Of a DNA stretch of 53,218 nucleotides, positions 1 through 53,218 are shown piece by piece. A program made the translations under genes and the position numbers. This DNA is from a virus: positions 1-53,218 of IMG/VR virus record IMGVR_UViG_3300037150_000044; one strand, written 5' to 3'. Every line of letters begins with the position of its first letter. The first letter of the stretch is position 1. Below the pieces are notes generated by a model, which saw only the letters and a program-made list of their open reading frames with translations, was not told where the DNA came from and made no database searches.

Positions 1-751
1 TCTCGGTCACTACGACCGTGACAGGCTCAGTCAGCACAGCCCGGCCAACGCCTTGCAGATTGTCGAACGCGTTATTGTAGTTCTTCAGCGCATCGACATC
101 GTACGTCGGCACATGGAACGGAACGTCCTCGACCTTCAACTTGCCAGACCCAGTGAGAGCGCGCCAGATGAACTTGATCCATCCGAGGATCGAGCGCGGA
201 TACCGGCCCTTGCGCTTCGGCCCTTTGACGGACACACCGCCAGCAGTAGGAGCATTGGACGCGTGAACGTCGGGATCGTAATGAATTACCCCAAGCAATT
301 CAGAGATGTCGTCGCCTGCGGTTACCGTCACGAAGTCACCTTTACCGTCAGCAAGCCCGGCGTCGATCTGTTCTGTGTCGTTACTGGTGATGTCGATGGC
401 GAACTCACGAATGGGAAGCAGCAAGCCCTCCGACCATTCTTTGCGGAACTTGCGGACAGTCACGCGCCGGTACTTCATAGGAACGGTGCCATCCAGACCG
501 ATGTGACCCTCCCAGAGAAAAGCGAATGGCTGCGCCTGCGGGACGATTGAATCAGGTTGAATATAGACGGCCAAGTCTCCCGGCTTGAACTGACCTTTGC
601 GCACGACGACCTGATAGTTCTCAACGTCGATCAGTTCGAGGCTAGTGGTCTCGGGGTCGGGGTGAGCACGCAGCATATCCGCAGTGATGAGCACGATGGG
701 TGCGCGGTGGTTGGCTTTCTTCTCGACAACTTCTTCGATGGTTGATGTCAT
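1..751 (-). CDS. RNA ligase, DRB0094-like family (cut by window edge)
   Basis: This reading frame starts at an ATG at 749-751 behind a clear AAGGAG site and runs off the left edge without a stop, so about 250 N-terminal residues are visible. The early part contains the VYIQPDSIVP stretch and a following FRKEWSEGLLLP stretch, which are typical of the OB-like N-terminal domain of Deinococcus DRB0094-type RNA ligases. The last visible residues, VTVVVTE, are where the family has its nucleotidyl-lysine motif (EKxHGTN), so the catalytic lysine should be just outside the window. The family seals nicked RNA using ATP. It is a second ligase besides the one at 5644-6816. Family assignment is from recognition of the pattern. 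Confidence 0.72.
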   Translation of the reverse strand, partial: MTSTIEEVVEKKANHRAPIVLITADMLRAHPDPETTSLELIDVENYQVVVRKGQFKPGDLAVYIQPDSIVPQAQPFAFLWEGHIGLDGTVPMKYRRVTVRKFRKEWSEGLLLPIREFAIDITSNDTEQIDAGLADGKGDFVTVTAGDDISELLGVIHYDPDVHASNAPTAGGVSVKGPKRKGRYPRSILGWIKFIWRALTGSGKLKVEDVPFHVPTYDVDALKNYNNAFDNLQGVGRAVLTEPVTVVVTE

Positions 752-761
752 GTTTGTCTCC

Positions 762-998
762 TTAGAGTTTGATGTACAGTTCAGTTCCTTTAGGCATCAG
801 GTCGCCTGTGCCATGACCAAGCTCGTCTTCATCTTCGGTCACCGTTAGCTTTCCGTCAGTGTTACCCGACAGCCATGAGCATGTGTTCAGCCTGACCACA
901 AAGTTTCCGGCAGAGTAACGAACACACTGACCAATGAGTAGCTCTTGTGCGGTTGTTTGTGGGTACACAGAAGGTGCTGGTATCAAAGTTGCTTTCAT
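762..998 (-). CDS. Small protein of unknown function (78 aa)
   Basis: An ATG preceded by AGGAGG at ideal spacing opens a 78-residue frame just upstream of the ligase gene, in the same leftward operon. The sequence has a mixed composition with an acidic stretch (TEDEDELGHG) and looks like a small soluble beta-rich protein. I recognise no family. Confidence 0.75.
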   Translation of the reverse strand: MKATLIPAPSVYPQTTAQELLIGQCVRYSAGNFVVRLNTCSWLSGNTDGKLTVTEDEDELGHGTGDLMPKGTELYIKL

Positions 999-1006
999 AG
1001 TGCCTC

Positions 1007-1321
1007 CTAATTAGGCCGGTTGAGCATTGTCTCTGCAAACATCTGTTGGCCCATCGGCGTAGGAAGGAACACGCGGTACCCTCTTCCGATCTTCATAGCG
1101 CTGGCCGTGATCTGCTCGGCGAAGTCTCCGGTCTTATCCTCGACAAGTCCGAGTCCGACCAGATCATAGCACTTCTCGCGGTTGGCAGTCAAGCGTCCTT
1201 TGGTCGGCTCGTCATCCTCCTCCTTCACGTCGATACTCATGAGGAGTTGGTGTTCGACGTTCGCCAAACGATACATGCTATGGTACTGATAGTCGTTCAG
1301 TTCGTAGATGTCGGCGGCCAT
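1007..1321 (-). CDS. Hypothetical protein (104 aa)
   Basis: The start overlaps the stop of the next upstream gene as TAATG, so it is probably translationally coupled. The protein is soluble, with a helical N-terminal half (NDYQYHSMYRLANVEHQLL) and a C-terminal part ending in TPMGQQMFAETML. This is vaguely like a winged-helix or MarR-type layout of short phage proteins, but no motif is strong enough to name it. Confidence 0.72.
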   Translation of the reverse strand: MAADIYELNDYQYHSMYRLANVEHQLLMSIDVKEEDDEPTKGRLTANREKCYDLVGLGLVEDKTGDFAEQITASAMKIGRGYRVFLPTPMGQQMFAETMLNRPN

Positions 1322-1581
1322 TACTTCTTACCCTCAACGATGAACTTTATGACCGTTCCTGTGTCAATAATCTCCCCGGTGATGTATCCGTTGATGTAGC
1401 CTAAGTACCCGGACGATACGTTTACCCACTGGTGATCCGAGCTCAAGAACTTCTTTACCACCACCCATATCTCTGAAGCGTTGATGGAAGGACGGGCTAC
1501 TGTGCCGACCTGAAGGTCGTTAGCGCGTAGCTTGGTGTACCTTGGTTTTTGTGGGCTTATGTTCGTAACTTTCAATGCCAT
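1321..1581 (-). CDS. Hypothetical protein (86 aa)
   Basis: An ATG with AGGAGG eight bases ahead opens this frame, directly downstream of the helicase gene. It is a basic, beta-strand-rich protein with repeated Gly-Tyr (SGYLGYINGYITG). No family is recognised. Its position between the helicase and other small early genes suggests an early-expressed accessory role. Confidence 0.72.
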   Translation of the reverse strand: MALKVTNISPQKPRYTKLRANDLQVGTVARPSINASEIWVVVKKFLSSDHQWVNVSSGYLGYINGYITGEIIDTGTVIKFIVEGKK

Positions 1582-1590
1582 GTGTCCTCC

Positions 1591-3252
1591 TTAGCGGTTA
1601 GCCTTGTACGCAGAGATTAGCTGACTCGCCGTTCCCTTGTCAAGGTCTTTCGGTATTGCCTTGCCCGGAGCTAAACGCTTCAGGGCTTGAATCTGTTTGT
1701 CAGTGGCGGGTGCGTCATGCCACCAAGCCTTCCGTTGCAGAACCTTCAACGCATCAGAAGCCTTGTCCGCGATCAAGTCATCAGCCACTTGGAATATCTG
1801 GCCCACTGTATCGCGTTCGCCTCTGTACTTCACTCCATTCACTTTACCAGATACGATCCACTTGTCAAGCAAATTCTGTTCAATAGTGATCTTTGCACCG
1901 GTCGGCCTGCCGTCCTTGTCCTTCTCAGGAAGCAAGAGCACGAAGCCGCCAGTTGGTGAACGCATCCAGCATAACTCAGAGTTCGCCTCAACCTCAGGAG
2001 CGAAGCAAACCTTCATCAGGCTCACCTTCTCGATGTACGTCTCTAGCGTGCAGATGTCTTCGAGCGCAGTGAAGTCGATGTGCGGGTTGTTCTTGACCGC
2101 CTCCTCAAGTTGCTTCACAGCCCAGAGCAATCCCTTGCCCTTCAGGTCAATCTCTGCGCCCAGACCCATGAGTGTCGGCAGGGTGAGCAGCGTGTTCTTC
2201 TTGCTTGCGTCCACAACGTCGATGACGATGCAGTTGGTCTTACCAAGGAAGAGTCGCGTACCGCGTCCGACCATCTGGCAATAGAGCACACCAGACTTAG
2301 TGGGACGCGCCAACAGGATGCAGCTTATTTGAGGATCGTCGTATCCCTCGGTGAGGACTCCGCAGTTGAGGAGCACCGTCGTCGCACCGGACTTGGAACG
2401 GGCAATCTTGTCTGCTCGTTCTGGGTCAGTTCCCCAAACCGCTTCGGATTTTACTCCGTAGTGTACGAACATGGCGGCGAGGTCAACGGCGTGTTGGATG
2501 TCGGCAGTGAAGCCGATGGTGGGTCTGCCTTGAGCGTTGTCGAGCCATGCCTTGACGACGATCTGATTGCGCGTAGGCGTGTTGACCGCTTCGGCCAAAG
2601 ACTTCTGCGAAAAGTCGCCACCGCTTGAAGTAACTCCAGCGAGTGACGTATTAGTCCGTACCCTAATCCCGATGGGTTCGACAAGGAAGCCATCCTCAAT
2701 CGCCTTTCGTAGGCCATACTCGTGAACGATCTTGCGGAAGACCTTAGCGAGTGCCGCGCCGTCTGCACGGGTAGGTGTAGCGGTAAATCCAACATGGAGT
2801 TTATGAGTGTCGGGTCGGAGAACGTCAGCGAACTCGTACGTGTTTGTGTAGGAAACGGATGTGGCATGGTGAGCCTCATCTGTGATGATCTTGTCGATTG
2901 ATTCCCACGGGAAGCGGGCAGCGCGTTGACTGTCCTTACGGCCCAGCGTAGCGACTGAGCCAACGATGATGTCTGCGTTCACGTCCCCGATGTTGGCTCC
3001 CTGCTCCTTGGTTACGTGAGCTTCTGGGTTCGCCTCATGTAGGTCGTCAAGAGCTTGGTCAAGCAACTCCTCACGGTGCGCTAGAACGAGCGTGCGGCCC
3101 GGTAGACGCGTCCCCATCACCTCGGGTATGCGAGAGAAGGTATAAGTCTTGCCGGTGCCTGTGGCAGCCGATATGAGTTGTTGCCGCACGGCCTTGTCGT
3201 AGTTGAAGACGATGGCTTTGTGCTGATCGTTTTGATAATAGCGTAGTGGCAT
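1591..3252 (-). CDS. SF2 DEAD/DEAH-box helicase
   Basis: A 553-residue helicase with all core superfamily 2 motifs. The N-terminal RYYQNDQ resembles a Q-motif, motif I is ATGTGKT near residue 31, motif II is TDEAHHA, motif III is TATPTRAD, motif V is GVLTEGYDDP and motif VI is QMVGRGTRL. Proteins of this layout (ResIII/UvsW-like) move along or anneal DNA during replication, recombination or repair. The start overlaps the stop of the HNH gene upstream by one base (TAATG). After the helicase core there is a C-terminal region of about 190 residues ending in a DKQIQALKRL stretch, which also ends many phage helicases of this type. The exact substrate cannot be read from sequence. Confidence 0.93.
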   Translation of the reverse strand: MPLRYYQNDQHKAIVFNYDKAVRQQLISAATGTGKTYTFSRIPEVMGTRLPGRTLVLAHREELLDQALDDLHEANPEAHVTKEQGANIGDVNADIIVGSVATLGRKDSQRAARFPWESIDKIITDEAHHATSVSYTNTYEFADVLRPDTHKLHVGFTATPTRADGAALAKVFRKIVHEYGLRKAIEDGFLVEPIGIRVRTNTSLAGVTSSGGDFSQKSLAEAVNTPTRNQIVVKAWLDNAQGRPTIGFTADIQHAVDLAAMFVHYGVKSEAVWGTDPERADKIARSKSGATTVLLNCGVLTEGYDDPQISCILLARPTKSGVLYCQMVGRGTRLFLGKTNCIVIDVVDASKKNTLLTLPTLMGLGAEIDLKGKGLLWAVKQLEEAVKNNPHIDFTALEDICTLETYIEKVSLMKVCFAPEVEANSELCWMRSPTGGFVLLLPEKDKDGRPTGAKITIEQNLLDKWIVSGKVNGVKYRGERDTVGQIFQVADDLIADKASDALKVLQRKAWWHDAPATDKQIQALKRLAPGKAIPKDLDKGTASQLISAYKANR

Positions 3253-3527
3253 TACTTAGGCATCCAGCCTTTCCTGCGCGTGAATCGAACCAGCAGGTCG
3301 AATCTTCCAACGGCTATGACTTCGAGGGCAAGGAACCCATCGTGAAAAGCTCGGTGACACTGGGCGCACAATGTAAGCAGGTTGTTTAGTTCATCCTTGC
3401 TCTTCGCGCCTTTGCACTGCTCTATAACGTGATGCGGGTGGAGACCGTTCCTGTCTTTACAGTGTCGGCACTTCCACCCGTCTCGTTTGTAGCAGGCACG
3501 CGATACCTCAGGTGGTAGCGGTGGCAC
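3252..3527 (-). CDS. HNH endonuclease (91 aa, GTG start)
   Basis: A compact HNH nuclease: CRHC, then LHPHHV, then NNLLTLCAQCHRAFHDG give the zinc-binding cysteines and the catalytic His-Asn-His set. The start is a GTG at 3525-3527. A nearby ATG at 3529-3531 is in the frame of the neighbouring HAD gene and is not usable. The gene overlaps its upstream neighbour by 20 bases and the helicase start by one base. Free-standing HNH genes in phage are often homing endonucleases, but a role in DNA processing is also possible. Confidence 0.9.
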   Translation of the reverse strand: MPPLPPEVSRACYKRDGWKCRHCKDRNGLHPHHVIEQCKGAKSKDELNNLLTLCAQCHRAFHDGFLALEVIAVGRFDLLVRFTRRKGWMPK

Positions 3528-4137
3528 GCATGGCCTCTAGTCTTGTATCAGCTTCGCGTGTGATCCCAACTTGAATACCCTTCGGTGGGAAGTCACTCAG
3601 CCCGATGCCGCACTTGCACAGGAACAGAACCATGTGCGCCGGGTCAGCCACCGTAGGCCGTGGTTGGAACTCCATGACCAGTCCGCAAGGACAGGAGACA
3701 GGCCCAACGTACGCAGCGAACTTATCCAGCAGTTCATCCTTCTCTTTGTGCAGCCGGGCAACTTCTTCCTCGACTGACACGCCGATGTTCTTGTAGACCT
3801 GCTTGGCGCGGTCGTCCCATAGCTCTACCATCCCATAGTCCTTCTCACAGGTGATAGGAAGCTCCTTGCCGAATTGGTCATAGCACCATTGCTTGATTGC
3901 GATGCGGGCTGCACGAGCTTCTGCGCAACGAGAGTTGTACTCGTGCTCAGATACCCCACTGGTAATATCCAGTTGCCACACACGTGCCGTAAAGATACGC
4001 ACGTCCTTGCCCTCGGCTAACCATCTGCGCACGCGGTCAACCATCAGAGGGATGGGTGCGCCTAGCACACCGGCTCCTTTGAAGTTGTGATAGTGCGCAA
4101 GGGTGCCGTCAAAATCAACACCGATCCATGCGTTCAT
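3508..4137 (-). CDS. HAD-like hydrolase with C-terminal cysteine-rich extension
   Basis: The protein begins with GVDFDGTLAHY, the DxDGT aspartate nucleophile motif of HAD phosphohydrolases. IFTAR follows as motif II, and KDYGMVELWDDRA gives the acidic motif IV. A C-terminal part holds CPCG and CKCG pairs that could bind zinc. The start chosen (ATG at 4135-4137) follows GGAGAG and overlaps the stop of the upstream gene as ATGA; the longer frame has no ribosome site. Phage proteins of this kind include 5'- and 3'-nucleotidases and polynucleotide phosphatases. Because RNA ligases lie nearby, a phosphate-removing role at RNA or nucleotide ends is plausible but inferred. Confidence 0.82.
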   Translation of the reverse strand: MNAWIGVDFDGTLAHYHNFKGAGVLGAPIPLMVDRVRRWLAEGKDVRIFTARVWQLDITSGVSEHEYNSRCAEARAARIAIKQWCYDQFGKELPITCEKDYGMVELWDDRAKQVYKNIGVSVEEEVARLHKEKDELLDKFAAYVGPVSCPCGLVMEFQPRPTVADPAHMVLFLCKCGIGLSDFPPKGIQVGITREADTRLEAMRATATT

Positions 4138-4496
4138 GCTCTCTCCTTCAGGTATTTCTCGCGCAACACGTTCCACATCGCAACGACTTGCTTACGGGTT
4201 ACGGGGTCGGCAATCTCATGCGGTTCCGTCGATAGATATGGAACCTCTTCGACATAGGCCGCGTGCAGGTATTCCAGTTCGTCGTCATCCTCGCGCCTGT
4301 CCGAACGTTGATAGTCTAGGCCAAACAAGAAGCCCCCGGCGATACCAGCCACAGCAGCCCCTAGAAGGCCCAACTGCGCAAGAGGATACATATACCCTAG
4401 ACCGATCAGCACAAGGAGCACCAGCAGCCCGTAGGCGCTACAGCGGGCCATCTCAGAGAACGATAGATCACTCATCGGTATCAACGGGTTCGTCAT
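4134..4496 (-). CDS. Small membrane protein (120 aa)
   Basis: I chose the ATG at 4494-4496 because AGGAGG lies eight bases ahead. Upstream methionines in the same frame lack a site, and that stretch overlaps the previous gene. The protein has two adjacent hydrophobic segments (SAYGLLVLLVLIGLGYMY and LGLLGAAVAGIAGGFLFGL), then a charged cytoplasmic-looking tail starting DYQRSDRREDDDELEYL. It overlaps the previous gene by 29 bases. Function is unknown; two closely spaced membrane segments would also fit a holin-like or anchor protein, but it sits in an early gene cluster. Confidence 0.68.
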   Translation of the reverse strand: MTNPLIPMSDLSFSEMARCSAYGLLVLLVLIGLGYMYPLAQLGLLGAAVAGIAGGFLFGLDYQRSDRREDDDELEYLHAAYVEEVPYLSTEPHEIADPVTRKQVVAMWNVLREKYLKERA

Positions 4497-5190
4497 TGTC
4501 TTCCTCCTCAGCCGTGGCGTACTGCCCGGCGTTATTGCTTGGGTCGGCCAGTACATCGGCAGCCCATGCTTCCACGCAGGTAGCGTCACTGGCATCCTTC
4601 GATACGCCTTCGTCATCCTTGCCTACCGAACCGATGTTGGCCTTGGTCAACTCCAGCGCAGGCGTGATAGTGTTCTCGAACGCAGAACGCGTAAACGGTA
4701 CGTTCCACCACACGATGTCATTCTCGCCGGTCAGACCTTTCAAGGTCTTGACATTGTTTTTTAGTTGATCCGTTGTGATAGACTCACCGGCCTCTACGAA
4801 CCCAGTGATGAACTCACGAAGGGGAGTTTTCACAGAAGTGTTAGGGTTTGTCCACTCTGCGTCTGGATCAAGAGAGGTAATCTCTCTAAGACGCGCAATG
4901 CCTAAGGGTTCGTATACCTCTCGGGTTATACCAACTTTGTCCATCACCTCTGCCATACGCGTGAGATACTGAATCTTGCGTGGTTTGATCTTGGTCAGGG
5001 TCTTGTAGTAATCCTGAAAAGTTGTGAACGGGTGAAATAGGCCTTTGCGCTTTATGTTATAGCAGAGGGTGGCGATGTCAAAATTAGAAGTCTCTTGGAA
5101 CTTGATCAGACTCTCCAGTTGTTTCTTTGCTTTGTGCGCTTCACCTGCCACTACCTCGCCTACGATAACCTGTGGAGTAATACTTTTCAT
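4468..5190 (-). CDS. Conserved phage protein of unknown function (240 aa)
   Basis: A 240-residue helical protein with a basic central part (KRKGLFHPF and KIKPRKIQYLTRM) and an acidic C-terminus (AEEEDNDEPVDTDE). The pattern KxRKxQYLxRMxEVM followed by YEPLGIARLREI is one I associate with a common phage early protein without known function. The acidic tail recalls proteins that exchange partners on DNA. Its ATG overlaps the stop of a 22-codon frame upstream as ATGA, so translation is probably coupled. Confidence 0.75.
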   Translation of the reverse strand: MKSITPQVIVGEVVAGEAHKAKKQLESLIKFQETSNFDIATLCYNIKRKGLFHPFTTFQDYYKTLTKIKPRKIQYLTRMAEVMDKVGITREVYEPLGIARLREITSLDPDAEWTNPNTSVKTPLREFITGFVEAGESITTDQLKNNVKTLKGLTGENDIVWWNVPFTRSAFENTITPALELTKANIGSVGKDDEGVSKDASDATCVEAWAADVLADPSNNAGQYATAEEEDNDEPVDTDE

Positions 5191-5255
5191 TTCAACCTCT
5201 TTGCTAATGCTTTGATGTGCTTCACAAAATCAGCGTACAGCATGTTGCTTTTCAT
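5187..5255 (-). CDS. Candidate micro-ORF (22 aa)
   Basis: A 22-residue frame starting MKSNMLYADFVKHIKALAK fits exactly between two genes. Its ATG shares a base with the stop of the HAD gene upstream (TAATG), with AAGGGA as ribosome site, and its own stop overlaps the next start (ATGA). The peptide would be a short basic amphipathic helix. The double coupling supports real translation, either for a peptide product or as a bridge that carries ribosomes to the 240-residue gene. Confidence 0.45.
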   Translation of the reverse strand: MKSNMLYADFVKHIKALAKRLK

Positions 5256-5656
5256 TACTTCCCTTTCTCCAGCCTTTCGACCGTTGACAAAACTTCCGGC
5301 CAGTTGTTAGCGTACCTAACACCCTTATCATCCACGTAATAAGACGCACTGACCTTACCTTTTGTACCGTCATCAACTACGTCGTAGGGCATCTTGTGCT
5401 TCTTCAACCACGCGACCATATCCTTGAACACCTTACGATCTTTAGCCGGAATGAATTCAGAACCGGCGTAATAAATGTCCCAGTTCCAGCCGCACGAACG
5501 GCAACTGGATATGATGATGGTAAAACCCATCTTCTTCAAAGCCAGTAAAGCCTTGCGTGCTCCCGGTTTGGGCTTTCCGCACTCAGGGTACTTGGAATCG
5601 CAAATGGTCTGGTCAAAGTCAACGCAAATCGTCTTAGGCTCAGTTAGGACTGGCAA
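5255..5656 (-). CDS. HAD-like phosphatase, TTG start (133 aa)
   Basis: Motif I is CVDFDQTIC (DxDQT), followed by KMGFTIIISSCR as motif II and a C-terminal YVDDKGVRY as the acidic motif. The start must be the TTG at 5654-5656: AGGAGG sits six bases ahead of it and no ATG or GTG is near. The gene overlaps the end of the T4 Rnl1-like RNA ligase gene by 13 bases, so the two are made together. The fold and context suggest removal of a phosphate from RNA 3' ends before ligation, as the phosphatase half of T4 Pnkp does. No kinase domain is present here. Confidence 0.82.
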   Translation of the reverse strand: MPVLTEPKTICVDFDQTICDSKYPECGKPKPGARKALLALKKMGFTIIISSCRSCGWNWDIYYAGSEFIPAKDRKVFKDMVAWLKKHKMPYDVVDDGTKGKVSASYYVDDKGVRYANNWPEVLSTVERLEKGK

Positions 5657-6816
5657 GCGGCCTCCTTAGGTTGTACGACTTCATCATCGTAAGGATCACC
5701 CATGACTGGGCGACTCAGTTCACCTTTGAACTCGTCCTTCACAATTGCCCATGCAGGTTTGCTAGTGTCTCCGTTGTCCAGCATGGTGAAACAAATCTTC
5801 GAGTACAGCTTGTTGTCAGGCTGTAAGAAGTATGCCGCAATATCCTTACGGCTACCGCGATGCGCCTCAAGCCCTCGGTCGAAGATGCCCTTAGCCTTTA
5901 CGAGGATGCGACCGTAGCTCTCACACAGAGCGTTCGACCATCTCTCCACGAACTCAGCAAGCTCAGGTGCCGCGCTTGCCTTCCACGTCTCGATGGTGCT
6001 GAAGTCCTTGGCAACCAGAGCTTCGAGTACGGCCTTAGGCGTTGCAGCGTGAACGATCTTCTGCAACTTCAGGAACGTCTCATGCTTGACCTTGATCTTC
6101 AGAGGGGTCTGCCCAGCACGCGGCCATGACAACACGTAACCTTCTTTGTTGTCGCGATCCTCTGACGCAGCGTCGATGACTGACTTAGCAAATAGCTCCG
6201 TGACCTTCAGACCGTTTATGTTGGCGTAGTAATAGACCTCGTTGTACGAAGCCTCCTCGCCAGTCTCCTTGTTGATCAGAGCCAACAGGATCAGTTGATC
6301 AGGCATATCGTAGTAGACGACGTGGCGTTGGACGCTCTGGACAACCATCTCAAAAACTGGTGTGTATCCTTCAGGCCATTGCGGATTTCGGCAGTTACGC
6401 AAATACCACGTTGTTGCCCAGTTAGCGTGATCAGATGTAAATGAACCTTTCGATGCTACACCAGAAACAACCGTCTCTCCTCCTACTTTCCACTCGTATA
6501 AGATTCCTAGACTTCCGTCCAGTTTGTCAAAAACCTGCGGTTGCTCTAGCGGTAGGTTGGTGATGTGCGTCTCGGGTTTGTCGAGTGTGTCGAGGTTGAA
6601 GAATTTCTCAAACGCACGCGATACGATTGTGCCATCATCGGACACGATCAGACCTCGGCACTTGCACGTGATGTCATCCCAGATGTTTTCGTACGTGGCC
6701 CGGCGTGAGTAGCACAGGATCGTTAGGGGAAGTGTGGGGTGCTTGCGCTCGTCCACGATTCCTTCCTCGATGTACTTCATTAGCTTGTCTACGTCCATGT
6801 ACTGATCAATCGTCAT
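5644..6816 (-). CDS. RNA ligase, T4 Rnl1-like
   Basis: A 390-residue ATP-dependent RNA ligase. The nucleotidyl-transfer lysine is in FDKLDGSLGILY near residue 98. CRGLIVSDDGTIVSRAFEKFFN upstream is the Rnl1-type N-terminal signature (split here as CRGLIVS and RAFEKFFN). DNKEGYVLSW and LKIKVKHETF are motifs IV and V. T4 Rnl1 joins broken tRNA ends cut by host anticodon nucleases. I moved the start to the ATG at 6814-6816, which has AGGAGA ahead of it; the longer frame has no site. It is followed at once by the HAD phosphatase gene, forming a likely heal-and-seal pair. Confidence 0.93.
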   Translation of the reverse strand: MTIDQYMDVDKLMKYIEEGIVDERKHPTLPLTILCYSRRATYENIWDDITCKCRGLIVSDDGTIVSRAFEKFFNLDTLDKPETHITNLPLEQPQVFDKLDGSLGILYEWKVGGETVVSGVASKGSFTSDHANWATTWYLRNCRNPQWPEGYTPVFEMVVQSVQRHVVYYDMPDQLILLALINKETGEEASYNEVYYYANINGLKVTELFAKSVIDAASEDRDNKEGYVLSWPRAGQTPLKIKVKHETFLKLQKIVHAATPKAVLEALVAKDFSTIETWKASAAPELAEFVERWSNALCESYGRILVKAKGIFDRGLEAHRGSRKDIAAYFLQPDNKLYSKICFTMLDNGDTSKPAWAIVKDEFKGELSRPVMGDPYDDEVVQPKEAACQS

Positions 6817-6837
6817 GCCGGTTCTCCTTGTACTAAT

Positions 6838-6878
6838 GCCGGTGGGCCTCATCCATCGAAGGCAAGGTTCCCACCGGC
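6838..6878 (-). repeat. Long hairpin between genes
   Basis: A perfect nine-base inverted repeat (GCCGGTGGG and CCCACCGGC, 23-base loop) fills the gap between the 316-residue protein gene and the RNA ligase gene. There is no run of T after it, so it is more likely a processing or stability element of the leftward mRNA than a str ong terminator. Confidence 0.5.
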
Positions 6879-6890
6879 TTCTTCAGTTGG

Positions 6891-7841
6891 TTAGAGCTTT
6901 ACTGTATCCTCGTACTCTGCGTCCACAACGTCAGTCGTGTCCACAGTGCCGGTCACAGTGTTGTTCGCATCGCCGGTCACAGCTTCGTCAATGCTCTGCT
7001 CTGCGTCAACGACTGCGTTGGCAATCGGCTCTGCATCGGCAGCACTAGCGCGGCGTTCGACCTGTTCCGCGAACTTCTGGAACATAGCACCGAACGCGAT
7101 ACGGTCTTCGTCCTCAACACCCTCAAAATCAGAGAATTCCAAAATATAGAATTTATACTTGCCTTTCTCCACCAGCTTCGTTGTCAGCTTGAAGCTCACG
7201 TCGAAGATGTTAGGTGCAACGCCGGTCACAGCAGAGCGCAGTTCGAGCTTGCGTGCGAGACGCTTCATGGCCTTCTCGAATCCCTCCTTGAGGGTCGAGC
7301 GTACGTATAGGTTCAGCGGCATCTTGTACACGGTGTCGATGAGGACAGCCTTGTACGAAAGCTCACAGGGAGGAATATCCTGCTTGGTTGTCTGAATGCC
7401 CTTGTCTTGCTTGTCACGGAATTGCTTCCACGATCCCTTGGGACAGGTCGAACACGACGGTGCCTGCGGGTACTTCGCCTTGGCGTCCGGCTCACTGGTC
7501 TCAACCTCGCGGTTGGTCTCAGGGTCGTACTGCCGTGTGACGTTGTTGCAGAAGCAATGTAAGTTCTCTGGGGAACGGTTCAATTCGCCGGGTTCACCGA
7601 TGTAATACTGGCGATGTTCGGTCGGCTCTGCCAGCAAGGTGACGCGCATTTCCTTGAACTGGAAGTCGATGTCTCCGTCGATGATCAGGTTGCCTTTGAT
7701 GGCCCCGTCGAGGGTGGAGTTCGACTGTACGATGCTGAGGGTTGCGGGCTTCAGGTCGAAGAGACGCGAGGAGCCACTGTATCCCATGCCCACAGGGGCG
7801 ATGGCGGTGTTCTGTCCTACGATTGCAAGTTCGTTGCTCAT
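6891..7841 (-). CDS. Conserved phage protein with cysteine cluster and acidic tail, possible ssDNA-binding protein
   Basis: This 316-residue protein has a cysteine group in its first half (CFC near residue 95, CSTC near 128, and a later PPCEL) that could hold zinc, a beta-rich central part (FKLTTKLVEKGKYKFYILEF), and a flexible acidic C-terminus ending in VVDAEYEDTVKL. A zinc site plus acidic tail is the general layout of T4 gp32-type ssDNA-binding proteins, and phages with family A polymerases need such a protein, but no direct match is seen. It has its own promoter at 7868-7897 and a good ribosome site. Confidence 0.7.
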   Translation of the reverse strand: MSNELAIVGQNTAIAPVGMGYSGSSRLFDLKPATLSIVQSNSTLDGAIKGNLIIDGDIDFQFKEMRVTLLAEPTEHRQYYIGEPGELNRSPENLHCFCNNVTRQYDPETNREVETSEPDAKAKYPQAPSCSTCPKGSWKQFRDKQDKGIQTTKQDIPPCELSYKAVLIDTVYKMPLNLYVRSTLKEGFEKAMKRLARKLELRSAVTGVAPNIFDVSFKLTTKLVEKGKYKFYILEFSDFEGVEDEDRIAFGAMFQKFAEQVERRASAADAEPIANAVVDAEQSIDEAVTGDANNTVTGTVDTTDVVDAEYEDTVKL

Positions 7842-7865
7842 TATTCTCCTTAGTTACTTCCTCTA

Positions 7866-8060
7866 CTAGCTTACTACACTCAACGGTGACGTGTCAAGAG
7901 ATTTCTCACGCTCAAAATAATGGCGTGCCCAGTTGGAACCGGCGTCCCGAATAACGGTCACCAGCCTCCAACCTTTCCGGGCCATGTCGTTGAGCATTGT
8001 GTCCACATGGATACTGGCGCACATGCCCTCATGCCGGATAACGGTGTACTCGTATTGCAT
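7866..8060 (-). CDS. DUF4177-like small protein (64 aa)
   Basis: The protein starts MQYEYTVIR and contains LNDMARKGWRLVTVI followed by HYFERE, the layout of the DUF4177 family (short proteins with a G-W-x-L-V core found widely in bacteria and phage). The ATG at 8058-8060 overlaps the stop of the gene upstream as TGATG, so I prefer it to the GTG three bases earlier. Function of the family is unknown. Confidence 0.72.
   Translation of the reverse strand: MQYEYTVIRHEGMCASIHVDTMLNDMARKGWRLVTVIRDAGSNWARHYFEREKSLDTSPLSVVS
7868..7897 (-). promoter_or_regulatory. Sigma-70-like promoter for the 6891-7841 gene
   Basis: TTGACA (7892-7897) and TAAGCT (7868-7873) are 18 bases apart on the minus strand. 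Transcription would begin near 7860, about 20 bases ahead of the start codon. The promoter overlaps the 3' end of the DUF4177-like gene. Confidence 0.6.
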
Positions 8061-8221
8061 CACTCAGCCACGACCGCGTGCGCCTCACAAAGAGGTGTGC
8101 GGCTCGATTTGTTTTTCTGACCACGTTGGTCGGACGAGAATCCGAACTTGGTGGCAGGTTTAGTGCAAACAGCGCATTCACGCTGCGTCCCGGTTGCTTC
8201 GGTTACGTGTTGGATTTTCAT
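8060..8221 (-). CDS. Small zinc-ribbon-like protein (53 aa)
   Basis: An ATG at 8219-8221 with AGGAGG ahead opens a 53-codon frame that stops at 8060 with a TGATG overlap into the next gene. The protein contains CAVC near residue 16 and a later CEAH near residue 45, spaced like a single zinc ribbon, with a basic middle (SDQRGQKNKSSRT). It fills an otherwise empty gap. Function unknown. Confidence 0.68.
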   Translation of the reverse strand: MKIQHVTEATGTQRECAVCTKPATKFGFSSDQRGQKNKSSRTPLCEAHAVVAE

Positions 8222-8229
8222 GTTGCCTC

Positions 8230-8427
8230 CTAGCCTCGGTGGGCTGCGAATCCCATCTTCTGAACCCAGCGAACCACAACGTGGTGGAAGCTGCGGTGAA
8301 TGTCATCCCACGACGGCGGTTTGGTCATGTCGTCACGGAGCATGTTGTGCTTGCGTAAGGCAGTCAATTCAAGGCTCTCAACAAGAGACATGAACTCTTC
8401 CTCAGTTACCACGTATTGCTTTGCCAT
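8230..8427 (-). CDS. Hypothetical protein (65 aa)
   Basis: The ATG shares one base with the stop of the nuclease gene upstream (TAATG). It is a small, mostly helical, soluble protein (TEEEFMSLVESLELTALRKH). No family is recognised. Confidence 0.68.
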   Translation of the reverse strand: MAKQYVVTEEEFMSLVESLELTALRKHNMLRDDMTKPPSWDDIHRSFHHVVVRWVQKMGFAAHRG

Positions 8428-9821
8428 TAGCGAAACCTCCCTAGAAGACCACCACTAGACCGAGTTTCACGAGCAAGCATAGAAGTGATGCGATCAGGAG
8501 TGCCCACCGATCCATTGGTGGGACTGACTGAAGCAGGCTTTGGCCGATCCTTTGGCCGGTTTGCAATAGCCTCCAAGCTGTTGATTGCATTGGTGTCCAC
8601 CCTCTTTTCTGTGACCTTTGCGACCGGCACTTTGGCCGGTTTGCCTTCGCCTTTCTTGGCACGTTTGGGCGGATTGATTTGAGCCTCAGCCCAGACGCCA
8701 GCGCAGTATCGGCACGGGCCGCCCTCGTCGGTCTTGCAATTCGGCTTCTTGAACCCCTTGTAGCCCTTCTTGGAACCCCCACAATCGCCAGCTAAGGCCA
8801 CTAGGCGGGCCGCCTGCTTCTCAGCCTTGGCCTCGGCACGTTCTTTTACCAGCAACGCGTCCTTGGCCTCCCTAGCGATTCTACGTTCCTCGCGGTACGC
8901 TGCCCGGATACCAGCCTTCACATCCGCGATACGCTTCTTCAACTGCTCCACGCGCCGAGTGAGGTCTAGGCACATGACGAATCCGCCGAAGTCCGAGGGG
9001 AAGTTCGTCTTGTCGAGGTGCCACGGATCAAATGCCGCGTCATCTTTCCCCAAACGAATTACCCACCTGTCCTCAATATCCACTCCATGCTCTTCCTCGA
9101 ACGCTTGCTCGTAGGCGGCAGTCTGGAACAGGTACTCAAGATACAGGTAGTTCGATGTCTTCCAGTCAACGACGGTCAGCCGGTCAACCCAAGGCTTCTT
9201 GCCTCGGCATCCCTGACAGTGAGAATCACCGCAGGAGGACACGCGGGCCAGACCGTCCATCGTTCCCGCATAGCGATACTTGCGGGAGTAAATCTTGCGC
9301 TCAGTCTCTATCCATTGAACGTTGTGCTTAGCCATCCAGTCGAGTGCAGCTACGCACGCGTTAGCAGATGACTCGTTCTCTGGAAGTGCCTGAGCTAGGT
9401 TGAACGCCTCGTCATACTTCTTGGCGATCAGCAGCTTGATGAATGACTCGACCCAGTTGTGAGCCATGTGACCAATTGCACCGGCCTCTTCCAACTTCTC
9501 TTGATGCGCCGACTTGCCATCCAGTACCCAGTTCTCAAGTTGGTCGTGAGAAAAGATGTACGCGTTCGCGGTTTCTGCTACGGGAATGGTGCGCAATAAC
9601 TTCTGCGCCATCATCTTGCATCCCCACGGAACAAGGGCATCGCTCTTGTCCAAGATGTGACAGACGTTGGTAACGCCCTTCTGCTCTTCAAGCTCACCGT
9701 CGTCCGTCACCCTGAGGTAGACGTGATCCTTTGGATCGTAACGTAGCTCAATCTCGCCGTCGTAGAACAGGTACTTCTCTGTCCACCCGCCGAACTTATT
9801 GATGAAGTCCGTGATTGCCAT
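8427..9821 (-). CDS. PD-(D/E)XK nuclease (RecB/Cas4-like)
   Basis: A 464-residue protein with the PD-(D/E)XK nuclease signature: AGTMDGLA, then TVVDWKTSN (the D-x-K pair), then LFQTAAYEQAF (the Q-x-x-x-Y motif of RecB-family nucleases). A CGDSHCQGC cluster between these motifs and a second CxxC group near residue 375 could carry metal. Such proteins act as 5' or 3' exonucleases or in DNA processing for replication and recombination. A long charged coiled-coil region follows, then a basic low-complexity tail. A strong promoter lies directly upstream at 9915-9943. Confidence 0.85.
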   Translation of the reverse strand: MAITDFINKFGGWTEKYLFYDGEIELRYDPKDHVYLRVTDDGELEEQKGVTNVCHILDKSDALVPWGCKMMAQKLLRTIPVAETANAYIFSHDQLENWVLDGKSAHQEKLEEAGAIGHMAHNWVESFIKLLIAKKYDEAFNLAQALPENESSANACVAALDWMAKHNVQWIETERKIYSRKYRYAGTMDGLARVSSCGDSHCQGCRGKKPWVDRLTVVDWKTSNYLYLEYLFQTAAYEQAFEEEHGVDIEDRWVIRLGKDDAAFDPWHLDKTNFPSDFGGFVMCLDLTRRVEQLKKRIADVKAGIRAAYREERRIAREAKDALLVKERAEAKAEKQAARLVALAGDCGGSKKGYKGFKKPNCKTDEGGPCRYCAGVWAEAQINPPKRAKKGEGKPAKVPVAKVTEKRVDTNAINSLEAIANRPKDRPKPASVSPTNGSVGTPDRITSMLARETRSSGGLLGRFR

Positions 9822-9914
9822 TGTTCTCCTGAATGTGTGCTTGTTTTGTTTGCGGTTACTGGACGCCGCCCTGTATTGAAGCTATTTGGCAGGCCAAGCT
9901 CCTGCGCGAGTATT

Positions 9915-9943
9915 CAGTATACCACAACGTACGGCGTACGTCA
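9915..9943 (-). promoter_or_regulatory. Strong promoter with palindromic spacer
   Basis: TTGACG (9938-9943) and TATACT (9915-9920) are 17 bases apart on the minus strand and lead into the nuclease gene. Around the spacer lies a perfect inverted repeat, ACGTACG-G-CGTACGT, which would make a good operator. A near copy is in the promoter at 12068-12097. Confidence 0.78.
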
Positions 9944-10237
9944 AGCTACCGGCAAAGGTCTTGCAGGAGTCAGCGCGTGCCACGCTCGAAAAGCTGAGAA
10001 GCAATCCGGGCCGATCTGGAAGGTGCCGTCGTCGGCAAGGAACATGATAGTGATTGGATCGTCGGACACCACGTTGCAGTGCGCGATGATGTTGTCGAAG
10101 AACGGCTGCATGTCTGGCAACGGAGTGGCTGGGGTAGGGGCAACTGCGGCGGGTGCTTCCGGCAGCGGTGCCGGTGCGGGTTTGTTATGCCAAGGCCACA
10201 TGGCAGCGAGTAAAGCTACTTCAGATAGTAGCAACAT
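9941..10237 (-). CDS. Possible exported or membrane-anchored protein (98 aa)
   Basis: The chosen ATG (10235-10237) has AGGAGG at six bases. An ATG 15 bases upstream overlaps the previous stop as ATGA and is an alternative start that would use a weaker site. The protein opens with a hydrophobic stretch (MLLLSEVALLAAMWPW), then a Pro/Ala-rich linker and a small C-terminal domain with two cysteines. This looks like a signal anchor with a periplasmic domain. Function unknown. Confidence 0.62.
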   Translation of the reverse strand: MLLLSEVALLAAMWPWHNKPAPAPLPEAPAAVAPTPATPLPDMQPFFDNIIAHCNVVSDDPITIMFLADDGTFQIGPDCFSAFRAWHALTPARPLPVA

Positions 10238-10248
10238 AGTTGTCCTCC

Positions 10249-10569
10249 TCATTCGTCAATCCTCTTGATGTCATCGAACATTACCTTCAGGCAGTCCTTC
10301 TCTTTACTGCCCTTGCCGCCGATGGGACGGATGCGGGTGTGAGTCTTGGTGACCTCCACCAAAGTTCCCACCCGCCATCCTTCCCGGTAGTACCGGACGT
10401 ACTCGCCCAACAGGTCTAAGAGAGGGTTGCGCGGAGCTTTGGTTTCGGTCTTGGCCGTTGGCGTGGGAGACGGTTTGGGAGTAGCCGTTTTGGTTTTACC
10501 TTTTAGCTTTCCCTTGGTCTCCGGTTTGCCCTTCGTTGGCTTCTCGACTTCTCTCTTAGACTTTGGCAT
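10249..10569 (-). CDS. Lysine-rich protein (106 aa)
   Basis: The first 45 residues are a Lys/Pro/Thr-rich low-complexity tail, followed by a compact domain with YYREGWRVGTLVEVTKTHTRI, reminiscent of a small SH3-like or KOW-like beta barrel. Both its ends overlap neighbours (TAATG and ATGA). A nucleic-acid-binding role is possible from the charge, but nothing specific is seen. Confidence 0.66.
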   Translation of the reverse strand: MPKSKREVEKPTKGKPETKGKLKGKTKTATPKPSPTPTAKTETKAPRNPLLDLLGEYVRYYREGWRVGTLVEVTKTHTRIRPIGGKGSKEKDCLKVMFDDIKRIDE

Positions 10570-11018
10570 TAGATCACCGTCCGATATTTCTTCGTCAGCT
10601 TGTTGCTCAGCCGTTCGAGGTTAGCTGGTGTAGCAGGAGTCAGCGGCTTCGGCTGAGGACGCTGAGGGGGACGCTGAACTGCCTTCCCCTTCTGCTTGCT
10701 CTGCTTCTGCTGCTTGAATCGCTGCTGCCCCTGCTGCTTCCGCTGCTGGGCCTGCTGGCGTTCCTTGGCGTAGTCGCTCACACGCCGATTGTCGATGAAC
10801 TGCTCGGGGTTGCTCGGTCGGCCACGTTCGTAGTCCGACTTGGCTCTGTCCCATCCCCTCTGCCACAAGGACGCGTACGGGTTGCGGGTGTACGGATTGA
10901 GGATGGGTGTGACCTTCCCCTCAAATCCGAAGTAGCCTGTGCTTGCTGCAAGCATGAACGCGCCATAGCCTGCCTTCAAGAACGTGGAGAACTTCTGGTT
11001 CAACTCGGATTGTGTCAT
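10569..11018 (-). CDS. Gln/Lys-rich hypothetical protein (149 aa)
   Basis: The first 75 residues look folded (GYFGFEGKVTPILNPYTRNPY and YASLWQRGWDRAKSDYERG). The rest is a repetitive Gln/Lys/Pro tail. The motif SLWQRGWDRAKSD recalls short phage or bacterial proteins that end in a W-x-x-G-W helix. A GAGGGA site precedes the ATG. Function unknown. Confidence 0.66.
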   Translation of the reverse strand: MTQSELNQKFSTFLKAGYGAFMLAASTGYFGFEGKVTPILNPYTRNPYASLWQRGWDRAKSDYERGRPSNPEQFIDNRRVSDYAKERQQAQQRKQQGQQRFKQQKQSKQKGKAVQRPPQRPQPKPLTPATPANLERLSNKLTKKYRTVI

Positions 11019-11083
11019 TCATTTAGTCCCTCAGTGTTGGCTTTCTCCCATTCAAAATTCAAGAATCTTGAACGAGTGTGTTA

Positions 11084-11458
11084 CTACTCTTCTACAACAA
11101 TCGGTACAGCGCGTGCGATGAGCTTCAGAACGTTGTAGTCCGCATTCTCGTTCGCGTCTTCCAGTGTATCAAATGCACCCGCAGAGCGACCCTCGTAAAT
11201 GTTCACGAACATGGTGCGCTTCTGCGGAACTAGAAACAAGTCATACTCGCGCCTCTCTTTGAACGAGTACGGAAAGTTGCTGTGCGGTGGAACCTTGCCG
11301 TCAGAGCCGACTTGATAAACTGAGTCGTAACCCTTCAGATGAACCACAAGCGGGTACAAGACATTGTTAGGGAAGAGGGCGATCTGATCTACTTCGATTC
11401 CAGAACGAGTGATCATCTTCCTGCCTGCGAGTGCTTTTTCCAAATTGAACTCTACCAT
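11084..11458 (-). CDS. Hypothetical protein (124 aa)
   Basis: I start it at the ATG at 11456-11458, which has AGGAGG, rather than 21 codons further up. The protein is a soluble beta-rich domain with one notable patch (PFSYSFKERREYDLFLVP-like region, residues 60-80). The opening FNLEKALAGRKMITRSG resembles short phage proteins predicted to bind nucleotides or nucleic acid, but I do not recognise a family. Confidence 0.68.
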   Translation of the reverse strand: MVEFNLEKALAGRKMITRSGIEVDQIALFPNNVLYPLVVHLKGYDSVYQVGSDGKVPPHSNFPYSFKERREYDLFLVPQKRTMFVNIYEGRSAGAFDTLEDANENADYNVLKLIARAVPIVVEE

Positions 11459-11474
11459 TTTGAATCCTCCTGTG

Positions 11475-12038
11475 TTACTGCGCAAGCGGGTAGGGTGTTC
11501 CCCGCCGCTCGAAATCGTCAAGGGTCAGGCCGTCAAGGTGGCTCACTTGCAGCACGCCCAGAAAGTTTGCGTCAGGGTTGGACTCTCTGATCTTCCCCCT
11601 AATGTAATCCCGCGTCCTACCGCTGTCAATGAAGTCGTCAACGATGATGTAGTTGCGGGCCGCGATGTCTCCCTCGATCCAATTATCGGAGTGGCTGTCC
11701 CGTGCGCCGGTCGCTGTTGGCTTGCGCACCATGATCATCTCTTTGTTCATGCGGAGAGACACGCAAGGTGCGATGAGTGCGCCGGACATACCGCTGAAGG
11801 CTATAGCGTCGAAGTGCTGATCCCAGTCTTTCAAGGCCCGCACTGCAAGCTGAACGCGCTCCCGAAGGTTCTTGGTGCGAGTGAACTTGTGCAGGTACAG
11901 TGAACCTACGTAGTTCGGCTTGTGCTTTGACACCACGACCAGTTCAGGCCGCAGCACTGGGGTAACGTTTCTGCCGTTCTCCTGCTTCCAACGCTTGCTC
12001 AACGCTTCGGGCGTTTCATCAGGCTTCCTAAGTTCCAT
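11475..12038 (-). CDS. Phosphoribosyltransferase-like protein
   Basis: The stretch NYIIVDDFIDSGRTRDYI is the PRPP-binding loop of type I phosphoribosyltransferases (hydrophobic run, two acidic residues, then S/T-G-x-T). FDAIAFSGMSGALIAP is the upstream loop of the fold. The family transfers phosphoribosyl groups in nucleotide salvage. A phage copy could recycle bases, but a nucleotide-sensing role is equally open. Start: ATG at 12036-12038 with GAGGTG ahead; the TTG 15 bases upstream has no site. Promoter at 12068-12097. Confidence 0.8.
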   Translation of the reverse strand: MELRKPDETPEALSKRWKQENGRNVTPVLRPELVVVSKHKPNYVGSLYLHKFTRTKNLRERVQLAVRALKDWDQHFDAIAFSGMSGALIAPCVSLRMNKEMIMVRKPTATGARDSHSDNWIEGDIAARNYIIVDDFIDSGRTRDYIRGKIRESNPDANFLGVLQVSHLDGLTLDDFERRGTPYPLAQ

Positions 12039-12067
12039 CTCGCACCTCACCAAATTGATTTGAATTC

Positions 12068-12097
12068 ATTGTACCACGAACGTACGCGATACGTCAA
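12068..12097 (-). promoter_or_regulatory. Promoter with operator-like palindrome
   Basis: TTGACG (12092-12097) and TACAAT (12068-12073) are 18 bases apart. The spacer holds ACGTACG-C-GATACGT, the 9915-9943 palindrome with one mismatch. It drives the phosphoribosyltransferase gene and those downstream. Confidence 0.72.
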
Positions 12098-12649
12098 TCA
12101 GATTCCCAATAGGGTGTTGATCTGTGTCGCTGCCGTCTCTTCGCTGATGTTCAGGTAGAAGCCGGTGCTCGACATATTCTTGTGACCTACACGCTGGCGA
12201 GTTACTTCAATGCCAGCTTTGATTGTCAACATGCAAATCGAATGCTTGAGGCTGTGAGGGTGAGCCAGCAAGGGGTTCAGCCCGGCGTGAATCACGGCCT
12301 TCTTGAAGAAGTCATTGAACCCGAAACGGCCCAGCGGGAAGATAAGATCACGGTCATCGACCTTCGCTGATAGCGCAGTAAGGGCCGCTGATTCGTCCAG
12401 CAACGGATCAGGGTGGTACTGATACGGCTGAGCACAGCTATTGCTGCCCTTCAGACGCGGTGTACGCACGTACCCGTGCTTGATGTTCTCTCCACGCAGG
12501 GCGCAGGTCTCAGACGCCCGCAGTCCGTGCCAGAAGGTGACGAGGATCATGAGTTGCTTGCGCTCTGCTGACAGCTTGCTGCTGCCCTTGCACGCGTCAG
12601 GTACCGCAACGATGATCTGCTTGATCTGGTCTAAAGTGAAGTGTTGCAT
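12098..12649 (-). CDS. Tyrosine recombinase, FimB/FimE-like, with Lys at the second catalytic Arg
   Basis: At 183 residues this is only the catalytic domain, the size of the FimB and FimE invertases. HGLRASE holds the first catalytic Arg, HPHSLKHS is the H-x-x-R box, VGHKN the H/W box, and STGFYLN carries the nucleophile Tyr. The H-x-x-R box reads H-x-x-K, so the second arginine is a lysine. Site-specific recombinases of this type invert or excise DNA or resolve dimers. No full integrase N-terminal domain is present and no attachment site was found. It has its own promoter at 12674-12703. Confidence 0.85.
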   Translation of the reverse strand: MQHFTLDQIKQIIVAVPDACKGSSKLSAERKQLMILVTFWHGLRASETCALRGENIKHGYVRTPRLKGSNSCAQPYQYHPDPLLDESAALTALSAKVDDRDLIFPLGRFGFNDFFKKAVIHAGLNPLLAHPHSLKHSICMLTIKAGIEVTRQRVGHKNMSSTGFYLNISEETAATQINTLLGI

Positions 12650-12673
12650 TGACGCCTCCTTGAAACTTTCAAT

Positions 12674-12703
12674 ACCTTAGCACTGTCCGCTGTAGCTTGT
12701 CAA
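12674..12703 (-). promoter_or_regulatory. Promoter for the recombinase gene
   Basis: TTGACA (12698-12703) and TAAGGT (12674-12679) with 18 bases between. Transcription would start near 12667, close to the recombinase start codon at 12649. Confidence 0.55.
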
Positions 12704-12710
12704 GCGAATA

Positions 12711-12734
12711 GGCCCGGCTAGGTTGCACCGGGCC
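12711..12734 (-). terminator. GC-rich hairpin, possible terminator
   Basis: GGCCCGG and CCGGGCC form a seven-base stem with a ten-base loop between the stop of the 93-residue gene and the recombinase promoter. The following bases are TATTCG, not a T run, so termination efficiency is uncertain. Confidence 0.5.
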
Positions 12735-12741
12735 TCCGCTG

Positions 12742-13023
12742 TTAGCTGGTGACCGCTGCCAGTCCCTCGATTTCGTAACGTTCAACTCGCGTGCGCTCAC
12801 CGTCCAGCACGAACTTGCCGAACACGGCGGCGCCGCGTGCCTCAGGGTGACATCCAAACCCACCGCTGACTGTGAACCGGCGATCCTTGTCCGCGAACGC
12901 TGGCGCAAAGTAGCTGCGCTTGATCACGACAACCTTGTCGTTGTAGTTCGCCTTACTGCTGCCGGGCACGACCGCGTTGAGCGGGTTGATTACTTCGGGT
13001 GCCTTTGCCTTCGCTGTAGCCAT
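12742..13023 (-). CDS. Hypothetical protein (93 aa)
   Basis: ATG with AAGGAG ahead. It has a basic N-terminus (MATAKAKAPEVINP) and a beta-rich body (RFTVSGGFGCHPEARGAAVFG). The last part resembles short phage proteins of unknown role. It ends just before a GC-rich hairpin. Confidence 0.66.
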   Translation of the reverse strand: MATAKAKAPEVINPLNAVVPGSSKANYNDKVVVIKRSYFAPAFADKDRRFTVSGGFGCHPEARGAAVFGKFVLDGERTRVERYEIEGLAAVTS

Positions 13024-13098
13024 GATGGGTTTCTCCTTGTCAGGTTAGAGGGGGTGAGGGGCGAGGGTTACAATTCCCCCCGCCCGCCTTACCGCTGG

Positions 13099-13317
13099 TT
13101 ACCCAGCGATGACGCCCAACAGCATCAGCACCTTGACGATGATGGCTGCGGGGATGCCGAGGCCGCCCGTCACGAGGTCGAGGAGCAATGCCCAGATGTA
13201 CGGGATGGTGTGGTGCAGCGTGTGAAGCAGCACGAAATTGATGCAGAATGGGCCAAGCCAGAAGACCAGCCCGAGGATGAGTGCGAGGTACGCGAGTACG
13301 AAGAATGCTTTGATCAT
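13099..13317 (-). CDS. Small membrane protein, two segments (72 aa)
   Basis: The protein is almost entirely hydrophobic: residues 4-30 (AFFVLAYLALILGLVFWLG) and 42-72 (WALLLDLVTGGLGIPAAII) are two membrane spans separated by a His-rich loop (HTLHHTIPY). AGGAGG precedes the ATG. The general shape resembles small phage membrane proteins including some holins, but the gene sits among early genes. Confidence 0.68.
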   Translation of the reverse strand: MIKAFFVLAYLALILGLVFWLGPFCINFVLLHTLHHTIPYIWALLLDLVTGGLGIPAAIIVKVLMLLGVIAG

Positions 13318-13399
13318 TTTGAATCCTCCATGTGGTGCGGGGTTAGGGTGTTCGGGGGAGGTCTGGTGTCCCTCCCCCGCCGTCAGCGGTTATCAGCCA

Positions 13400-14359
13400 C
13401 TAGACTTCTTTGAACTTGCGACCTGCCTTGTCTTCCACCATCGTGCCAAGGGTACCAGCAACGTTCTCCATCCCCTTGAGAATCTTAGAGCGGAACTCGT
13501 CGCTGGTGCGCAGGCTAACTGCGTCCGTGCCATCCAGCAGGGACTTGATCTTCGCCACTTCACCGGCCAAAGCTTTATCGTTGGTGACGTTGCGCAGGTC
13601 GAAGCTGTTCAGGAATTCCTTGAGGTTGTTGATAGCCGACTCTTTCAGAATCTTCGGCTTGCCTTCTTTGCCGGGGGCGAGACGTTCCTTGAGGTGGTTG
13701 ACCAACTCGAAGCACGCCTGCCGCATGACTGCTGTGACTTCCACGGCTGCGTTCTTGATCTGTGCTTTAGCCTTGTCCAACTCTTCGGCATAGGCTTCAG
13801 CGTCGATCTTCTTGAGCTTGCCGGGGACGCCGAAGTCTACCGCGTACCACTCGAAGTCGAACGCTTTGCGGGCCTCGTCCACGCTCAGGTAGTAGTCGTC
13901 CTCGGACAGACTGCCCAGTGCCGCCTTCGACTTCTTCACGAGGTCGGGGTACGCCTTGATGAACTCTTCGACAAGGGCCGGGCGCACGTTGGTCTTGAAG
14001 TCGTTGAGCTTCGCACGCGTAACCTTGAACAGTTTGTTGGGGACGATCATAAAGCCCACGTCGAATGACGGTAGGCAATTCTGCTTGAGCCACTTGCGCA
14101 GCGCAGTGTCGGCCTGCCGTATGGCGACCAACTGGGGTGAGTCGAGGAGGGTGGCGGAGACGCCCAGCTTATCGGTGTCGGCGTCCGTGTTCAGGATGCT
14201 GGCGGAACCGGCGATCTTTTTTGAGTTACCGAGGGTGCTAAACCTGACCCGCATAAACATCGTAGTAGCCGACAGGCTAGTCATGTCGATAACCTGATCT
14301 ATCGGGGCTGCGGCGGCGGGCTTGATTGCTACGACTTTCTTATTCGATTCCTTAGCCAT
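13400..14359 (-). CDS. DUF3150-like phage protein (319 aa)
   Basis: This soluble 319-residue protein, with its long helical C-terminal half (CFELVNHLKERLAPGKEGKP near the middle), matches the layout of DUF3150 proteins, which in phage and bacteria lie next to MoxR- or Ycf46-like AAA+ genes. That context holds here: DUF2997-, DUF1257- and AAA+ genes follow upstream in the same operon. I start at the ATG at 14357-14359, which has AAGGAG; the track frame 13 codons longer lacks a site. Function unknown, assignment from pattern and context. Confidence 0.62.
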   Translation of the reverse strand: MAKESNKKVVAIKPAAAAPIDQVIDMTSLSATTMFMRVRFSTLGNSKKIAGSASILNTDADTDKLGVSATLLDSPQLVAIRQADTALRKWLKQNCLPSFDVGFMIVPNKLFKVTRAKLNDFKTNVRPALVEEFIKAYPDLVKKSKAALGSLSEDDYYLSVDEARKAFDFEWYAVDFGVPGKLKKIDAEAYAEELDKAKAQIKNAAVEVTAVMRQACFELVNHLKERLAPGKEGKPKILKESAINNLKEFLNSFDLRNVTNDKALAGEVAKIKSLLDGTDAVSLRTSDEFRSKILKGMENVAGTLGTMVEDKAGRKFKEV

Positions 14360-14401
14360 GTGGTTCTCCTTTTCAGGTGCCTTGAATTGATTACTCATAC
14401 A

Positions 14402-14430
14402 GAATAACCGAATTGAGTATGCGTTGTCAA
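14402..14430 (-). promoter_or_regulatory. Promoter for the DUF3150-like gene
   Basis: TTGACA (14425-14430) and TTATTC (14402-14407), spacer 17 bases. The expected transcript starts near 14395, about 35 bases ahead of the ATG. Confidence 0.65.
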
Positions 14431-14433
14431 CAA

Positions 14434-14760
14434 CTAAATAAAGTTGGCATTCAGGTAGGACACTTCAGTGTCAATCGCTGCCTGTCGATTGCGGTAGGTG
14501 GGGTCAAGGATGGGACCGCCAATGGGACCAAGGTTGATCTGCCAGAGGCAGGGCCAGAGGCGTGTAAAGCTCGCTACTGCACCCTTCTCTCCGAACAGGG
14601 AACGCAGGCCATGAAACACTGCACGGAGCGGACGCGATACGGGTTCGACGTGGCTTGCCCGCTGGATAACTGAGGACTCGTTCAGGAGTGCTTGAGTGTC
14701 GGCGTCCACTAGAAACGTAAGCGTACCTGATTCGTCCATACTCACATGCAGTGTCTTCAT
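14434..14760 (-). CDS. Hypothetical protein (108 aa)
   Basis: The start at 14758-14760 lies one base after the stop of the preceding basic protein gene, with AAGG-type spacing; the longer frame only reads through that gene. The protein has a beta-strand opening (MKTLHVSMDESGTLTFLVDA) and a Trp/Phe-rich centre (FTRLWPCLWQINLGPIGG). No family recognised. Confidence 0.62.
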   Translation of the reverse strand: MKTLHVSMDESGTLTFLVDADTQALLNESSVIQRASHVEPVSRPLRAVFHGLRSLFGEKGAVASFTRLWPCLWQINLGPIGGPILDPTYRNRQAAIDTEVSYLNANFI

Positions 14761-14761
14761 C

Positions 14762-15004
14762 TTAGGCCGCCTTCTTTTCTTCGGACTTGCGACGGGCCTT
14801 CGAGCGGCGGTGCGGCTTGGCCTTCGGGTTCTGCTTCGCTGACTCACGCCGGATGTAGTGAGCCTCCTTGATGATCTTGATGACGCCCGCTTTTACTTCG
14901 GGCGCAATCTCCTCACGGGGCCGTTGGACGATCACGCCCTTTTCGCTCTTGACCGCTGGAAGTAGGCCGATCCTTCTAATGCGACGTGCGATTGTAGTAG
15001 ACAT
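14762..15004 (-). CDS. Highly basic protein (80 aa)
   Basis: ATG with AAGGAG. The protein has a helical centre and a very basic tail (PKAKPHRRSKARRKSEEKKA). The charge suggests nucleic-acid contact, but no fold is recognised. Its start context, AAGGAGAAACCTATATGTCT, is close to that of the DUF1257-like gene at 15700, where the ATG is replaced by ATA. Confidence 0.66.
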   Translation of the reverse strand: MSTTIARRIRRIGLLPAVKSEKGVIVQRPREEIAPEVKAGVIKIIKEAHYIRRESAKQNPKAKPHRRSKARRKSEEKKAA

Positions 15005-15046
15005 ATAGGTTTCTCCTTTTCAGGCTGATGGTGCGCTGTGGTTGGG

Positions 15047-15232
15047 TTATCGTGCGTACTGTTGATTCTGCTGGACTTGGTTGAATTCCGGTTTCTTCAC
15101 GAAGTTCTTGGGGGTACCGCCTGCAAAGGCTGCGTGAACCGCTTCGCACCCTTTACCTGCAAACCCTTCGGTCTGGATGTCCAGCACGCCTGTCTCCGTG
15201 TTGAATGCGACCTTTACCGTTTTGGTTGCCAT
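15047..15232 (-). CDS. DUF2997-like protein (61 aa)
   Basis: The protein has a beta-strand opening (VKVAFNTETGVLDIQTEGFAG), then CEAVHAAF and a C-terminal KKPEFNQ. This is the layout of DUF2997: a short strand pair, a G-F-x-G-x-x-C turn, and a P-E-F/Y end. DUF2997 genes are usually next to DUF1257 and Ycf46-like or MoxR-like AAA+ genes, and that is the case here. Confidence 0.68.
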   Translation of the reverse strand: MATKTVKVAFNTETGVLDIQTEGFAGKGCEAVHAAFAGGTPKNFVKKPEFNQVQQNQQYAR

Positions 15233-15244
15233 GTGGTCTCCTTT

Positions 15245-15700
15245 TTACTGCTTGATAAACGTGTAGTCGAGGATGTGGTTTGCGTTGGCCCTCTTCTGGC
15301 CGTTGACGACTACGCGGTACCCCATCTTGCTTGCCTGCTTGTGCAAGTGGAGATGCTGGTAGCCAACGTTGACCTGCGCCACCCACTTCTTATTCTTACC
15401 GCAGGCACGGTCATAATCGCTGAGTATGGCGTGAAACTTGCCGTCCTCACCGCGTACGAAACCGATGTCGTTTGAAGCTCCGCCGACCTGCTTGCGCGGG
15501 ATGATGACGTGGGCTTTCATCGCTGCTGCGATGCTCTTGGTGTGACCGCTGCCGTCTGCCGTGCGGTAGTCTCCCTGATACCCAACGAGGGGCTGAGGCT
15601 CAGCCAACGCGTTGACAGGTTTGAAGCCCATCTCCTCTAGTGCTTTGATGAGGAGGTCTCCGTCTCGAAATTCTGTAGGGGTCTTTGAATATGCAGATAT
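15245..15700 (-). CDS. DUF1257/Ycf35-like protein, apparently starting with AUA
   Basis: The core matches DUF1257 (Ycf35-like): DGDLLIKALEEMGF, LVGYQGDYR, GASNDIGFVRG and DYDRACG. Family members begin MSHFT..., and the matching point here is ATA-TCT-GCA-TAT-TCA (15700-15686), reading ISAYSK. AAGGAGGG lies eight bases ahead of the ATA. The only standard start in frame is a TTG 16 codons upstream, whose ribosome site is poor. I therefore annotate the ATA. It sits between DUF2997-like and Ycf46-like AAA+ genes. Role unknown; in plants and cyanobacteria ycf35 is also unassigned. Confidence 0.72.
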   Translation of the reverse strand: MSAYSKTPTEFRDGDLLIKALEEMGFKPVNALAEPQPLVGYQGDYRTADGSGHTKSIAAAMKAHVIIPRKQVGGASNDIGFVRGEDGKFHAILSDYDRACGKNKKWVAQVNVGYQHLHLHKQASKMGYRVVVNGQKRANANHILDYTFIKQ

Positions 15701-15755
15701 ATAGGTACCCTCCTTGGGTGGTTCGCTGTCAGTTCGATTGTACCACAAATTGAAG

Positions 15756-17354
15756 CTACGCCTTCATCCTCCGACCCTCTACCTGCTGCATGAACACCGG
15801 AGGGGTAACTTGTCCGCTGCCAACCCTCGTTGATTCGTGCGCCATGTAAACGCCGGGGTGCGACGCACTGAGGTACTTGCCGCTGGCTTCGCTGCGGGTC
15901 TGCTCGATCTGCGTAGCTGCTGACTTGGTGATGGGGACGATGTACTGGGCGGCCTTCTCCAGTGTCCAGCGTAAGCGGTACGCCTTCTTGCAGCACGACT
16001 CGATTTCAGCACCCGTCCAGCCTTCGTCGTTCGGGAGGGTATCCTTCGCGTCGATCTTCTGCTTGGCCCGGTGAATCTGCCAAATCAAATCCTTCTCTTC
16101 GCGGGTCGGCGCATCGAAGAAGAACTGAGCCAGTGAGAAGCGACGGCGAAGCTCAGGCTTGAGAGACGCGACACCGTTGCAGGTAGCAAGCCAAAGAACC
16201 TTGCCGCCGCTGGTCGGAGTCCATCCTGAGGTCGCGTCAACAATCGCCTGCGCGTTGCGTATGCGTTCACCACTACTTCCGATGATCCCTGATTGCATAC
16301 CGGGGATGTCGAAGATGATGACGGGCTTACCGTACGTACCGCCCGTGGCCTTCGCCAGTAGGGACTTCGACACGCCGGGGATACCCAACAGCAGCATACC
16401 CTCGATCTGCCGCTCCTGCGTCCACGTCAGGATGCTGCCGTTCAGTTCATCTTTCACGCCTGACATATCCGTGCCTGCGCCCGCCATACCCTTCTCAATC
16501 TCATCTGTGAAAAGGATGACTGAGGGCGGGTTATTACCTTCCATGATCCCGCGCAGGAATTCCTTGACCGCTTCATTACCGCCGACATCTTCCAGCGTTT
16601 CCTTGCCCGCATGAATCGACAGGCCCGGAGTCTGGTTGATAATCTGCCGCTTCCGGCCCCAGAGGTCGTCAAGGCTGAGGTCTCCCGTCAGCTTCTTAGG
16701 GTCAGTACGATTGATCGTTAGAGACATGGCGGCGGCCTGCTCAGCGGCAAAGCTGGGGAGACCGATCAGTGCCTCAGTCGCCTTGACCACAAACGGATCG
16801 TCAGGGGTGTTGACCGTCTTGGCGAAGCGGTAGGTGTTGCGTACCGTTGCCTGCAACTCTGCCACTGTAGGCAGTGGCTCGTCAAGGCATAGTACATCGT
16901 TGGTCAACTCGCCGGGGAGACGGCTGCCGGGGGCTGCCAGAAGGATCAACATATCCCCATTTGCTTTGTAGCTATCACGGAGGTTCCATATCGCCTGCAC
17001 TACCGTTGACTCAGACTCTCCGTGATTAGACCACTGAAGATGAGCATTCGAGATGAAAATGATTGCGTCTGACACTGCATTGTTCTCGCAAAGGGCGAGG
17101 CAGTTTGGAAGGGGGATAGTGAATGCCTGCTCATTACCTGCGAGGATGGTATTGAGAGTGTCTTGGTTGAGTTTGGTATCAGCCATAGGCACTAGACCGT
17201 GTACGCAATCCCAGAGCAGCATTGGAATGGGAGTGGGCGATTCCTGCAACGCAGCTATAATTCCGCTGGTCGTCGATTTGGCATCGAATGTTCTAATGCA
17301 AACCAAGGGGGTTGACACCCTGACTGCGGCCTTGAAACTTTCCATAAATTGCAT
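15756..17354 (-). CDS. Ycf46-like AAA+ ATPase with rearranged core
   Basis: A 532-residue protein. The N-terminal part (STPLVCIRTFDAK, then WNLRDSYKANGDMLILLA) and the DVGGNEAVKEFL segment are those of Ycf46-type AAA+ proteins. Normally Walker A comes first. Here VILFTDEIEKG (Walker B, around residue 283) and ILTWTQE precede LLLGIPGVSKSLLAKA (Walker A, around residue 323). IGSSGERIRNAQ, LWLATCN (sensor 1) and ELRRRF (arginine finger) follow. The P-loop also reads GVSKS, with Ser at the usual Gly. The start at 17352-17354 has AAGGAG. It lies in a cassette with DUF1257-, DUF2997- and DUF3150-like genes. Confidence 0.85.
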   Translation of the reverse strand: MQFMESFKAAVRVSTPLVCIRTFDAKSTTSGIIAALQESPTPIPMLLWDCVHGLVPMADTKLNQDTLNTILAGNEQAFTIPLPNCLALCENNAVSDAIIFISNAHLQWSNHGESESTVVQAIWNLRDSYKANGDMLILLAAPGSRLPGELTNDVLCLDEPLPTVAELQATVRNTYRFAKTVNTPDDPFVVKATEALIGLPSFAAEQAAAMSLTINRTDPKKLTGDLSLDDLWGRKRQIINQTPGLSIHAGKETLEDVGGNEAVKEFLRGIMEGNNPPSVILFTDEIEKGMAGAGTDMSGVKDELNGSILTWTQERQIEGMLLLGIPGVSKSLLAKATGGTYGKPVIIFDIPGMQSGIIGSSGERIRNAQAIVDATSGWTPTSGGKVLWLATCNGVASLKPELRRRFSLAQFFFDAPTREEKDLIWQIHRAKQKIDAKDTLPNDEGWTGAEIESCCKKAYRLRWTLEKAAQYIVPITKSAATQIEQTRSEASGKYLSASHPGVYMAHESTRVGSGQVTPPVFMQQVEGRRMKA

Positions 17355-17397
17355 AGTAGTTCTCCTTTTCAGGCCAACTAGAATTCTTACTCCCACT

Positions 17398-17426
17398 AGA
17401 TTACATGACCGCTGCTGCGCTGTCAA
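17398..17426 (-). promoter_or_regulatory. Promoter for the AAA+ cassette
   Basis: TTGACA (17421-17426) and TAATCT (17398-17403), spacer 17 bases, 3' end of the HNH gene overlapped. Transcription would begin near 17391 and cover the AAA+, DUF1257-like and DUF2997-like genes. Confidence 0.65.
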
Positions 17427-17880
17427 CTGGAAAGTTTAGCTGAGCAAACTCAGCGTGCAACTCTGTTACTACTTGATCGTACTTTTTTGCTGCCACTACC
17501 GGATCGCTGAAGGTTCCGAAGTGCTGTAGTTTGCCGTCTATGCGAATTCGGCACTGGTACTTGTCGCCCTTTGGGTAGACACCCTTGTAAGGATTGTTTG
17601 TCGCAAACTTGCGGCGATTACGTAAATTTTGAGCGGTCGTCGCTGGTCTGAGATTGTACCGCTGATTGTTGAGACCGTTGTGGTCTCTGTGGTCGTGTCC
17701 TTTACCTGCCAGTAAAGCGTGCATTCGCTGTAGCATGTGAGTCTTCCCAGAGTACACACTTCGCACTGCGTACCATGTAGTCTTGCCACGCAACGCTGAC
17801 CAGTTGTATTTGTTCAACTCCTCAAAGTCTTCATCGTCCACCAAAGCTACTTGACCCTGTGTTAGCTGTATCTCTTTCAT
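17401..17880 (-). CDS. HNH homing endonuclease with AP2 DNA-binding domain
   Basis: The first half holds an HNH core: HMLQRMHALL then HDHRDHNGLNNQRYNLR, as in phage HNH-3 nucleases. NNPYKGVYPKG...YQCRIRIDGKLQHFGTF is an AP2/ERF-type three-stranded DNA-binding domain at the C-terminus. This pair is typical of free-standing homing endonucleases. Its ATG overlaps the previous stop as ATGA. It lies between an unknown protein gene and the AAA+ cassette. Confidence 0.9.
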   Translation of the reverse strand: MKEIQLTQGQVALVDDEDFEELNKYNWSALRGKTTWYAVRSVYSGKTHMLQRMHALLAGKGHDHRDHNGLNNQRYNLRPATTAQNLRNRRKFATNNPYKGVYPKGDKYQCRIRIDGKLQHFGTFSDPVVAAKKYDQVVTELHAEFAQLNFPVDSAAAVM

Positions 17881-18113
17881 TTTGTTGTGTCCTTTGTAAT
17901 CACGTACTCATCCGGGGTTTCTCTCATACCGCTGAGACTGGCTGCGCTCATAGCATCCACTTGACCCGCTGCGGCGAATAGCTCCTCGACCATTTCCACT
18001 GGCAACGTGAAAAGCGTACGCAATACGTTAGATGCGCGAGATAGCTGAGGGGTTGCCCCTGTCCGCTGCTGTGACGCCTCTAATTCGGTCTTGATTCCTT
18101 CTGGGATGCCCAT
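17877..18113 (-). CDS. Hypothetical protein (78 aa)
   Basis: AGGAGG precedes the ATG. It is helical and mildly acidic (LPVEMVEELFAAAGQVDAMS), with no recognised family. Its stop overlaps the HNH start. Confidence 0.64.
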   Translation of the reverse strand: MGIPEGIKTELEASQQRTGATPQLSRASNVLRTLFTLPVEMVEELFAAAGQVDAMSAASLSGMRETPDEYVITKDTTK

Positions 18114-18166
18114 TCTTGCCTCCTAGCTGCCTCTACACGGCGTTGCTGACCTTTAGACGTGGGTAA

Positions 18167-18189
18167 GGGCCGGTAAACTTCACCGGCCC
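18167..18189 (-). terminator. GC-rich hairpin without T run
   Basis: GGGCCGGT and ACCGGCCC pair across a seven-base loop in a gap between genes. It would stall or protect RNA; no T tract follows in either direction. Confidence 0.4.
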
Positions 18190-18212
18190 CTCCTACTACC
18201 TTCTGCTGCGTT

Positions 18213-18308
18213 TTACGACTGTCTGAAGAATCTAACGTATGCCAGTACATACACTGTCAAGTTGAATCCTCCAAGAGTTACCAGCGCGACCGCTGCGAGA
18301 ACTGTCAT
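18213..18308 (-). CDS. Candidate small membrane peptide (31 aa)
   Basis: A frame starting MTVLAAVALVTLGGFNLTVY runs from just after the hexapeptide-repeat gene to a TAA at 18213. It is a single hydrophobic segment followed by RFFRQS. The ribosome site is weak. A TTGACA box lies inside it, so a regulatory reading of the same DNA is possible. Confidence 0.35.
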   Translation of the reverse strand: MTVLAAVALVTLGGFNLTVYVLAYVRFFRQS

Positions 18309-18310
18309 GG

Positions 18311-19030
18311 TTAGACGCTGGCACTTACTGCTAAGTTGGCCTTCGCTGCTTTGACGGCCACCTTAGCTGCTTTAGCCAGCAGCGTGATGTAAGTGCCATA
18401 CTCCTCGATCTGTGCTGGAGTGTAGCCTTCCATCTTACCGATAGCACGGTACTTTTTTTGCCACTCCGTGATGTCGTGGATGTGGCATCCGATAGCTATT
18501 TGCTTGTGGCTGCAAAGCGTTACCGCATGACGTGTCCCTTGTATGTACAGCGGGGAAAATACCCACGCATCGCCGCAGACCCGAGCATTGCCGGAGACCT
18601 GCGCATTGCCGCAGACCCACGCATTGCCGCAGACCCGAGCATTGCCGGAGACCCGAGCATCGCCGTAGACCTGCGCATTGCCGGAGACCCACGCATCGCC
18701 GCAGACCCGAGCATTGCCGGAGACCCACGCATCGCCGTAGACCCGAGCATTGCCGGAGACCCACGCATCGCCGTAGACCCGAGCATTGCCGGAGACCCAC
18801 GCATCGCCGCAGACCCGAGCATTGCCGCAGACCCACGCATTGCCGCAGACCTGCGCATTGCCGCAGACCCACGCATTGCCGTAGACTATGGACGTGGGGT
18901 GAAGATAGACGGTCGAGTCAACGTGCGCGGTCTTGTATACCCATCCTTTGCCGTTTTCGTGCTGGTGCCAGTCAGCGGCCACTGAACCCCAAACCGAATC
19001 CAATACGTTTTGTGGAACCTTGATTGTCAT
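18311..19030 (-). CDS. Hexapeptide-repeat (left-handed beta-helix-like) protein
   Basis: After a 35-residue N-terminus, residues about 48-150 repeat a six-residue unit of the form V-x-G-N/D-A-W/R/Q. Such repeats form a left-handed or beta-roll helix in many phage and bacterial proteins. A different C-terminal domain with HIHDITEWQKKY follows. AAGGAG precedes the ATG. Phage proteins with this repeat are usually of unknown function; adhesion or enzyme scaffolding are both possible. The encoding DNA is an 18-base tandem repeat. Confidence 0.82.
   Translation of the reverse strand: MTIKVPQNVLDSVWGSVAADWHQHENGKGWVYKTAHVDSTVYLHPTSIVYGNAWVCGNAQVCGNAWVCGNARVCGDAWVSGNARVYGDAWVSGNARVYGDAWVSGNARVCGDAWVSGNAQVYGDARVSGNARVCGNAWVCGNAQVSGNARVCGDAWVFSPLYIQGTRHAVTLCSHKQIAIGCHIHDITEWQKKYRAIGKMEGYTPAQIEEYGTYITLLAKAAKVAVKAAKANLAVSASV
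18567..18886 (-). repeat. 18-bp tandem coding repeat
   Basis: About 17-18 units of an 18-base motif (plus-strand form resembling GCCGGAGACCCACGCATC and close variants) encode the hexapeptide repeats. The near-identity of units at DNA level, beyond what the protein needs, suggests recent expansion and likely length variation between isolates. Confidence 0.9.
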
Positions 19031-19081
19031 GATGGTCTCCTTTTTAGGTTAGAGGTTCGCTGAAGTTTGACCTGCTCTGAC

Positions 19082-19423
19082 TTACCAAACATTGTCAGTT
19101 GCTAATCCTGCCTTGATTGGATAGATCGTAAGGGAATTGCTGGTGAATGGAACGACCAGCGCGTTAGCCCATTGACGATCTTCACCCAGCACGCGCACAA
19201 ACCACGAGCCTTTGTCTTGATGGACGCGGAAGCCCAAACCGAATTGCTCTGCTGCCTGATTCATGCGTATTTTAGTAGTGGCTGTGAACCATCCACCTGT
19301 GCAAAGGTAAACTATCCCTGAGACGATACGCACAACTTCCGTGCGGTGATAGACCACCGAGACTATACCGCCCTTCTCAGTGACCTTAGTAGCTGTCCTA
19401 CCGATGCGATTAGTGCGTGCCAT
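19082..19423 (-). CDS. Conserved phage protein of unknown function (113 aa)
   Basis: AAGGAG precedes the ATG. The middle CTGGWFTATTKIRMNQAAEQFGLG and the following WFVRVL form a pattern I recognise from many phage genomes as a short conserved protein (T-G-G-W-x-T-x-T-T-K-x-R-M-N). No function is established for it that I know of. Confidence 0.7.
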   Translation of the reverse strand: MARTNRIGRTATKVTEKGGIVSVVYHRTEVVRIVSGIVYLCTGGWFTATTKIRMNQAAEQFGLGFRVHQDKGSWFVRVLGEDRQWANALVVPFTSNSLTIYPIKAGLATDNVW

Positions 19424-19448
19424 TTGAAACTCCTTTTCCGGTTAGAGG

Positions 19449-19634
19449 TTAGAGGTTAGCTGAGTTCTGCCGGGCTATAAGCTCGGAGGTGTCGGCGGCC
19501 CGTTTCGCTAACTCACACGCGCTGTGCGTTGGGAATAGTCGCGTGTAAGTAGACGGTGTGCCCCCGTACCTTTTGGCCCGCTCACTGGCGGAAGGTACAA
19601 GGACAACGGGTTTATTGCAGATTGTGCAATTCAT
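19449..19634 (-). CDS. Small zinc-finger-like protein (61 aa)
   Basis: It starts MNCTICNKP, with a CxxC pair at the N-terminus and a THSAC near residue 40, which could complete a metal site. AAGGGGA precedes the ATG. No family recognised. Confidence 0.62.
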   Translation of the reverse strand: MNCTICNKPVVLVPSASERAKRYGGTPSTYTRLFPTHSACELAKRAADTSELIARQNSANL

Positions 19635-19646
19635 GTAGCTGTCCCC

Positions 19647-20015
19647 TTATACCGTTGCGGTTAGGATGTCGGCGGCTTGCTGCACCGTCAATTCAATTCC
19701 GAGTTTAGCGGAGACTAACTCCGCAAGGCTGATAGCGTCTTCGCACGGGTTCGACTGCGCGAAGTGCTTGGCGGTCTCGTAGTCGTCTCCCAGCGTCTCA
19801 CGCGTGGAAGGTTCGCTGATAACCGTGGGGGAGATGTCTCCTGCGTCAAGTGCCCGCTGCACGGCCCGCCCGTATGACCCTTGAAGATGTGCGTATATTC
19901 CAGTGTCGAGGAGATGCTGGAGAAGTTCCAACTCTCCATCGCTGTCAAGTTCGCCCGATTCAAATGCGATAATTGCGCCCGTTAGGTCAAACTTCGCTTC
20001 GATAGTGCCCGCCAT
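19647..20015 (-). CDS. Conserved phage protein (122 aa)
   Basis: IAFESGELDSDGELELLQHLLDTGIYAHLQGSYG (in two parts, FESGELDSDGELELL and HLLDTGIYAHLQGSYG) is a recurring phage motif, in which short proteins with G-E-L...LFQ-x-L-x-D-T-G...LQG-x-Y-G occur in many unrelated phage. A second half of 60 residues is added here. Function unknown. Promoter at 20056-20085. Confidence 0.68.
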   Translation of the reverse strand: MAGTIEAKFDLTGAIIAFESGELDSDGELELLQHLLDTGIYAHLQGSYGRAVQRALDAGDISPTVISEPSTRETLGDDYETAKHFAQSNPCEDAISLAELVSAKLGIELTVQQAADILTATV

Positions 20016-20055
20016 GTGATTATCCTCGTACCGCTGAATTTTACCGCTGGAAAGC

Positions 20056-20085
20056 AGACTACAGGATGCGACCGCTGGTTGTCAA
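20056..20085 (-). promoter_or_regulatory. Promoter for the 19647-20015 gene
   Basis: TTGACA (20080-20085) and TAGTCT (20056-20061), spacer 18 bases. The start site would be near 20048, about 33 bases ahead of the ATG. Confidence 0.6.
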
Positions 20086-20286
20086 CTACTCTTCTAGTGC
20101 GTATACGTACCGCTGGTCTTGCTGCGATACGTTGAACCTGTTCACAGCTTGGTACGCTTCCAACACGGGGAGACCGCTGAGCATCGCGGGTAAGACGCCC
20201 GCTGTTTTGTAATGCTCCGCTGTGAATGGGATGCGCTGAATTTCACCAGTTGCTAAAACCTTGCGCAAATAGGTTGGATGAGGCAT
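20086..20286 (-). CDS. Hypothetical protein (66 aa)
   Basis: AGGAGG precedes the ATG. Small soluble protein (RKVLATGEIQRIPFTAEHYK); no family recognised. It has its own strong promoter at 20313-20341. Confidence 0.66.
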   Translation of the reverse strand: MPHPTYLRKVLATGEIQRIPFTAEHYKTAGVLPAMLSGLPVLEAYQAVNRFNVSQQDQRYVYALEE

Positions 20287-20312
20287 TTTGAATCCTCCTA
20301 TAATCTACTCCA

Positions 20313-20341
20313 AGTATATCACAGCACGGGCCGCAAATCAA
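20313..20341 (-). promoter_or_regulatory. Promoter for the 20086-20286 gene
   Basis: TTGATT (20336-20341) and TATACT (20313-20318), spacer 17 bases, in a GGCC-motif region. The start site would be near 20306, about 20 bases ahead of the ATG. Confidence 0.7.
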
Positions 20342-20811
20342 ATTTGCACCGCTGGAGACCTGCGCACCGCTGATAGCCTGCACCGCTGGGGAATCGCTGG
20401 GAATCGCTGGAGACCTGCACCGCTGATAGCTCACGCAGGCCACGCACGCAGGCCACGCAGGCCACGCACGCAGGCCCGTACCATCTCGCCATGCGGAGAC
20501 GCGGCCCGGAAAAACGCAGGCCACGCACGCAACGCAGGCCCGGCCCGATTAGACGGTATACCGTGGCCTGTATGCTCTAAATGTGCGATTCTAGGCCCGT
20601 AGCAGGCCCGTGGCGGCCCGCGTACCATCTTAGGTATGCTCTAGTATGGCGGAATTGACCACGGGCCTGCAATGCGCGGGAATTGGCAAAACGTCAAAAC
20701 AGGCCGGGCCGGGCCTGTATCCTGATACGCAACGCAGGCCCGCACGGTTACAAAGGAAACGGGCCGGAACCTATTGCAGGCCCGGCCCGGAACGTGGAAC
20801 GCGTTGCACGT
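20342..20811. repeat. Non-coding stretch of short GC-rich repeats
   Basis: No convincing gene here. The sequence is built of repeated short words: ACGCAGGCC-type units in tandem (20430-20545), CCGCTGG and GGAATCGCTGG units (20342-20420), and several GGCCCGG copies. Open frames across it on both strands are Ala/Arg/Cys-rich by-products of the repeats. It marks the left border of an island of such repeats that extends to about 24.3 kb. Confidence 0.6.
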
Positions 20812-21486
20812 CTAAAATGGTATGCGTGTCTGATCATGCGAGTTTCCCCAACGGACCTGATTAGTTCCGCCGATGGTACCGTCTCCGTGCCCGCGTTCTA
20901 CAATCCAACATATAGCCTGCAATTGTGCGGGCCGCATGTTTAGCTTACGGGCCGCGTTGCGGTATGCGGTTTCGATTGAAACGTACCGCATACGGTCTAA
21001 ATGATTCATTAGCTTTTCGTCTGTAAATCCGCAAGCTCTAGCGGTCCAAACGTCAATTGTTACGCGTTCCAAGTCTCCGCATAGATTAGCGAAAAACGAG
21101 CATACCTTAGGCCCGGAAACTAAAGACGTGTCTCCCGTCTCTGCTATATGCCATGCCTTAGCAACGTTGCGTCTTATGCCTGCGACTATCGGGGGAACGC
21201 GATTCCCCTGAGACGCGGCCCGCACTATCTTGCGCGTACCTTCTACGTTAGTTTGCCATGAATTGCGCGGAGACAATACCGCGCATATCGCAGGCACCGC
21301 GCGGCCCGGCTTATCCCATACGGAAACCGGCCCGCACGCGGTTTGCCTGATCGTCTCTAACGTTTCGATTGCGCGAGGGTACCACGTTTTCCCGTCTGTA
21401 ATCTCCGCACGCGTTGCAAGTTCAAAGCACGCGAGAATGTTTTTAGTGAACTGGGGAACGTTGCCAAGATGGTCTATTTTCACCAT
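20812..21486 (-). CDS. Conserved phage protein, DUF7178-like (224 aa)
   Basis: Contains AICAVLSPRNSWQTNVEG, then ISLVSGPKVCSFFANLCGD-type segments (given here as SGPKVCSFFANLCGD) and LQAICWIVERG, the layout of a phage protein family I know as DUF7178-like. The fold may be a helix-rich DNA-glycosylase relative, but no function is established. A GGAG site lies upstream of the ATG. GGCC-containing words are frequent even inside this gene. Confidence 0.62.
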   Translation of the reverse strand: MVKIDHLGNVPQFTKNILACFELATRAEITDGKTWYPRAIETLETIRQTACGPVSVWDKPGRAVPAICAVLSPRNSWQTNVEGTRKIVRAASQGNRVPPIVAGIRRNVAKAWHIAETGDTSLVSGPKVCSFFANLCGDLERVTIDVWTARACGFTDEKLMNHLDRMRYVSIETAYRNAARKLNMRPAQLQAICWIVERGHGDGTIGGTNQVRWGNSHDQTRIPF

Positions 21487-21607
21487 TGTCTTATTGTCTC
21501 CGTTGCTATGATACCGTTTGCAGGCCCGTATGCGGCCCGTGATGCGATTGATAGAAGCAAACCGGGCCGGAACCTATACAAGGCCCGGCCCGGCCTGCGT
21601 TGCGGGC

Positions 21608-22228
21608 CTAATACTCGATTGTCAACCCATCCAACGTGCGAGGAAACCGGGCCGCATCCAATCCGTGTACGCGTTGCAGGTATTCGATAGTAAAGGCCCG
21701 TTGGTCTTCTACGAATTCCCCCGTCAATTCGTATGCGTCCAATTGGCCTAAAATCTCTGCGTCAAGGATGCAGGCCCATCTGTGCTTATCCGTGCCGGAC
21801 GGGCCGCGCAACTTCCAAACTTGGGCAATTTGCAAGCGCATCGCTTCAGTTTCTCCGGCCCGTGAAAAATCAGAGTCGCACGCGATATGCGCGGAATCAT
21901 GCCATGCGCGGAATTGGAAATTTGTCCATGCGGTACCGTAAATGGTACGGTCTGAAAAATTACCGTTGACAGTGAGAAAACCAAACGCGTTGAAATTCTC
22001 GCGCATTGCGGCAAAATCTGCGAACTGAGACGCAGACACGCGGAAACGTGGCGCGAGGAGTGAAACCACGTAGTCAAACGTTGGATCAATACCGGAACCA
22101 CTAACACTCGCGTGCGTTGCGGGCCGCGTTGCAGGATAGTGCGCAGAGATGCGGGCCGGGCCTGCGTTGACGTTGCGGGCCGGAACTTGGGAGAGATGCG
22201 CGAGATTAGAAGCGATTGCGAGATTCAT
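21608..22228 (-). CDS. Hypothetical protein (206 aa)
   Basis: GGAG precedes the ATG. The most distinctive stretch is FRAWHDSAHIACDSDFSRAGE, in which H-D-x-x-H and a following E could bind a metal (quoted in parts: WHDSAHI and FSRAGE). The N-terminal 40 residues are low complexity. No function can be named. Promoter at 22272-22300. Confidence 0.58.
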   Translation of the reverse strand: MNLAIASNLAHLSQVPARNVNAGPARISAHYPATRPATHASVSGSGIDPTFDYVVSLLAPRFRVSASQFADFAAMRENFNAFGFLTVNGNFSDRTIYGTAWTNFQFRAWHDSAHIACDSDFSRAGETEAMRLQIAQVWKLRGPSGTDKHRWACILDAEILGQLDAYELTGEFVEDQRAFTIEYLQRVHGLDAARFPRTLDGLTIEY

Positions 22229-22271
22229 TGTATTAGTCTCCAGTGTTACAGGTTAGAAACGCGTTGCGGTT

Positions 22272-22300
22272 AGTATAGCACGGGCCGGGCCTGCGTCACT
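22272..22300 (-). promoter_or_regulatory. Promoter for the 21608-22228 gene
   Basis: TATACT (22272-22277) preceded 16 bases upstream by GTGACG (22294-22299). The -35 box is imperfect. The spacer contains GGCCCGGCCC, the island repeat. Confidence 0.5.
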
Positions 22301-22568
22301 TAGCAGTTATGAAACGGGCCTGTATTGCGAGACGTTCCACTAGGATGCACGTTTGATTGTTGACTATGACAATTGCACGGGCCGCAACTTCTACAGCGTT
22401 TCTATCGTCTGTGACGCATTCGATTACTAATGCGTCTTCAGGGATACCGCGAAACAGGCCATGGGCCGCGATGATAGTGCAATCTAGGCCCGCGCATTGC
22501 ATAATGAATTCGATACCGGGCCTGTTTATATCTTCAGTACAGATACGGTACAAATAGCAGTTTTTCAT
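22296..22568 (-). CDS. Hypothetical protein (90 aa)
   Basis: The ATG shares a base with the stop of the gene upstream (TAATG). Residues such as YLYRICTEDI and ALVIECVTDDRNAVEVAARA look like a small alpha/beta fold. No family recognised. Confidence 0.58.
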   Translation of the reverse strand: MKNCYLYRICTEDINRPGIEFIMQCAGLDCTIIAAHGLFRGIPEDALVIECVTDDRNAVEVAARAIVIVNNQTCILVERLAIQARFITAK

Positions 22569-22735
22569 TAGTTTACCTCGTTTATTGCAATCATTTCCGC
22601 GTCACATTCCGCGATAGACGGTATCGGGTTATCTCTCACATATTGACGTGCTACAAGGCTAGAAGCGGCCCGTGCTGTATGCACGTTATGGGGGAGTGTT
22701 AGCAGAGTGGCAAGCGATTGGATGTAATTTTTCAC
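22568..22735 (-). CDS. Small protein, GTG start (55 aa)
   Basis: The frame begins with a GTG at 22733-22735, nine bases after GGAG, and ends with a TAATG overlap into the next gene. It is a helical protein starting (M)KNYIQSLATLLTLPHNVHT. Function unknown; the coupling supports expression. Confidence 0.52.
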   Translation of the reverse strand: MKNYIQSLATLLTLPHNVHTARAASSLVARQYVRDNPIPSIAECDAEMIAINEVN

Positions 22736-22763
22736 GGTCGAAAACTCCTGAGATGAGATGAGG

Positions 22764-22970
22764 TTAGATGGTACGGTTAGATAGAAGATTGCACGCTTCC
22801 CAGAAGGTGAGATATCCGTGCGCTTCAGTGTAGAATGGAGTTATACCGTACCACGGAGCGGCTTGTAATACCGTACCTGATATGGTTACTGTAGTTAGTT
22901 TTCCCGTAGTTTGCGCGGTGTCGTATGCGTTTAGAATTTCCGCTTGAACCTTTGCGTATTTCTGAGTCAT
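22764..22970 (-). CDS. Hypothetical protein (68 aa)
   Basis: GGAG ten bases before the ATG. Short soluble protein with YAKVQAEILNAYDTAQ and a C-terminal YLTFWEACNLL. No family recognised. Confidence 0.56.
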   Translation of the reverse strand: MTQKYAKVQAEILNAYDTAQTTGKLTTVTISGTVLQAAPWYGITPFYTEAHGYLTFWEACNLLSNRTI

Positions 22971-23011
22971 TTTGATTCGTCTCCAGACACGGTTAGAGAT
23001 GCGTTGACGGT

Positions 23012-23215
23012 TTAGCGGCCCGCAGTGGGAACCACAAAAGGTTCAGAATTGAAATACACGTCAAACACTCCCCTACGCGGACTAGAGATGATGGCCTGCG
23101 TTATTCCGGTCTCTACCAGACACGCAGCAACGGTTTGCGCATCATCGTATCCTAAACACATTATTGTGATACGTGTAGTTACCGTGCGGCCCGCGAGAAT
23201 TTCGTTTATTGTCAT
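23012..23215 (-). CDS. Hypothetical protein (67 aa)
   Basis: AAGGAG precedes the ATG. It has MTINEILAGRTVTTRITI, then GYDDAQTVAACLVETG, and a C-terminal strand. It could be a small alpha/beta domain; no family recognised. Confidence 0.56.
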   Translation of the reverse strand: MTINEILAGRTVTTRITIMCLGYDDAQTVAACLVETGITQAIISSPRRGVFDVYFNSEPFVVPTAGR

Positions 23216-23237
23216 GATGCTTTACTCCTTTAGGTTA

Positions 23238-23333
23238 TTAGAATGAATGGGTCGGAATGAATGAAAACAGGAAATTTATTAGGTAGTATGCGGAGATGAG
23301 ACTTGCGAGTGTCAGAAACAAATAAGCACGCAT
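23238..23333 (-). CDS. Small membrane peptide (31 aa)
   Basis: The frame starts MRAYLFLTLASLISAYYLIN, a single membrane segment, with GAGG seven bases ahead of the ATG and a promoter at 23354-23384 just upstream. It ends ahead of the next small gene. Function unknown. Confidence 0.5.
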   Translation of the reverse strand: MRAYLFLTLASLISAYYLINFLFSFIPTHSF

Positions 23334-23353
23334 GGCGAAACCTCACTATTGAT

Positions 23354-23384
23354 ACTGTAACACTATTTCCGCGTTGCGTGTCAA
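23354..23384 (-). promoter_or_regulatory. Promoter at the right end of the island operon
   Basis: TTGACA (23379-23384) followed by TTACAG at 18 bases or TACAGT at 19. It is the first promoter reading leftward out of the gene-free stretch and would serve the small genes down to 22.3 kb. Confidence 0.55.
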
Positions 23385-25015
23385 ATTTATTCTTACATCG
23401 TTTGGGGGATGCGTTGTGCGAGACCGAGACCGGGCCGGAAACGAATAAAATATGCGTATCTATATATAGAGAGTTTTTTGCATGTTTACTTACTAATAAC
23501 GTGCTACTCAAAAAGTTACAAAATAGTAAATGGGCCGCAATCGCGCATAATCGACCTATACGGGCCTGCTATTTTGACCCATATGCAGGTATGCACGTTT
23601 TCAGACGGGCCGCTACGGGCTTGCAATGCGCAGCAATCGCTATGTTGGTTTCGCTTTTCTTTCACCTAAAAGCGTACAAAAAGCGAAACTGTCAACGTGT
23701 CGTTTTCAATCTAAAGAAGTTATGAGGAATTGGTCTGACCACTTGCATAATGGGCCTATTGAGCAATTGAAGTGCCAAACTCGCACGGTTTCCGCGTCAA
23801 ATTGTGCAAAACTTGCGGGCCGGGCCTGCGTGTCTCCGTGGCCTATTTCAGACCGTATTAGTCCGCATTATCTCAGACCGTGCGAGTCGCATTTACTACT
23901 TTATAAATACACGTGCATAATTCGTTACTGTTGCTCAAATGGTAAATGTGCGTGCATATCTTGACACGTTCCCTATAGGGTATTGACTAAATGATAAACG
24001 TACGTGATACGTGAGACAATACCAGATTAGTCAATAGCACGCGGCCCGGCCTGCGTCCAAAATGCCACGGTCTAACCTGCGAGATGCAACGCGAGATGCA
24101 ACGCAAGACGGAGACGCAACACAGGCCCATTACAGCACGCGAGACGCGGCCCGGTTATGATCGTATGACAAGCGGCCCGGCCCGTACAAATACGCGTTCT
24201 ATTCGACGCGAGTCTAGAACGCGTATTTATATCGTTTCCGGCCCGGCCTGCGTGCAATGGTCTTGATTCCCTATAGACGTGTCCCAGTGTCCAATAGACT
24301 TGTATGGTCTTGCGATACGTATTAGATACGTAATGGGAAGCGTATGCGAGACTGGTTAGGCTAGGCTATCCGGCATGCAGAACAGCAGCGTGACAGCCAG
24401 CAGCGCGCGATTAGACCCATTCAACATTTCCCTATATTGTTGAATCATTGACCATCCTCTTTTTTATCAATACGTTACAGGCAAACGCTCTATTTACTGC
24501 GAGATGCGCGAACCAAACGCACGCGAGGATATAGACACGCAGTCCGGGCAAACAAAGGCACGTAAGTGTAAGAAAACAAAGTAGTAAGGAGTCTCTAAGC
24601 ATTCCCAGCGATAGGCCGGGCCGGAGAGTCTCCCCACCCTGCCTCGCCGTGTGACGGCTGACGCGGCCAAAACGGATCGCATACGGTTCTATAGTTGCAC
24701 CTGTTCAGGATTCCCTGTAGACAAGCACCCTTTACACAAGGTACCATCTGTAGGAGTCCCCACCTCCCCCACCGCTACTAATGGGTGCTTGTGGGTGTAA
24801 ATGGGTATGACAAGGATACTTGACACGGGGGTATAGGGGGTAGTGGGAGTCCCGGCAGAGGATTCGTAGGAGTCCCACCGTCCTCTGAAACGGGCCTGCG
24901 CGGGGCGTAGAGGGGTCTAGGTGCTCTCGCTGGCTCGTTAGGGTACGTAGGGAGGCTCCCCGGCCACCGACGCCGTGTAGGGCCGCTGGGACGCAGGACA
25001 GGTACGCAGACGCAC
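23385..25015. other. Gene-poor region with repeated boxes, possible origin
   Basis: I see no strong gene except one candidate peptide at 24356-24448. The sequence holds TTCCCTATAG-like boxes at 23969, 24267, 24428 (ending TATAT) and 24711 (TTCCCTGTAG), island GGCC repeats up to about 24.26 kb, an ACGTACG-T-GATACGT palindrome near 23999, and the pair TAGGAGTCCCCACC (24752) and TAGGAGTCCCACC (24870). It lies between a leftward terminator and leftward genes. A replication origin or packaging-related site is one reading; nothing proves it. Confidence 0.45.
24356..24448 (-). CDS. Candidate short peptide (30 aa)
   Basis: The frame starts MIQQYREMLNGSNRALLAVT and has a GAGG site before the ATG. A hydrophobic segment in the second half could insert in a membrane. 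It is alone in a gene-poor stretch, so confidence is low. Confidence 0.33.
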   Translation of the reverse strand: MIQQYREMLNGSNRALLAVTLLFCMPDSLA

Positions 25016-25043
25016 AAAAGCCCCCTCAGGATCGAAGGGGCTT
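25016..25043 (-). terminator. Rho-independent terminator
   Basis: On the minus strand AAGCCCC, an eleven-base loop, GGGGGCTT and then TTGTG form a typical terminator at the end of the leftward operon that begins upstream of 29 kb. It separates that operon from the gene-poor region. Confidence 0.8.
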
Positions 25044-25069
25044 AGGGTCATTCGTATTTGATACGCTTG

Positions 25070-25195
25070 TTAGTTGCACCCGGATGGGCAGACGGGGCCG
25101 TTAGTCCAGAGCCGCGTTTCGAGGTAGACCCGCGCCGTCTCAGCATCGGGGATCAGAGCGAAGAGTTGAAAGGTGCTGATAGTGGATTTGCTCAT
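25070..25195 (-). CDS. Short protein like the N-terminus of an IS1595-type transposase (41 aa)
   Basis: The frame starts with ATG at 25193-25195, overlapping the previous stop as ATGA, and ends before the terminator. FQLFALIPDAETARVYLETR followed by WTNGPVCPSGC closely resembles the N-terminal zinc-ribbon segment of IS1595/ISXO2-family transposases (P-D-E-E-A-x-x-Y-L-E...RW-P-D-G...CP-x-C). The reading stops after CPSGCN, so the second cysteine pair and the catalytic domain are missing. It may be a domesticated or relic fragment. Confidence 0.55.
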   Translation of the reverse strand: MSKSTISTFQLFALIPDAETARVYLETRLWTNGPVCPSGCN

Positions 25196-25389
25196 CCTGC
25201 ACCCTGTAGCTTCTCTATGGCCATCGTTGGGGCATCGGGCAACAATTCAATAGCCTCATCAATCGCTGTTCGCAGTATTCCTACCGTTTCCTCCGATTTA
25301 CACAGAGGGCAGTAATTGAAGAATCCGTCATGGGTGCGCAGCACAACGGCCCCAACGTGAGCTTCGCAAACGTAGATACATGCGCTCAT
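25192..25389 (-). CDS. Small zinc-binding protein (65 aa)
   Basis: The protein has CIYVCEAH at the N-terminus and FNYCPLC later, giving two metal-binding pairs as in zinc ribbons. It is tightly coupled to both neighbours (ATGA overlaps). Function unknown. Confidence 0.68.
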   Translation of the reverse strand: MSACIYVCEAHVGAVVLRTHDGFFNYCPLCKSEETVGILRTAIDEAIELLPDAPTMAIEKLQGAG

Positions 25390-25562
25390 ATCTTCACCTG
25401 TGCCTTGATGAGCAACTCGACCTGATCCAACGCGCTTGAAATGTGCTCAAAATCAAGCGCGTTAGTGGTGTCCTTGCCGTAGCGAACCACAGTGTAAAGG
25501 TGGTCGTGAATGCTGTTGAGTGCGTCGATAGCTGTAATGGGTTTCAGTTCAGTTTGCGGCAT
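25386..25562 (-). CDS. Hypothetical protein (58 aa)
   Basis: I start at the ATG at 25560-25562, seven bases after GGAGG. It is a helical protein (ALNSIHDHLYTVVRYGKD) overlapping its upstream neighbour. No family recognised. Confidence 0.6.
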   Translation of the reverse strand: MPQTELKPITAIDALNSIHDHLYTVVRYGKDTTNALDFEHISSALDQVELLIKAQVKI

Positions 25563-25734
25563 ATTCGGCCTCCAATTCCTCTGCCACATCAAGACACTTC
25601 TGCGAACAGTGCCAAACTCCATCCTTCGCGGAGAAGTTCTCTCCAATTCCTTCGCGGAAACCTGGATCGGTCTGGTCGGAGGGGTACTGCTTGCCGCAAG
25701 GTTCGTTGCATACTTGGCAGTAGATGATCTTCAT
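25549..25734 (-). CDS. Small zinc-ribbon protein (61 aa)
   Basis: It opens MKIIYCQVCNEPCGKQYPSD, with CxxC and a third Cys, and later WHCSQKC, a second pair. The chosen ATG lies after GGAGG at eight bases; the longer frame contains that site. Promoter at 25756-25784. Confidence 0.68.
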   Translation of the reverse strand: MKIIYCQVCNEPCGKQYPSDQTDPGFREGIGENFSAKDGVWHCSQKCLDVAEELEAEYAAN

Positions 25735-25752
25735 CGGTGTATCCTCCATGCC

Positions 25753-25971
25753 TCAATAGTACATAACTCCCTCGTGGGAGTCAAGTATATAATTCCCATT
25801 GCTAGGCAGCTTGAAGTCGAATGGGGAGGGGTGGCGACAGACCGCCAGTGGTTCAGGCTTCTTCCAGATGACCGGGATGCCGTGCGGAGGGGAGAACACC
25901 AACTCAGAAGTCTCCCATCCCGTCATGAACGGGTTCTCAATTAGGGATACCTTGAACGTTCGTTGTTTCAT
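25753..25971 (-). CDS. Hypothetical protein (72 aa)
   Basis: The ATG at 25969-25971 overlaps the stop of the upstream gene as ATGA and follows AAGGTGG. It is a beta-rich protein (MKQRTFKVSLIENPFMTGWE). No family recognised. Its 3' end contains the next promoter. Confidence 0.62.
   Translation of the reverse strand: MKQRTFKVSLIENPFMTGWETSELVFSPPHGIPVIWKKPEPLAVCRHPSPFDFKLPSNGNYILDSHEGVMYY
25756..25784 (-). promoter_or_regulatory. Promoter inside a gene end
   Basis: TTGACT (25779-25784) and TACTAT (25756-25761), spacer 17 bases. It would serve the zinc-ribbon genes down to the terminator at 25.03 kb. Confidence 0.65.
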
Positions 25972-26174
25972 GAGACCACCTTTCGGTTGAGAGACACAGC
26001 CTGCCAATAGTTGCTGAGTACCCGTACCGGATTACTGTCAGGGAAAACCAAGACCTGAATGCCATTCACCTTCTGCAAGGCGATGACGTTGTTCTTGAAC
26101 GCGAACTCCTGCATCTCGCGGAACACGTCGATGAATTCTGTGCCCGGTGCGGACTCTACTTTGATTGTCAGCAT
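25968..26174 (-). CDS. Hypothetical protein (68 aa)
   Basis: Start at the ATG at 26172-26174 with AGTAGG ahead. A small alpha/beta protein (LTIKVESAPGTEFIDVFREM). No family recognised. Overlaps its downstream neighbour as ATGA. Confidence 0.6.
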   Translation of the reverse strand: MLTIKVESAPGTEFIDVFREMQEFAFKNNVIALQKVNGIQVLVFPDSNPVRVLSNYWQAVSLNRKVVS

Positions 26175-26185
26175 AGTGTGCCTAC

Positions 26186-26392
26186 TCAGTTTCTGAAACG
26201 CATCCACGTTTCGGGTGGCGGCCCCATGATGAATCCGATCTGCGGCTCAGATGGGTCAGGGTCGTTAGGAAACCGGCCTCCAGTGCGTCCGCAGCCTTCG
26301 CATGGGTGTGAGATATGGCTCAAGCAACCGGGATGGCTACAGGCCACTCCGGGCCGCAGGGGTTCGTTGTTGGGTACGCGGATCAGTCGCAT
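26186..26392 (-). CDS. Small zinc-ribbon protein (68 aa)
   Basis: ACSHPGCLSHISHPCEGCG supplies two cysteine pairs separated by a histidine-rich loop. The C-terminus FIMGPPPETWMRFRN repeats the N-terminus of the gene at 26601-27032 (MIMGPPPKTENMRRIRN), and the DNA around both is similar. Function unknown. Confidence 0.6.
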   Translation of the reverse strand: MRLIRVPNNEPLRPGVACSHPGCLSHISHPCEGCGRTGGRFPNDPDPSEPQIGFIMGPPPETWMRFRN

Positions 26393-26604
26393 ATCGTACC
26401 CGGAGGCCCGAAGGTGTCGAGACTTGTTAGTGTGTCCTGATCGTCAAGGAACGTGAGGTATCGGTACGCGACATCGTTGCCGGTCTCGCCCTCTTTACGG
26501 AATCCCTTAGGGATGGCAATGACGCCTGAAAAGCAAGAGCCTTCTGCTGGCTTCACCGACTTGCCGCGCAAAGAACCAACCATACCGTTCATGGCGTCAA
26601 TCAT
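26383..26604 (-). CDS. Hypothetical protein (73 aa)
   Basis: The ATG overlaps the previous stop as ATGA and follows AGGTGGGAG. The protein looks soluble (FSGVIAIPKGFRKEGETGND); no family recognised. Confidence 0.6.
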   Translation of the reverse strand: MIDAMNGMVGSLRGKSVKPAEGSCFSGVIAIPKGFRKEGETGNDVAYRYLTFLDDQDTLTSLDTFGPPGTICD

Positions 26605-27032
26605 ACTCCCACCTCAGGTTTGTTGGGGAATACCGGCTTCTGCTCCATCCACTGCCGGAACTCTGCCGTGGTCATCGGCTTGCTCTTTCCGACCATGTTA
26701 CGATCCTCGCCGTCCTTGACAGGTACTAGGTAGTGACCGAATCCGTCAAGACTGGTGCAGACAATCTTCATCAGCGGCTTGAACCACGAGAGGGCTGCCG
26801 GTTGCGCCGGTACAGGCTGTGCGAAGATCATGCGTTCGTTGGCCCATCTGGGTGTCCCGGCCTTCTGCTGATGAACGAACTCGAACATGACCTCGCCGCA
26901 GGCTTCGCACGCGATACTGAACTTGGCGTAAGGCTGGTCAGGATTACAGACGGCCCGGCATTCCTTGCCGACTTCCACACCATTGCGTATACGTCTCATG
27001 TTCTCAGTCTTTGGCGGTGGCCCCATGATCAT
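26601..27032 (-). CDS. Hypothetical protein with cysteine pairs (143 aa)
   Basis: Two cysteine pairs (ECRAVC-type and CEACGE) suggest a zinc site at the N-terminal half; a C-terminal half ends MTTAEFRQWMEQKP. Its N-terminal MGPPPKT is shared with the C-terminus of the gene at 26186-26392. ATGA overlap with the upstream gene. Function unknown. Confidence 0.62.
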   Translation of the reverse strand: MIMGPPPKTENMRRIRNGVEVGKECRAVCNPDQPYAKFSIACEACGEVMFEFVHQQKAGTPRWANERMIFAQPVPAQPAALSWFKPLMKIVCTSLDGFGHYLVPVKDGEDRNMVGKSKPMTTAEFRQWMEQKPVFPNKPEVGV

Positions 27033-27313
27033 CGTGTCACTCCCCGGCGCAAGACCTCAATTGGGAATAGCTTGTGTGCTGCTTTGTTCGCAGGAACCCA
27101 CTTACCGTCGTACTTGGAATAGATACTGCTGCCTAGGCCAACGGTGCCGTCTTCTCGCAGCTTAGCCCTGCCTCCTCGACCGGGGTTCACAATCGTAGGC
27201 CCGAAAGGAGTCACTGTCACGCGCACTCGGTACACGCGCTTCTTATCGTCCTCAAGCCATACGTACGGCCACTTGAACATTCGTGCTAAAATCCTAATCA
27301 CCAATTTGATCAT
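27029..27313 (-). CDS. Hypothetical basic protein (94 aa)
   Basis: It has a short hydrophobic/basic start (MIKLVIRILARMFKWPYVW) and a beta-rich body with a Gly-rich loop (VNPGRGGRAKLREDGTVGLG). ATGA overlap with the MazG-like gene. No family recognised. Confidence 0.62.
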   Translation of the reverse strand: MIKLVIRILARMFKWPYVWLEDDKKRVYRVRVTVTPFGPTIVNPGRGGRAKLREDGTVGLGSSIYSKYDGKWVPANKAAHKLFPIEVLRRGVTR

Positions 27314-27702
27314 TTTACCCCCTCAGAGTAACTGCCGGGCCGTGGCCCAAACTTCGGTTTCGCTTGCTGCTTCGCTCGGATCGCTTCAACCTTCGTCCAT
27401 ACCCGGCGTATCTCTACCCACGCACAGTCGATCATGTCGATGGTGTGAGCGTTGCATAGGGCCGCCAGCGTAACCATCACACCTCCGACCTCCTGCTTCG
27501 TCTCACCGATAGGACGCTCGAACACGTACTCAACAAGATCAAGAGCTTCGTCCTTCGTACACCCGGCAGACTGAACAAGCTCTAAGGCTTCTTCAAGGAA
27601 ACGATGGTTGCGCTCCTTCTTGTCGTTGGAGATTTCCTCTCCGAAACAAGCGATGCACCACCGCCTGACCTCACGTTGAATGCTGCGGACGTATTCAAGC
27701 AT
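27310..27702 (-). CDS. MazG-like nucleotide pyrophosphohydrolase
   Basis: HRFLEEALELVQSAG carries the E-x-x-E metal-binding helix of MazG-type enzymes, and PIGETKQEVGGVMVTLAAL supplies the second helix with its acid and Gln/Glu pair. Such enzymes hydrolyse nucleoside triphosphates, possibly keeping the pool clean or lowering (p)ppGpp. The start at 27700-27702 overlaps the previous stop as TGATG and follows AAGGAG; an ATG three bases earlier sits too close to that site. A basic tail follows. Confidence 0.82.
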   Translation of the reverse strand: MLEYVRSIQREVRRWCIACFGEEISNDKKERNHRFLEEALELVQSAGCTKDEALDLVEYVFERPIGETKQEVGGVMVTLAALCNAHTIDMIDCAWVEIRRVWTKVEAIRAKQQAKPKFGPRPGSYSEGVK

Positions 27703-27866
27703 CATTTCTCCTTCGGCTCGTGCCAGCATTCTCCACCGGCCTTAGGGCAGTAGTAGAATCCTTCTGGAACAGTCACCCATCTGAAGTGACCATCTACGCG
27801 AACCGTATTTTTCACAACTACCTTGGCGCAGTACCGGCATAGACGTTTCTCGACAGGATTAGACAT
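27702..27866 (-). CDS. Small zinc-ribbon protein (54 aa)
   Basis: A 54-residue frame starting MSNPVEKRLCRYCAKVVVKN, with later YYCPKAGGECWHEP, gives CxxC...C...C spacing. It starts and ends with TGATG overlaps to both neighbours and fills what would otherwise be an empty gap. Function unknown. Confidence 0.68.
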   Translation of the reverse strand: MSNPVEKRLCRYCAKVVVKNTVRVDGHFRWVTVPEGFYYCPKAGGECWHEPKEK

Positions 27867-28864
27867 CAGTATGCCCTCCATCTAACAGCGTCGATCACTG
27901 CGTTGCGATAATGCTTGTACACGAAGTCGTTGATCCATCTGGTGTTCGGCTTCTCAGGCAGAGTGGAAACCTTCTCCGCCTCTTCGACCAGAACAAGCAG
28001 CGTCTCGATACGCTCAGCTACTTGCTTGAACGGAACCTTGCCCAGCTTCACATCGAGCACGTAGCTCTTGAAGGACAGCGGGAAAGTAATCTTGTGCTCG
28101 TGCAGGAGTTCGAGTGCTTCATGTCCGACTCGGACGGCGTGCGACAAAGCCTTCCAGTCGATGCCCTCGTTGTCCTGAGCCTTCTTCGCCCGGTCACCAT
28201 ACCCGTTGTAGACGCGTTCGTAAATCTCGCGTGCTAGTTTCACATTTGCTGTGAAGGGTACCAGCTTGTTGCAGCACTCGAAGTACGTCTCTGTTCCGAT
28301 GCCGGTCTGGTGCTCCTTCTCGATTACTGCCATGTGATCCGGGTGCTCCTTCGTCAGTCTGTTGAGCACTAGCGAGAACTCCCCAATCTTTGCAGTCGTG
28401 GACGCAGACTCCAACTTTGCGAAGAACTCATACGCAGCTTGTGAGGCTGCTACCCGGCTGCCCTTGATCCCGTACTTGTTCGCCTGCGTGCGGCAGTAGC
28501 CGACAAATGCTGAACTCCTCTTGGAAATCAGTCGGTAGCGGTTCGCAACAATCTCTTCCCAAATGGGCGAGGACGTGATGAGATTCTTCTCCGGTGCAAA
28601 GAGCATGTCGAGCGCAAGAGTCTCGCCCTTCACACACAACTCGAAGAACCGATGCAACGCGAACGATTCATCGTCAACGTCGTCAGGGTTGTTACGCTCA
28701 CCCTCTACCTTGCGCCGGGCCGGTTGCCGGTAACTATCTGCGACCTTCTGCATCACGATGTCTGAGCAGGCGGGGATATGAACCGATTTGTAGTCGAGGT
28801 CGGACAGCGGCGTGTTAGTGCCGTATAGGTGCGACCCAAATTGAACTCGAACGATGTTTTGCAT
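27866..28864 (-). CDS. Predicted nucleotidyltransferase (YcgL-like)
   Basis: GSHLYGTNTPLSDLDYKSV is the G-S-x(5)-D-x-D strand-loop of the nucleotidyltransferase fold (polymerase beta superfamily). The later helical region fits the COG3541-type predicted nucleotidyltransferases, whose substrate is unknown. The ATG at 28862-28864 has AGGAGG; the longer frame lacks a site. It is followed by a small zinc-ribbon gene with TGATG overlap. Confidence 0.82.
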   Translation of the reverse strand: MQNIVRVQFGSHLYGTNTPLSDLDYKSVHIPACSDIVMQKVADSYRQPARRKVEGERNNPDDVDDESFALHRFFELCVKGETLALDMLFAPEKNLITSSPIWEEIVANRYRLISKRSSAFVGYCRTQANKYGIKGSRVAASQAAYEFFAKLESASTTAKIGEFSLVLNRLTKEHPDHMAVIEKEHQTGIGTETYFECCNKLVPFTANVKLAREIYERVYNGYGDRAKKAQDNEGIDWKALSHAVRVGHEALELLHEHKITFPLSFKSYVLDVKLGKVPFKQVAERIETLLVLVEEAEKVSTLPEKPNTRWINDFVYKHYRNAVIDAVRWRAY

Positions 28865-28877
28865 ATCCCCTCCTGAG

Positions 28878-29228
28878 TTACTTTTTCTTCTTGGACTTAC
28901 CAGCAACGCTTAGTGCGATTGCGATGGCCTGCTTCTGCGGTTTAGTTTTCAACTCTGTCTTGATGTTCTTCGAGACTGCCTTGTTGCTTTTACCTTTTAC
29001 TAACGGCATAACTGATCCCTCTTCAAACGCTGGATACGGCTTGTCGATCCACTGGTATGTTAGTGGAGTCGAACTCACCCTTACTGCCAGTTCCTTGCCT
29101 AGCTTGATTACAGCCGGGACGCCGGGAATGCTATCGAACAGGAGCGGGATACGCACCGTTCTCATAAATCGGTTCTCACCGTCCACGAGGTTCGCACGCC
29201 CGTAACCTATCGTTTTGATGTTGCCCAT
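28878..29228 (-). CDS. Hypothetical protein with basic tail (116 aa)
   Basis: GAGG precedes the ATG at 29226-29228. The first 75 residues look folded (RTVRIPLLFDSIPGVPAVI), and the tail is Lys-rich (GKSKKKK). A promoter lies directly upstream at 29238-29266. No family recognised. Confidence 0.64.
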   Translation of the reverse strand: MGNIKTIGYGRANLVDGENRFMRTVRIPLLFDSIPGVPAVIKLGKELAVRVSSTPLTYQWIDKPYPAFEEGSVMPLVKGKSNKAVSKNIKTELKTKPQKQAIAIALSVAGKSKKKK

Positions 29229-29566
29229 ATTGACCTCATTGTATTGCGAATCCATCTCCATGTCAAGTTATTTTTATGGAACTCGCGGTTGAAGATTATG
29301 CACGGCCAGCAGCTACAGGTGTCTGACTTCTCCGCGTACTCGCGTGCCATCATGCGTACGAATTCGTCTGAGCACGACTTAGCTGCTATTAGATCATCGA
29401 GCTTCAACAGATCGTAATGCCTGCCTGTGTTGTCCCACACATCAGCAGCGTAGTCCGCGTACTGACCTATGCAGAGGTCTCTAAGGTTTACTTCTTGAGA
29501 ACCTTTGGGCAACAAGTTGACCATCTCTAGCTCGGCAGCACACCTCTCGATGTCAGCTTTATTCAC
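29207..29566 (-). CDS. Hypothetical protein, GTG start (119 aa)
   Basis: A GTG at 29564-29566 overlaps the previous stop as GTGA, with GAGG ahead. The protein has DLCIGQYADYAADVWDNTGR and a cysteine pair (TCSCWPC). Its last 20 codons overlap a promoter and the start region of the next gene; overlapping 3' ends are common here. No family recognised. Confidence 0.6.
   Translation of the reverse strand: MNKADIERCAAELEMVNLLPKGSQEVNLRDLCIGQYADYAADVWDNTGRHYDLLKLDDLIAAKSCSDEFVRMMAREYAEKSDTCSCWPCIIFNREFHKNNLTWRWIRNTMRSIWATSKR
29238..29266 (-). promoter_or_regulatory. Promoter for the 28878-29228 gene
   Basis: TTGACA (29261-29266) and TACAAT (29238-29243), spacer 17 bases; a close match to consensus. 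Transcription would start near 29231, almost at the start codon, so the mRNA may have a very short leader. Confidence 0.72.
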
Positions 29567-29778
29567 GCTGCCCTCGGGCCGTCTGGTGGAATCAGAGACG
29601 GCGGGCGAGGAATCTGAATCACCGGCTTGCTGGTCTGCTTGACGCGTTGCGTGCATTGCCAGCAGAACAGATCGACAACGCTTAGTTTCAGCTTGGCGTT
29701 CAGCGGAGTGTCTTTCGGGATGTAACATACAACCTCCCCACACCTTCCGCAACCTATTGGATCAAACTCAGCATCCAT
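29563..29778 (-). CDS. Small zinc-ribbon protein (71 aa)
   Basis: CGRCGEVVCYIP and FCWQCTQ give two cysteine pairs; the rest is Pro-rich (QIPRPPSLIPPDG). GTGA overlap with the next gene. Function unknown. Confidence 0.66.
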   Translation of the reverse strand: MDAEFDPIGCGRCGEVVCYIPKDTPLNAKLKLSVVDLFCWQCTQRVKQTSKPVIQIPRPPSLIPPDGPRAA

Positions 29779-30207
29779 TCAAACCTCCTTTGGAGGCTTA
29801 GGGTATTTGAACCCGTCCTCAACTGGTGAGAGCAGGGTCACGTATTCAGGCGGCAGGGTCTTTGGATCAACCACAAGGATGCGACTCGGGTAAGTAAGGA
29901 ACCCAGCAGTCTTGCACAGGTTCACACCGTAATGCCCTTCGTAGTCGTCATCGACTCCCCATACCTTGATCTTGTACTCGTAGTGGCCTGCCGTATGAAG
30001 ACGCTTTTCATGAGTCTGCCAGTTCTCGACCCATACGTCATCCTTCCACTCGAACTCGACCTTGAGTACCTTGCCAATCCTCAGCCCGGCGCACCGGCCT
30101 AAAGCGTGACCGTACGCGATACAGCTACCAACTAGGATCGGTCGGCCCGTCTTGTCCTTCGGTGTCGTGCTGTCCTGCTTCACTGACGCCGGTAGTTTCG
30201 TCTCCAT
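29779..30207 (-). CDS. Hypothetical protein (142 aa)
   Basis: GGAGG lies six bases before the ATG at 30205-30207. The body is beta-rich with aromatic and Asp pairs (HYEYKIKVWGVDDDYEGHY). It overlaps the end of the RlpA-like gene. No family recognised. Confidence 0.64.
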   Translation of the reverse strand: METKLPASVKQDSTTPKDKTGRPILVGSCIAYGHALGRCAGLRIGKVLKVEFEWKDDVWVENWQTHEKRLHTAGHYEYKIKVWGVDDDYEGHYGVNLCKTAGFLTYPSRILVVDPKTLPPEYVTLLSPVEDGFKYPKPPKEV

Positions 30208-30559
30208 GTGCAACCTCCACTGTTACCCAGCCCCAGCCTGCACGCAGGTCTAGGCCCAATTTCTGAAACGCCGCCTTGCTAAGGTCGAGCGAGTATTTGT
30301 GATTCCACGGGCCTCTGTCAGTAATCGTGACAAGGATTTCGTTGCCCGTCAGGACTGAATGGACGCGAACCAAGGTACCCAATGGATACTTCAGACTGGC
30401 TGCTGTCACCCTGCATTGATCGAACTTTTGACCGTTCGCCATCCGGCGTCCGTTGAAACCGTCTGCGTAGTACGAGGCTTTCACAGGGCGGGTCTGTGCT
30501 TGTGTCAACGATGGAAACGCGCACAGCCCTGCGATTAGTAAGGTTATTAGTAGTCGTAT
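30125..30559 (-). CDS. RlpA-like protein with signal peptide, apparently starting with AUA
   Basis: The domain is RlpA-type double-psi beta-barrel: ASYYADGFNGRRMANG, then YPLGTLVRV, ITDRGPW and LDLSKAAF. Read from ATA at 30559-30557 the protein opens (M)RLLITLLIAGLCAF and then SLTQAQ, a normal signal peptide with an A-x-A-type cleavage. AGGAGG is eight bases ahead of the ATA, and an in-frame TAG lies just upstream. The only standard in-frame start, a TTG 17 codons in, would remove the signal. RlpA-type proteins cut or bind septal peptidoglycan; in phage this would be a secreted wall-acting protein. The C-terminal tail is hydrophilic. Confidence 0.75.
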   Translation of the reverse strand: MRLLITLLIAGLCAFPSLTQAQTRPVKASYYADGFNGRRMANGQKFDQCRVTAASLKYPLGTLVRVHSVLTGNEILVTITDRGPWNHKYSLDLSKAAFQKLGLDLRAGWGWVTVEVAHGDETTGVSEAGQHDTEGQDGPTDPSW

Positions 30560-30581
30560 GCTTTGCGCCTCCTAAGCGCGG

Positions 30582-30782
30582 TCACACCTCGCGGAACTTG
30601 CGGTACCCCTTAGGATACTCCACGACGGCTGCCACTGGTTCGACAGACGGCACAGGCGTTGGCCCGTGTCGGTGATCATTAGTAAATTCTAACACAGCTT
30701 GTTTTGAGTTGTCAACATATCCTTTTTCCTCAAAGTCTAAAATCTTTGCCAAACGAGCTTGTCCAAGAGGTGTGCTAAACAT
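30582..30782 (-). CDS. Protein resembling the C-terminus of its upstream neighbour (66 aa)
   Basis: The motif AVLEFTNDHRHGPTPVP and end YPKGYRKFREV parallel VLVEFCNAHRHVAIVP and SEGERKFKDV at the end of the 333-residue gene just upstream. AGGAAG precedes the ATG. It is a likely partial duplicate of that gene's end. A promoter box lies inside it. Confidence 0.6.
   Translation of the reverse strand: MFSTPLGQARLAKILDFEEKGYVDNSKQAVLEFTNDHRHGPTPVPSVEPVAAVVEYPKGYRKFREV
30687..30715 (-). promoter_or_regulatory. Possible promoter for the RlpA-like gene
   Basis: TTGACA (30710-30715) and TTAGAA (30687-30692), spacer 17 bases, inside a small gene. It would give a transcript starting near 30680, ahead of the RlpA-like gene at 30559. 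Confidence 0.45.
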
Positions 30783-31755
30783 CTTTGAACTTCCTCTCGC
30801 CCTCGGATTGAGGGACGATAGCTACGTGCCGATGGGCGTTGCAAAACTCGACCAGCACCTTGTCCTCGTGCCTGCGCTGTGTGATCACACCGGCTTCGAT
30901 GTCCTGAGGAGTTTTGCACTTGTCACAGAATAGACGATAGACTGTGATGCCGATTCGCTCCTTGCCCTGTATGGATACGTTCAGGTTGGACATCACGCCG
31001 ACACGCTGGATGAACTTCTGCTCGTCGTTTGAGGTATCCTTGAACCCGTCATCAGCAACCGGCTTCTTCATTGCATCCTTGACGGACTTGGGAATACTAG
31101 GCATAGTGACGAACACCGGCTTAACAACAGGCGGGTTGAGGGTCTGCTCGACCATCTTCGCCTGTTGGTTCTGTAGGTCTTGAATGAGTTTCTGAGACTC
31201 TACAGCCTCTTTTACTAAACCAAGGCCCGCGAACCCACCCATACCCGAACCAAGGCCCGCGAACCCACCCATACCCGAACCAATGGCTCCTAGTGCCCCT
31301 AGAAGGCCAGCAAACGCACTCTTACCGTTGGACTCCGCCTGCTGCTGTAACTGAGCGGTACCTTTTGCTGTCTGGGAACCCTGCCCCATTTTTATAGCCT
31401 GCATCTGAGACTCGATGAACGCCTTCTTGGATTTGATGTGATCGTCAATGACAAGCGAGGCAGCAGATGAGACGAGTTCGGTTCTCTCGGACTCGTTCAT
31501 ATTTGCCATGATCATCGCGTCCAGATACGCGGTGCCATAGTGCTCAGAGGTCATGTCCTTGAACGTCTTGATTACGTTCATGGCAATCGTTCCGTTGGTT
31601 TGGTTGGTGACGAACGACAGCGCGTAGTTAGACGCATCCTCGCCAGACCCGAACTGAACGGACTTCGGCCAGTTGTAGTTGATCTTCAGAAACGTCAACG
31701 CCGCAGCTTTGTCGGCTGCGGTCGATGGCGTCGGTTTAGTCAATTCAACCGGCAT
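30775..31755 (-). CDS. Hypothetical protein with Gly repeat and C-terminal cysteine pair (326 aa)
   Basis: Start at the ATG at 31753-31755 with AGGGA ahead. An alpha-rich first half, then SGMGGFAGLG twice in a row (a 30-base tandem duplication in DNA), a Pro-rich linker, and a C-terminal domain with CDKCKTP and VLVEFCNAHRH, like a zinc ribbon. The end is partially copied in the next gene. No family recognised. Confidence 0.7.
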   Translation of the reverse strand: MPVELTKPTPSTAADKAAALTFLKINYNWPKSVQFGSGEDASNYALSFVTNQTNGTIAMNVIKTFKDMTSEHYGTAYLDAMIMANMNESERTELVSSAASLVIDDHIKSKKAFIESQMQAIKMGQGSQTAKGTAQLQQQAESNGKSAFAGLLGALGAIGSGMGGFAGLGSGMGGFAGLGLVKEAVESQKLIQDLQNQQAKMVEQTLNPPVVKPVFVTMPSIPKSVKDAMKKPVADDGFKDTSNDEQKFIQRVGVMSNLNVSIQGKERIGITVYRLFCDKCKTPQDIEAGVITQRRHEDKVLVEFCNAHRHVAIVPQSEGERKFKDV

Positions 31756-31759
31756 GGCT

Positions 31760-32278
31760 TTATCCCTGTTGTTCAATAACTCGTTTCTTCAAATCCTCCA
31801 GAGCAATCGGTGTGTAATCCAAAACCTCTGTGCTGACATTGAAGTACCTCGGTCCATAGTGCAAAGGGCCGAAGCTGTTGTGAATGTGTCCGTGAATATT
31901 GGCGATAGACTTTCCGATGCTCTCCGGGTGAACGGGGATGTGAGTAAGCATCATGCGATCCAATAACCGACCAGAGTACACATCTTCAAAGAAAGGCAAA
32001 TAGAGCTTGATGGGGTGCGTGTCGTGGTTACCAAGAACCAGTCTCTTGTGCCCGTTGCAGCGACCAACCGTAGCGATGTGGTGCTTGCTCATCGCAACAT
32101 CACCAAGATGATATGCCTTGTCCTGCGGATTCACGACGGAGTTCCACTTTTCAACCATGAACTCGTCCATCTCTTCGACACACGAGAACGTACGCACACG
32201 TGATCCGTCTGCACGGGTGAAGTTTAGGATATTCGCGTGTCCAAAGTGCGAATCGCTAATCAGAAAGACATTAGGCAT
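31760..32278 (-). CDS. Metallophosphoesterase (calcineurin-like)
   Basis: SDSHFGHANIL (D-x-H), YHLGDVAMS (GD), LGNHDTHP (GNHD), MMLTHIPVHP and IANIHGHIHNSFG (GHxH) are all the metal-binding motifs of the calcineurin-like phosphoesterase fold, in order, in 172 residues. Small phage members are thought to act on phosphodiesters or nucleotides; the substrate is not known. AGGAG precedes the ATG. Confidence 0.9.
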   Translation of the reverse strand: MPNVFLISDSHFGHANILNFTRADGSRVRTFSCVEEMDEFMVEKWNSVVNPQDKAYHLGDVAMSKHHIATVGRCNGHKRLVLGNHDTHPIKLYLPFFEDVYSGRLLDRMMLTHIPVHPESIGKSIANIHGHIHNSFGPLHYGPRYFNVSTEVLDYTPIALEDLKKRVIEQQG

Positions 32279-32287
32279 AGTAGCTCC

Positions 32288-33244
32288 TCAAAACATTCTA
32301 TCAATAATCTCTACTAGGTAACCGGCGTTGACCTTCTCCGGGTCTTTCTCTTTCAATCGTTCAATGAGTTGGACGAAGTACGCAGTGTCCACACCCGTCA
32401 GTTGATCTTGTAACACAGGTATGCTCGTCAAGTCAAGCTCACTGATCTGCATTGCCATCTTGAGAATCTGCCCGGCGTTGATCCGCCACCCCCTCGTGAT
32501 GAACTTGCGTAAGCGTACTAGAGAACAGATAGGGTACTTGCTTCCGACATAGCGAAGCTCCTTCGACAGTATCGCCTCCAAAGCCTCAGGACGCAAGACC
32601 AACGTGCTGTCCCAGTTCTGATAGTACGATGTGCAATGCACGAAGTCGTAGTTCTCGTGAATCTCGTCAGGCGTCCCGTAAAAGCGAAGCACAATCTGAA
32701 TCTTATCGCTGAGTGTGATCGCGTTGCCACTTAGGAACACGGGCCGGTAGTCGCCTTTAGGTTCGGTGCGCTTCGCCTCGATGCTGGTGTCCTCGTGAGT
32801 GTCTTCAATCTCCTCAGGGTTGTCAAGTACCTTAGAGATATACTCGCTGCCCTCTTCATCCGGGCGGCCCTCGAAGTATTTGTACTCGCCCCCAGGAGTC
32901 TCGTCCCCGGCCATGCCTACGGACTTTGCCACGATCTTTACGCGCTCAACACCACGCCAGTCCGGGGTGTAGTCTACGTACAAATCGAAGTCCAGTTTAG
33001 GGTGACTCGCCTTGAACTGAGCGACGTAGTATTCAGCGACCGCAGCCGCCGTCTCCTTGTCGCGTAGGTATACGTCGAAGTCATTGACCTCTTCGCCCTG
33101 AAGCATCGACACGATGCAGCCGCCTGTCACGATCACGTTGTTCTTGAGCAGGTCTTTGACCTTCTCGTCCTTGACCGAATCAATCCACGCGTTCAGCTTC
33201 TTCGTGATGATGGCCTTTATTGTCTTTGCTTTGTATCCGGGCAT
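32288..33244 (-). CDS. Nucleotidyltransferase-like protein (CCA-adding/poly(A) polymerase-type fold)
   Basis: VIVTGGCIVSMLQGEEVNDFDVYL holds the G-G...D-x-D metal motif of the poly(A)/CCA-adding nucleotidyltransferase fold (in parts: TGGCIVSML and NDFDVYL). The rest, with DYRPVFLSGNAITLSDKIQI and FVHCTSYY, matches a conserved phage protein. Substrate is unknown; given the many RNA genes here a role at RNA ends is tempting but inferred. AAGGAG precedes the ATG. Confidence 0.75.
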   Translation of the reverse strand: MPGYKAKTIKAIITKKLNAWIDSVKDEKVKDLLKNNVIVTGGCIVSMLQGEEVNDFDVYLRDKETAAAVAEYYVAQFKASHPKLDFDLYVDYTPDWRGVERVKIVAKSVGMAGDETPGGEYKYFEGRPDEEGSEYISKVLDNPEEIEDTHEDTSIEAKRTEPKGDYRPVFLSGNAITLSDKIQIVLRFYGTPDEIHENYDFVHCTSYYQNWDSTLVLRPEALEAILSKELRYVGSKYPICSLVRLRKFITRGWRINAGQILKMAMQISELDLTSIPVLQDQLTGVDTAYFVQLIERLKEKDPEKVNAGYLVEIIDRMF

Positions 33245-33254
33245 GAGTGCTCCT

Positions 33255-33470
33255 TTAGGTTAGTTGAACGTCAACCTGTTCACGACGGAACAGACGGATG
33301 ACTTCGATGTTGGTGGCTTTGGGGAACTTCTTCTTGAGGTTCCGCTTGCCGACGTGAATCACGGACGCGTGCGACGAAGACCACACCACGGTGATAGCTT
33401 CGTTCTTTCTTGTGAACTTGTCCACGAATTCAAACACAATCGACCACACGTACACAGCTTCGTTGATCAT
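33255..33470 (-). CDS. Hypothetical protein (71 aa)
   Basis: The chosen ATG (33468-33470) lies after AGGAGG at five bases. The long upstream part of this frame is low-complexity and overlaps the RNA-rich stretch. The protein has MINEAVYVWSIVFEFVDKFT and a basic second half. No family recognised. Confidence 0.6.
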   Translation of the reverse strand: MINEAVYVWSIVFEFVDKFTRKNEAITVVWSSSHASVIHVGKRNLKKKFPKATNIEVIRLFRREQVDVQLT

Positions 33471-34112
33471 TATTCCTCCTGATGCCCATTGCACCGCCAC
33501 ACGAGTCACCCACCAAAAGATAGACATGACTCGGGCCATTGTATCGGATATATCGACTTTGCGCTTTTTAGGCGGCGATGATAGACCTTGTGTTGCTAAA
33601 CTTCGTTGAGCCTTTGAGCTACATCGGCCTGAGGCCGACGCCTGCCGCACATTGCAGGAACCTCCACTTTATCAGGGTGGTGCTCTATTGGGAGACCACA
33701 ATGCGCTGACGCGCACGTACCCTCGCCAGTGCTGGCTCTTACCTCTCCGTCAAGAGAGTACGAACTGAAAATGTCACGACCGCGCTGTTCGGCTTGCAGC
33801 CTGCCCGCTAGTCGATCATGCAAGTTTCCATTATCTATTCATGTCACCTTGCAAACCCTCGCCACACGTCGCATTTCACCGATTTGCTACTGATCACCAC
33901 GGCTGGTAGGACGTGCCCACCTCTGCTTCGATTTAGGGGGAGGATGGGTAAAGGCGAACGTTACTCCCATACGTTCACACCTACAGTGGAAAGTTCAACG
34001 ATGGGAAGGCCACTGTGCCTGCACCATATGAGGCTCCGTTGTCTGCATTTTATTTATGGCTCATCAAGAAACGGAAACGAAAGAGCGTTGAGCCAGCTTG
34101 TACAAATATCTT
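33471..34112. other. Gene-free stretch of small hairpins, likely non-coding RNA
   Basis: No gene of sound composition is seen. Palindromes crowd the left part: GGCC-TGA-GGCC (33627), CCTGC...GCAGG (33641), TGCGC-TGAC-GCGCA (33702), CCAG-TG-CTGG (33727) and CTCTT...AAGAG (33737). A minus-strand segment 33647-33705 has a tRNA-Ile-like anticodon loop (CTGATAA) and a closing acceptor-like stem but no T-arm. It lies directly downstream of the tRNA-like and tmRNA genes on the same strand, so it may belong to the same RNA transcript. Confidence 0.45.
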
Positions 34113-34188
34113 GTGCTAGGGTGAGCATCGAACCTCACGACCTTCTGGGTCTTACCCAGATGCTCTATCCAGACTGAGCTACCTAACA
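34113..34188 (-). tRNA. tRNA-like gene, anticodon position AAG (Leu codon)
   Basis: The cloverleaf reads: acceptor TGTTAGG/CCTAGCA, D-arm GCTC...GAGC, anticodon stem TCTGG/CCAGA with loop GTAAGAC, variable AGGTC, T-stem GTGAG/CTCAC. The anticodon position is AAG, which would read Leu CUU. Two features are off standard: base 32 is G, and the T-loop GTTCGATG has eight bases. There is no encoded CCA. It may be a working but odd tRNA, a decaying one, or a processing signal. The tmRNA gene is next to it. Confidence 0.6.
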
Positions 34189-34259
34189 CCCCGCCAACGG
34201 AAAACCCCAAACCCGTTTGCAATGCCTTCCCCTATGAAACCTGATGAAGGCGTTTCCCA

Positions 34260-34740
34260 CTTCTAAAGTTTGCCGAGATTATTTCATACGGCTCTCGGCT
34301 GGCCGCAGCAGATTACGCCGCGAGGCGTGCAACAGAGCGAGTTACGCTAACCTTGCGGAAAGGGAACTCAACAACGTTGCTGCGTTTGCTGGTCACGTTA
34401 GTGGCAGTCTTTGTTTGACTCTCGTTACGGTGAGCATCAGTCCCGGCACGTCCGTCTTGGCTGTATCCAGTTACCCCGTCGAAACCTTGGCACGCCCACC
34501 GAAACACATCTCATGGCCGGAGAACCGGCTCGTGAGGTGGTTGCATCACATCCCTCACGAGCTTAGGCCGGAACCGTTGCAACTCGATTAGAGATGTGTT
34601 CGGGTGGACGTGACGGCATCGAAGCCGTGTCCGCAATAACCTACCAATACATCATACGTGCGTACTCTCAGGGGGCAGGGTTGCAACCCCACGCATTTCG
34701 CACTCGGATTGAGTGGTGTCCTGCTTAGACGACCCCCGAT
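34260..34740 (-). ncRNA. ssrA: tmRNA, circularly permuted (acceptor piece encoded first)
   Basis: Read on the minus strand. The acceptor piece comes first: 34645-34603 contains GTAGGTTATTGCGGACACGG, then TTCGATG and ACGTCCACC, matching the 3' end of bacterial tmRNA (GATGTAGGAATTTCGGAC and T-loop). About 100 bases follow, closed by the hairpin at 34501-34512 and 34591-34601. Then comes the tmRNA 5' end: GGTGGGCGTGCCAAGG, TTTCGACGGGG (34500-34474). GGTGGGCGT pairs with ACGTCCACC. A tag frame follows at 34389-34342 or to 34313, then a hairpin GCCGAGA/TCTCGGC. Outer ends are approximate. Confidence 0.72.
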
Positions 34741-34744
34741 AATG

Positions 34745-34927
34745 TTAGAGCTTCTTGGCTTCCGTCTCAACCGCAGCAACTACTTTCGTTGCGTCGGACT
34801 TCACGATAGCCTCTAACGCTGTGATGCGAGTCTCGAACGCAGTCACAAGACTGGTCAGCTTACCTGACTTATATTCGCGGTAGGCAACATATGCAGCCGC
34901 CGCAAGGATTGACAAAACAATGATCAT
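34745..34927 (-). CDS. Small membrane-anchored coiled-coil protein (60 aa)
   Basis: A hydrophobic N-terminus (MIIVLSILAAAAYVAYREY) is followed by a helical, heptad-like body (ALEAIVKSDATKVVAAVETE). AGGAG precedes the ATG. Two strong promoters lie just upstream. Bitopic proteins like this occur in phage clusters linked to the membrane; function unknown. Confidence 0.68.
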   Translation of the reverse strand: MIIVLSILAAAAYVAYREYKSGKLTSLVTAFETRITALEAIVKSDATKVVAAVETEAKKL

Positions 34928-34947
34928 GGTGTTTCTCCTTTTCTCCT

Positions 34948-34976
34948 ATTGTACTACGGGGCGTCCCGGCTGTCAA
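34948..34976 (-). promoter_or_regulatory. Strong promoter
   Basis: TTGACA (34971-34976) and TACAAT (34948-34953), spacer 17 bases. It would transcribe the 60-residue gene and then the tmRNA and tRNA region. Confidence 0.78.
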
Positions 34977-35040
34977 GCACGAGACACCTCCACCACTTGC
35001 ACAACAACCAGAGGTGCAAGCCTCTTTCGATCTTGAATCC

Positions 35041-35069
35041 ATTGTATGCTAGTACCGAACGCTTGTCAA
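35041..35069 (-). promoter_or_regulatory. Second strong promoter in tandem
   Basis: TTGACA (35064-35069) and TACAAT (35041-35046), spacer 17 bases, about 90 bases upstream of the previous one and right at the end of the metallopeptidase-like gene. Two strong promoters in series fit a highly transcribed RNA locus. Confidence 0.78.
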
Positions 35070-35070
35070 G

Positions 35071-35424
35071 CTATTTCTTCCAACTATGAACGAAGGTGGC
35101 TATCTGCTCAAAAAGATCGTCAATGTGGTATGCCCAGTTCTCGTCATCAAACGACACGTCGTTTTGTTTCATGGTGTGAGAGATTACGTGAACAGATTCA
35201 TGAACTATTGTGGACAAGCTAGCCTTGTCGGGAAGTACCATCAGCATCTCCGTGCAATCGGTGCCCAACCAAGTATAAGCATAGGCTATTTCAGTCACCT
35301 TGATGTTGTGGGTCTTGCTTCTCTTTTTAGCGGAAGCACGTATGTCGTTCGTCACCACAACCGTAAGTTCTTGAGGGAATGGCTTGATGATTATTTTCTT
35401 GATGCGCTCTTTGAACTTCCTCAT
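35071..35424 (-). CDS. Metallopeptidase-like protein with HESVH motif (117 aa)
   Basis: TIVHESVHVISHTM is an H-E-x-x-H zinc-binding helix with a third His close behind, as in small zinc metallopeptidases or SprT-like proteins. GGAGG precedes the ATG, which overlaps the stop of a 31-codon frame upstream. Substrate unknown; a phage-specific processing or immunity role is possible. Confidence 0.7.
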   Translation of the reverse strand: MRKFKERIKKIIIKPFPQELTVVVTNDIRASAKKRSKTHNIKVTEIAYAYTWLGTDCTEMLMVLPDKASLSTIVHESVHVISHTMKQNDVSFDDENWAYHIDDLFEQIATFVHSWKK

Positions 35425-35516
35425 TTAGACCTCCAACTGCGAATCAAGTTGCCTATCTGAAGCCATTCCTCGTACGTGAAATCATTTGACTTAGAACCAC
35501 ATTGACATAAACTCAT
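35421..35516 (-). CDS. Small Cys-x-Cys protein (31 aa)
   Basis: A 31-codon frame opening MSLCQCGSKSNDFTYEEWLQ overlaps the polymerase stop (ATGA) and ends with an ATGA overlap into the metallopeptidase gene. The CQC motif could bind metal. The double coupling favours translation. Confidence 0.48.
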   Translation of the reverse strand: MSLCQCGSKSNDFTYEEWLQIGNLIRSWRSK

Positions 35517-38302
35517 TTTTTCCAGCACCCTCCCACATGAAAGTCAAATTCCATAACTACCTTATGCATCTTCTCAGAGGCGGCACGTTTGAAGGCATCC
35601 CCTACTAAATTAGCGACTATCTTCCCAAATCGGGCAGGGCATTGTATAACCAACTCATCGTGGACCATTTTTATTAGTTTTGCCCGGTATTTCGGCAAGG
35701 TATGCCACAGATAGGGAATGTCATCTTTATCGTAACCTGATCCCATAGCTAGTTTTATTATGGTAGAATTAGTGCCCTGAATCCTATGGTTCTTGCCCTG
35801 CCGCTCGACACCGCCCTTCATGCCGTGCATCGTGTGCCCAATCTCGTTCGGAGTAGGCTCACGGTGGGTCAGGTCGTAAAGTTCATCCTCATCTGGTTTT
35901 CGCATGTTCATCTTGATGAAGAGTTCAACTTTGGCCTCGGCCTCGTCTTCATCCAACCGCAGCTTCTTTTCCTTGTCCTCTTTGCAACGCTCCTTAGCCA
36001 GTGCCCACGTAGGCTCTGGGAACAACCGGCGTCGTCCAAACATATCGAACGAGCGACCGTACATCAGCGCATCCTTGCCAGACTTCTCAAGGTACTTCCA
36101 GATGCGCGGGAACTTGGCCTCGTGAATCGCCATCAGTTGTTCGCAGACTTCGAGAGACTTCTTGATGCGCTTCGACAGTGTACCAGCAGTACCGCCGTAC
36201 GCCAAGAGGAAGTTAGTCGCCTTGTTGCCATTGCGCTCTTCTTCGTGAACTGGGCACTTGCACTTCTGGCGCATCGGTTCACCAACTGTTGCCTTGGGGA
36301 ACTTGATGATCGTCTCCGCTGTGTGCAGTTTGTAGTAGTCGCACCAGTACGGAGCTTCTTTCTCGGTCTTCTTGTTGAAGAGCATCTGACCGTCATACGC
36401 GCTAGACGACCAAACCTCCTGCTTCATAATCTCGGTGCCTACCGAGTGGACATCCTCTCCTCTGTTGAACGCGCCAATCCAGATCGGATCGTCGGCAAGC
36501 TCAGCGATGATGCGAAGCTCTGCACCGGACATATCAGCAGTGACGATGACGTACTCTTCAGCCTTGGTCTGAGAAATAGAAATCTCTTTGAAGCATCCTC
36601 CACACACGTATATGTTTCCGTTGTTAGTTCCTTCGTGGTAGTATTGCTTGCACTCAGCCTCGCAGCACGTACTAATACGAATGCTTTCGTCTGGCGGGTC
36701 TGCGATGAAGCAGCTTCGCACAGCCTCGTCCTGTGGTAGGTTCTGGCCGTTCGGCTTCTCAGACGATGACCGGCCTGTTTCCGCGTCATACTGATTGTAG
36801 ACGCAGTGCAGCCTTCCGTCGCCGGGGTTGAGCCAGCCTTCCTCTTTGCACGGCTTGGTTGCCCACTCCAGTGCCCACTGATCGCCGTACGTTCCGATTT
36901 CCTTGCCGAGTCCGTGAAACTTACGGATGGCGGCCATGATCGCGTAGCCCTTGTCCTCGTACTTCTCCAGCACCTCGTCATCGAGCGACTTGACTGCGCC
37001 GAGACCCTTCATGGTTTGGATCACAGCCAACAGTTGCTTGTCGGAACCATAGTTGATGAGTGCCTTGCCGTCACACTTCTTGGCAAGGTTCTTCACCTTG
37101 GTTCGTTTCTTCTTCATGTCGGCGCACGCCGTTTTGTAAATCTCCTTGTCGGCTTTGCGCTTGCCTTCCAGTTGTGCGCGGTTCAGGTCGAGCATTGCTG
37201 CTAGATCAGTATTGCCAGCCTTAGTCGCTTCTCGTATCTGCTTCTTGAGCGCAAGCTCCTCGGCAGTTACGTTGTTGTACTGCTTCCACACGGCCTCGGC
37301 TGCTTCTATTTCCGCATCCGTACTAATCTCCGTCTTGTCACCCACGATGGGCAGGAAGAACGGATCAAGCAAGTTGTCGATAAGATCGCGAAGTTCGTCT
37401 TTCGATCCTTGAACGCGTGCAAGCCACTTCAGTCGGTCGAGACGCTCCCCGTGAATGTGCATATCCTCGAACGCGCCTATAGCGCCGTTCTCAATGCTGA
37501 CCACTTCCTTCAGGTTGTCACCTAAGATGACAGGTTCGCCCGTGCCTTGAATCTTCGGCTCAAGGTGCATATAGAACTTCTGCTGCGTCGGGTTCATATC
37601 GCGCAGCTTCTTGCCAGCGAGTACCGCACTCTGGATTGCCTTCAACGCTAATGGTGAACGCGTATCGAATGCGGCGTAGTTGATCTGGCCGGGGATGAGT
37701 TTGTCCGTAAGGTTGAATGACTCCTGATAGTCCTTGTCGATAGTCAGTCCCATGTAACGTTCCATCATGCTGTTCATGGAGTAGAACGCGTAGTGCTTGA
37801 GCGAGTGTGCCCCGGCCCAGATCGCCTTCTCAGCCATACCACAGTCGTAGAAGTTGAACGTGCGCTTGCCAAAGAGCCAGTACATCGTCTGGTATTCAAA
37901 CCCAAGGCTCACACCAACCTTGAGGTAGTCACGCGAACACAACACCGGCTCTAGCGCGTCTTGAAGCTCAAGCATCTTTGGAGTCAGTGCGGCTCCGTAC
38001 TTGCCTTGCATACTGTGAAGCAGGTCAGGATCGTTGTCTGCGAATGGCAGCAGGTCGATCACGTATTGCTCTTCTGCGTCTCCGAACTGCTGGGTACGGC
38101 AGCGGCGGAAGTAGAAGTCTTTGACTGGTGTGGTTTCCACGTCGAATCCCAACTGCGGTATCTTCCGCGTCTTCACCTTCTGAAAGAACTCAGTGAGTTT
38201 TCCAAGACCAGTGTAGGATTCGATTAGTGTGACGTTCATTGGCGGGTCAAGCTCTTCCCATACGAGAGGCTTTAGGTTCGGGTGTACAGCTACAGGTTGC
38301 AT
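35513..38302 (-). CDS. DNA polymerase I (family A) with N-terminal 3'-5' exonuclease
   Basis: About 929 residues. GFDVETTPV near residue 53 starts the 3'-5' exonuclease domain, with YDCGMAEKAIW and INYAAFDTRSPLA later motifs. The polymerase domain has TADMSGAELRIIAEL (motif A), a Lys-containing helix with TNFLLAYGGTAG (motif B) and KMVHDELVI (motif C). A Cys-rich insert (TCCEAECKQYYH...VCGGC) lies directly before motif A. It is the replicative polymerase. I place the start at the ATG at 38300-38302; a frame 21 codons longer uses a weaker start. Confidence 0.95.
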   Translation of the reverse strand: MQPVAVHPNLKPLVWEELDPPMNVTLIESYTGLGKLTEFFQKVKTRKIPQLGFDVETTPVKDFYFRRCRTQQFGDAEEQYVIDLLPFADNDPDLLHSMQGKYGAALTPKMLELQDALEPVLCSRDYLKVGVSLGFEYQTMYWLFGKRTFNFYDCGMAEKAIWAGAHSLKHYAFYSMNSMMERYMGLTIDKDYQESFNLTDKLIPGQINYAAFDTRSPLALKAIQSAVLAGKKLRDMNPTQQKFYMHLEPKIQGTGEPVILGDNLKEVVSIENGAIGAFEDMHIHGERLDRLKWLARVQGSKDELRDLIDNLLDPFFLPIVGDKTEISTDAEIEAAEAVWKQYNNVTAEELALKKQIREATKAGNTDLAAMLDLNRAQLEGKRKADKEIYKTACADMKKKRTKVKNLAKKCDGKALINYGSDKQLLAVIQTMKGLGAVKSLDDEVLEKYEDKGYAIMAAIRKFHGLGKEIGTYGDQWALEWATKPCKEEGWLNPGDGRLHCVYNQYDAETGRSSSEKPNGQNLPQDEAVRSCFIADPPDESIRISTCCEAECKQYYHEGTNNGNIYVCGGCFKEISISQTKAEEYVIVTADMSGAELRIIAELADDPIWIGAFNRGEDVHSVGTEIMKQEVWSSSAYDGQMLFNKKTEKEAPYWCDYYKLHTAETIIKFPKATVGEPMRQKCKCPVHEEERNGNKATNFLLAYGGTAGTLSKRIKKSLEVCEQLMAIHEAKFPRIWKYLEKSGKDALMYGRSFDMFGRRRLFPEPTWALAKERCKEDKEKKLRLDEDEAEAKVELFIKMNMRKPDEDELYDLTHREPTPNEIGHTMHGMKGGVERQGKNHRIQGTNSTIIKLAMGSGYDKDDIPYLWHTLPKYRAKLIKMVHDELVIQCPARFGKIVANLVGDAFKRAASEKMHKVVMEFDFHVGGCWKK

Positions 38303-38367
38303 GTTCTCTTTCGGTTCGGTGCCCTCGGAGCGTACCCACTTCGTCGCTCTTCTCAGGATCAACACTC

Positions 38368-38396
38368 ATGATAACACAGGTCTTGACCCTTGTCAA
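38368..38396 (-). promoter_or_regulatory. Leftward promoter for the polymerase operon
   Basis: TTGACA (38391-38396) and TATCAT (38368-38373), spacer 17 bases. It fires leftward into the DNA polymerase gene, back to back with the rightward promoter at 38425-38454. Confidence 0.75.
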
Positions 38397-38424
38397 CATT
38401 CCAATTTGGAAATTTGAAATTCTG
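38397..38424. promoter_or_regulatory. Possible operator between divergent promoters
   Basis: The 28 bases between the two -35 boxes contain TTCCAATTTGGAA (38399-38411), a near-perfect palindrome. A protein bound here would block or activate both promoters at once. Confidence 0.4.
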
Positions 38425-38454
38425 TTGACTTTTCGGTCCCTTATATGATACAAT
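38425..38454 (+). promoter_or_regulatory. Rightward promoter at the transcription switch
   Basis: TTGACT (38425-38430) and TACAAT (38449-38454), spacer 18 bases. Transcription would start at or next to the ATG of the RNase H-like gene (38461), so the mRNA is likely leaderless. Confidence 0.7.
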
Positions 38455-38460
38455 AAAGGA

Positions 38461-38898
38461 ATGAAAACGCACACTTTACATTTCGATGGCTCATGTTGGC
38501 CTAACCCGGCTGGCATAGCGGCGTTCGGCTACGTACTTCAAGGAGAAGACCTGCGTCTTGATAAATCGGGTGTGATCGGAACCGGACCAGAGATGAGTAA
38601 CAATTTGGCCGAATTCTATGCGTTGGCAAAAGGACTTGAAGCGTATGCAGAAAACATAGGCTCAGGTCACCTTCAAGTTTTTGGGGATAGCGAAATGGTC
38701 ATCAAAATGATGAACCGGGTTTTGCGTACCCAAGAACTGAAGGGAAATCCAGATAAACTTTACTACCCGGCGTACGAGGGAGCGGTAGAGATTATGAACA
38801 CATTGTTGCTTCGCGGAACCAAGATCGATTTTTCGTGGATACCGCGCGAGGAAAACACAGTGTGTGACGACTTGAGCAAAGCTCACAATAATAAATAA
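38461..38898 (+). CDS. RNase H-like protein
   Basis: HFDGSCWPNPAGIAAFGYV carries the first active-site Asp, GTGPEMSNNLAEFYALAKGL the Glu, VFGDSEMVIKMM the second Asp and NTVCDDLSKA the last Asp of the RNase HI fold (given in parts). RNase HI removes RNA from RNA-DNA hybrids such as replication primers. It sits opposite the DNA polymerase gene at the divergent promoter. AAGGA abuts the ATG; the start may be used leaderless. Confidence 0.87.
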   Translation: MKTHTLHFDGSCWPNPAGIAAFGYVLQGEDLRLDKSGVIGTGPEMSNNLAEFYALAKGLEAYAENIGSGHLQVFGDSEMVIKMMNRVLRTQELKGNPDKLYYPAYEGAVEIMNTLLLRGTKIDFSWIPREENTVCDDLSKAHNNK

Positions 38899-38907
38899 AA
38901 ATAGGTG

Positions 38908-38936
38908 TTGACATTCTCGACCGACTGTGATATCTT
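38908..38936 (+). promoter_or_regulatory. Rightward promoter
   Basis: TTGACA (38908-38913) and TATCTT (38931-38936), spacer 17 bases. It opens a 440-base leader before the gene at 39377. Confidence 0.68.
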
Positions 38937-39376
38937 TGTAAAACAAGGGCTTGGACTGTAAGTCCTACAGAAGTACAGTACAAATCGAGAAAAGTAAGAG
39001 CATTCTGGGTAAGACCAGTTTCTCCGGGCTACGCAGGGGTAGTGATCCCCTCACAAGTTTACCGCTAATTCTATTGGATTCAGTAGTTTATGAACTCCAG
39101 TAGTAGTACGCGAAGTGGTGGCGCGTCCCGGTCAATAAAAACGTTTAGTCAAAAATGCTCATCAAACTGGTGACTGGTATCATTCATTCGAGACTGATTC
39201 TAAGGTGTTCATATCCTTAGGAGGTCGTGGGTGAGGAGGGGAGGGTCACTCTCAGTGCTATCCGACAGGAATACTCTATTCTTTTACACTGTTCTAAGCG
39301 TTCAGACAACGGCTTGGGATCGCGTACTAAGAACGGAGGGGAGGAAAGCCGAAGGTGTATCTAAAAGGAGAACACG
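38937..39376 (+). other. Long untranslated leader with hairpins
   Basis: No gene is seen over 440 bases. Small structures include GGAC-TGTAA-GTCC at 38951, CTGGGTAAGACCAG at 39006 (the same word as the anticodon arm of the tRNA-like gene at 34113), AGGGGTAGTGATCCCCT at 39038, and CTAAGG...CCTTAG at 39202. The stretch may be a regulatory leader or a non-coding RNA; parts resemble tRNA arms but do not close into a cloverleaf. Confidence 0.4.
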
Positions 39377-39547
39377 TTGAATTTCAAGCCTAAAAGTCCT
39401 ACAAGTCTTTCAATGTCAAAGATTTACAGGGATAACAACAACACCACAAACTATCAAACAAAGGGATTGAGGCGGTTGTCGGTGTTCAGCGATAGGGAAG
39501 GAATCGTGGTATATGTCCCTCCAAAGCCTTCAAATACAGCCCACTAG
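39377..39547 (+). CDS. Small protein, TTG start (56 aa)
   Basis: AAGGAG six bases before a TTG opens a 56-codon frame. It is basic and contains NNNTTNYQTKGLRRLSVFSD. The only start near the ribosome site is TTG. No family recognised. Confidence 0.5.
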   Translation: MNFKPKSPTSLSMSKIYRDNNNTTNYQTKGLRRLSVFSDREGIVVYVPPKPSNTAH

Positions 39548-39593
39548 GGGTTTATTTTCATCAATGTTTATGCGGATTTGCCAGCGCGGGGTA

Positions 39594-39622
39594 TTGACAA
39601 ATGCCAAAAGTAGTGCTAAGAT
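39594..39622 (+). promoter_or_regulatory. Rightward promoter with extended -10
   Basis: TTGACA (39594-39599) and TAAGAT (39617-39622) with 17 bases between; TG precedes the -10 box as in extended -10 promoters. Confidence 0.7.
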
Positions 39623-39702
39623 AGTAACTAGGAGTTGAGCATAGGAGCCACCCGGATACGCGAGTTCGCAAGAACTTCCACCGGGGGACGACACGCAAGA
39701 TC

Positions 39703-39744
39703 GGGGCGGGCCTCCTCCTACGGCAGCAATGTCGTACCCGCCCC
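39703..39744 (+). repeat. Hairpin just ahead of a ribosome site
   Basis: GGGGCGGG and CCCGCCCC pair perfectly over a 26-base loop ending five bases ahead of AGAGGA, the ribosome site of the next gene. It could affect translation or mRNA life. Confidence 0.45.
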
Positions 39745-39757
39745 ACTAAGAGGATTT

Positions 39758-40021
39758 ATGAACACAGGAATGGAAGCTGGCAATACAAACGAGAACCTAC
39801 GCGGAACTGATCGTGATGTCGTCGTAGCCCAGAGCAAAGCGAAGGAGGGTCTGCCCAGTGCAGAAGACCTCGATGCCGTAGCAATGGAGCATGAGATGAC
39901 GCAGGCAACCGCAAAGGCTCTCGAACAAGACCCTAACGTTGATTATGTATCCCGCGAGGAGTTTGAAAGTTTACTTGCGCGTATTGATTCGTTCAACTCT
40001 AGATCAGGTCACAAACTTTAG
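39758..40021 (+). CDS. Hypothetical protein (87 aa)
   Basis: AGAGGA precedes the ATG at 39758; the frame is open further upstream but with no site there. It is acidic and helical (LPSAEDLDAVAMEHEMTQAT). The stop TAG at 40019-40021 overlaps the first base of the tRNA-Asn. Function unknown. Confidence 0.62.
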   Translation: MNTGMEAGNTNENLRGTDRDVVVAQSKAKEGLPSAEDLDAVAMEHEMTQATAKALEQDPNVDYVSREEFESLLARIDSFNSRSGHKL

Positions 40022-40094
40022 GCATCTAGCACAATGGTAGTGCGCTCCGCTGTTACCGGAAGGGTTGAGGGTTCGAGTCCCCCGTTGCCTGCCA
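40020..40094 (+). tRNA. tRNA-Asn (GTT), CCA encoded
   Basis: Acceptor AGGCATC/GTTGCCT, D-arm GCAC...GTGC, anticodon loop CTGTTAC (GTT), T-arm with TTCGAGT and a CCA end. One acceptor pair is T-T. Its first base lies inside the stop codon of the gene before it. Confidence 0.85.
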
Positions 40095-40188
40095 TTTTCT
40101 CAGAGTGTCAACCACTAAACTGCGCCGTCCGAAAAGGAACCAACGGTGTCATAAGGCAGTGTGCTGAGAATCCCGAACGGGAATAAAG

Positions 40189-40218
40189 TTGACATAAGTA
40201 ACGTGAGTGCGGTATAAT
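40189..40218 (+). promoter_or_regulatory. Rightward promoter for tRNA-Thr
   Basis: TTGACA (40189-40194) and TATAAT (40213-40218), spacer 18 bases, both consensus. Transcription would begin near 40225, just ahead of the tRNA at 40237. Confidence 0.8.
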
Positions 40219-40236
40219 GATCCCGTACGGTAATTT

Positions 40237-40312
40237 GCCAGCGTAGCTCAATGGGAAGAGCAACGCACCTGTAATGCGAAGGTTGGGAGTTCAAGTCTCT
40301 TCGTTGGCTCCA
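40237..40312 (+). tRNA. tRNA, anticodon position TGT (Thr), with C33
   Basis: A clean cloverleaf: acceptor GCCAGCG/CGTTGGC, D-arm GCTC...GAGC, anticodon loop CCTGTAA, T-loop TTCAAGT, encoded CCA. The anticodon by position is TGT (Thr). Base 33, almost always T, is C. A Tyr reading (GTA) would need a frame shift of the loop, so Thr is preferred. Confidence 0.75.
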
Positions 40313-40313
40313 C

Positions 40314-40342
40314 TTGACAACCGTGTTCACTTCCGGTACAAT
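40314..40342 (+). promoter_or_regulatory. Rightward promoter for tRNA-Ala
   Basis: TTGACA (40314-40319) and TACAAT (40337-40342), spacer 17 bases. It starts two bases after the tRNA-Thr ends and serves the region with tRNA-Ala. Confidence 0.78.
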
Positions 40343-40451
40343 AGATGAAGATTGAAGTCTCCCGTAAATCCGGGGGCGTTTGGAGGGACCGAGAAACCTC
40401 TCTGCGTAACGCTTAGGCGTGGTGCCCGCAAAGTAGGCACAGACATTCAGT

Positions 40452-40526
40452 GGGCGATTGGTATAGTTGGGAACACACTACCCTTGCGCGGTTGAGTCTA
40501 CGGTTCGACCCCGTAATTGTCCACCA
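40452..40526 (+). tRNA. tRNA-Ala (TGC), CCA encoded
   Basis: Acceptor GGGCGAT/ATTGTCC (G-T pairs), anticodon loop CTTGCGC with TGC, T-arm TACGG-TTCGACC-CCGTA, then A-CCA. The D-arm is weak. Confidence 0.72.
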
Positions 40527-40866
40527 ATTTGAATCTGGTATGCCGTCCAAGGACAAAACGGCTTGAGTTTGAAATGCACGGCCCTTCGGGGATACAGCCG
40601 TGACATAGCTGGATACCGTCAGACGGCTTCGGTCGTACGGGTCGCAATGCCAGCCGTCCATTGCAAACGTGAGCATGAGTCAATTTGAACTTGTCGGTTC
40701 CCTTTGTCCCGAACCGTCACTGCGACGGAGCAGTAACAATTCCGCTCAACACCCGCGCAAGCGGGACATTTTACAACGCGCACCCTCTATCCCATTTGAT
40801 CAATCTGGGTAGCTAACAGAGGTGCCGTGCCCGTATCAAAATCGGGCAATATCTGGGGCCAACATC
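40527..40866 (+). other. Gene-free stretch with a terminator-like hairpin
   Basis: No gene seen over 340 bases. CCCGC-GCAA-GCGGG followed by ACATTTT at 40752-40772 resembles a terminator. GGTTCGGGACAAAGGGAACC-type symmetry and CGTCACTGCGACGG small hairpins also lie here. It probably ends the tRNA transcript and begins the head operon. Confidence 0.4.
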
Positions 40867-41301
40867 ATGAAGACTGAAGTAAGACTCAAACGAGGAGCCT
40901 TGTCACACTTCAGGAAGCTGGCCCGCAACTCGCCCAACGAGCTTATGGCTTTGTTGATCGGTGAAGTGGTGAACGCTAAGCTGACAGTAGTTGACAGCTT
41001 TGAGTACGCCAAGGAATATGCAGAGAGCAGCCCGAGCAGGGTTGTGTGGTATCAATCAGAACTTGAACGAGTTCAGAAGAAAGCAGAGGCGCGTGGGAGA
41101 CGCGTTGTAGGCTTCATTCACTCGCATCCTCAATGGGATGCTGTGATGTCGCTTGCTGATTCAGAAGTTGTGATGCACTACGGCTACCGCATTTGCGGTA
41201 TCGTCAGCACACACGGGCGCAAGACGCGCACACGCTTCTGGGTCACCGATAGTTGTCTTCCGAGCGAAATCAAATATGTCAAAAAGGCTACAGGCTCCTA
41301 G
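40867..41301 (+). CDS. JAB/MPN-domain protein (JAMM motif)
   Basis: The stretch GFIHSHPQWDAVMSLADSE contains the JAMM zinc motif H-x-H-P...S...D, with an E in ALLIGEV completing it. JAMM proteins are metal-dependent isopeptidases or proteases (RadC/JAB fold); phage tail proteins of this type process peptidoglycan, but here it stands alone before the packaging genes. The start at 40867 follows a weak site, so an earlier ATG at 40822 is possible. Confidence 0.75.
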   Translation: MKTEVRLKRGALSHFRKLARNSPNELMALLIGEVVNAKLTVVDSFEYAKEYAESSPSRVVWYQSELERVQKKAEARGRRVVGFIHSHPQWDAVMSLADSEVVMHYGYRICGIVSTHGRKTRTRFWVTDSCLPSEIKYVKKATGS

Positions 41302-41590
41302 ATACAAAGCGTTGATTGCGTACCTTGAAGGTGTCATGGTTGACCCTAAAGCTACCGGCGAGAAGCGCATGAAGGCGGCTATAAAGCTGCACGAATTCTA
41401 CCTTGAGTTCGAGGCCGGGGACAGTCGAGCTAAGGCTCACGCCCGAAAGTTAGAGTTGCGAAAGTTGCAGATCGAGAATCCTAACCTTCCGTTGCCCGCA
41501 TCGGAGATAGAGCGCACGCCCCTTGAGGATGATACAGTTGACGAAGCCGTTGCCTTCATCAAGAGCGGAGGTAAGAGTGCAAGCGTTTAG
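41276..41590 (+). CDS. Hypothetical protein, candidate small terminase-like (104 aa)
   Basis: An alpha-helical protein (RYKALIAYLEGVMVDPKATGEKRMKAAIKL) with an elongated charged second half. The position before the large terminase and the helical opening recall small terminase subunits, but no HTH signature is clear. It overlaps both neighbours. Confidence 0.55.
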   Translation: MSKRLQAPRYKALIAYLEGVMVDPKATGEKRMKAAIKLHEFYLEFEAGDSRAKAHARKLELRKLQIENPNLPLPASEIERTPLEDDTVDEAVAFIKSGGKSASV

Positions 41591-41801
41591 TGTAACTGTA
41601 GAGGACGCGCAGCAGTTTGCTAAGGTCTGGAACTACAAGGGCATTGCAATGCCTCTCGACAAGATTCATTGCCAATTCGCTTGTGACTACGCGAACGTAG
41701 CAATACGCAGCTTCATGCAGTACATTGCAGAGCAGGCCGCTGCTAAGAAGAAGGCAGCCGAGGAAGCAGCGAAACCGAAGATCACATTGGAGACCGCATG
41801 A
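41577..41801 (+). CDS. Hypothetical protein, GTG start (74 aa)
   Basis: GGAGG lies five bases before the GTG at 41577, which I prefer to the longer frame. It has FSVTVEDAQQFAKVWNYKGI and a Lys/Ala-rich tail (AAAKKKAAEEAAKPK). No family recognised. Confidence 0.58.
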   Translation: MQAFSVTVEDAQQFAKVWNYKGIAMPLDKIHCQFACDYANVAIRSFMQYIAEQAAAKKKAAEEAAKPKITLETA

Positions 41802-41950
41802 GCGAACCGATCGAACAGCAACGCGCAGGCAACGACGTTTCTGTTTCAAAGGTAACTTTAGCGAAAACTGCGCAGCCATTTATGTGCCCCGAGTGCGGGC
41901 AGCGATACCCTCCGATCACTTATCCGATCAGCCAGAAGAACCCTTACTAA
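41798..41950 (+). CDS. Small zinc-motif protein (50 aa)
   Basis: The frame begins with ATG at 41798 overlapping the previous stop (ATGA). It contains CPECGQRYPP, a single CxxC pair. Function unknown. Confidence 0.58.
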   Translation: MSEPIEQQRAGNDVSVSKVTLAKTAQPFMCPECGQRYPPITYPISQKNPY

Positions 41951-41962
41951 AGGAGAATCACC

Positions 41963-42139
41963 ATACTTTATCAACGACCTAGTTTTACTTTGCCTGCTAA
42001 GAGTCCTGTGACTAGCGAGAAAAACTGGGATAGAGCTTTTTTGACTGAGGAGCAGTTTGAATCTAAATACGGACCTAATGAGTACTGGGCGGCGATCCCA
42101 ATAGATAGCGTCCCCGACGCTACAGGTTTTTCAGAGTAA
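41963..42139 (+). CDS. Small protein, apparently starting with AUA (58 aa)
   Basis: AAAGGAG lies seven bases before ATA at 41963-41965, and the reading goes on for 58 codons to a stop just before a terminator. The in-frame TAA of the gene before lies only 12 bases upstream, so no ATG, GTG or TTG can serve near the site. The next possible start (a TTG ten codons in) has no ribosome site. It reads like a real protein (FTLPAKSPVTSEKNWDRAFL and EEQFESKYGPNEYW). No family recognised. Confidence 0.62.
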   Translation: MLYQRPSFTLPAKSPVTSEKNWDRAFLTEEQFESKYGPNEYWAAIPIDSVPDATGFSE

Positions 42140-42165
42140 CGGCTTCCTTCGGGGAGCCGTTTTCA
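42139..42165 (+). terminator. Rho-independent terminator
   Basis: ACGGCTTCC, TTCG, GGGGAGCCGT and then TTTTC form a strong GC stem with a T run, right after the AUA-start gene. The HNH gene follows with its own site. Confidence 0.8.
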
Positions 42166-42186
42166 TTTGCGTTGGAGGTTCTGCTG

Positions 42187-42729
42187 ATGGGCGATAGAAC
42201 AATAGACATGTCCGGAAAACGGATCGGCAAGTTGCACTGCCTTCGCAAGTCGGATAAAAAGTTGTACGGTAGTAACCAAGCTATTTGGGAATGCAAGTGC
42301 GACTGCGGTAATGAGATTCTAGTTCCGGGCCAAGCTCTGCGTAAGGACACGACTAGATCGTGCCGCGATTGCTATACTTCCGGTAGTCGAGTTATAGGTA
42401 CCACTAGAAACACATTGTACCTGCAATGCCGCCAAGGAGCTAACGACAGGGGTTATGATTTTTCTATAACCCGCGAAGAGTTTGCTGGCATCATATCCAA
42501 AGATTGTCGCTACTGCGGAATAAAGCCTTTTGCAACGCGAGGCCCGGAGTGGGACAGAGTAGTTTACAATGGTGTGGATAGGGAAGATAACACCCGAGGA
42601 TATGTTTTAGATAATTGTGTGCCTTGCTGTAAGGTGTGTAACGTTGCCAAGCGTTCCCTTACGGTCGAAGAGTTTTTGACATGGGTAAGGCGGATTTATG
42701 AGCACAATTATGGAGGAAGTAATACCTAG
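42187..42729 (+). CDS. HNH homing endonuclease with N-terminal zinc ribbon
   Basis: WECKCDCGNEILVPG and SCRDC give an N-terminal zinc ribbon; CRYCGIKPF, NGVDREDNTRGYVLDNCVPCC and NVAKRSLT form the HNH core of a well-known phage family (a homing-like nuclease inserted between head genes). Start at ATG 42187, eight bases after GGAGG. It is preceded by a terminator, so it may need its own promoter or readthrough. Confidence 0.9.
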   Translation: MGDRTIDMSGKRIGKLHCLRKSDKKLYGSNQAIWECKCDCGNEILVPGQALRKDTTRSCRDCYTSGSRVIGTTRNTLYLQCRQGANDRGYDFSITREEFAGIISKDCRYCGIKPFATRGPEWDRVVYNGVDREDNTRGYVLDNCVPCCKVCNVAKRSLTVEEFLTWVRRIYEHNYGGSNT

Positions 42730-43213
42730 ACTGTGGGTTGGCGATGATGCCGCCTACGAGAGGGTAAAAGACAATTCAAGTTGGAAGACTCTACGGTGTT
42801 GTAAATTTGGTCCGGGTGGTCACAAAGAAACTCTGAAATACCCATCCAACGCCGCTCCGAAAGGGCCGGATTACCTGTCAGTTGAACGCCCTAATCGTAT
42901 GGCGTTGAATTACATCGACGCGCACGATCCGAACCTAATCCCGCTGGCAATGGTTGAAGCGGGTCTGAGATACATCGACAAGCAGTTGGCTGCTGGCAGC
43001 AAAGTCCTTGTTGCCTGCAACGCTGGTCACTCCCGTGGCCCTACCACTGCGCTTCTCTACCTGAGAGCAATCGGTGACCTGACAGGTAGCTTTCATCAAT
43101 CTGAGAACCTGTTCAGAACAATTTACGATAAGTACGACCCCGGTATAGGTACGCGAACATTCGCGCATAGCAACTGGGATTACTTCAAGAATTACTTACG
43201 AAAGGAAAATTGA
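42698..43213 (+). CDS. Dual-specificity phosphatase-like protein
   Basis: VLVACNAGHSRGPTTALLYL is the C-x(5)-R loop of cysteine phosphatases (HC-x-x-G-x-x-R type), here A-C-N-A-G-H-S-R-G. The fold fits small dual-specificity or atypical phosphatases, which may act on proteins or on RNA 5' ends. It overlaps the HNH gene end. Confidence 0.72.
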   Translation: MSTIMEEVIPRLWVGDDAAYERVKDNSSWKTLRCCKFGPGGHKETLKYPSNAAPKGPDYLSVERPNRMALNYIDAHDPNLIPLAMVEAGLRYIDKQLAAGSKVLVACNAGHSRGPTTALLYLRAIGDLTGSFHQSENLFRTIYDKYDPGIGTRTFAHSNWDYFKNYLRKEN

Positions 43214-43214
43214 A

Positions 43215-43583
43215 ATGGCAGAATGGAAATCAGCAGTCGCAGAACACATGGGCGGCCACCACGAAGGCGAGAAGCCAGCTAAAAAGATCAAAAGTATTGA
43301 ACACCATCATTCCGCAAATGGAGACCACGTTCTGGTTCATAAGCATACCCACCCCGAACACCACCCGGACGAGGAACACACGAAACGAGGAGATGATGAA
43401 TTAGTGCATCACATGCTCAAGCACGCGGGAACACCGAACGAGGGCGAAGCAGAGTCCGAGCCTAACGCAGCAGCAGCTATGAGTGACCCAGCCAATGCCG
43501 CAGCAGCGGGCGCACCGCCAGCCGCAGCAGCACCGGCAGGAGCACCGGCACCAGCAGCTATGCCAGCCGCAGGGGGTATGTAA
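43215..43583 (+). CDS. His-rich protein with Ala/Pro tail (122 aa)
   Basis: The first 75 residues are His- and Glu-rich (EHHHSANGDHVLVHKHTHPE), suitable for metal binding; the last 45 are Ala/Pro low complexity. AAGGA precedes the ATG, and the stop overlaps the next start (TAATG). Function unknown. Confidence 0.64.
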   Translation: MAEWKSAVAEHMGGHHEGEKPAKKIKSIEHHHSANGDHVLVHKHTHPEHHPDEEHTKRGDDELVHHMLKHAGTPNEGEAESEPNAAAAMSDPANAAAAGAPPAAAAPAGAPAPAAMPAAGGM

Positions 43584-43801
43584 TGAAGAACCATTCACTG
43601 CACCGCGCTTTAGCGCACTTGAATCACGGCGGCCTGCATCGCGCGCTCGGCGTTCCTGAGGGCGAGACCATCCCAGAGGAAAAGCTGGACAAGGCCAAGA
43701 ATAGTACCAACCCACACATCGCAAAGATGGCGCAGTTCGCACATACGATGGAAGGTTGGAAGCACGGCGGTGACAAAGATCACGACGCCGACGATAAGTA
43801 G
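43583..43801 (+). CDS. Small His-rich conserved phage protein (72 aa)
   Basis: The pattern LNHGGLHRALGVPEGETIPE recalls a short protein found near head genes in many phages (K-G-G-L-H-x-x-L-G-V-P-x-G-E-x-I-P). Ends with a Lys/Asp/His tail. Overlaps its neighbour as TAATG. Function unknown. Confidence 0.68.
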   Translation: MKNHSLHRALAHLNHGGLHRALGVPEGETIPEEKLDKAKNSTNPHIAKMAQFAHTMEGWKHGGDKDHDADDK

Positions 43802-43822
43802 ACATCATGACCGGGGAGGGTT

Positions 43823-45871
43823 ATGAAGCTAACAAAACTGCGCGACCTGTTTGAGTCTGCGCGTCATAACCCGAACTATCATTACCGCGAACTCAGTGAC
43901 GAGACTTATCAGGAGATGGCAACCGCCAGCTTCAACAAGCTCACAGAGTCGCAGTCTAAGCGAGTCGTTTCCAGTTGGAAAGATTCAGTCACGGACAAAA
44001 TAAACTTAGAAGAGTGGGATGTTGCAAAGCATACCTCAGAGCTTGTGAAGTTTCGCTTCATGGCACAGACGAATCTCTTCTTCATGTGTCATCTCTTGGA
44101 AACCTACAAGCAGACCACAGTGAACACGCACGAAGAGATTTGCAACAAGTTCTTCGTGCAAAAGAATCCGACATTCACCACCTTTGAATCGTTTGCCAAA
44201 CAGTACACCGATCTGAAAGACCGAATGCTCCTCGTACCCCGAGGCGGATTCAAGTCGTCTATCGACATCGCGGATTGCGTGCAGTGGATCGCGTGCTTCC
44301 CTGCGGTGACGATTCTTATTCTCACCGGCGTGTATAAACTCGCAAGCGACTTCGTTGGAGAGCTACGCGGACACTTCACATTGGAGAACACCGAGGACAT
44401 CAACGAGGAGACCAAGAAGATCAAGCTCCGTCCTAAGTTGTTCTTCGATGACGAGACCGGCGTGTGGTCTTCCAGTATGTTTCAGGTGATGTTCCCTGAA
44501 CACTGCATACCACCGGGAGAAGGAACTCAATTTGAGTACGAGTCGCCAGCGGGCGGCCATGAGAAGGAACCAACAGTACGGGCAGCATCTATCGAGCAGG
44601 CTCTCGCCGGTATGCACTTTGCCGTCATGAAGCTGGACGACGTTGTGACCAACGAGAACAGCCAGACGGTTGACCGACTCATCAAGGTGAGTAAGCAGAT
44701 CAGCATTGATCGCGCTATGCTTCACCCTTACGGATTCATGGACGTAATCGGTACGTGGTATGACGAGAAGGATTACTACGGACTGAAGATCAAACAGCAA
44801 GAGACCTTTGCTAAGGACGAAGGGTTACTCGACTGCGTGAAAGGTACCGTGGATTCAGGACGCTTCGAGATAAGCGTTGACACAAAGATTTATCTGCGCA
44901 GCGCGTTGTGGCTCACGCAGACGGCTGTTGATTTGGGCAAGACCGACCTAGATGCGAAAGCACAGGACTACGAGTTGTGGTTCCCTGAACGGTTGGATTT
45001 CAAGTTCCTATCAACTGAGCGAAAGACAGACCCAGAAGGGTTTGCTATCAAGTACCTCAACAATCCGCGAAAGATTCATCGTATCAAGTTTGACCGTGCT
45101 CTTCTCCTAAAGCGCACCATACCGCATAACCAGTTGCCCCCTCAAGGGATTGTCGTGACGACTATCGACACCGCGTACTCCACAAAGTCGTGGGCTGATT
45201 ATACGGTCATTCTCACTACCCTCATTTATGGGGGACGTTTCTACATCATCAACATGGTGCGGGGACGGTTCAGCGAGTACGAGCTACCGGCAGTCATTGC
45301 AGCCACAGGCCACAAGTGGAAACCCAAGCGCATTGCGATTGAGGATTCTGTAGGTGTGAAGTGGATGGGACGCGAACTCCGCCGAGAGATGGACAAGTTG
45401 CAGATCAGCATTCCAGTCGAGTACGTTTCGTTGGGTCTGGGTAACAAGTCTAAGTCGAAGCAGTTGAAGGCTAAGCCAGTGCTCAGATTGTTGGGCGACG
45501 AGCGAATGTACTTCCTCAACTCTTGCGAGGGATTGAACGAACTGTACAACGAACTTGAAGCATTTACCGGAACGTCTGACGACGCCCACGACGACATCGT
45601 TTCCGCCTTATCATTGCTAGTCGAACAATTCAGTTCGTATGCTGATGCAGGCGCGAGAGTAACGAGTGTGGACGCGCAGTACGTGAGCGACAAACAGAAT
45701 TACGAGCGTCATCAGTTGATCTACGGGTTGGGCAAGTACGCTAAGTTCAACGCCAACCAGATGATCAACGATGACAACCCTGTCACCAACTTCCAGTTGG
45801 AAAATGACAGCCGGTTCCGAGAACCGCAAGGGCCAGCAGATGTTGACCCGTTCGCAGATTTGTGTGTGTAA
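43823..45871 (+). CDS. terL: Terminase large subunit (ATPase and nuclease)
   Basis: A 682-residue motor. The ATPase part has LLVPRGGFKSSID (Walker A, near residue 140) and FAVMKLDDVV (Walker B, near residue 268). The nuclease part has TTIDTAYS (near 448), AIEDSVGVKW (near 506) and DDAHDDIVSALSLL (near 585), the three acidic sites of the RNase H-like fold. It packs DNA into the head. GGGGAGGG precedes the ATG. It is followed by an inverted repeat and a GIY-YIG endonuclease gene. Confidence 0.95.
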   Translation: MKLTKLRDLFESARHNPNYHYRELSDETYQEMATASFNKLTESQSKRVVSSWKDSVTDKINLEEWDVAKHTSELVKFRFMAQTNLFFMCHLLETYKQTTVNTHEEICNKFFVQKNPTFTTFESFAKQYTDLKDRMLLVPRGGFKSSIDIADCVQWIACFPAVTILILTGVYKLASDFVGELRGHFTLENTEDINEETKKIKLRPKLFFDDETGVWSSSMFQVMFPEHCIPPGEGTQFEYESPAGGHEKEPTVRAASIEQALAGMHFAVMKLDDVVTNENSQTVDRLIKVSKQISIDRAMLHPYGFMDVIGTWYDEKDYYGLKIKQQETFAKDEGLLDCVKGTVDSGRFEISVDTKIYLRSALWLTQTAVDLGKTDLDAKAQDYELWFPERLDFKFLSTERKTDPEGFAIKYLNNPRKIHRIKFDRALLLKRTIPHNQLPPQGIVVTTIDTAYSTKSWADYTVILTTLIYGGRFYIINMVRGRFSEYELPAVIAATGHKWKPKRIAIEDSVGVKWMGRELRREMDKLQISIPVEYVSLGLGNKSKSKQLKAKPVLRLLGDERMYFLNSCEGLNELYNELEAFTGTSDDAHDDIVSALSLLVEQFSSYADAGARVTSVDAQYVSDKQNYERHQLIYGLGKYAKFNANQMINDDNPVTNFQLENDSRFREPQGPADVDPFADLCV

Positions 45872-45877
45872 GGGATC

Positions 45878-45915
45878 ATATATTGCACCTAAAGTGGGTT
45901 TATGGTGCAATATAT
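45878..45915 (+). repeat. Perfect inverted repeat between terminase and endonuclease gene
   Basis: ATATATTGCACC and GGTGCAATATAT form a 12-base-pair stem over a 14-base loop right after the terminase stop. No T run follows, so it is more likely an mRNA end or processing structure, or a mark of the GIY-YIG insertion. Confidence 0.6.
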
Positions 45916-45944
45916 GGCACCTTATTAGCTCTTGAGGAGATTCA

Positions 45945-46526
45945 ATGCAGGTATACGCCATAAACAACATCGCTAACGGCAAGCTGTACATCGGTCAGCA
46001 CGCAGGCGAAGACCTGATTGCATACCTGAAGCACAACATTAGAGCGGCGTTGCGCAACGCTGGTAATAAGACCTTCTTGTATAGAGCAATTCGCAAATAC
46101 GGAGGAGATAACTTTACGATCCGTTGTATTCACAAGTGTTCGGATAAGAGTGAGATGGATAGTGTAGAGAAGACCTATATCAAATTCTTTGGAACCCAAG
46201 ACCCTGAGTTAGGTTATAACATAACGGCAGGGGGCGGAGGGCGGTTAGGAACCAAAAATCCACACACCGAAGAACAAAAGATAAACATGAGTCGAATCAT
46301 GACAGGCCGTATTTTCACTGCGGAATGGAAGAAAAAAATTGGCGACGCCCAACGGGGCAGACCGCTCACCGAGGCGCATAAAGCCGCTTTGAAAGGTGCT
46401 CAACTGGGGGTAAAGAAATCACCAAGGTCTCCTGAGCATTGCGAAAAAATCAGAGAGAATAAGAGAAAGTGGTGGGCACTAAGGAAGCGGGAGGTTGATC
46501 AATGCCAGACACTCAAGACCGTATAG
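45945..46526 (+). CDS. GIY-YIG homing endonuclease with NUMOD3 repeats
   Basis: VYAINNIANGKLYIGQHAG is the GIY-YIG strand pair, AIRKYGGDNFTIRCI and the Glu in SVEKTYIKFFG complete the catalytic core. GTKNPHTEEQKINMS and similar segments are NUMOD3-type DNA-binding repeats. It overlaps the portal start by 25 bases. Such genes home into phage genes; here it sits between terminase and portal, the latter holding an ORF-less intron. Confidence 0.9.
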   Translation: MQVYAINNIANGKLYIGQHAGEDLIAYLKHNIRAALRNAGNKTFLYRAIRKYGGDNFTIRCIHKCSDKSEMDSVEKTYIKFFGTQDPELGYNITAGGGGRLGTKNPHTEEQKINMSRIMTGRIFTAEWKKKIGDAQRGRPLTEAHKAALKGAQLGVKKSPRSPEHCEKIRENKRKWWALRKREVDQCQTLKTV

Positions 46527-48849
46527 AGTCTGACGGCTCCGTACGAACCACGCTAAGCGTAGAAGACTACGGTAAAGGTAGTGAATTGAAGACGCTCAAT
46601 GCTGAGTTGGCTTTGGTTCTTGGCTCTGCTACAAAAGCTGAGCAGTTCATCATCGACCGCCAGTGGAATCTGCTCTGGAGAGATGCAGATTTACTTTATC
46701 AGTCCCCACGCCCGATGAGCGTGTACGAAAATACCTAAACATACATGGGTCACTCATTAGTAATAATGATGTGAGAACCTTCTCTGATTGACTTGGAAGC
46801 TGAAATGGCTAACAGGGGGCAAGCGAAAGCAGCCTGAACGACTAAGTGAGAGGGCATCCTTCGGGATGGTGCGATAGTCTGACCTGCATGGAATGAAAAC
46901 ATGCAGAGATAAGCAGAAATGACTTATCTCGGTGTAAGCCGATAACAATAAGTGATGTATTAGAACCGAACGTTCAGCGATTCACTGTAGCAAAGGTTGT
47001 GAATGCAGTTGTGCCGCAGCTATATAAGGGATTGTTTTATGCAGACCCTCCTATGGTTCTGCGGCCTCGTGCTGGCACAAGCCAGAAGACAACCGATGCA
47101 AAGACGATTCTCTTCTCCGTTCTTTTGAACGAGTGCAAATTCAAGACTGAAACGAAGTGGGGTCTTGAGCAGATGGCGTGCCTCGGCACCGGCATATGGA
47201 AGTGGGGCATTCGTTACGAAAAGGTAATGACGCAGAAGCGTACCAGTACGGCGGTGAAGTTGTCCGCTGGAGTGGGCGATCAGCAAGACACGCAGACTAT
47301 ACCTACAACCGATCCTCCGAAGGTGACAAAGACTTACCGCACAGTAGCCCGCCCGTTCTTCGAGTCGCGCCCTATCAACAAGGTATGGGTCGCTCCTAAT
47401 TGCGAGTTCGGTGACATTCGCATGTCCGACTTCGTTATCGACGTTCGGTACATGGACTTCTACGCGGTAAACGACATTCGCAAAGCACTAGAAGAGATAC
47501 GCGAACAAGACCCAGAGCACAAAGACCTCGAAGGTTGGAACCTGCCGCGCACTGAAGACGAGCTTCGCAAGTGGTGGTTCGCTCCTATTGGAGATACGGC
47601 CCCCATCTTGGCGAGTGATCAAGCCACGTACATGCGTGGTGCTGTTCACCACTCGGAAGACCAGAACGTTGAAGTCTCGCCGGACAAGCTCTTCAAGAAG
47701 TTGGAAGTGTTGGAGTATTGGGACAAGGGCCGCAAGGTCACTGTTATCGACCGCAAGAAGGTCATCTTCTCCGGGGACAACGAGTTCGGAGTAATTCCGT
47801 TCCTGTCCGCTAACTGGTGGAACCGATCCAAAGCATTTTACGGCATGGGCCTTGGCCTTATTGTCGGACAGAACCAGCGAGTTGATCAGGGCACAATCAA
47901 CGCAATTCTCAAGATTCTGTCCTTTGGTGTCAACCCGATTTATTTGCGCAAGCGTGATACAAACGCTCCGACGCAGATGATCCGTACTGGTCTGGGTAAA
48001 ATCCTGACCGTTGATACAGAAGTCGATAAGTCGTACAAACTGCTTGAGACACCGAAGACCCCGCCTGACATCTGGGCAGCATTAGCCGAATCTGAGAAAG
48101 CGACCGAGAGTTCTTCGGGGGCTGATGCGCAGCTTGTACAAGGCTCGTCCGCAGGCCCACGATCTTCGATGGGACGCACAGCAGGCGGAGCTAATCTACT
48201 TGCAGGCGCAAGCGCGACTCGTCTTGACGGGCCGTTAGACAACTTCATCGAACAGGTGTTCGCACCGTTCTTGTACATCCTTGATGATCTGATCTTGAAC
48301 TACATATCGGATGCTGAGATTGTCGCCATCCTTGGCGATGAGATGGGCAACGATTACGAGGTCGATCTTGAGGCGTTCCACGCAGCTAAGATTGAGTACG
48401 AGGTTCTTGCCGGTGCAGCTTTGGCCGCCAAGCGCACTATGGCTCAGTCGATGACTTTGCTCACACAGATTTTAGAGAACCCGCAGATCACTGATCAACT
48501 CGCAGATGTAAACGAGGAGTACATTGATTGGAAGGTCATCTTGAATATGTGGCTTGAGTCGAGTGAGTGGAAGAACAAGAACGACATCATCAAGCCGATG
48601 ACAGCGCAAATGAAACAGAAACGTGCAGCCGCATCACAAGCCGCACAGCAGCAGTCTAAGGCAGCAGTAGCCCAACAGTCCACGCAGCAGAAGTTCCAAC
48701 AGAAGCAGACGCTTGAAGATCAGGCCACGAACAACCGAATCAAACGAGACATCGTGAGAGAGGCGTTCAAGGACAACGCAACAAGCGAGGCAACTGAAGG
48801 CACTGCTAACCCATTGGGTCTGGAGGGTTCGGAGCCGACTGTAGAGTAA
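46502..48849 (+). CDS. Portal protein, gene split by a group I intron
   Basis: Exon 1 (46502-46736) gives IIDRQWNLLWRDADLLYQSP, and exon 2 (46955-48849) continues YVLEPNVQRFTVAKVVNAVV. Joined they give 709 residues of a phage portal, the ring at the head vertex through which DNA passes. I placed the junction by needing an open frame, T at the exon end, G at the intron end, and a P1 pairing (ACCT with GGGT). Without removal of the intron the frame ends at TAA 46738. A Gln-rich C-terminus (QQSKAAVAQQSTQQKFQ) is at the end. GGGAGG precedes the ATG. Confidence 0.85.
46737..46954 (+). ncRNA. Group I intron without ORF, in portal gene
   Basis: The segment has group I core words: GGGGGCAAGCGAAAGC, GACTAAGTGAGAGGGC and GATAGTCTGACC (the last two forming P7). 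The 5' exon end ACCT pairs with GGGT inside the intron (P1), and ACAT just before that GGGT can pair with the exon 2 start (P10). About 218 bases long, it has room only for the ribozyme. Confidence 0.8.
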
Positions 48850-48859
48850 AGCTAGAAGC

Positions 48860-48918
48860 GGGTAGCGAGGACTCGGGAAGTCCTCACTGAATACCACGGT
48901 GCTCCGTGGTTGCTACCC
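48860..48918 (+). ncRNA. Three-way junction RNA structure after portal gene
   Basis: GGGTAGC (48860-48866) pairs with GCTACCC (48912-48918), and between them are two seven-base hairpins: GAGGACT-CGGGA-AGTCCTC and ACCACGG-TGCT-CCGTGGT. All three stems are perfect. No T run follows, so it is not a standard terminator. It may regulate or process the head mRNA. Confidence 0.65.
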
Positions 48919-48944
48919 ATTTCGACACTCACCGGGGAGGGTAA

Positions 48945-49325
48945 GTGAAAACAGAATTTACGCCAGAGCTTGAACTCACACGAGGCCAGCAGGCGGCATT
49001 GGCGTTGACGTGTGCGCCAACAAACGAGGGTTGGAAGACAGTCCATCTCATAGCTCGTTCCGAAGTTGACAAGTTCGTTCTTGACCTTGTGAATACAGAC
49101 CCGGCCTTGAAGGAGGATGTGCTGACTAAGCACATGATGTCTAAGGTTGCAGCTATGCTGTACGAAGGCATCGTTCAACGTATCAACTTTGAAGTACAGA
49201 AGTACATGGCTGACCATACATCGAAAGAGCCAGTTGACTTCACCGAGGGAATCCTAGACATAGGGCCACGCGCAAGCCGACAATCAGACCTCGATGAATC
49301 TCTGGGAGGAGATGAGATAGAATGA
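48945..49325 (+). CDS. Hypothetical protein, GTG start (126 aa)
   Basis: GGAGGG lies ahead of a GTG at 48945. Helical protein (TRGQQAALALTCAPTNEGWK and LTKHMMSKVAAMLYEGIVQR) of unknown function, found between portal and scaffold genes. It may be a head assembly factor by position only. Confidence 0.62.
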   Translation: MKTEFTPELELTRGQQAALALTCAPTNEGWKTVHLIARSEVDKFVLDLVNTDPALKEDVLTKHMMSKVAAMLYEGIVQRINFEVQKYMADHTSKEPVDFTEGILDIGPRASRQSDLDESLGGDEIE

Positions 49326-50353
49326 GCAATCTTTCAGTAGAAGAGCAAACACCAATCGTTGTTGAGACTCCGGTTGAGAGCATTTATGAATTTCAACCGA
49401 CCGACGAAAACGGACGCCCTGTTGGCGGTAAGCAGGTCATCAAGTACCGCACGCCAGAAGAGCTTACATTCAAGCTGACCGAACAGAATACGCTTCTGAT
49501 CCGAAAGCTGCGTGAGCAAACGAAGAAGGCCCGGCTTGGGCAGTTGGACGTAGACACAATTGACGACGCGGCACCTCGCTTCCAGAATCCAGTCGAGTTC
49601 AAACCCCGGCAGCTTTCGTACGAGGATCGCGTGAAGCTGAGCCAAGACCTGCTCGACCCTGAGCATTTTGACAGCGCAGTCAACACCATCTTCGAGGCAA
49701 GCACTGGTATCCAGTCGCAGAAGCTCAACGAGGTGATCACGACCCTTCAGACCGACAACGCGCAGATCAAGGCGCAGCGGGAAGTAGACAAGTTCATTCG
49801 GCGCAACCGGGACTATATCGTATGTCCTGAGAATTTCGAGGCTATTACGAACTGGATGGTGCGCTATGATCTGGCCCCAGTGGAGGGTAACTTCCAGAAG
49901 GCTTACGACACGCTCAAGGCAGCCGACGTACTGGTTACGTCTGTTGAGGTCATTCCGACCCCCACATACACCTTTCCTGAGCCTGTAGCGGCCCTTGTAG
50001 AGGCTACTGCGGTCGAGGAGGATCATGTACGTGAGGAAATCCCAGCGGTCGCTCCTGCGGTCACTGAGCAGCCCGCGCCGGTAGTGTCACGGGTACCGTC
50101 CGGCATCAGCCGGGCGAACGCTTCGGACGCTGGTACACCCCGGCCCATCGGTGATGAAATCGTGTACGAGTTCGTACAACGCGACGGTAAGGGGGTGCAG
50201 ATCGGTGCTCCTAAGGTCACTAAGGGACTTGCAGCCATCAATGCGATGCCCAGCGAGGAGTATAAGCGTCGTCTTCTGCACGAGAAGGGATTCGCGCAGA
50301 AGGTTGAAAAGCTAGAAGCAGATGCGGCAAAGAGGCGTAGAGACCGGGGGTAA
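49322..50353 (+). CDS. Scaffold-like head protein (343 aa)
   Basis: A largely helical, acidic protein (KLTEQNTLLIRKLREQTKKA) with a Pro/Ala/Val-rich middle and a C-terminal basic coiled coil. The size, composition and position between portal and capsid are those of a phage scaffolding protein. YEFQPTDENGRPVGG near the start and YEFVQRDGKGVQIGAP near the end resemble each other. Assignment is by context. Confidence 0.62.
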   Translation: MSNLSVEEQTPIVVETPVESIYEFQPTDENGRPVGGKQVIKYRTPEELTFKLTEQNTLLIRKLREQTKKARLGQLDVDTIDDAAPRFQNPVEFKPRQLSYEDRVKLSQDLLDPEHFDSAVNTIFEASTGIQSQKLNEVITTLQTDNAQIKAQREVDKFIRRNRDYIVCPENFEAITNWMVRYDLAPVEGNFQKAYDTLKAADVLVTSVEVIPTPTYTFPEPVAALVEATAVEEDHVREEIPAVAPAVTEQPAPVVSRVPSGISRANASDAGTPRPIGDEIVYEFVQRDGKGVQIGAPKVTKGLAAINAMPSEEYKRRLLHEKGFAQKVEKLEADAAKRRRDRG

Positions 50354-50356
50354 CCC

Positions 50357-50785
50357 ATGCTACGACTCGTTGACCGTTTCAACGAAGAAGACATTCAGGA
50401 AGTCTTCCGCATAACGGACGAGTGCTATCCCGGCGACGGGTACTCACAATCCGATCTGCGGAAGATTCTGATGCAGTACCCGGCGTGGTTCATAGATGAA
50501 GGCGGCGTGAAAGCGAACCTCATCTCAGAGATTTCCAAGGGCCAGCCTTACGTATGGAGTGTCTGTACAACAGCGTCCCACAGAGGACGTGGATGCGCAG
50601 CGACACTGCTCAAAGCATTTGAGAAGCACTACGCGGACGCAGGCTACCATAAGTTCTGGTTGCAAGTCCGCACAGAGAACCCCGCTCAGAAATTGTACTT
50701 CGACATGGGGTATCGAGTGGCTTCATTTTCACCAAGTTCGTATGGTGCTCTGCAACATGGTATGACCATGCGAAAGAGTATCTGA
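50357..50785 (+). CDS. GNAT family acetyltransferase (RimI-like)
   Basis: SVCTTASHRGRGCAATLLKA is the GNAT acetyl-CoA-binding motif A (R-G-x-G-x-A), and YHKFWLQVRTENPAQKLYFDMGYRV is motif B with the usual N-x-x-A and Y-x-x-x-G-F/Y. It is 142 residues, the size of RimI-type N-acetyltransferases. The position between scaffold and capsid genes is unusual and suggests action on a head protein, but that is inference. Confidence 0.85.
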   Translation: MLRLVDRFNEEDIQEVFRITDECYPGDGYSQSDLRKILMQYPAWFIDEGGVKANLISEISKGQPYVWSVCTTASHRGRGCAATLLKAFEKHYADAGYHKFWLQVRTENPAQKLYFDMGYRVASFSPSSYGALQHGMTMRKSI

Positions 50786-50789
50786 AGTG

Positions 50790-50924
50790 ATGGGTGCAGG
50801 ACGGTCGGATTACCGTACCACATCCCCTAAGTTATGTGCTGAGGAAATAATTCGGTCTGAGACCTTGACCGAGCAATCACAAACACCAGTCGGATTACTG
50901 GCGGAGGGATTGTCTACACATTGA
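50790..50924 (+). CDS. Candidate short protein (44 aa)
   Basis: A frame begins MGAGRSDYRTTSPKLCAEEI next to the GNAT stop and ends at 50924. The ribosome site is weak, and the DNA also holds a small hairpin (ACGGT/ACCGT). Low confidence. Confidence 0.28.
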   Translation: MGAGRSDYRTTSPKLCAEEIIRSETLTEQSQTPVGLLAEGLSTH

Positions 50925-51005
50925 AGGCAAAAAAGCACACGCTATTTTTCTCTGGGAGGAGGAAGATAAACGACGTGCGCCTTTGAAGTAAAAAGGATAA
51001 CTACA

Positions 51006-53110
51006 ATGGGTTATACTCCTGCGGGAAATAATCAAGGCAATCTGCCTCAGTCCACCGTCAAGTTCTACGATAAATAATCTTGTCGTAGTCAAACCTTCTC
51101 TAATTGACTCGAAACCTGAAACGGCAACGAGGCGGAAGCGAAAGCACCGTGAGAGACTAAACGAGAGGGCACCCGCAATGACGGGTGATGCAATAGTCCG
51201 ACCATACGGGAAGACTAAAAAACCGTATGAGGTACGCAGAAATGCCGTACCCGCGATCTGAGTCGCGCAACAAGTTGAAGAAATTTCGTGAAAACCTGAA
51301 GGCTCAGACTCCCTTCGTCGCTTGCTCCGAGCGTCTCGATCTTCCGACTAAGAGCGGAAATCAATATGAGATGTTTATGTATGTACCGTTTGCTGCCAAC
51401 ACTGCGCAGACAACGGAAGGTACTGTGGGCAGTTCCATCAGCATCAGTGTTCTTACGACCACTGCTACAATTGGCGAGTACGCTTTTGTCTAATTGGCGT
51501 TCTCGTAAAACAAAATCTTGCTATATCGGTGAAAACCTGATAGAATGTCCTTATGGGAAAATATCAGACAATACCGAGGAAAGACTCTTGAAAGAACACA
51601 CTAAGGCATATATGGCCGGGATGATGGATGCAGAGGGTACGTTTACTATAACGACCTGTACGCATAAATCTCTTGGACACCAACTTTACGATCCTTGTAT
51701 ACGAATGACCAGCACCTGCCGTCCTGTAGTGGATTGGGCAGTAGAGAACTTCGGTGGAACGATATACGGTCACAAACTGACTGGAACATCTAAACTGGAG
51801 CGCTGGGACTGGTCAACGGATTCGTATAGCCATTCTAGTGCGTTCCTTTCTTTAGTATCACCTTACCTTCTCATCAAACGCGATGAGGCAAAAGTACTTG
51901 AGGAGTTTTACAGCCTGTATCGAAAACAGGTTCCAACTCAACGAGCGTACCTTTGTGAAAAGCTAAAGGCTCTAAAGAAGAGAGAATCCCTAACGACTAA
52001 TACGCAAGAACTTCCTAATAAAGACAATTTGATAAACGCTTATTTTGCTGGATTTTTTGATGGAGAAGGAACCGTTCGCTTCACCAAGAACAATGGATAT
52101 GATGATGTAAGGATATCCCTTGGCAATACAGCAAAAAGTAACCTAGAACTTCTGAAGACATTGTACGGCGGTCACATTTACACACTGGGCGGAGAAAGTA
52201 GACCCCAAGTGTGCAGGCAACCTATGTGGCAGTGGCAATTGGATAAGAAGTCAGATCAGGTATCATTCCTGCTCAAAGTTATCCCTTATCTAAAAATAAA
52301 AAGAGATAGGGCAAAAGAGGCGTTAGTTTTTATTAGAAAAGTAAGATAGAGTCTGACCTCGTAGGAAACTATGAGAGCGGTCCCGCAGTGATGCGGTGAT
52401 CCTATAACAAGCATAAGGATTATGCAAACTTCTCCTCGCTCTCGCTTGCAACAGCAATCGACAGCACCGTTGAAAACGTGGCGCGTGAGCTTGCTTACCG
52501 TCTTGGTGAGTCCCTGTCTGGCCTTGTCCGTGCAACTGCTGACGGCGCATCCAGCGTTGACTCCAGCGTGCTGACACAGCTTGGCGCGGTTTCGACTTCG
52601 AGTTTCACGACTCTTAGCCTGAACCAGATTCGTAACAGCGTTCAGTCCCTCGCTGGTCGTTCGGTTCGTCCGTTCGATGAAGCATCCAAGAGCTTCTGTG
52701 GTGTACTTCATCCGTTCTCACTTGGTGACGTTCTTTCGGACGTGAGCAACAACAGTCCTATCGACATTCTGAAGCACACTCCGGTGGGCCAGATGAAGAT
52801 GGAAGACCTTGTTTCCACCGATCTGACAGAAATGATCGAGCTTCCGGGTTCTGGTGTTCGCTTCTTCCAGACCAATCAGGTTACGACCACTGCTAACTAC
52901 AAGGGTGTGTCCGGCCTGACTGCGCTGCGTACCTACATCTTCGGGCGTGATGGCATTTACAGCATCAAGCTGGGAGCACAGGGCGACACAGACTTCGGTG
53001 ACGGAGAGTGGAGCAACATCAAGTGCAACATCGTGCAGAACGCTGAGCCGACTGTTGCCGATCCTGAAGGACTTATCCCCGGATACCATTTGTCTGTCCG
53101 GTTTATCTAG
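51006..53110 (+). CDS. Major capsid protein, gene split by two group I introns
   Basis: Three exons (51006-51071, 51278-51484, 52418-53110) join in frame to 321 residues. MGYTPAGNNQGNLPQSTVKF opens, PTKSGNQYEMFMYVPFAANT is the second exon, and EYADYANFSSLSLATA spans the second junction. The pattern resembles the N4 gp56-type capsid proteins. Junctions were set by frame, T at exon ends, G at intron ends and pairing of exon ends with internal guide segments. AAGGA precedes the ATG. Confidence 0.82.
51072..51277 (+). ncRNA. Group I intron without ORF, first in capsid gene
   Basis: The exon end CTACGAT pairs with GTCGTAG inside the intron (P1, T-G at the cut), and TCTT just before it pairs with the exon 2 start AAGA (P10). 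Core words GAGGCGGAAGCGAAAGC, GAGACTAAACGAGAGGGC and GCAATAGTCCGACC match those of the portal intron. About 206 bases, ribozyme only. Confidence 0.82.
51485..52417 (+). ncRNA. Group I intron encoding a LAGLIDADG endonuclease, second in capsid gene
   Basis: The exon end TACGCT pairs with GGCGT (P1) near 51495, and TAATT before it pairs with the exon 3 start GATTA (P10). The intron 3' part has AGAGTCTGACC and ends AACAAGCATAAG. Its middle is the endonuclease reading frame. It is 933 bases long. Confidence 0.8.
51588..52349 (+). CDS. LAGLIDADG homing endonuclease, TTG start, intron-encoded (253 aa)
   Basis: Two LAGLIDADG motifs are present: YMAGMMDAEGTF near the start and YFAGFFDGEGTVRF in the second half, which makes it a single-chain enzyme. 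The start is likely the TTG at 51588, eight bases after GAGG, inside the intron; the frame runs upstream into exon 2 but that is a different gene frame. It cuts intronless capsid genes to spread the intron. Confidence 0.85.
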   Translation: MKEHTKAYMAGMMDAEGTFTITTCTHKSLGHQLYDPCIRMTSTCRPVVDWAVENFGGTIYGHKLTGTSKLERWDWSTDSYSHSSAFLSLVSPYLLIKRDEAKVLEEFYSLYRKQVPTQRAYLCEKLKALKKRESLTTNTQELPNKDNLINAYFAGFFDGEGTVRFTKNNGYDDVRISLGNTAKSNLELLKTLYGGHIYTLGGESRPQVCRQPMWQWQLDKKSDQVSFLLKVIPYLKIKRDRAKEALVFIRKVR

Positions 53111-53218
53111 CCCCAGCTTTATTGGGACGAGCTATCGTGTTCACTTCACGACTAGCCTTGGGCCAGATACCACAATTAACTCATTTGTTTTCAGTGACTT
53201 GAAACGAAGACGGGTTGT

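Follow-up and report, generated by a model that had tools for sequence, protein, structure and literature searches.

An rlpA-like gene in the viral DNA analysed here is very probably translated from an AUA codon at 30559-30557 on the minus strand, which would be a genuine but weak initiation codon, rescued by a strong Shine-Dalgarno (SD) sequence and giving low expression. The DNA is a single stretch of 53,218 nucleotides (the window), recorded from an uncultivated virus and carrying genes for a terminase, a portal-like protein, a DNA polymerase and a helicase. Comparable AUA starts recur at two further genes of the same phage, one encoding a DUF1257 protein and the other a protein of 58 residues (Table 1). 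An earlier, sequence-only reading had proposed a single AUA start; the proposal holds for rlpA, while the recurrence had been missed.

Table 1. Coordinates of the AUA-started genes and their initiation regions in the window
Feature	Position	Strand	Remarks
rlpA-like gene	30125..30559	-	144 aa from AUA; stop at 30125
Shine-Dalgarno AGGAGG of rlpA-like gene	30568..30573	-	TTAGGAGGC; -10.2 kcal/mol with anti-SD; overlaps in-frame TAG
ATA (AUA) start of rlpA-like gene	30557..30559	-	spacer CGCAAAGC, 8 nt
First in-frame standard start of rlpA-like gene, TTG	30506..30508	-	without SD; unlikely start
Putative signal peptide (M)RLLITLLIAGLCAFPSLTQA	30497..30559	-	predicted signal peptidase I site TQA|Q, from hydropathy and homologues
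Upstream 66-aa ORF	30582..30782	-	stop 22 nt ahead of rlpA ATA
Shine-Dalgarno AAGGAGG of DUF1257 gene	15709..15715	-	-11.9 kcal/mol
Second AUA start, DUF1257 gene	15698..15700	-	spacer 8 nt; aligns with ATG in L161, L162 and L163-L166, with ATC in L108
DUF1257 (PF06868) gene	15245..15700	-	151 aa from AUA
Shine-Dalgarno AAGGAG of 58-aa gene	41950..41955	+	-8.7 kcal/mol
Third AUA start, 58-aa gene	41963..41965	+	spacer 7 nt; aligns with ATG in 12 loci, L167-L178
58-aa gene, function unknown	41963..42139	+	(M)LYQRPSFTLPAKSP...; conserved in phage group

The start of the rlpA-like gene

On the minus strand the region reads ...GCGCT TAG GAG GCG CAA AGC ATA CGA CTA CTA ATA ACC TTA..., the leader DNA being TTAGGAGG CGCAAAGC ATA CGA CTA CTA. 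The AGGAGG that had been placed eight bases ahead of the ATA is indeed found there, at 30573-30568. The in-frame TAG invoked against a longer frame is also present (30574-30572) and closes the frame, although "directly upstream" was a slightly loose description of a codon that lies four codons 5' of the ATA and overlaps the SD. No ATG, GTG or TTG opening an ORF of at least 25 aa occurs 2-13 nt past this SD, and the AUA is the sole start that is suitably spaced from it and keeps the leader, which supports the preference for AUA in the earlier reading. Two AGGAGG-N8-ATA arrangements are present in the window, where 0.15 would be expected; 2 of 100 shuffles reach that count, and both arrangements lie at positions that serve orthologues as starts. 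A predicted hairpin holds the SD and the AUA, with a strength no greater than chance (z -0.35 relative to shuffles). Translational coupling to the upstream 66-aa ORF is possible. A frameshift from that ORF into rlpA is impossible, since the stop of the ORF precedes the in-frame TAG.

The product read from the ATA is (M)RLLITLLIAGLCAFPSLTQA-QTRPVKASYYADGF..., and its residues 26-108 match DPBB_1 (PF03330) with 57.7 bits (gathering cut-off 28.8, E 1.5e-15). NCBIfam TIGR00413 (rlpA) scores 76.9 bits, just under its curated cut-off of 82.15, and PA4485 (4avr) is the closest chain of known structure, at E 6e-10. No canonical lipobox was found in the product, LIAGLC having L at -1 instead of G, A or S, and we name the protein RlpA-like. 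It resembles the RlpA septal lytic transglycosylases (PF03330, TIGR00413) in its DPBB domain with the DRGP motif and in its predicted export, but it is short, shows no SPOR domain, lacks a lipobox and stays below the TIGR00413 cut-off. The "rare lipoprotein A" proteins of other phages (for example the Tunturiibacter phages Tunturi_4/5 and Synechococcus phages) share the domain at 35-50% identity and, unlike the window gene, have standard starts where examined.

Standard gene callers would first accept the TTG at 30508, which lies 17 codons in, as the earlier reading had counted, and translation from it would yield a cytoplasmic product devoid of a signal peptide. We regard this as highly improbable. 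The duplex energy at the TTG is -1.6 kcal/mol, compared with -10.2 kcal/mol at the ATA, so that the TTG has no SD of its own and its use would leave the strong SD without a start. Moreover, the 17 codons upstream of it encode a leader whose hydrophobicity is matched by only 0.2% of the stop-free 17-codon stretches in the window and whose position is matched in the orthologues. The TTG reading contains no hydrophobic segment, in agreement with the earlier claim that such a start would strip the leader. The accompanying argument, that a secreted protein without its signal would make no sense, is weak as a sole ground; the case for the AUA is made by the orthologue alignment together with the position of the SD.

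The rlpA gene is sporadic in this phage group, occurring in 4 of 47 related records, and the window gene is only 45-49% identical to its orthologues. In two of these genomes, G026 (L097) and G021 (L098), it lies downstream of a homologue of the window gene 30775-31776, the same place as in the window. A standard start at another site in a related phage had been named as the finding that would speak against AUA, and this comparison favours AUA: in the syntenic L097 the start reads GGAGGATGA-TTG-AGA, with a GGAGG ahead of a TTG AGA that aligns with ATA CGA of the window, and the resulting M-R aligns exactly with the window I-R. Signal-like leaders are also present in L098, L147 and L148, at TTG or TTG/GTG-type starts, the start of L098 being less certain. 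Most RlpA homologues found have such a leader right after a standard start, which is TTG, TTG, GTG and GTG in the nearest and ATG in the distant ones; among the most distant, one or two loci (L157, L160) have no clear start. Neither the phage records nor the viral contigs searched contained a close relative of the rlpA region, and the rlpA ATA is read from one contig in a region that the sister phage described below does not cover.

Recurrence of AUA starts and the sister phage

When the window was scanned for codons that follow an SD at 5-9 nt where no standard start is within reach, ATA was the commonest (six sites, the next codon having three). At three of the six, namely rlpA, the DUF1257 gene and the 58-aa gene, homologues start at exactly that residue, and all three have strong SDs at a spacing of 7-8 nt. 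The DUF1257 start reads AAGGAGG N8 ATA TCT GCA TAT TCA, aligned with ATG AGC GCA TAC AGC in L125/L162 and in the sister phage (L161), whose protein is 93% identical and starts with ATG. In the G021 orthologue (L108:16741) the start is AUC, in the context TAG GGT AAC TAT ATC AGC GAG TAT TCA, with an in-frame TAG three codons 5', at a position that is ATG in the others and AUA in the window. The 58-aa gene starts AAGGAG N7 ATA CTT TAT, opposite an ATG in L167-L178, several of which derive from near-identical contigs; the start of the distant L179 is unclear, and all other relatives have ATG.

We also surveyed near-cognate sites, anchoring them by homology: of 1,951 in the window and eight relatives, the clean coding-strand cases were the three ATAs of the window and a single ATT, in G025; without the SD requirement, one case was added, the ATC of the G021 DUF1257 orthologue. 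The G025 AUU start (L115:18536) reads AAGGAGG N6 ATT and opens a conserved phage protein of 144 aa (ILRQDDYFKGKLV...) whose orthologues begin with ATG, ATG, GTG and TTG. Several other candidates were discarded. The ATA at 46942 in the portal gene, considered as a fourth start, is an artefact that stems from an intron-like insertion ahead of the exon; ATA 42722 has an ordinary ATG 4 or 8 codons upstream; ATA 14359 of G015 lies inside an acetyltransferase gene with an ATG 19 codons upstream; and a CTG candidate in G027 (L140:2747) is antisense to the terminase. Two SD-placed ATA positions at 39641 and 39656 (plus strand) share one frame just ahead of a tRNA cluster and have no clean homology support.

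Since the window is a single metagenomic contig, the ATA codons could be ATGs altered by sequencing or assembly. This explanation is barely credible: it would take three independent errors, all in third bases of SD-placed starts, in a contig with more than 30 further starts that are ATG, and the ATC and ATT in other contigs are sites of the same kind.

Two contigs, G062 and G015, which we take to be two parts of one sister phage, share mostly 71-97% DNA identity with the window and cover most of it except about 24.7-37.1 kb. Among the aligned SD-placed starts of window and sister, 31 are ATG in both and two are ATA in the window and ATG in the sister, with none reversed, the reverse direction for G062 being covered by a separate comparison. 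The SDs of the ATA starts are stronger than those of 23 ATG starts (median -7.0; one-sided p 0.018, based on three ATA values only). Compared with the sister, the DUF1257 gene has a dN of 0.061 and a dS of 0.75, and the 58-aa gene a pN of 0.20 and a pS of 0.93. Both genes evolve under purifying selection, as measured by a pairwise comparison that is compatible with a recent change on the window branch.

These data weigh on the most serious alternative, decay after start loss, according to which an ATG mutated, rlpA is silent or nearly so and its ORF has not yet decayed, and likewise for the other two genes. The sister indeed has ATG at both genes that it covers, and AUA is very weak in E. coli. 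Against this, all three genes retain intact frames and strong SDs, the purifying selection on two of them (again pairwise only) is at odds with silence, three losses would be needed in a genome where no other broken genes were seen, and the DUF1257 start is AUC in a related phage. We therefore consider decay unlikely and retain weak but genuine AUA initiation as the preferred explanation.

A possible mechanism and its precedents

AUA and AUG differ solely in the third base. In the mechanism that we propose, the 30S subunit would bind the strong rlpA SD and place the AUA in the P site, where initiator tRNA fMet(CAU) would pair with the A and the U and leave a C-A mismatch at the third base. The protein would begin with fMet, at an efficiency lowered by the discrimination of IF3 against the weak third pair. 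Export of the DPBB/RlpA-like enzyme by way of Sec would follow, directed by the leader MRLLITLLIAGLCAFPSLTQA, with signal peptidase I cleaving behind TQA. The same initiation may operate at the DUF1257 gene (15700) and the 58-aa gene (41963). We infer initiation at AUA, its low rate, export, cleavage and a wall-degrading activity from the sequence. The AUA of rlpA probably serves to keep down the dose of a protein that may damage the wall, as judged from its nearest orthologues, which also use weak starts (TTG, TTG, GTG).

IF3 requires Watson-Crick pairing only at the first two bases, and a weaker third pair is tolerated with low yield (PMC10158994). In Staphylococcus aureus, infC, ccpN and citZ start with AUA and cvfC1 with AUU, with extended SDs, and AUA with an extended SD yields about 10-30% of AUG (PMC13009471). 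In E. coli reporters, AUA yields no more than about 1% of the AUG level (Hecht et al. 2017, cited in PMC12864459), which speaks against initiation at AUA. The S. aureus genes share with ours an AUA right behind a strong SD, the absence of standard codons and an expected low, possibly tunable expression; those are host genes identified by Ribo-Ret and reporters, whereas ours are phage genes, three in a 53-kb contig, known from sequence evidence alone. The AUU start of E. coli infC serves IF3 autoregulation, and the GTC start of Streptomyces sigR is repressed by IF3 (PMC5472188). Both have in common with the present genes a non-canonical start, IF3 discrimination and low expression, the latter two being proposed here; a difference is that none of the window genes was recognised as encoding IF3. 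No phage-encoded initiator tRNA or tRNA-Ile(UAU) was found in the window, the sister or the relatives scanned.

A different decoding of AUA was also considered, either by its reassignment to Met or by TadA deaminating the A to inosine, which would give an AUG-like AUI. Reassignment is excluded: of 167 internal ATA codons, 66 align with I, 36 with V, 16 with L and 16 with M. Editing might draw on the TACG core of TadA sites, which is contained in the rlpA ATACGAC; this sequence, however, differs from YTACGAA at two places, its A lies outside a loop, and the other two genes read TATC and TACT, without TACG. The probability of either process is negligible, and we return to AUA initiation by the ordinary initiator tRNA.

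It is conceivable, though we advance it only tentatively, that AUH starts (AUA, AUC, AUU) are a recurrent, selected device of this phage group, by which IF3-sensitive starts with strong SDs would give low or infection-dependent expression of chosen genes; the DUF1257 start departs from the canonical codons in two diverged phages, being AUA in the window and AUC in G021. AUA is a very rare start codon, with infC and ccpN as known examples. The presence of several in one phage seems to be unreported, at least in the papers searched, which left subscription journals mostly outside. Annotation bias may hide AUA starts, a caveat to be set beside PMC5622118. Gene finders without AUA starts by default will truncate or miss such genes, and truncating rlpA at its standard start removes the export signal and changes the predicted biology. 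With its three AUA starts, two of which correspond to ATG in the sister, this contig is a natural setting in which to ask whether phages control dose or timing through IF3-discriminated starts. A low dose fits the exported, possibly wall-degrading rlpA product.

Other features of the contig

A host search by the terminase returned one Bacteroidetes MAG contig, which is probably a binned phage contig, and gives no safe host. The portal gene appears to be interrupted or preceded by an insertion at about 45880-46962. The insertion contains a homing endonuclease of the GIY-YIG type (45945-46526), and what resembles the 3' end of a group I intron immediately precedes the exon. No Rfam intron matched it at gathering score. 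L029 shares the insertion; L028 and others read continuous. A permuted (two-piece) tmRNA lies at 34313-34661 on the minus strand (Rfam RF04321, 52.2 bits, cut-off 47), and further two-piece tmRNAs are present in G021 (L108:2362-2602, 79 bits, also detected by ARAGORN) and G026 (L125, ARAGORN). Such tmRNAs are known in phages (phage Melnitz, PMC9004378), mostly aquatic ones. Close by, at 34113-34188 (minus strand), a tRNA-Leu carries an unmodified AAG anticodon, which is unusual for bacteria and their phages.
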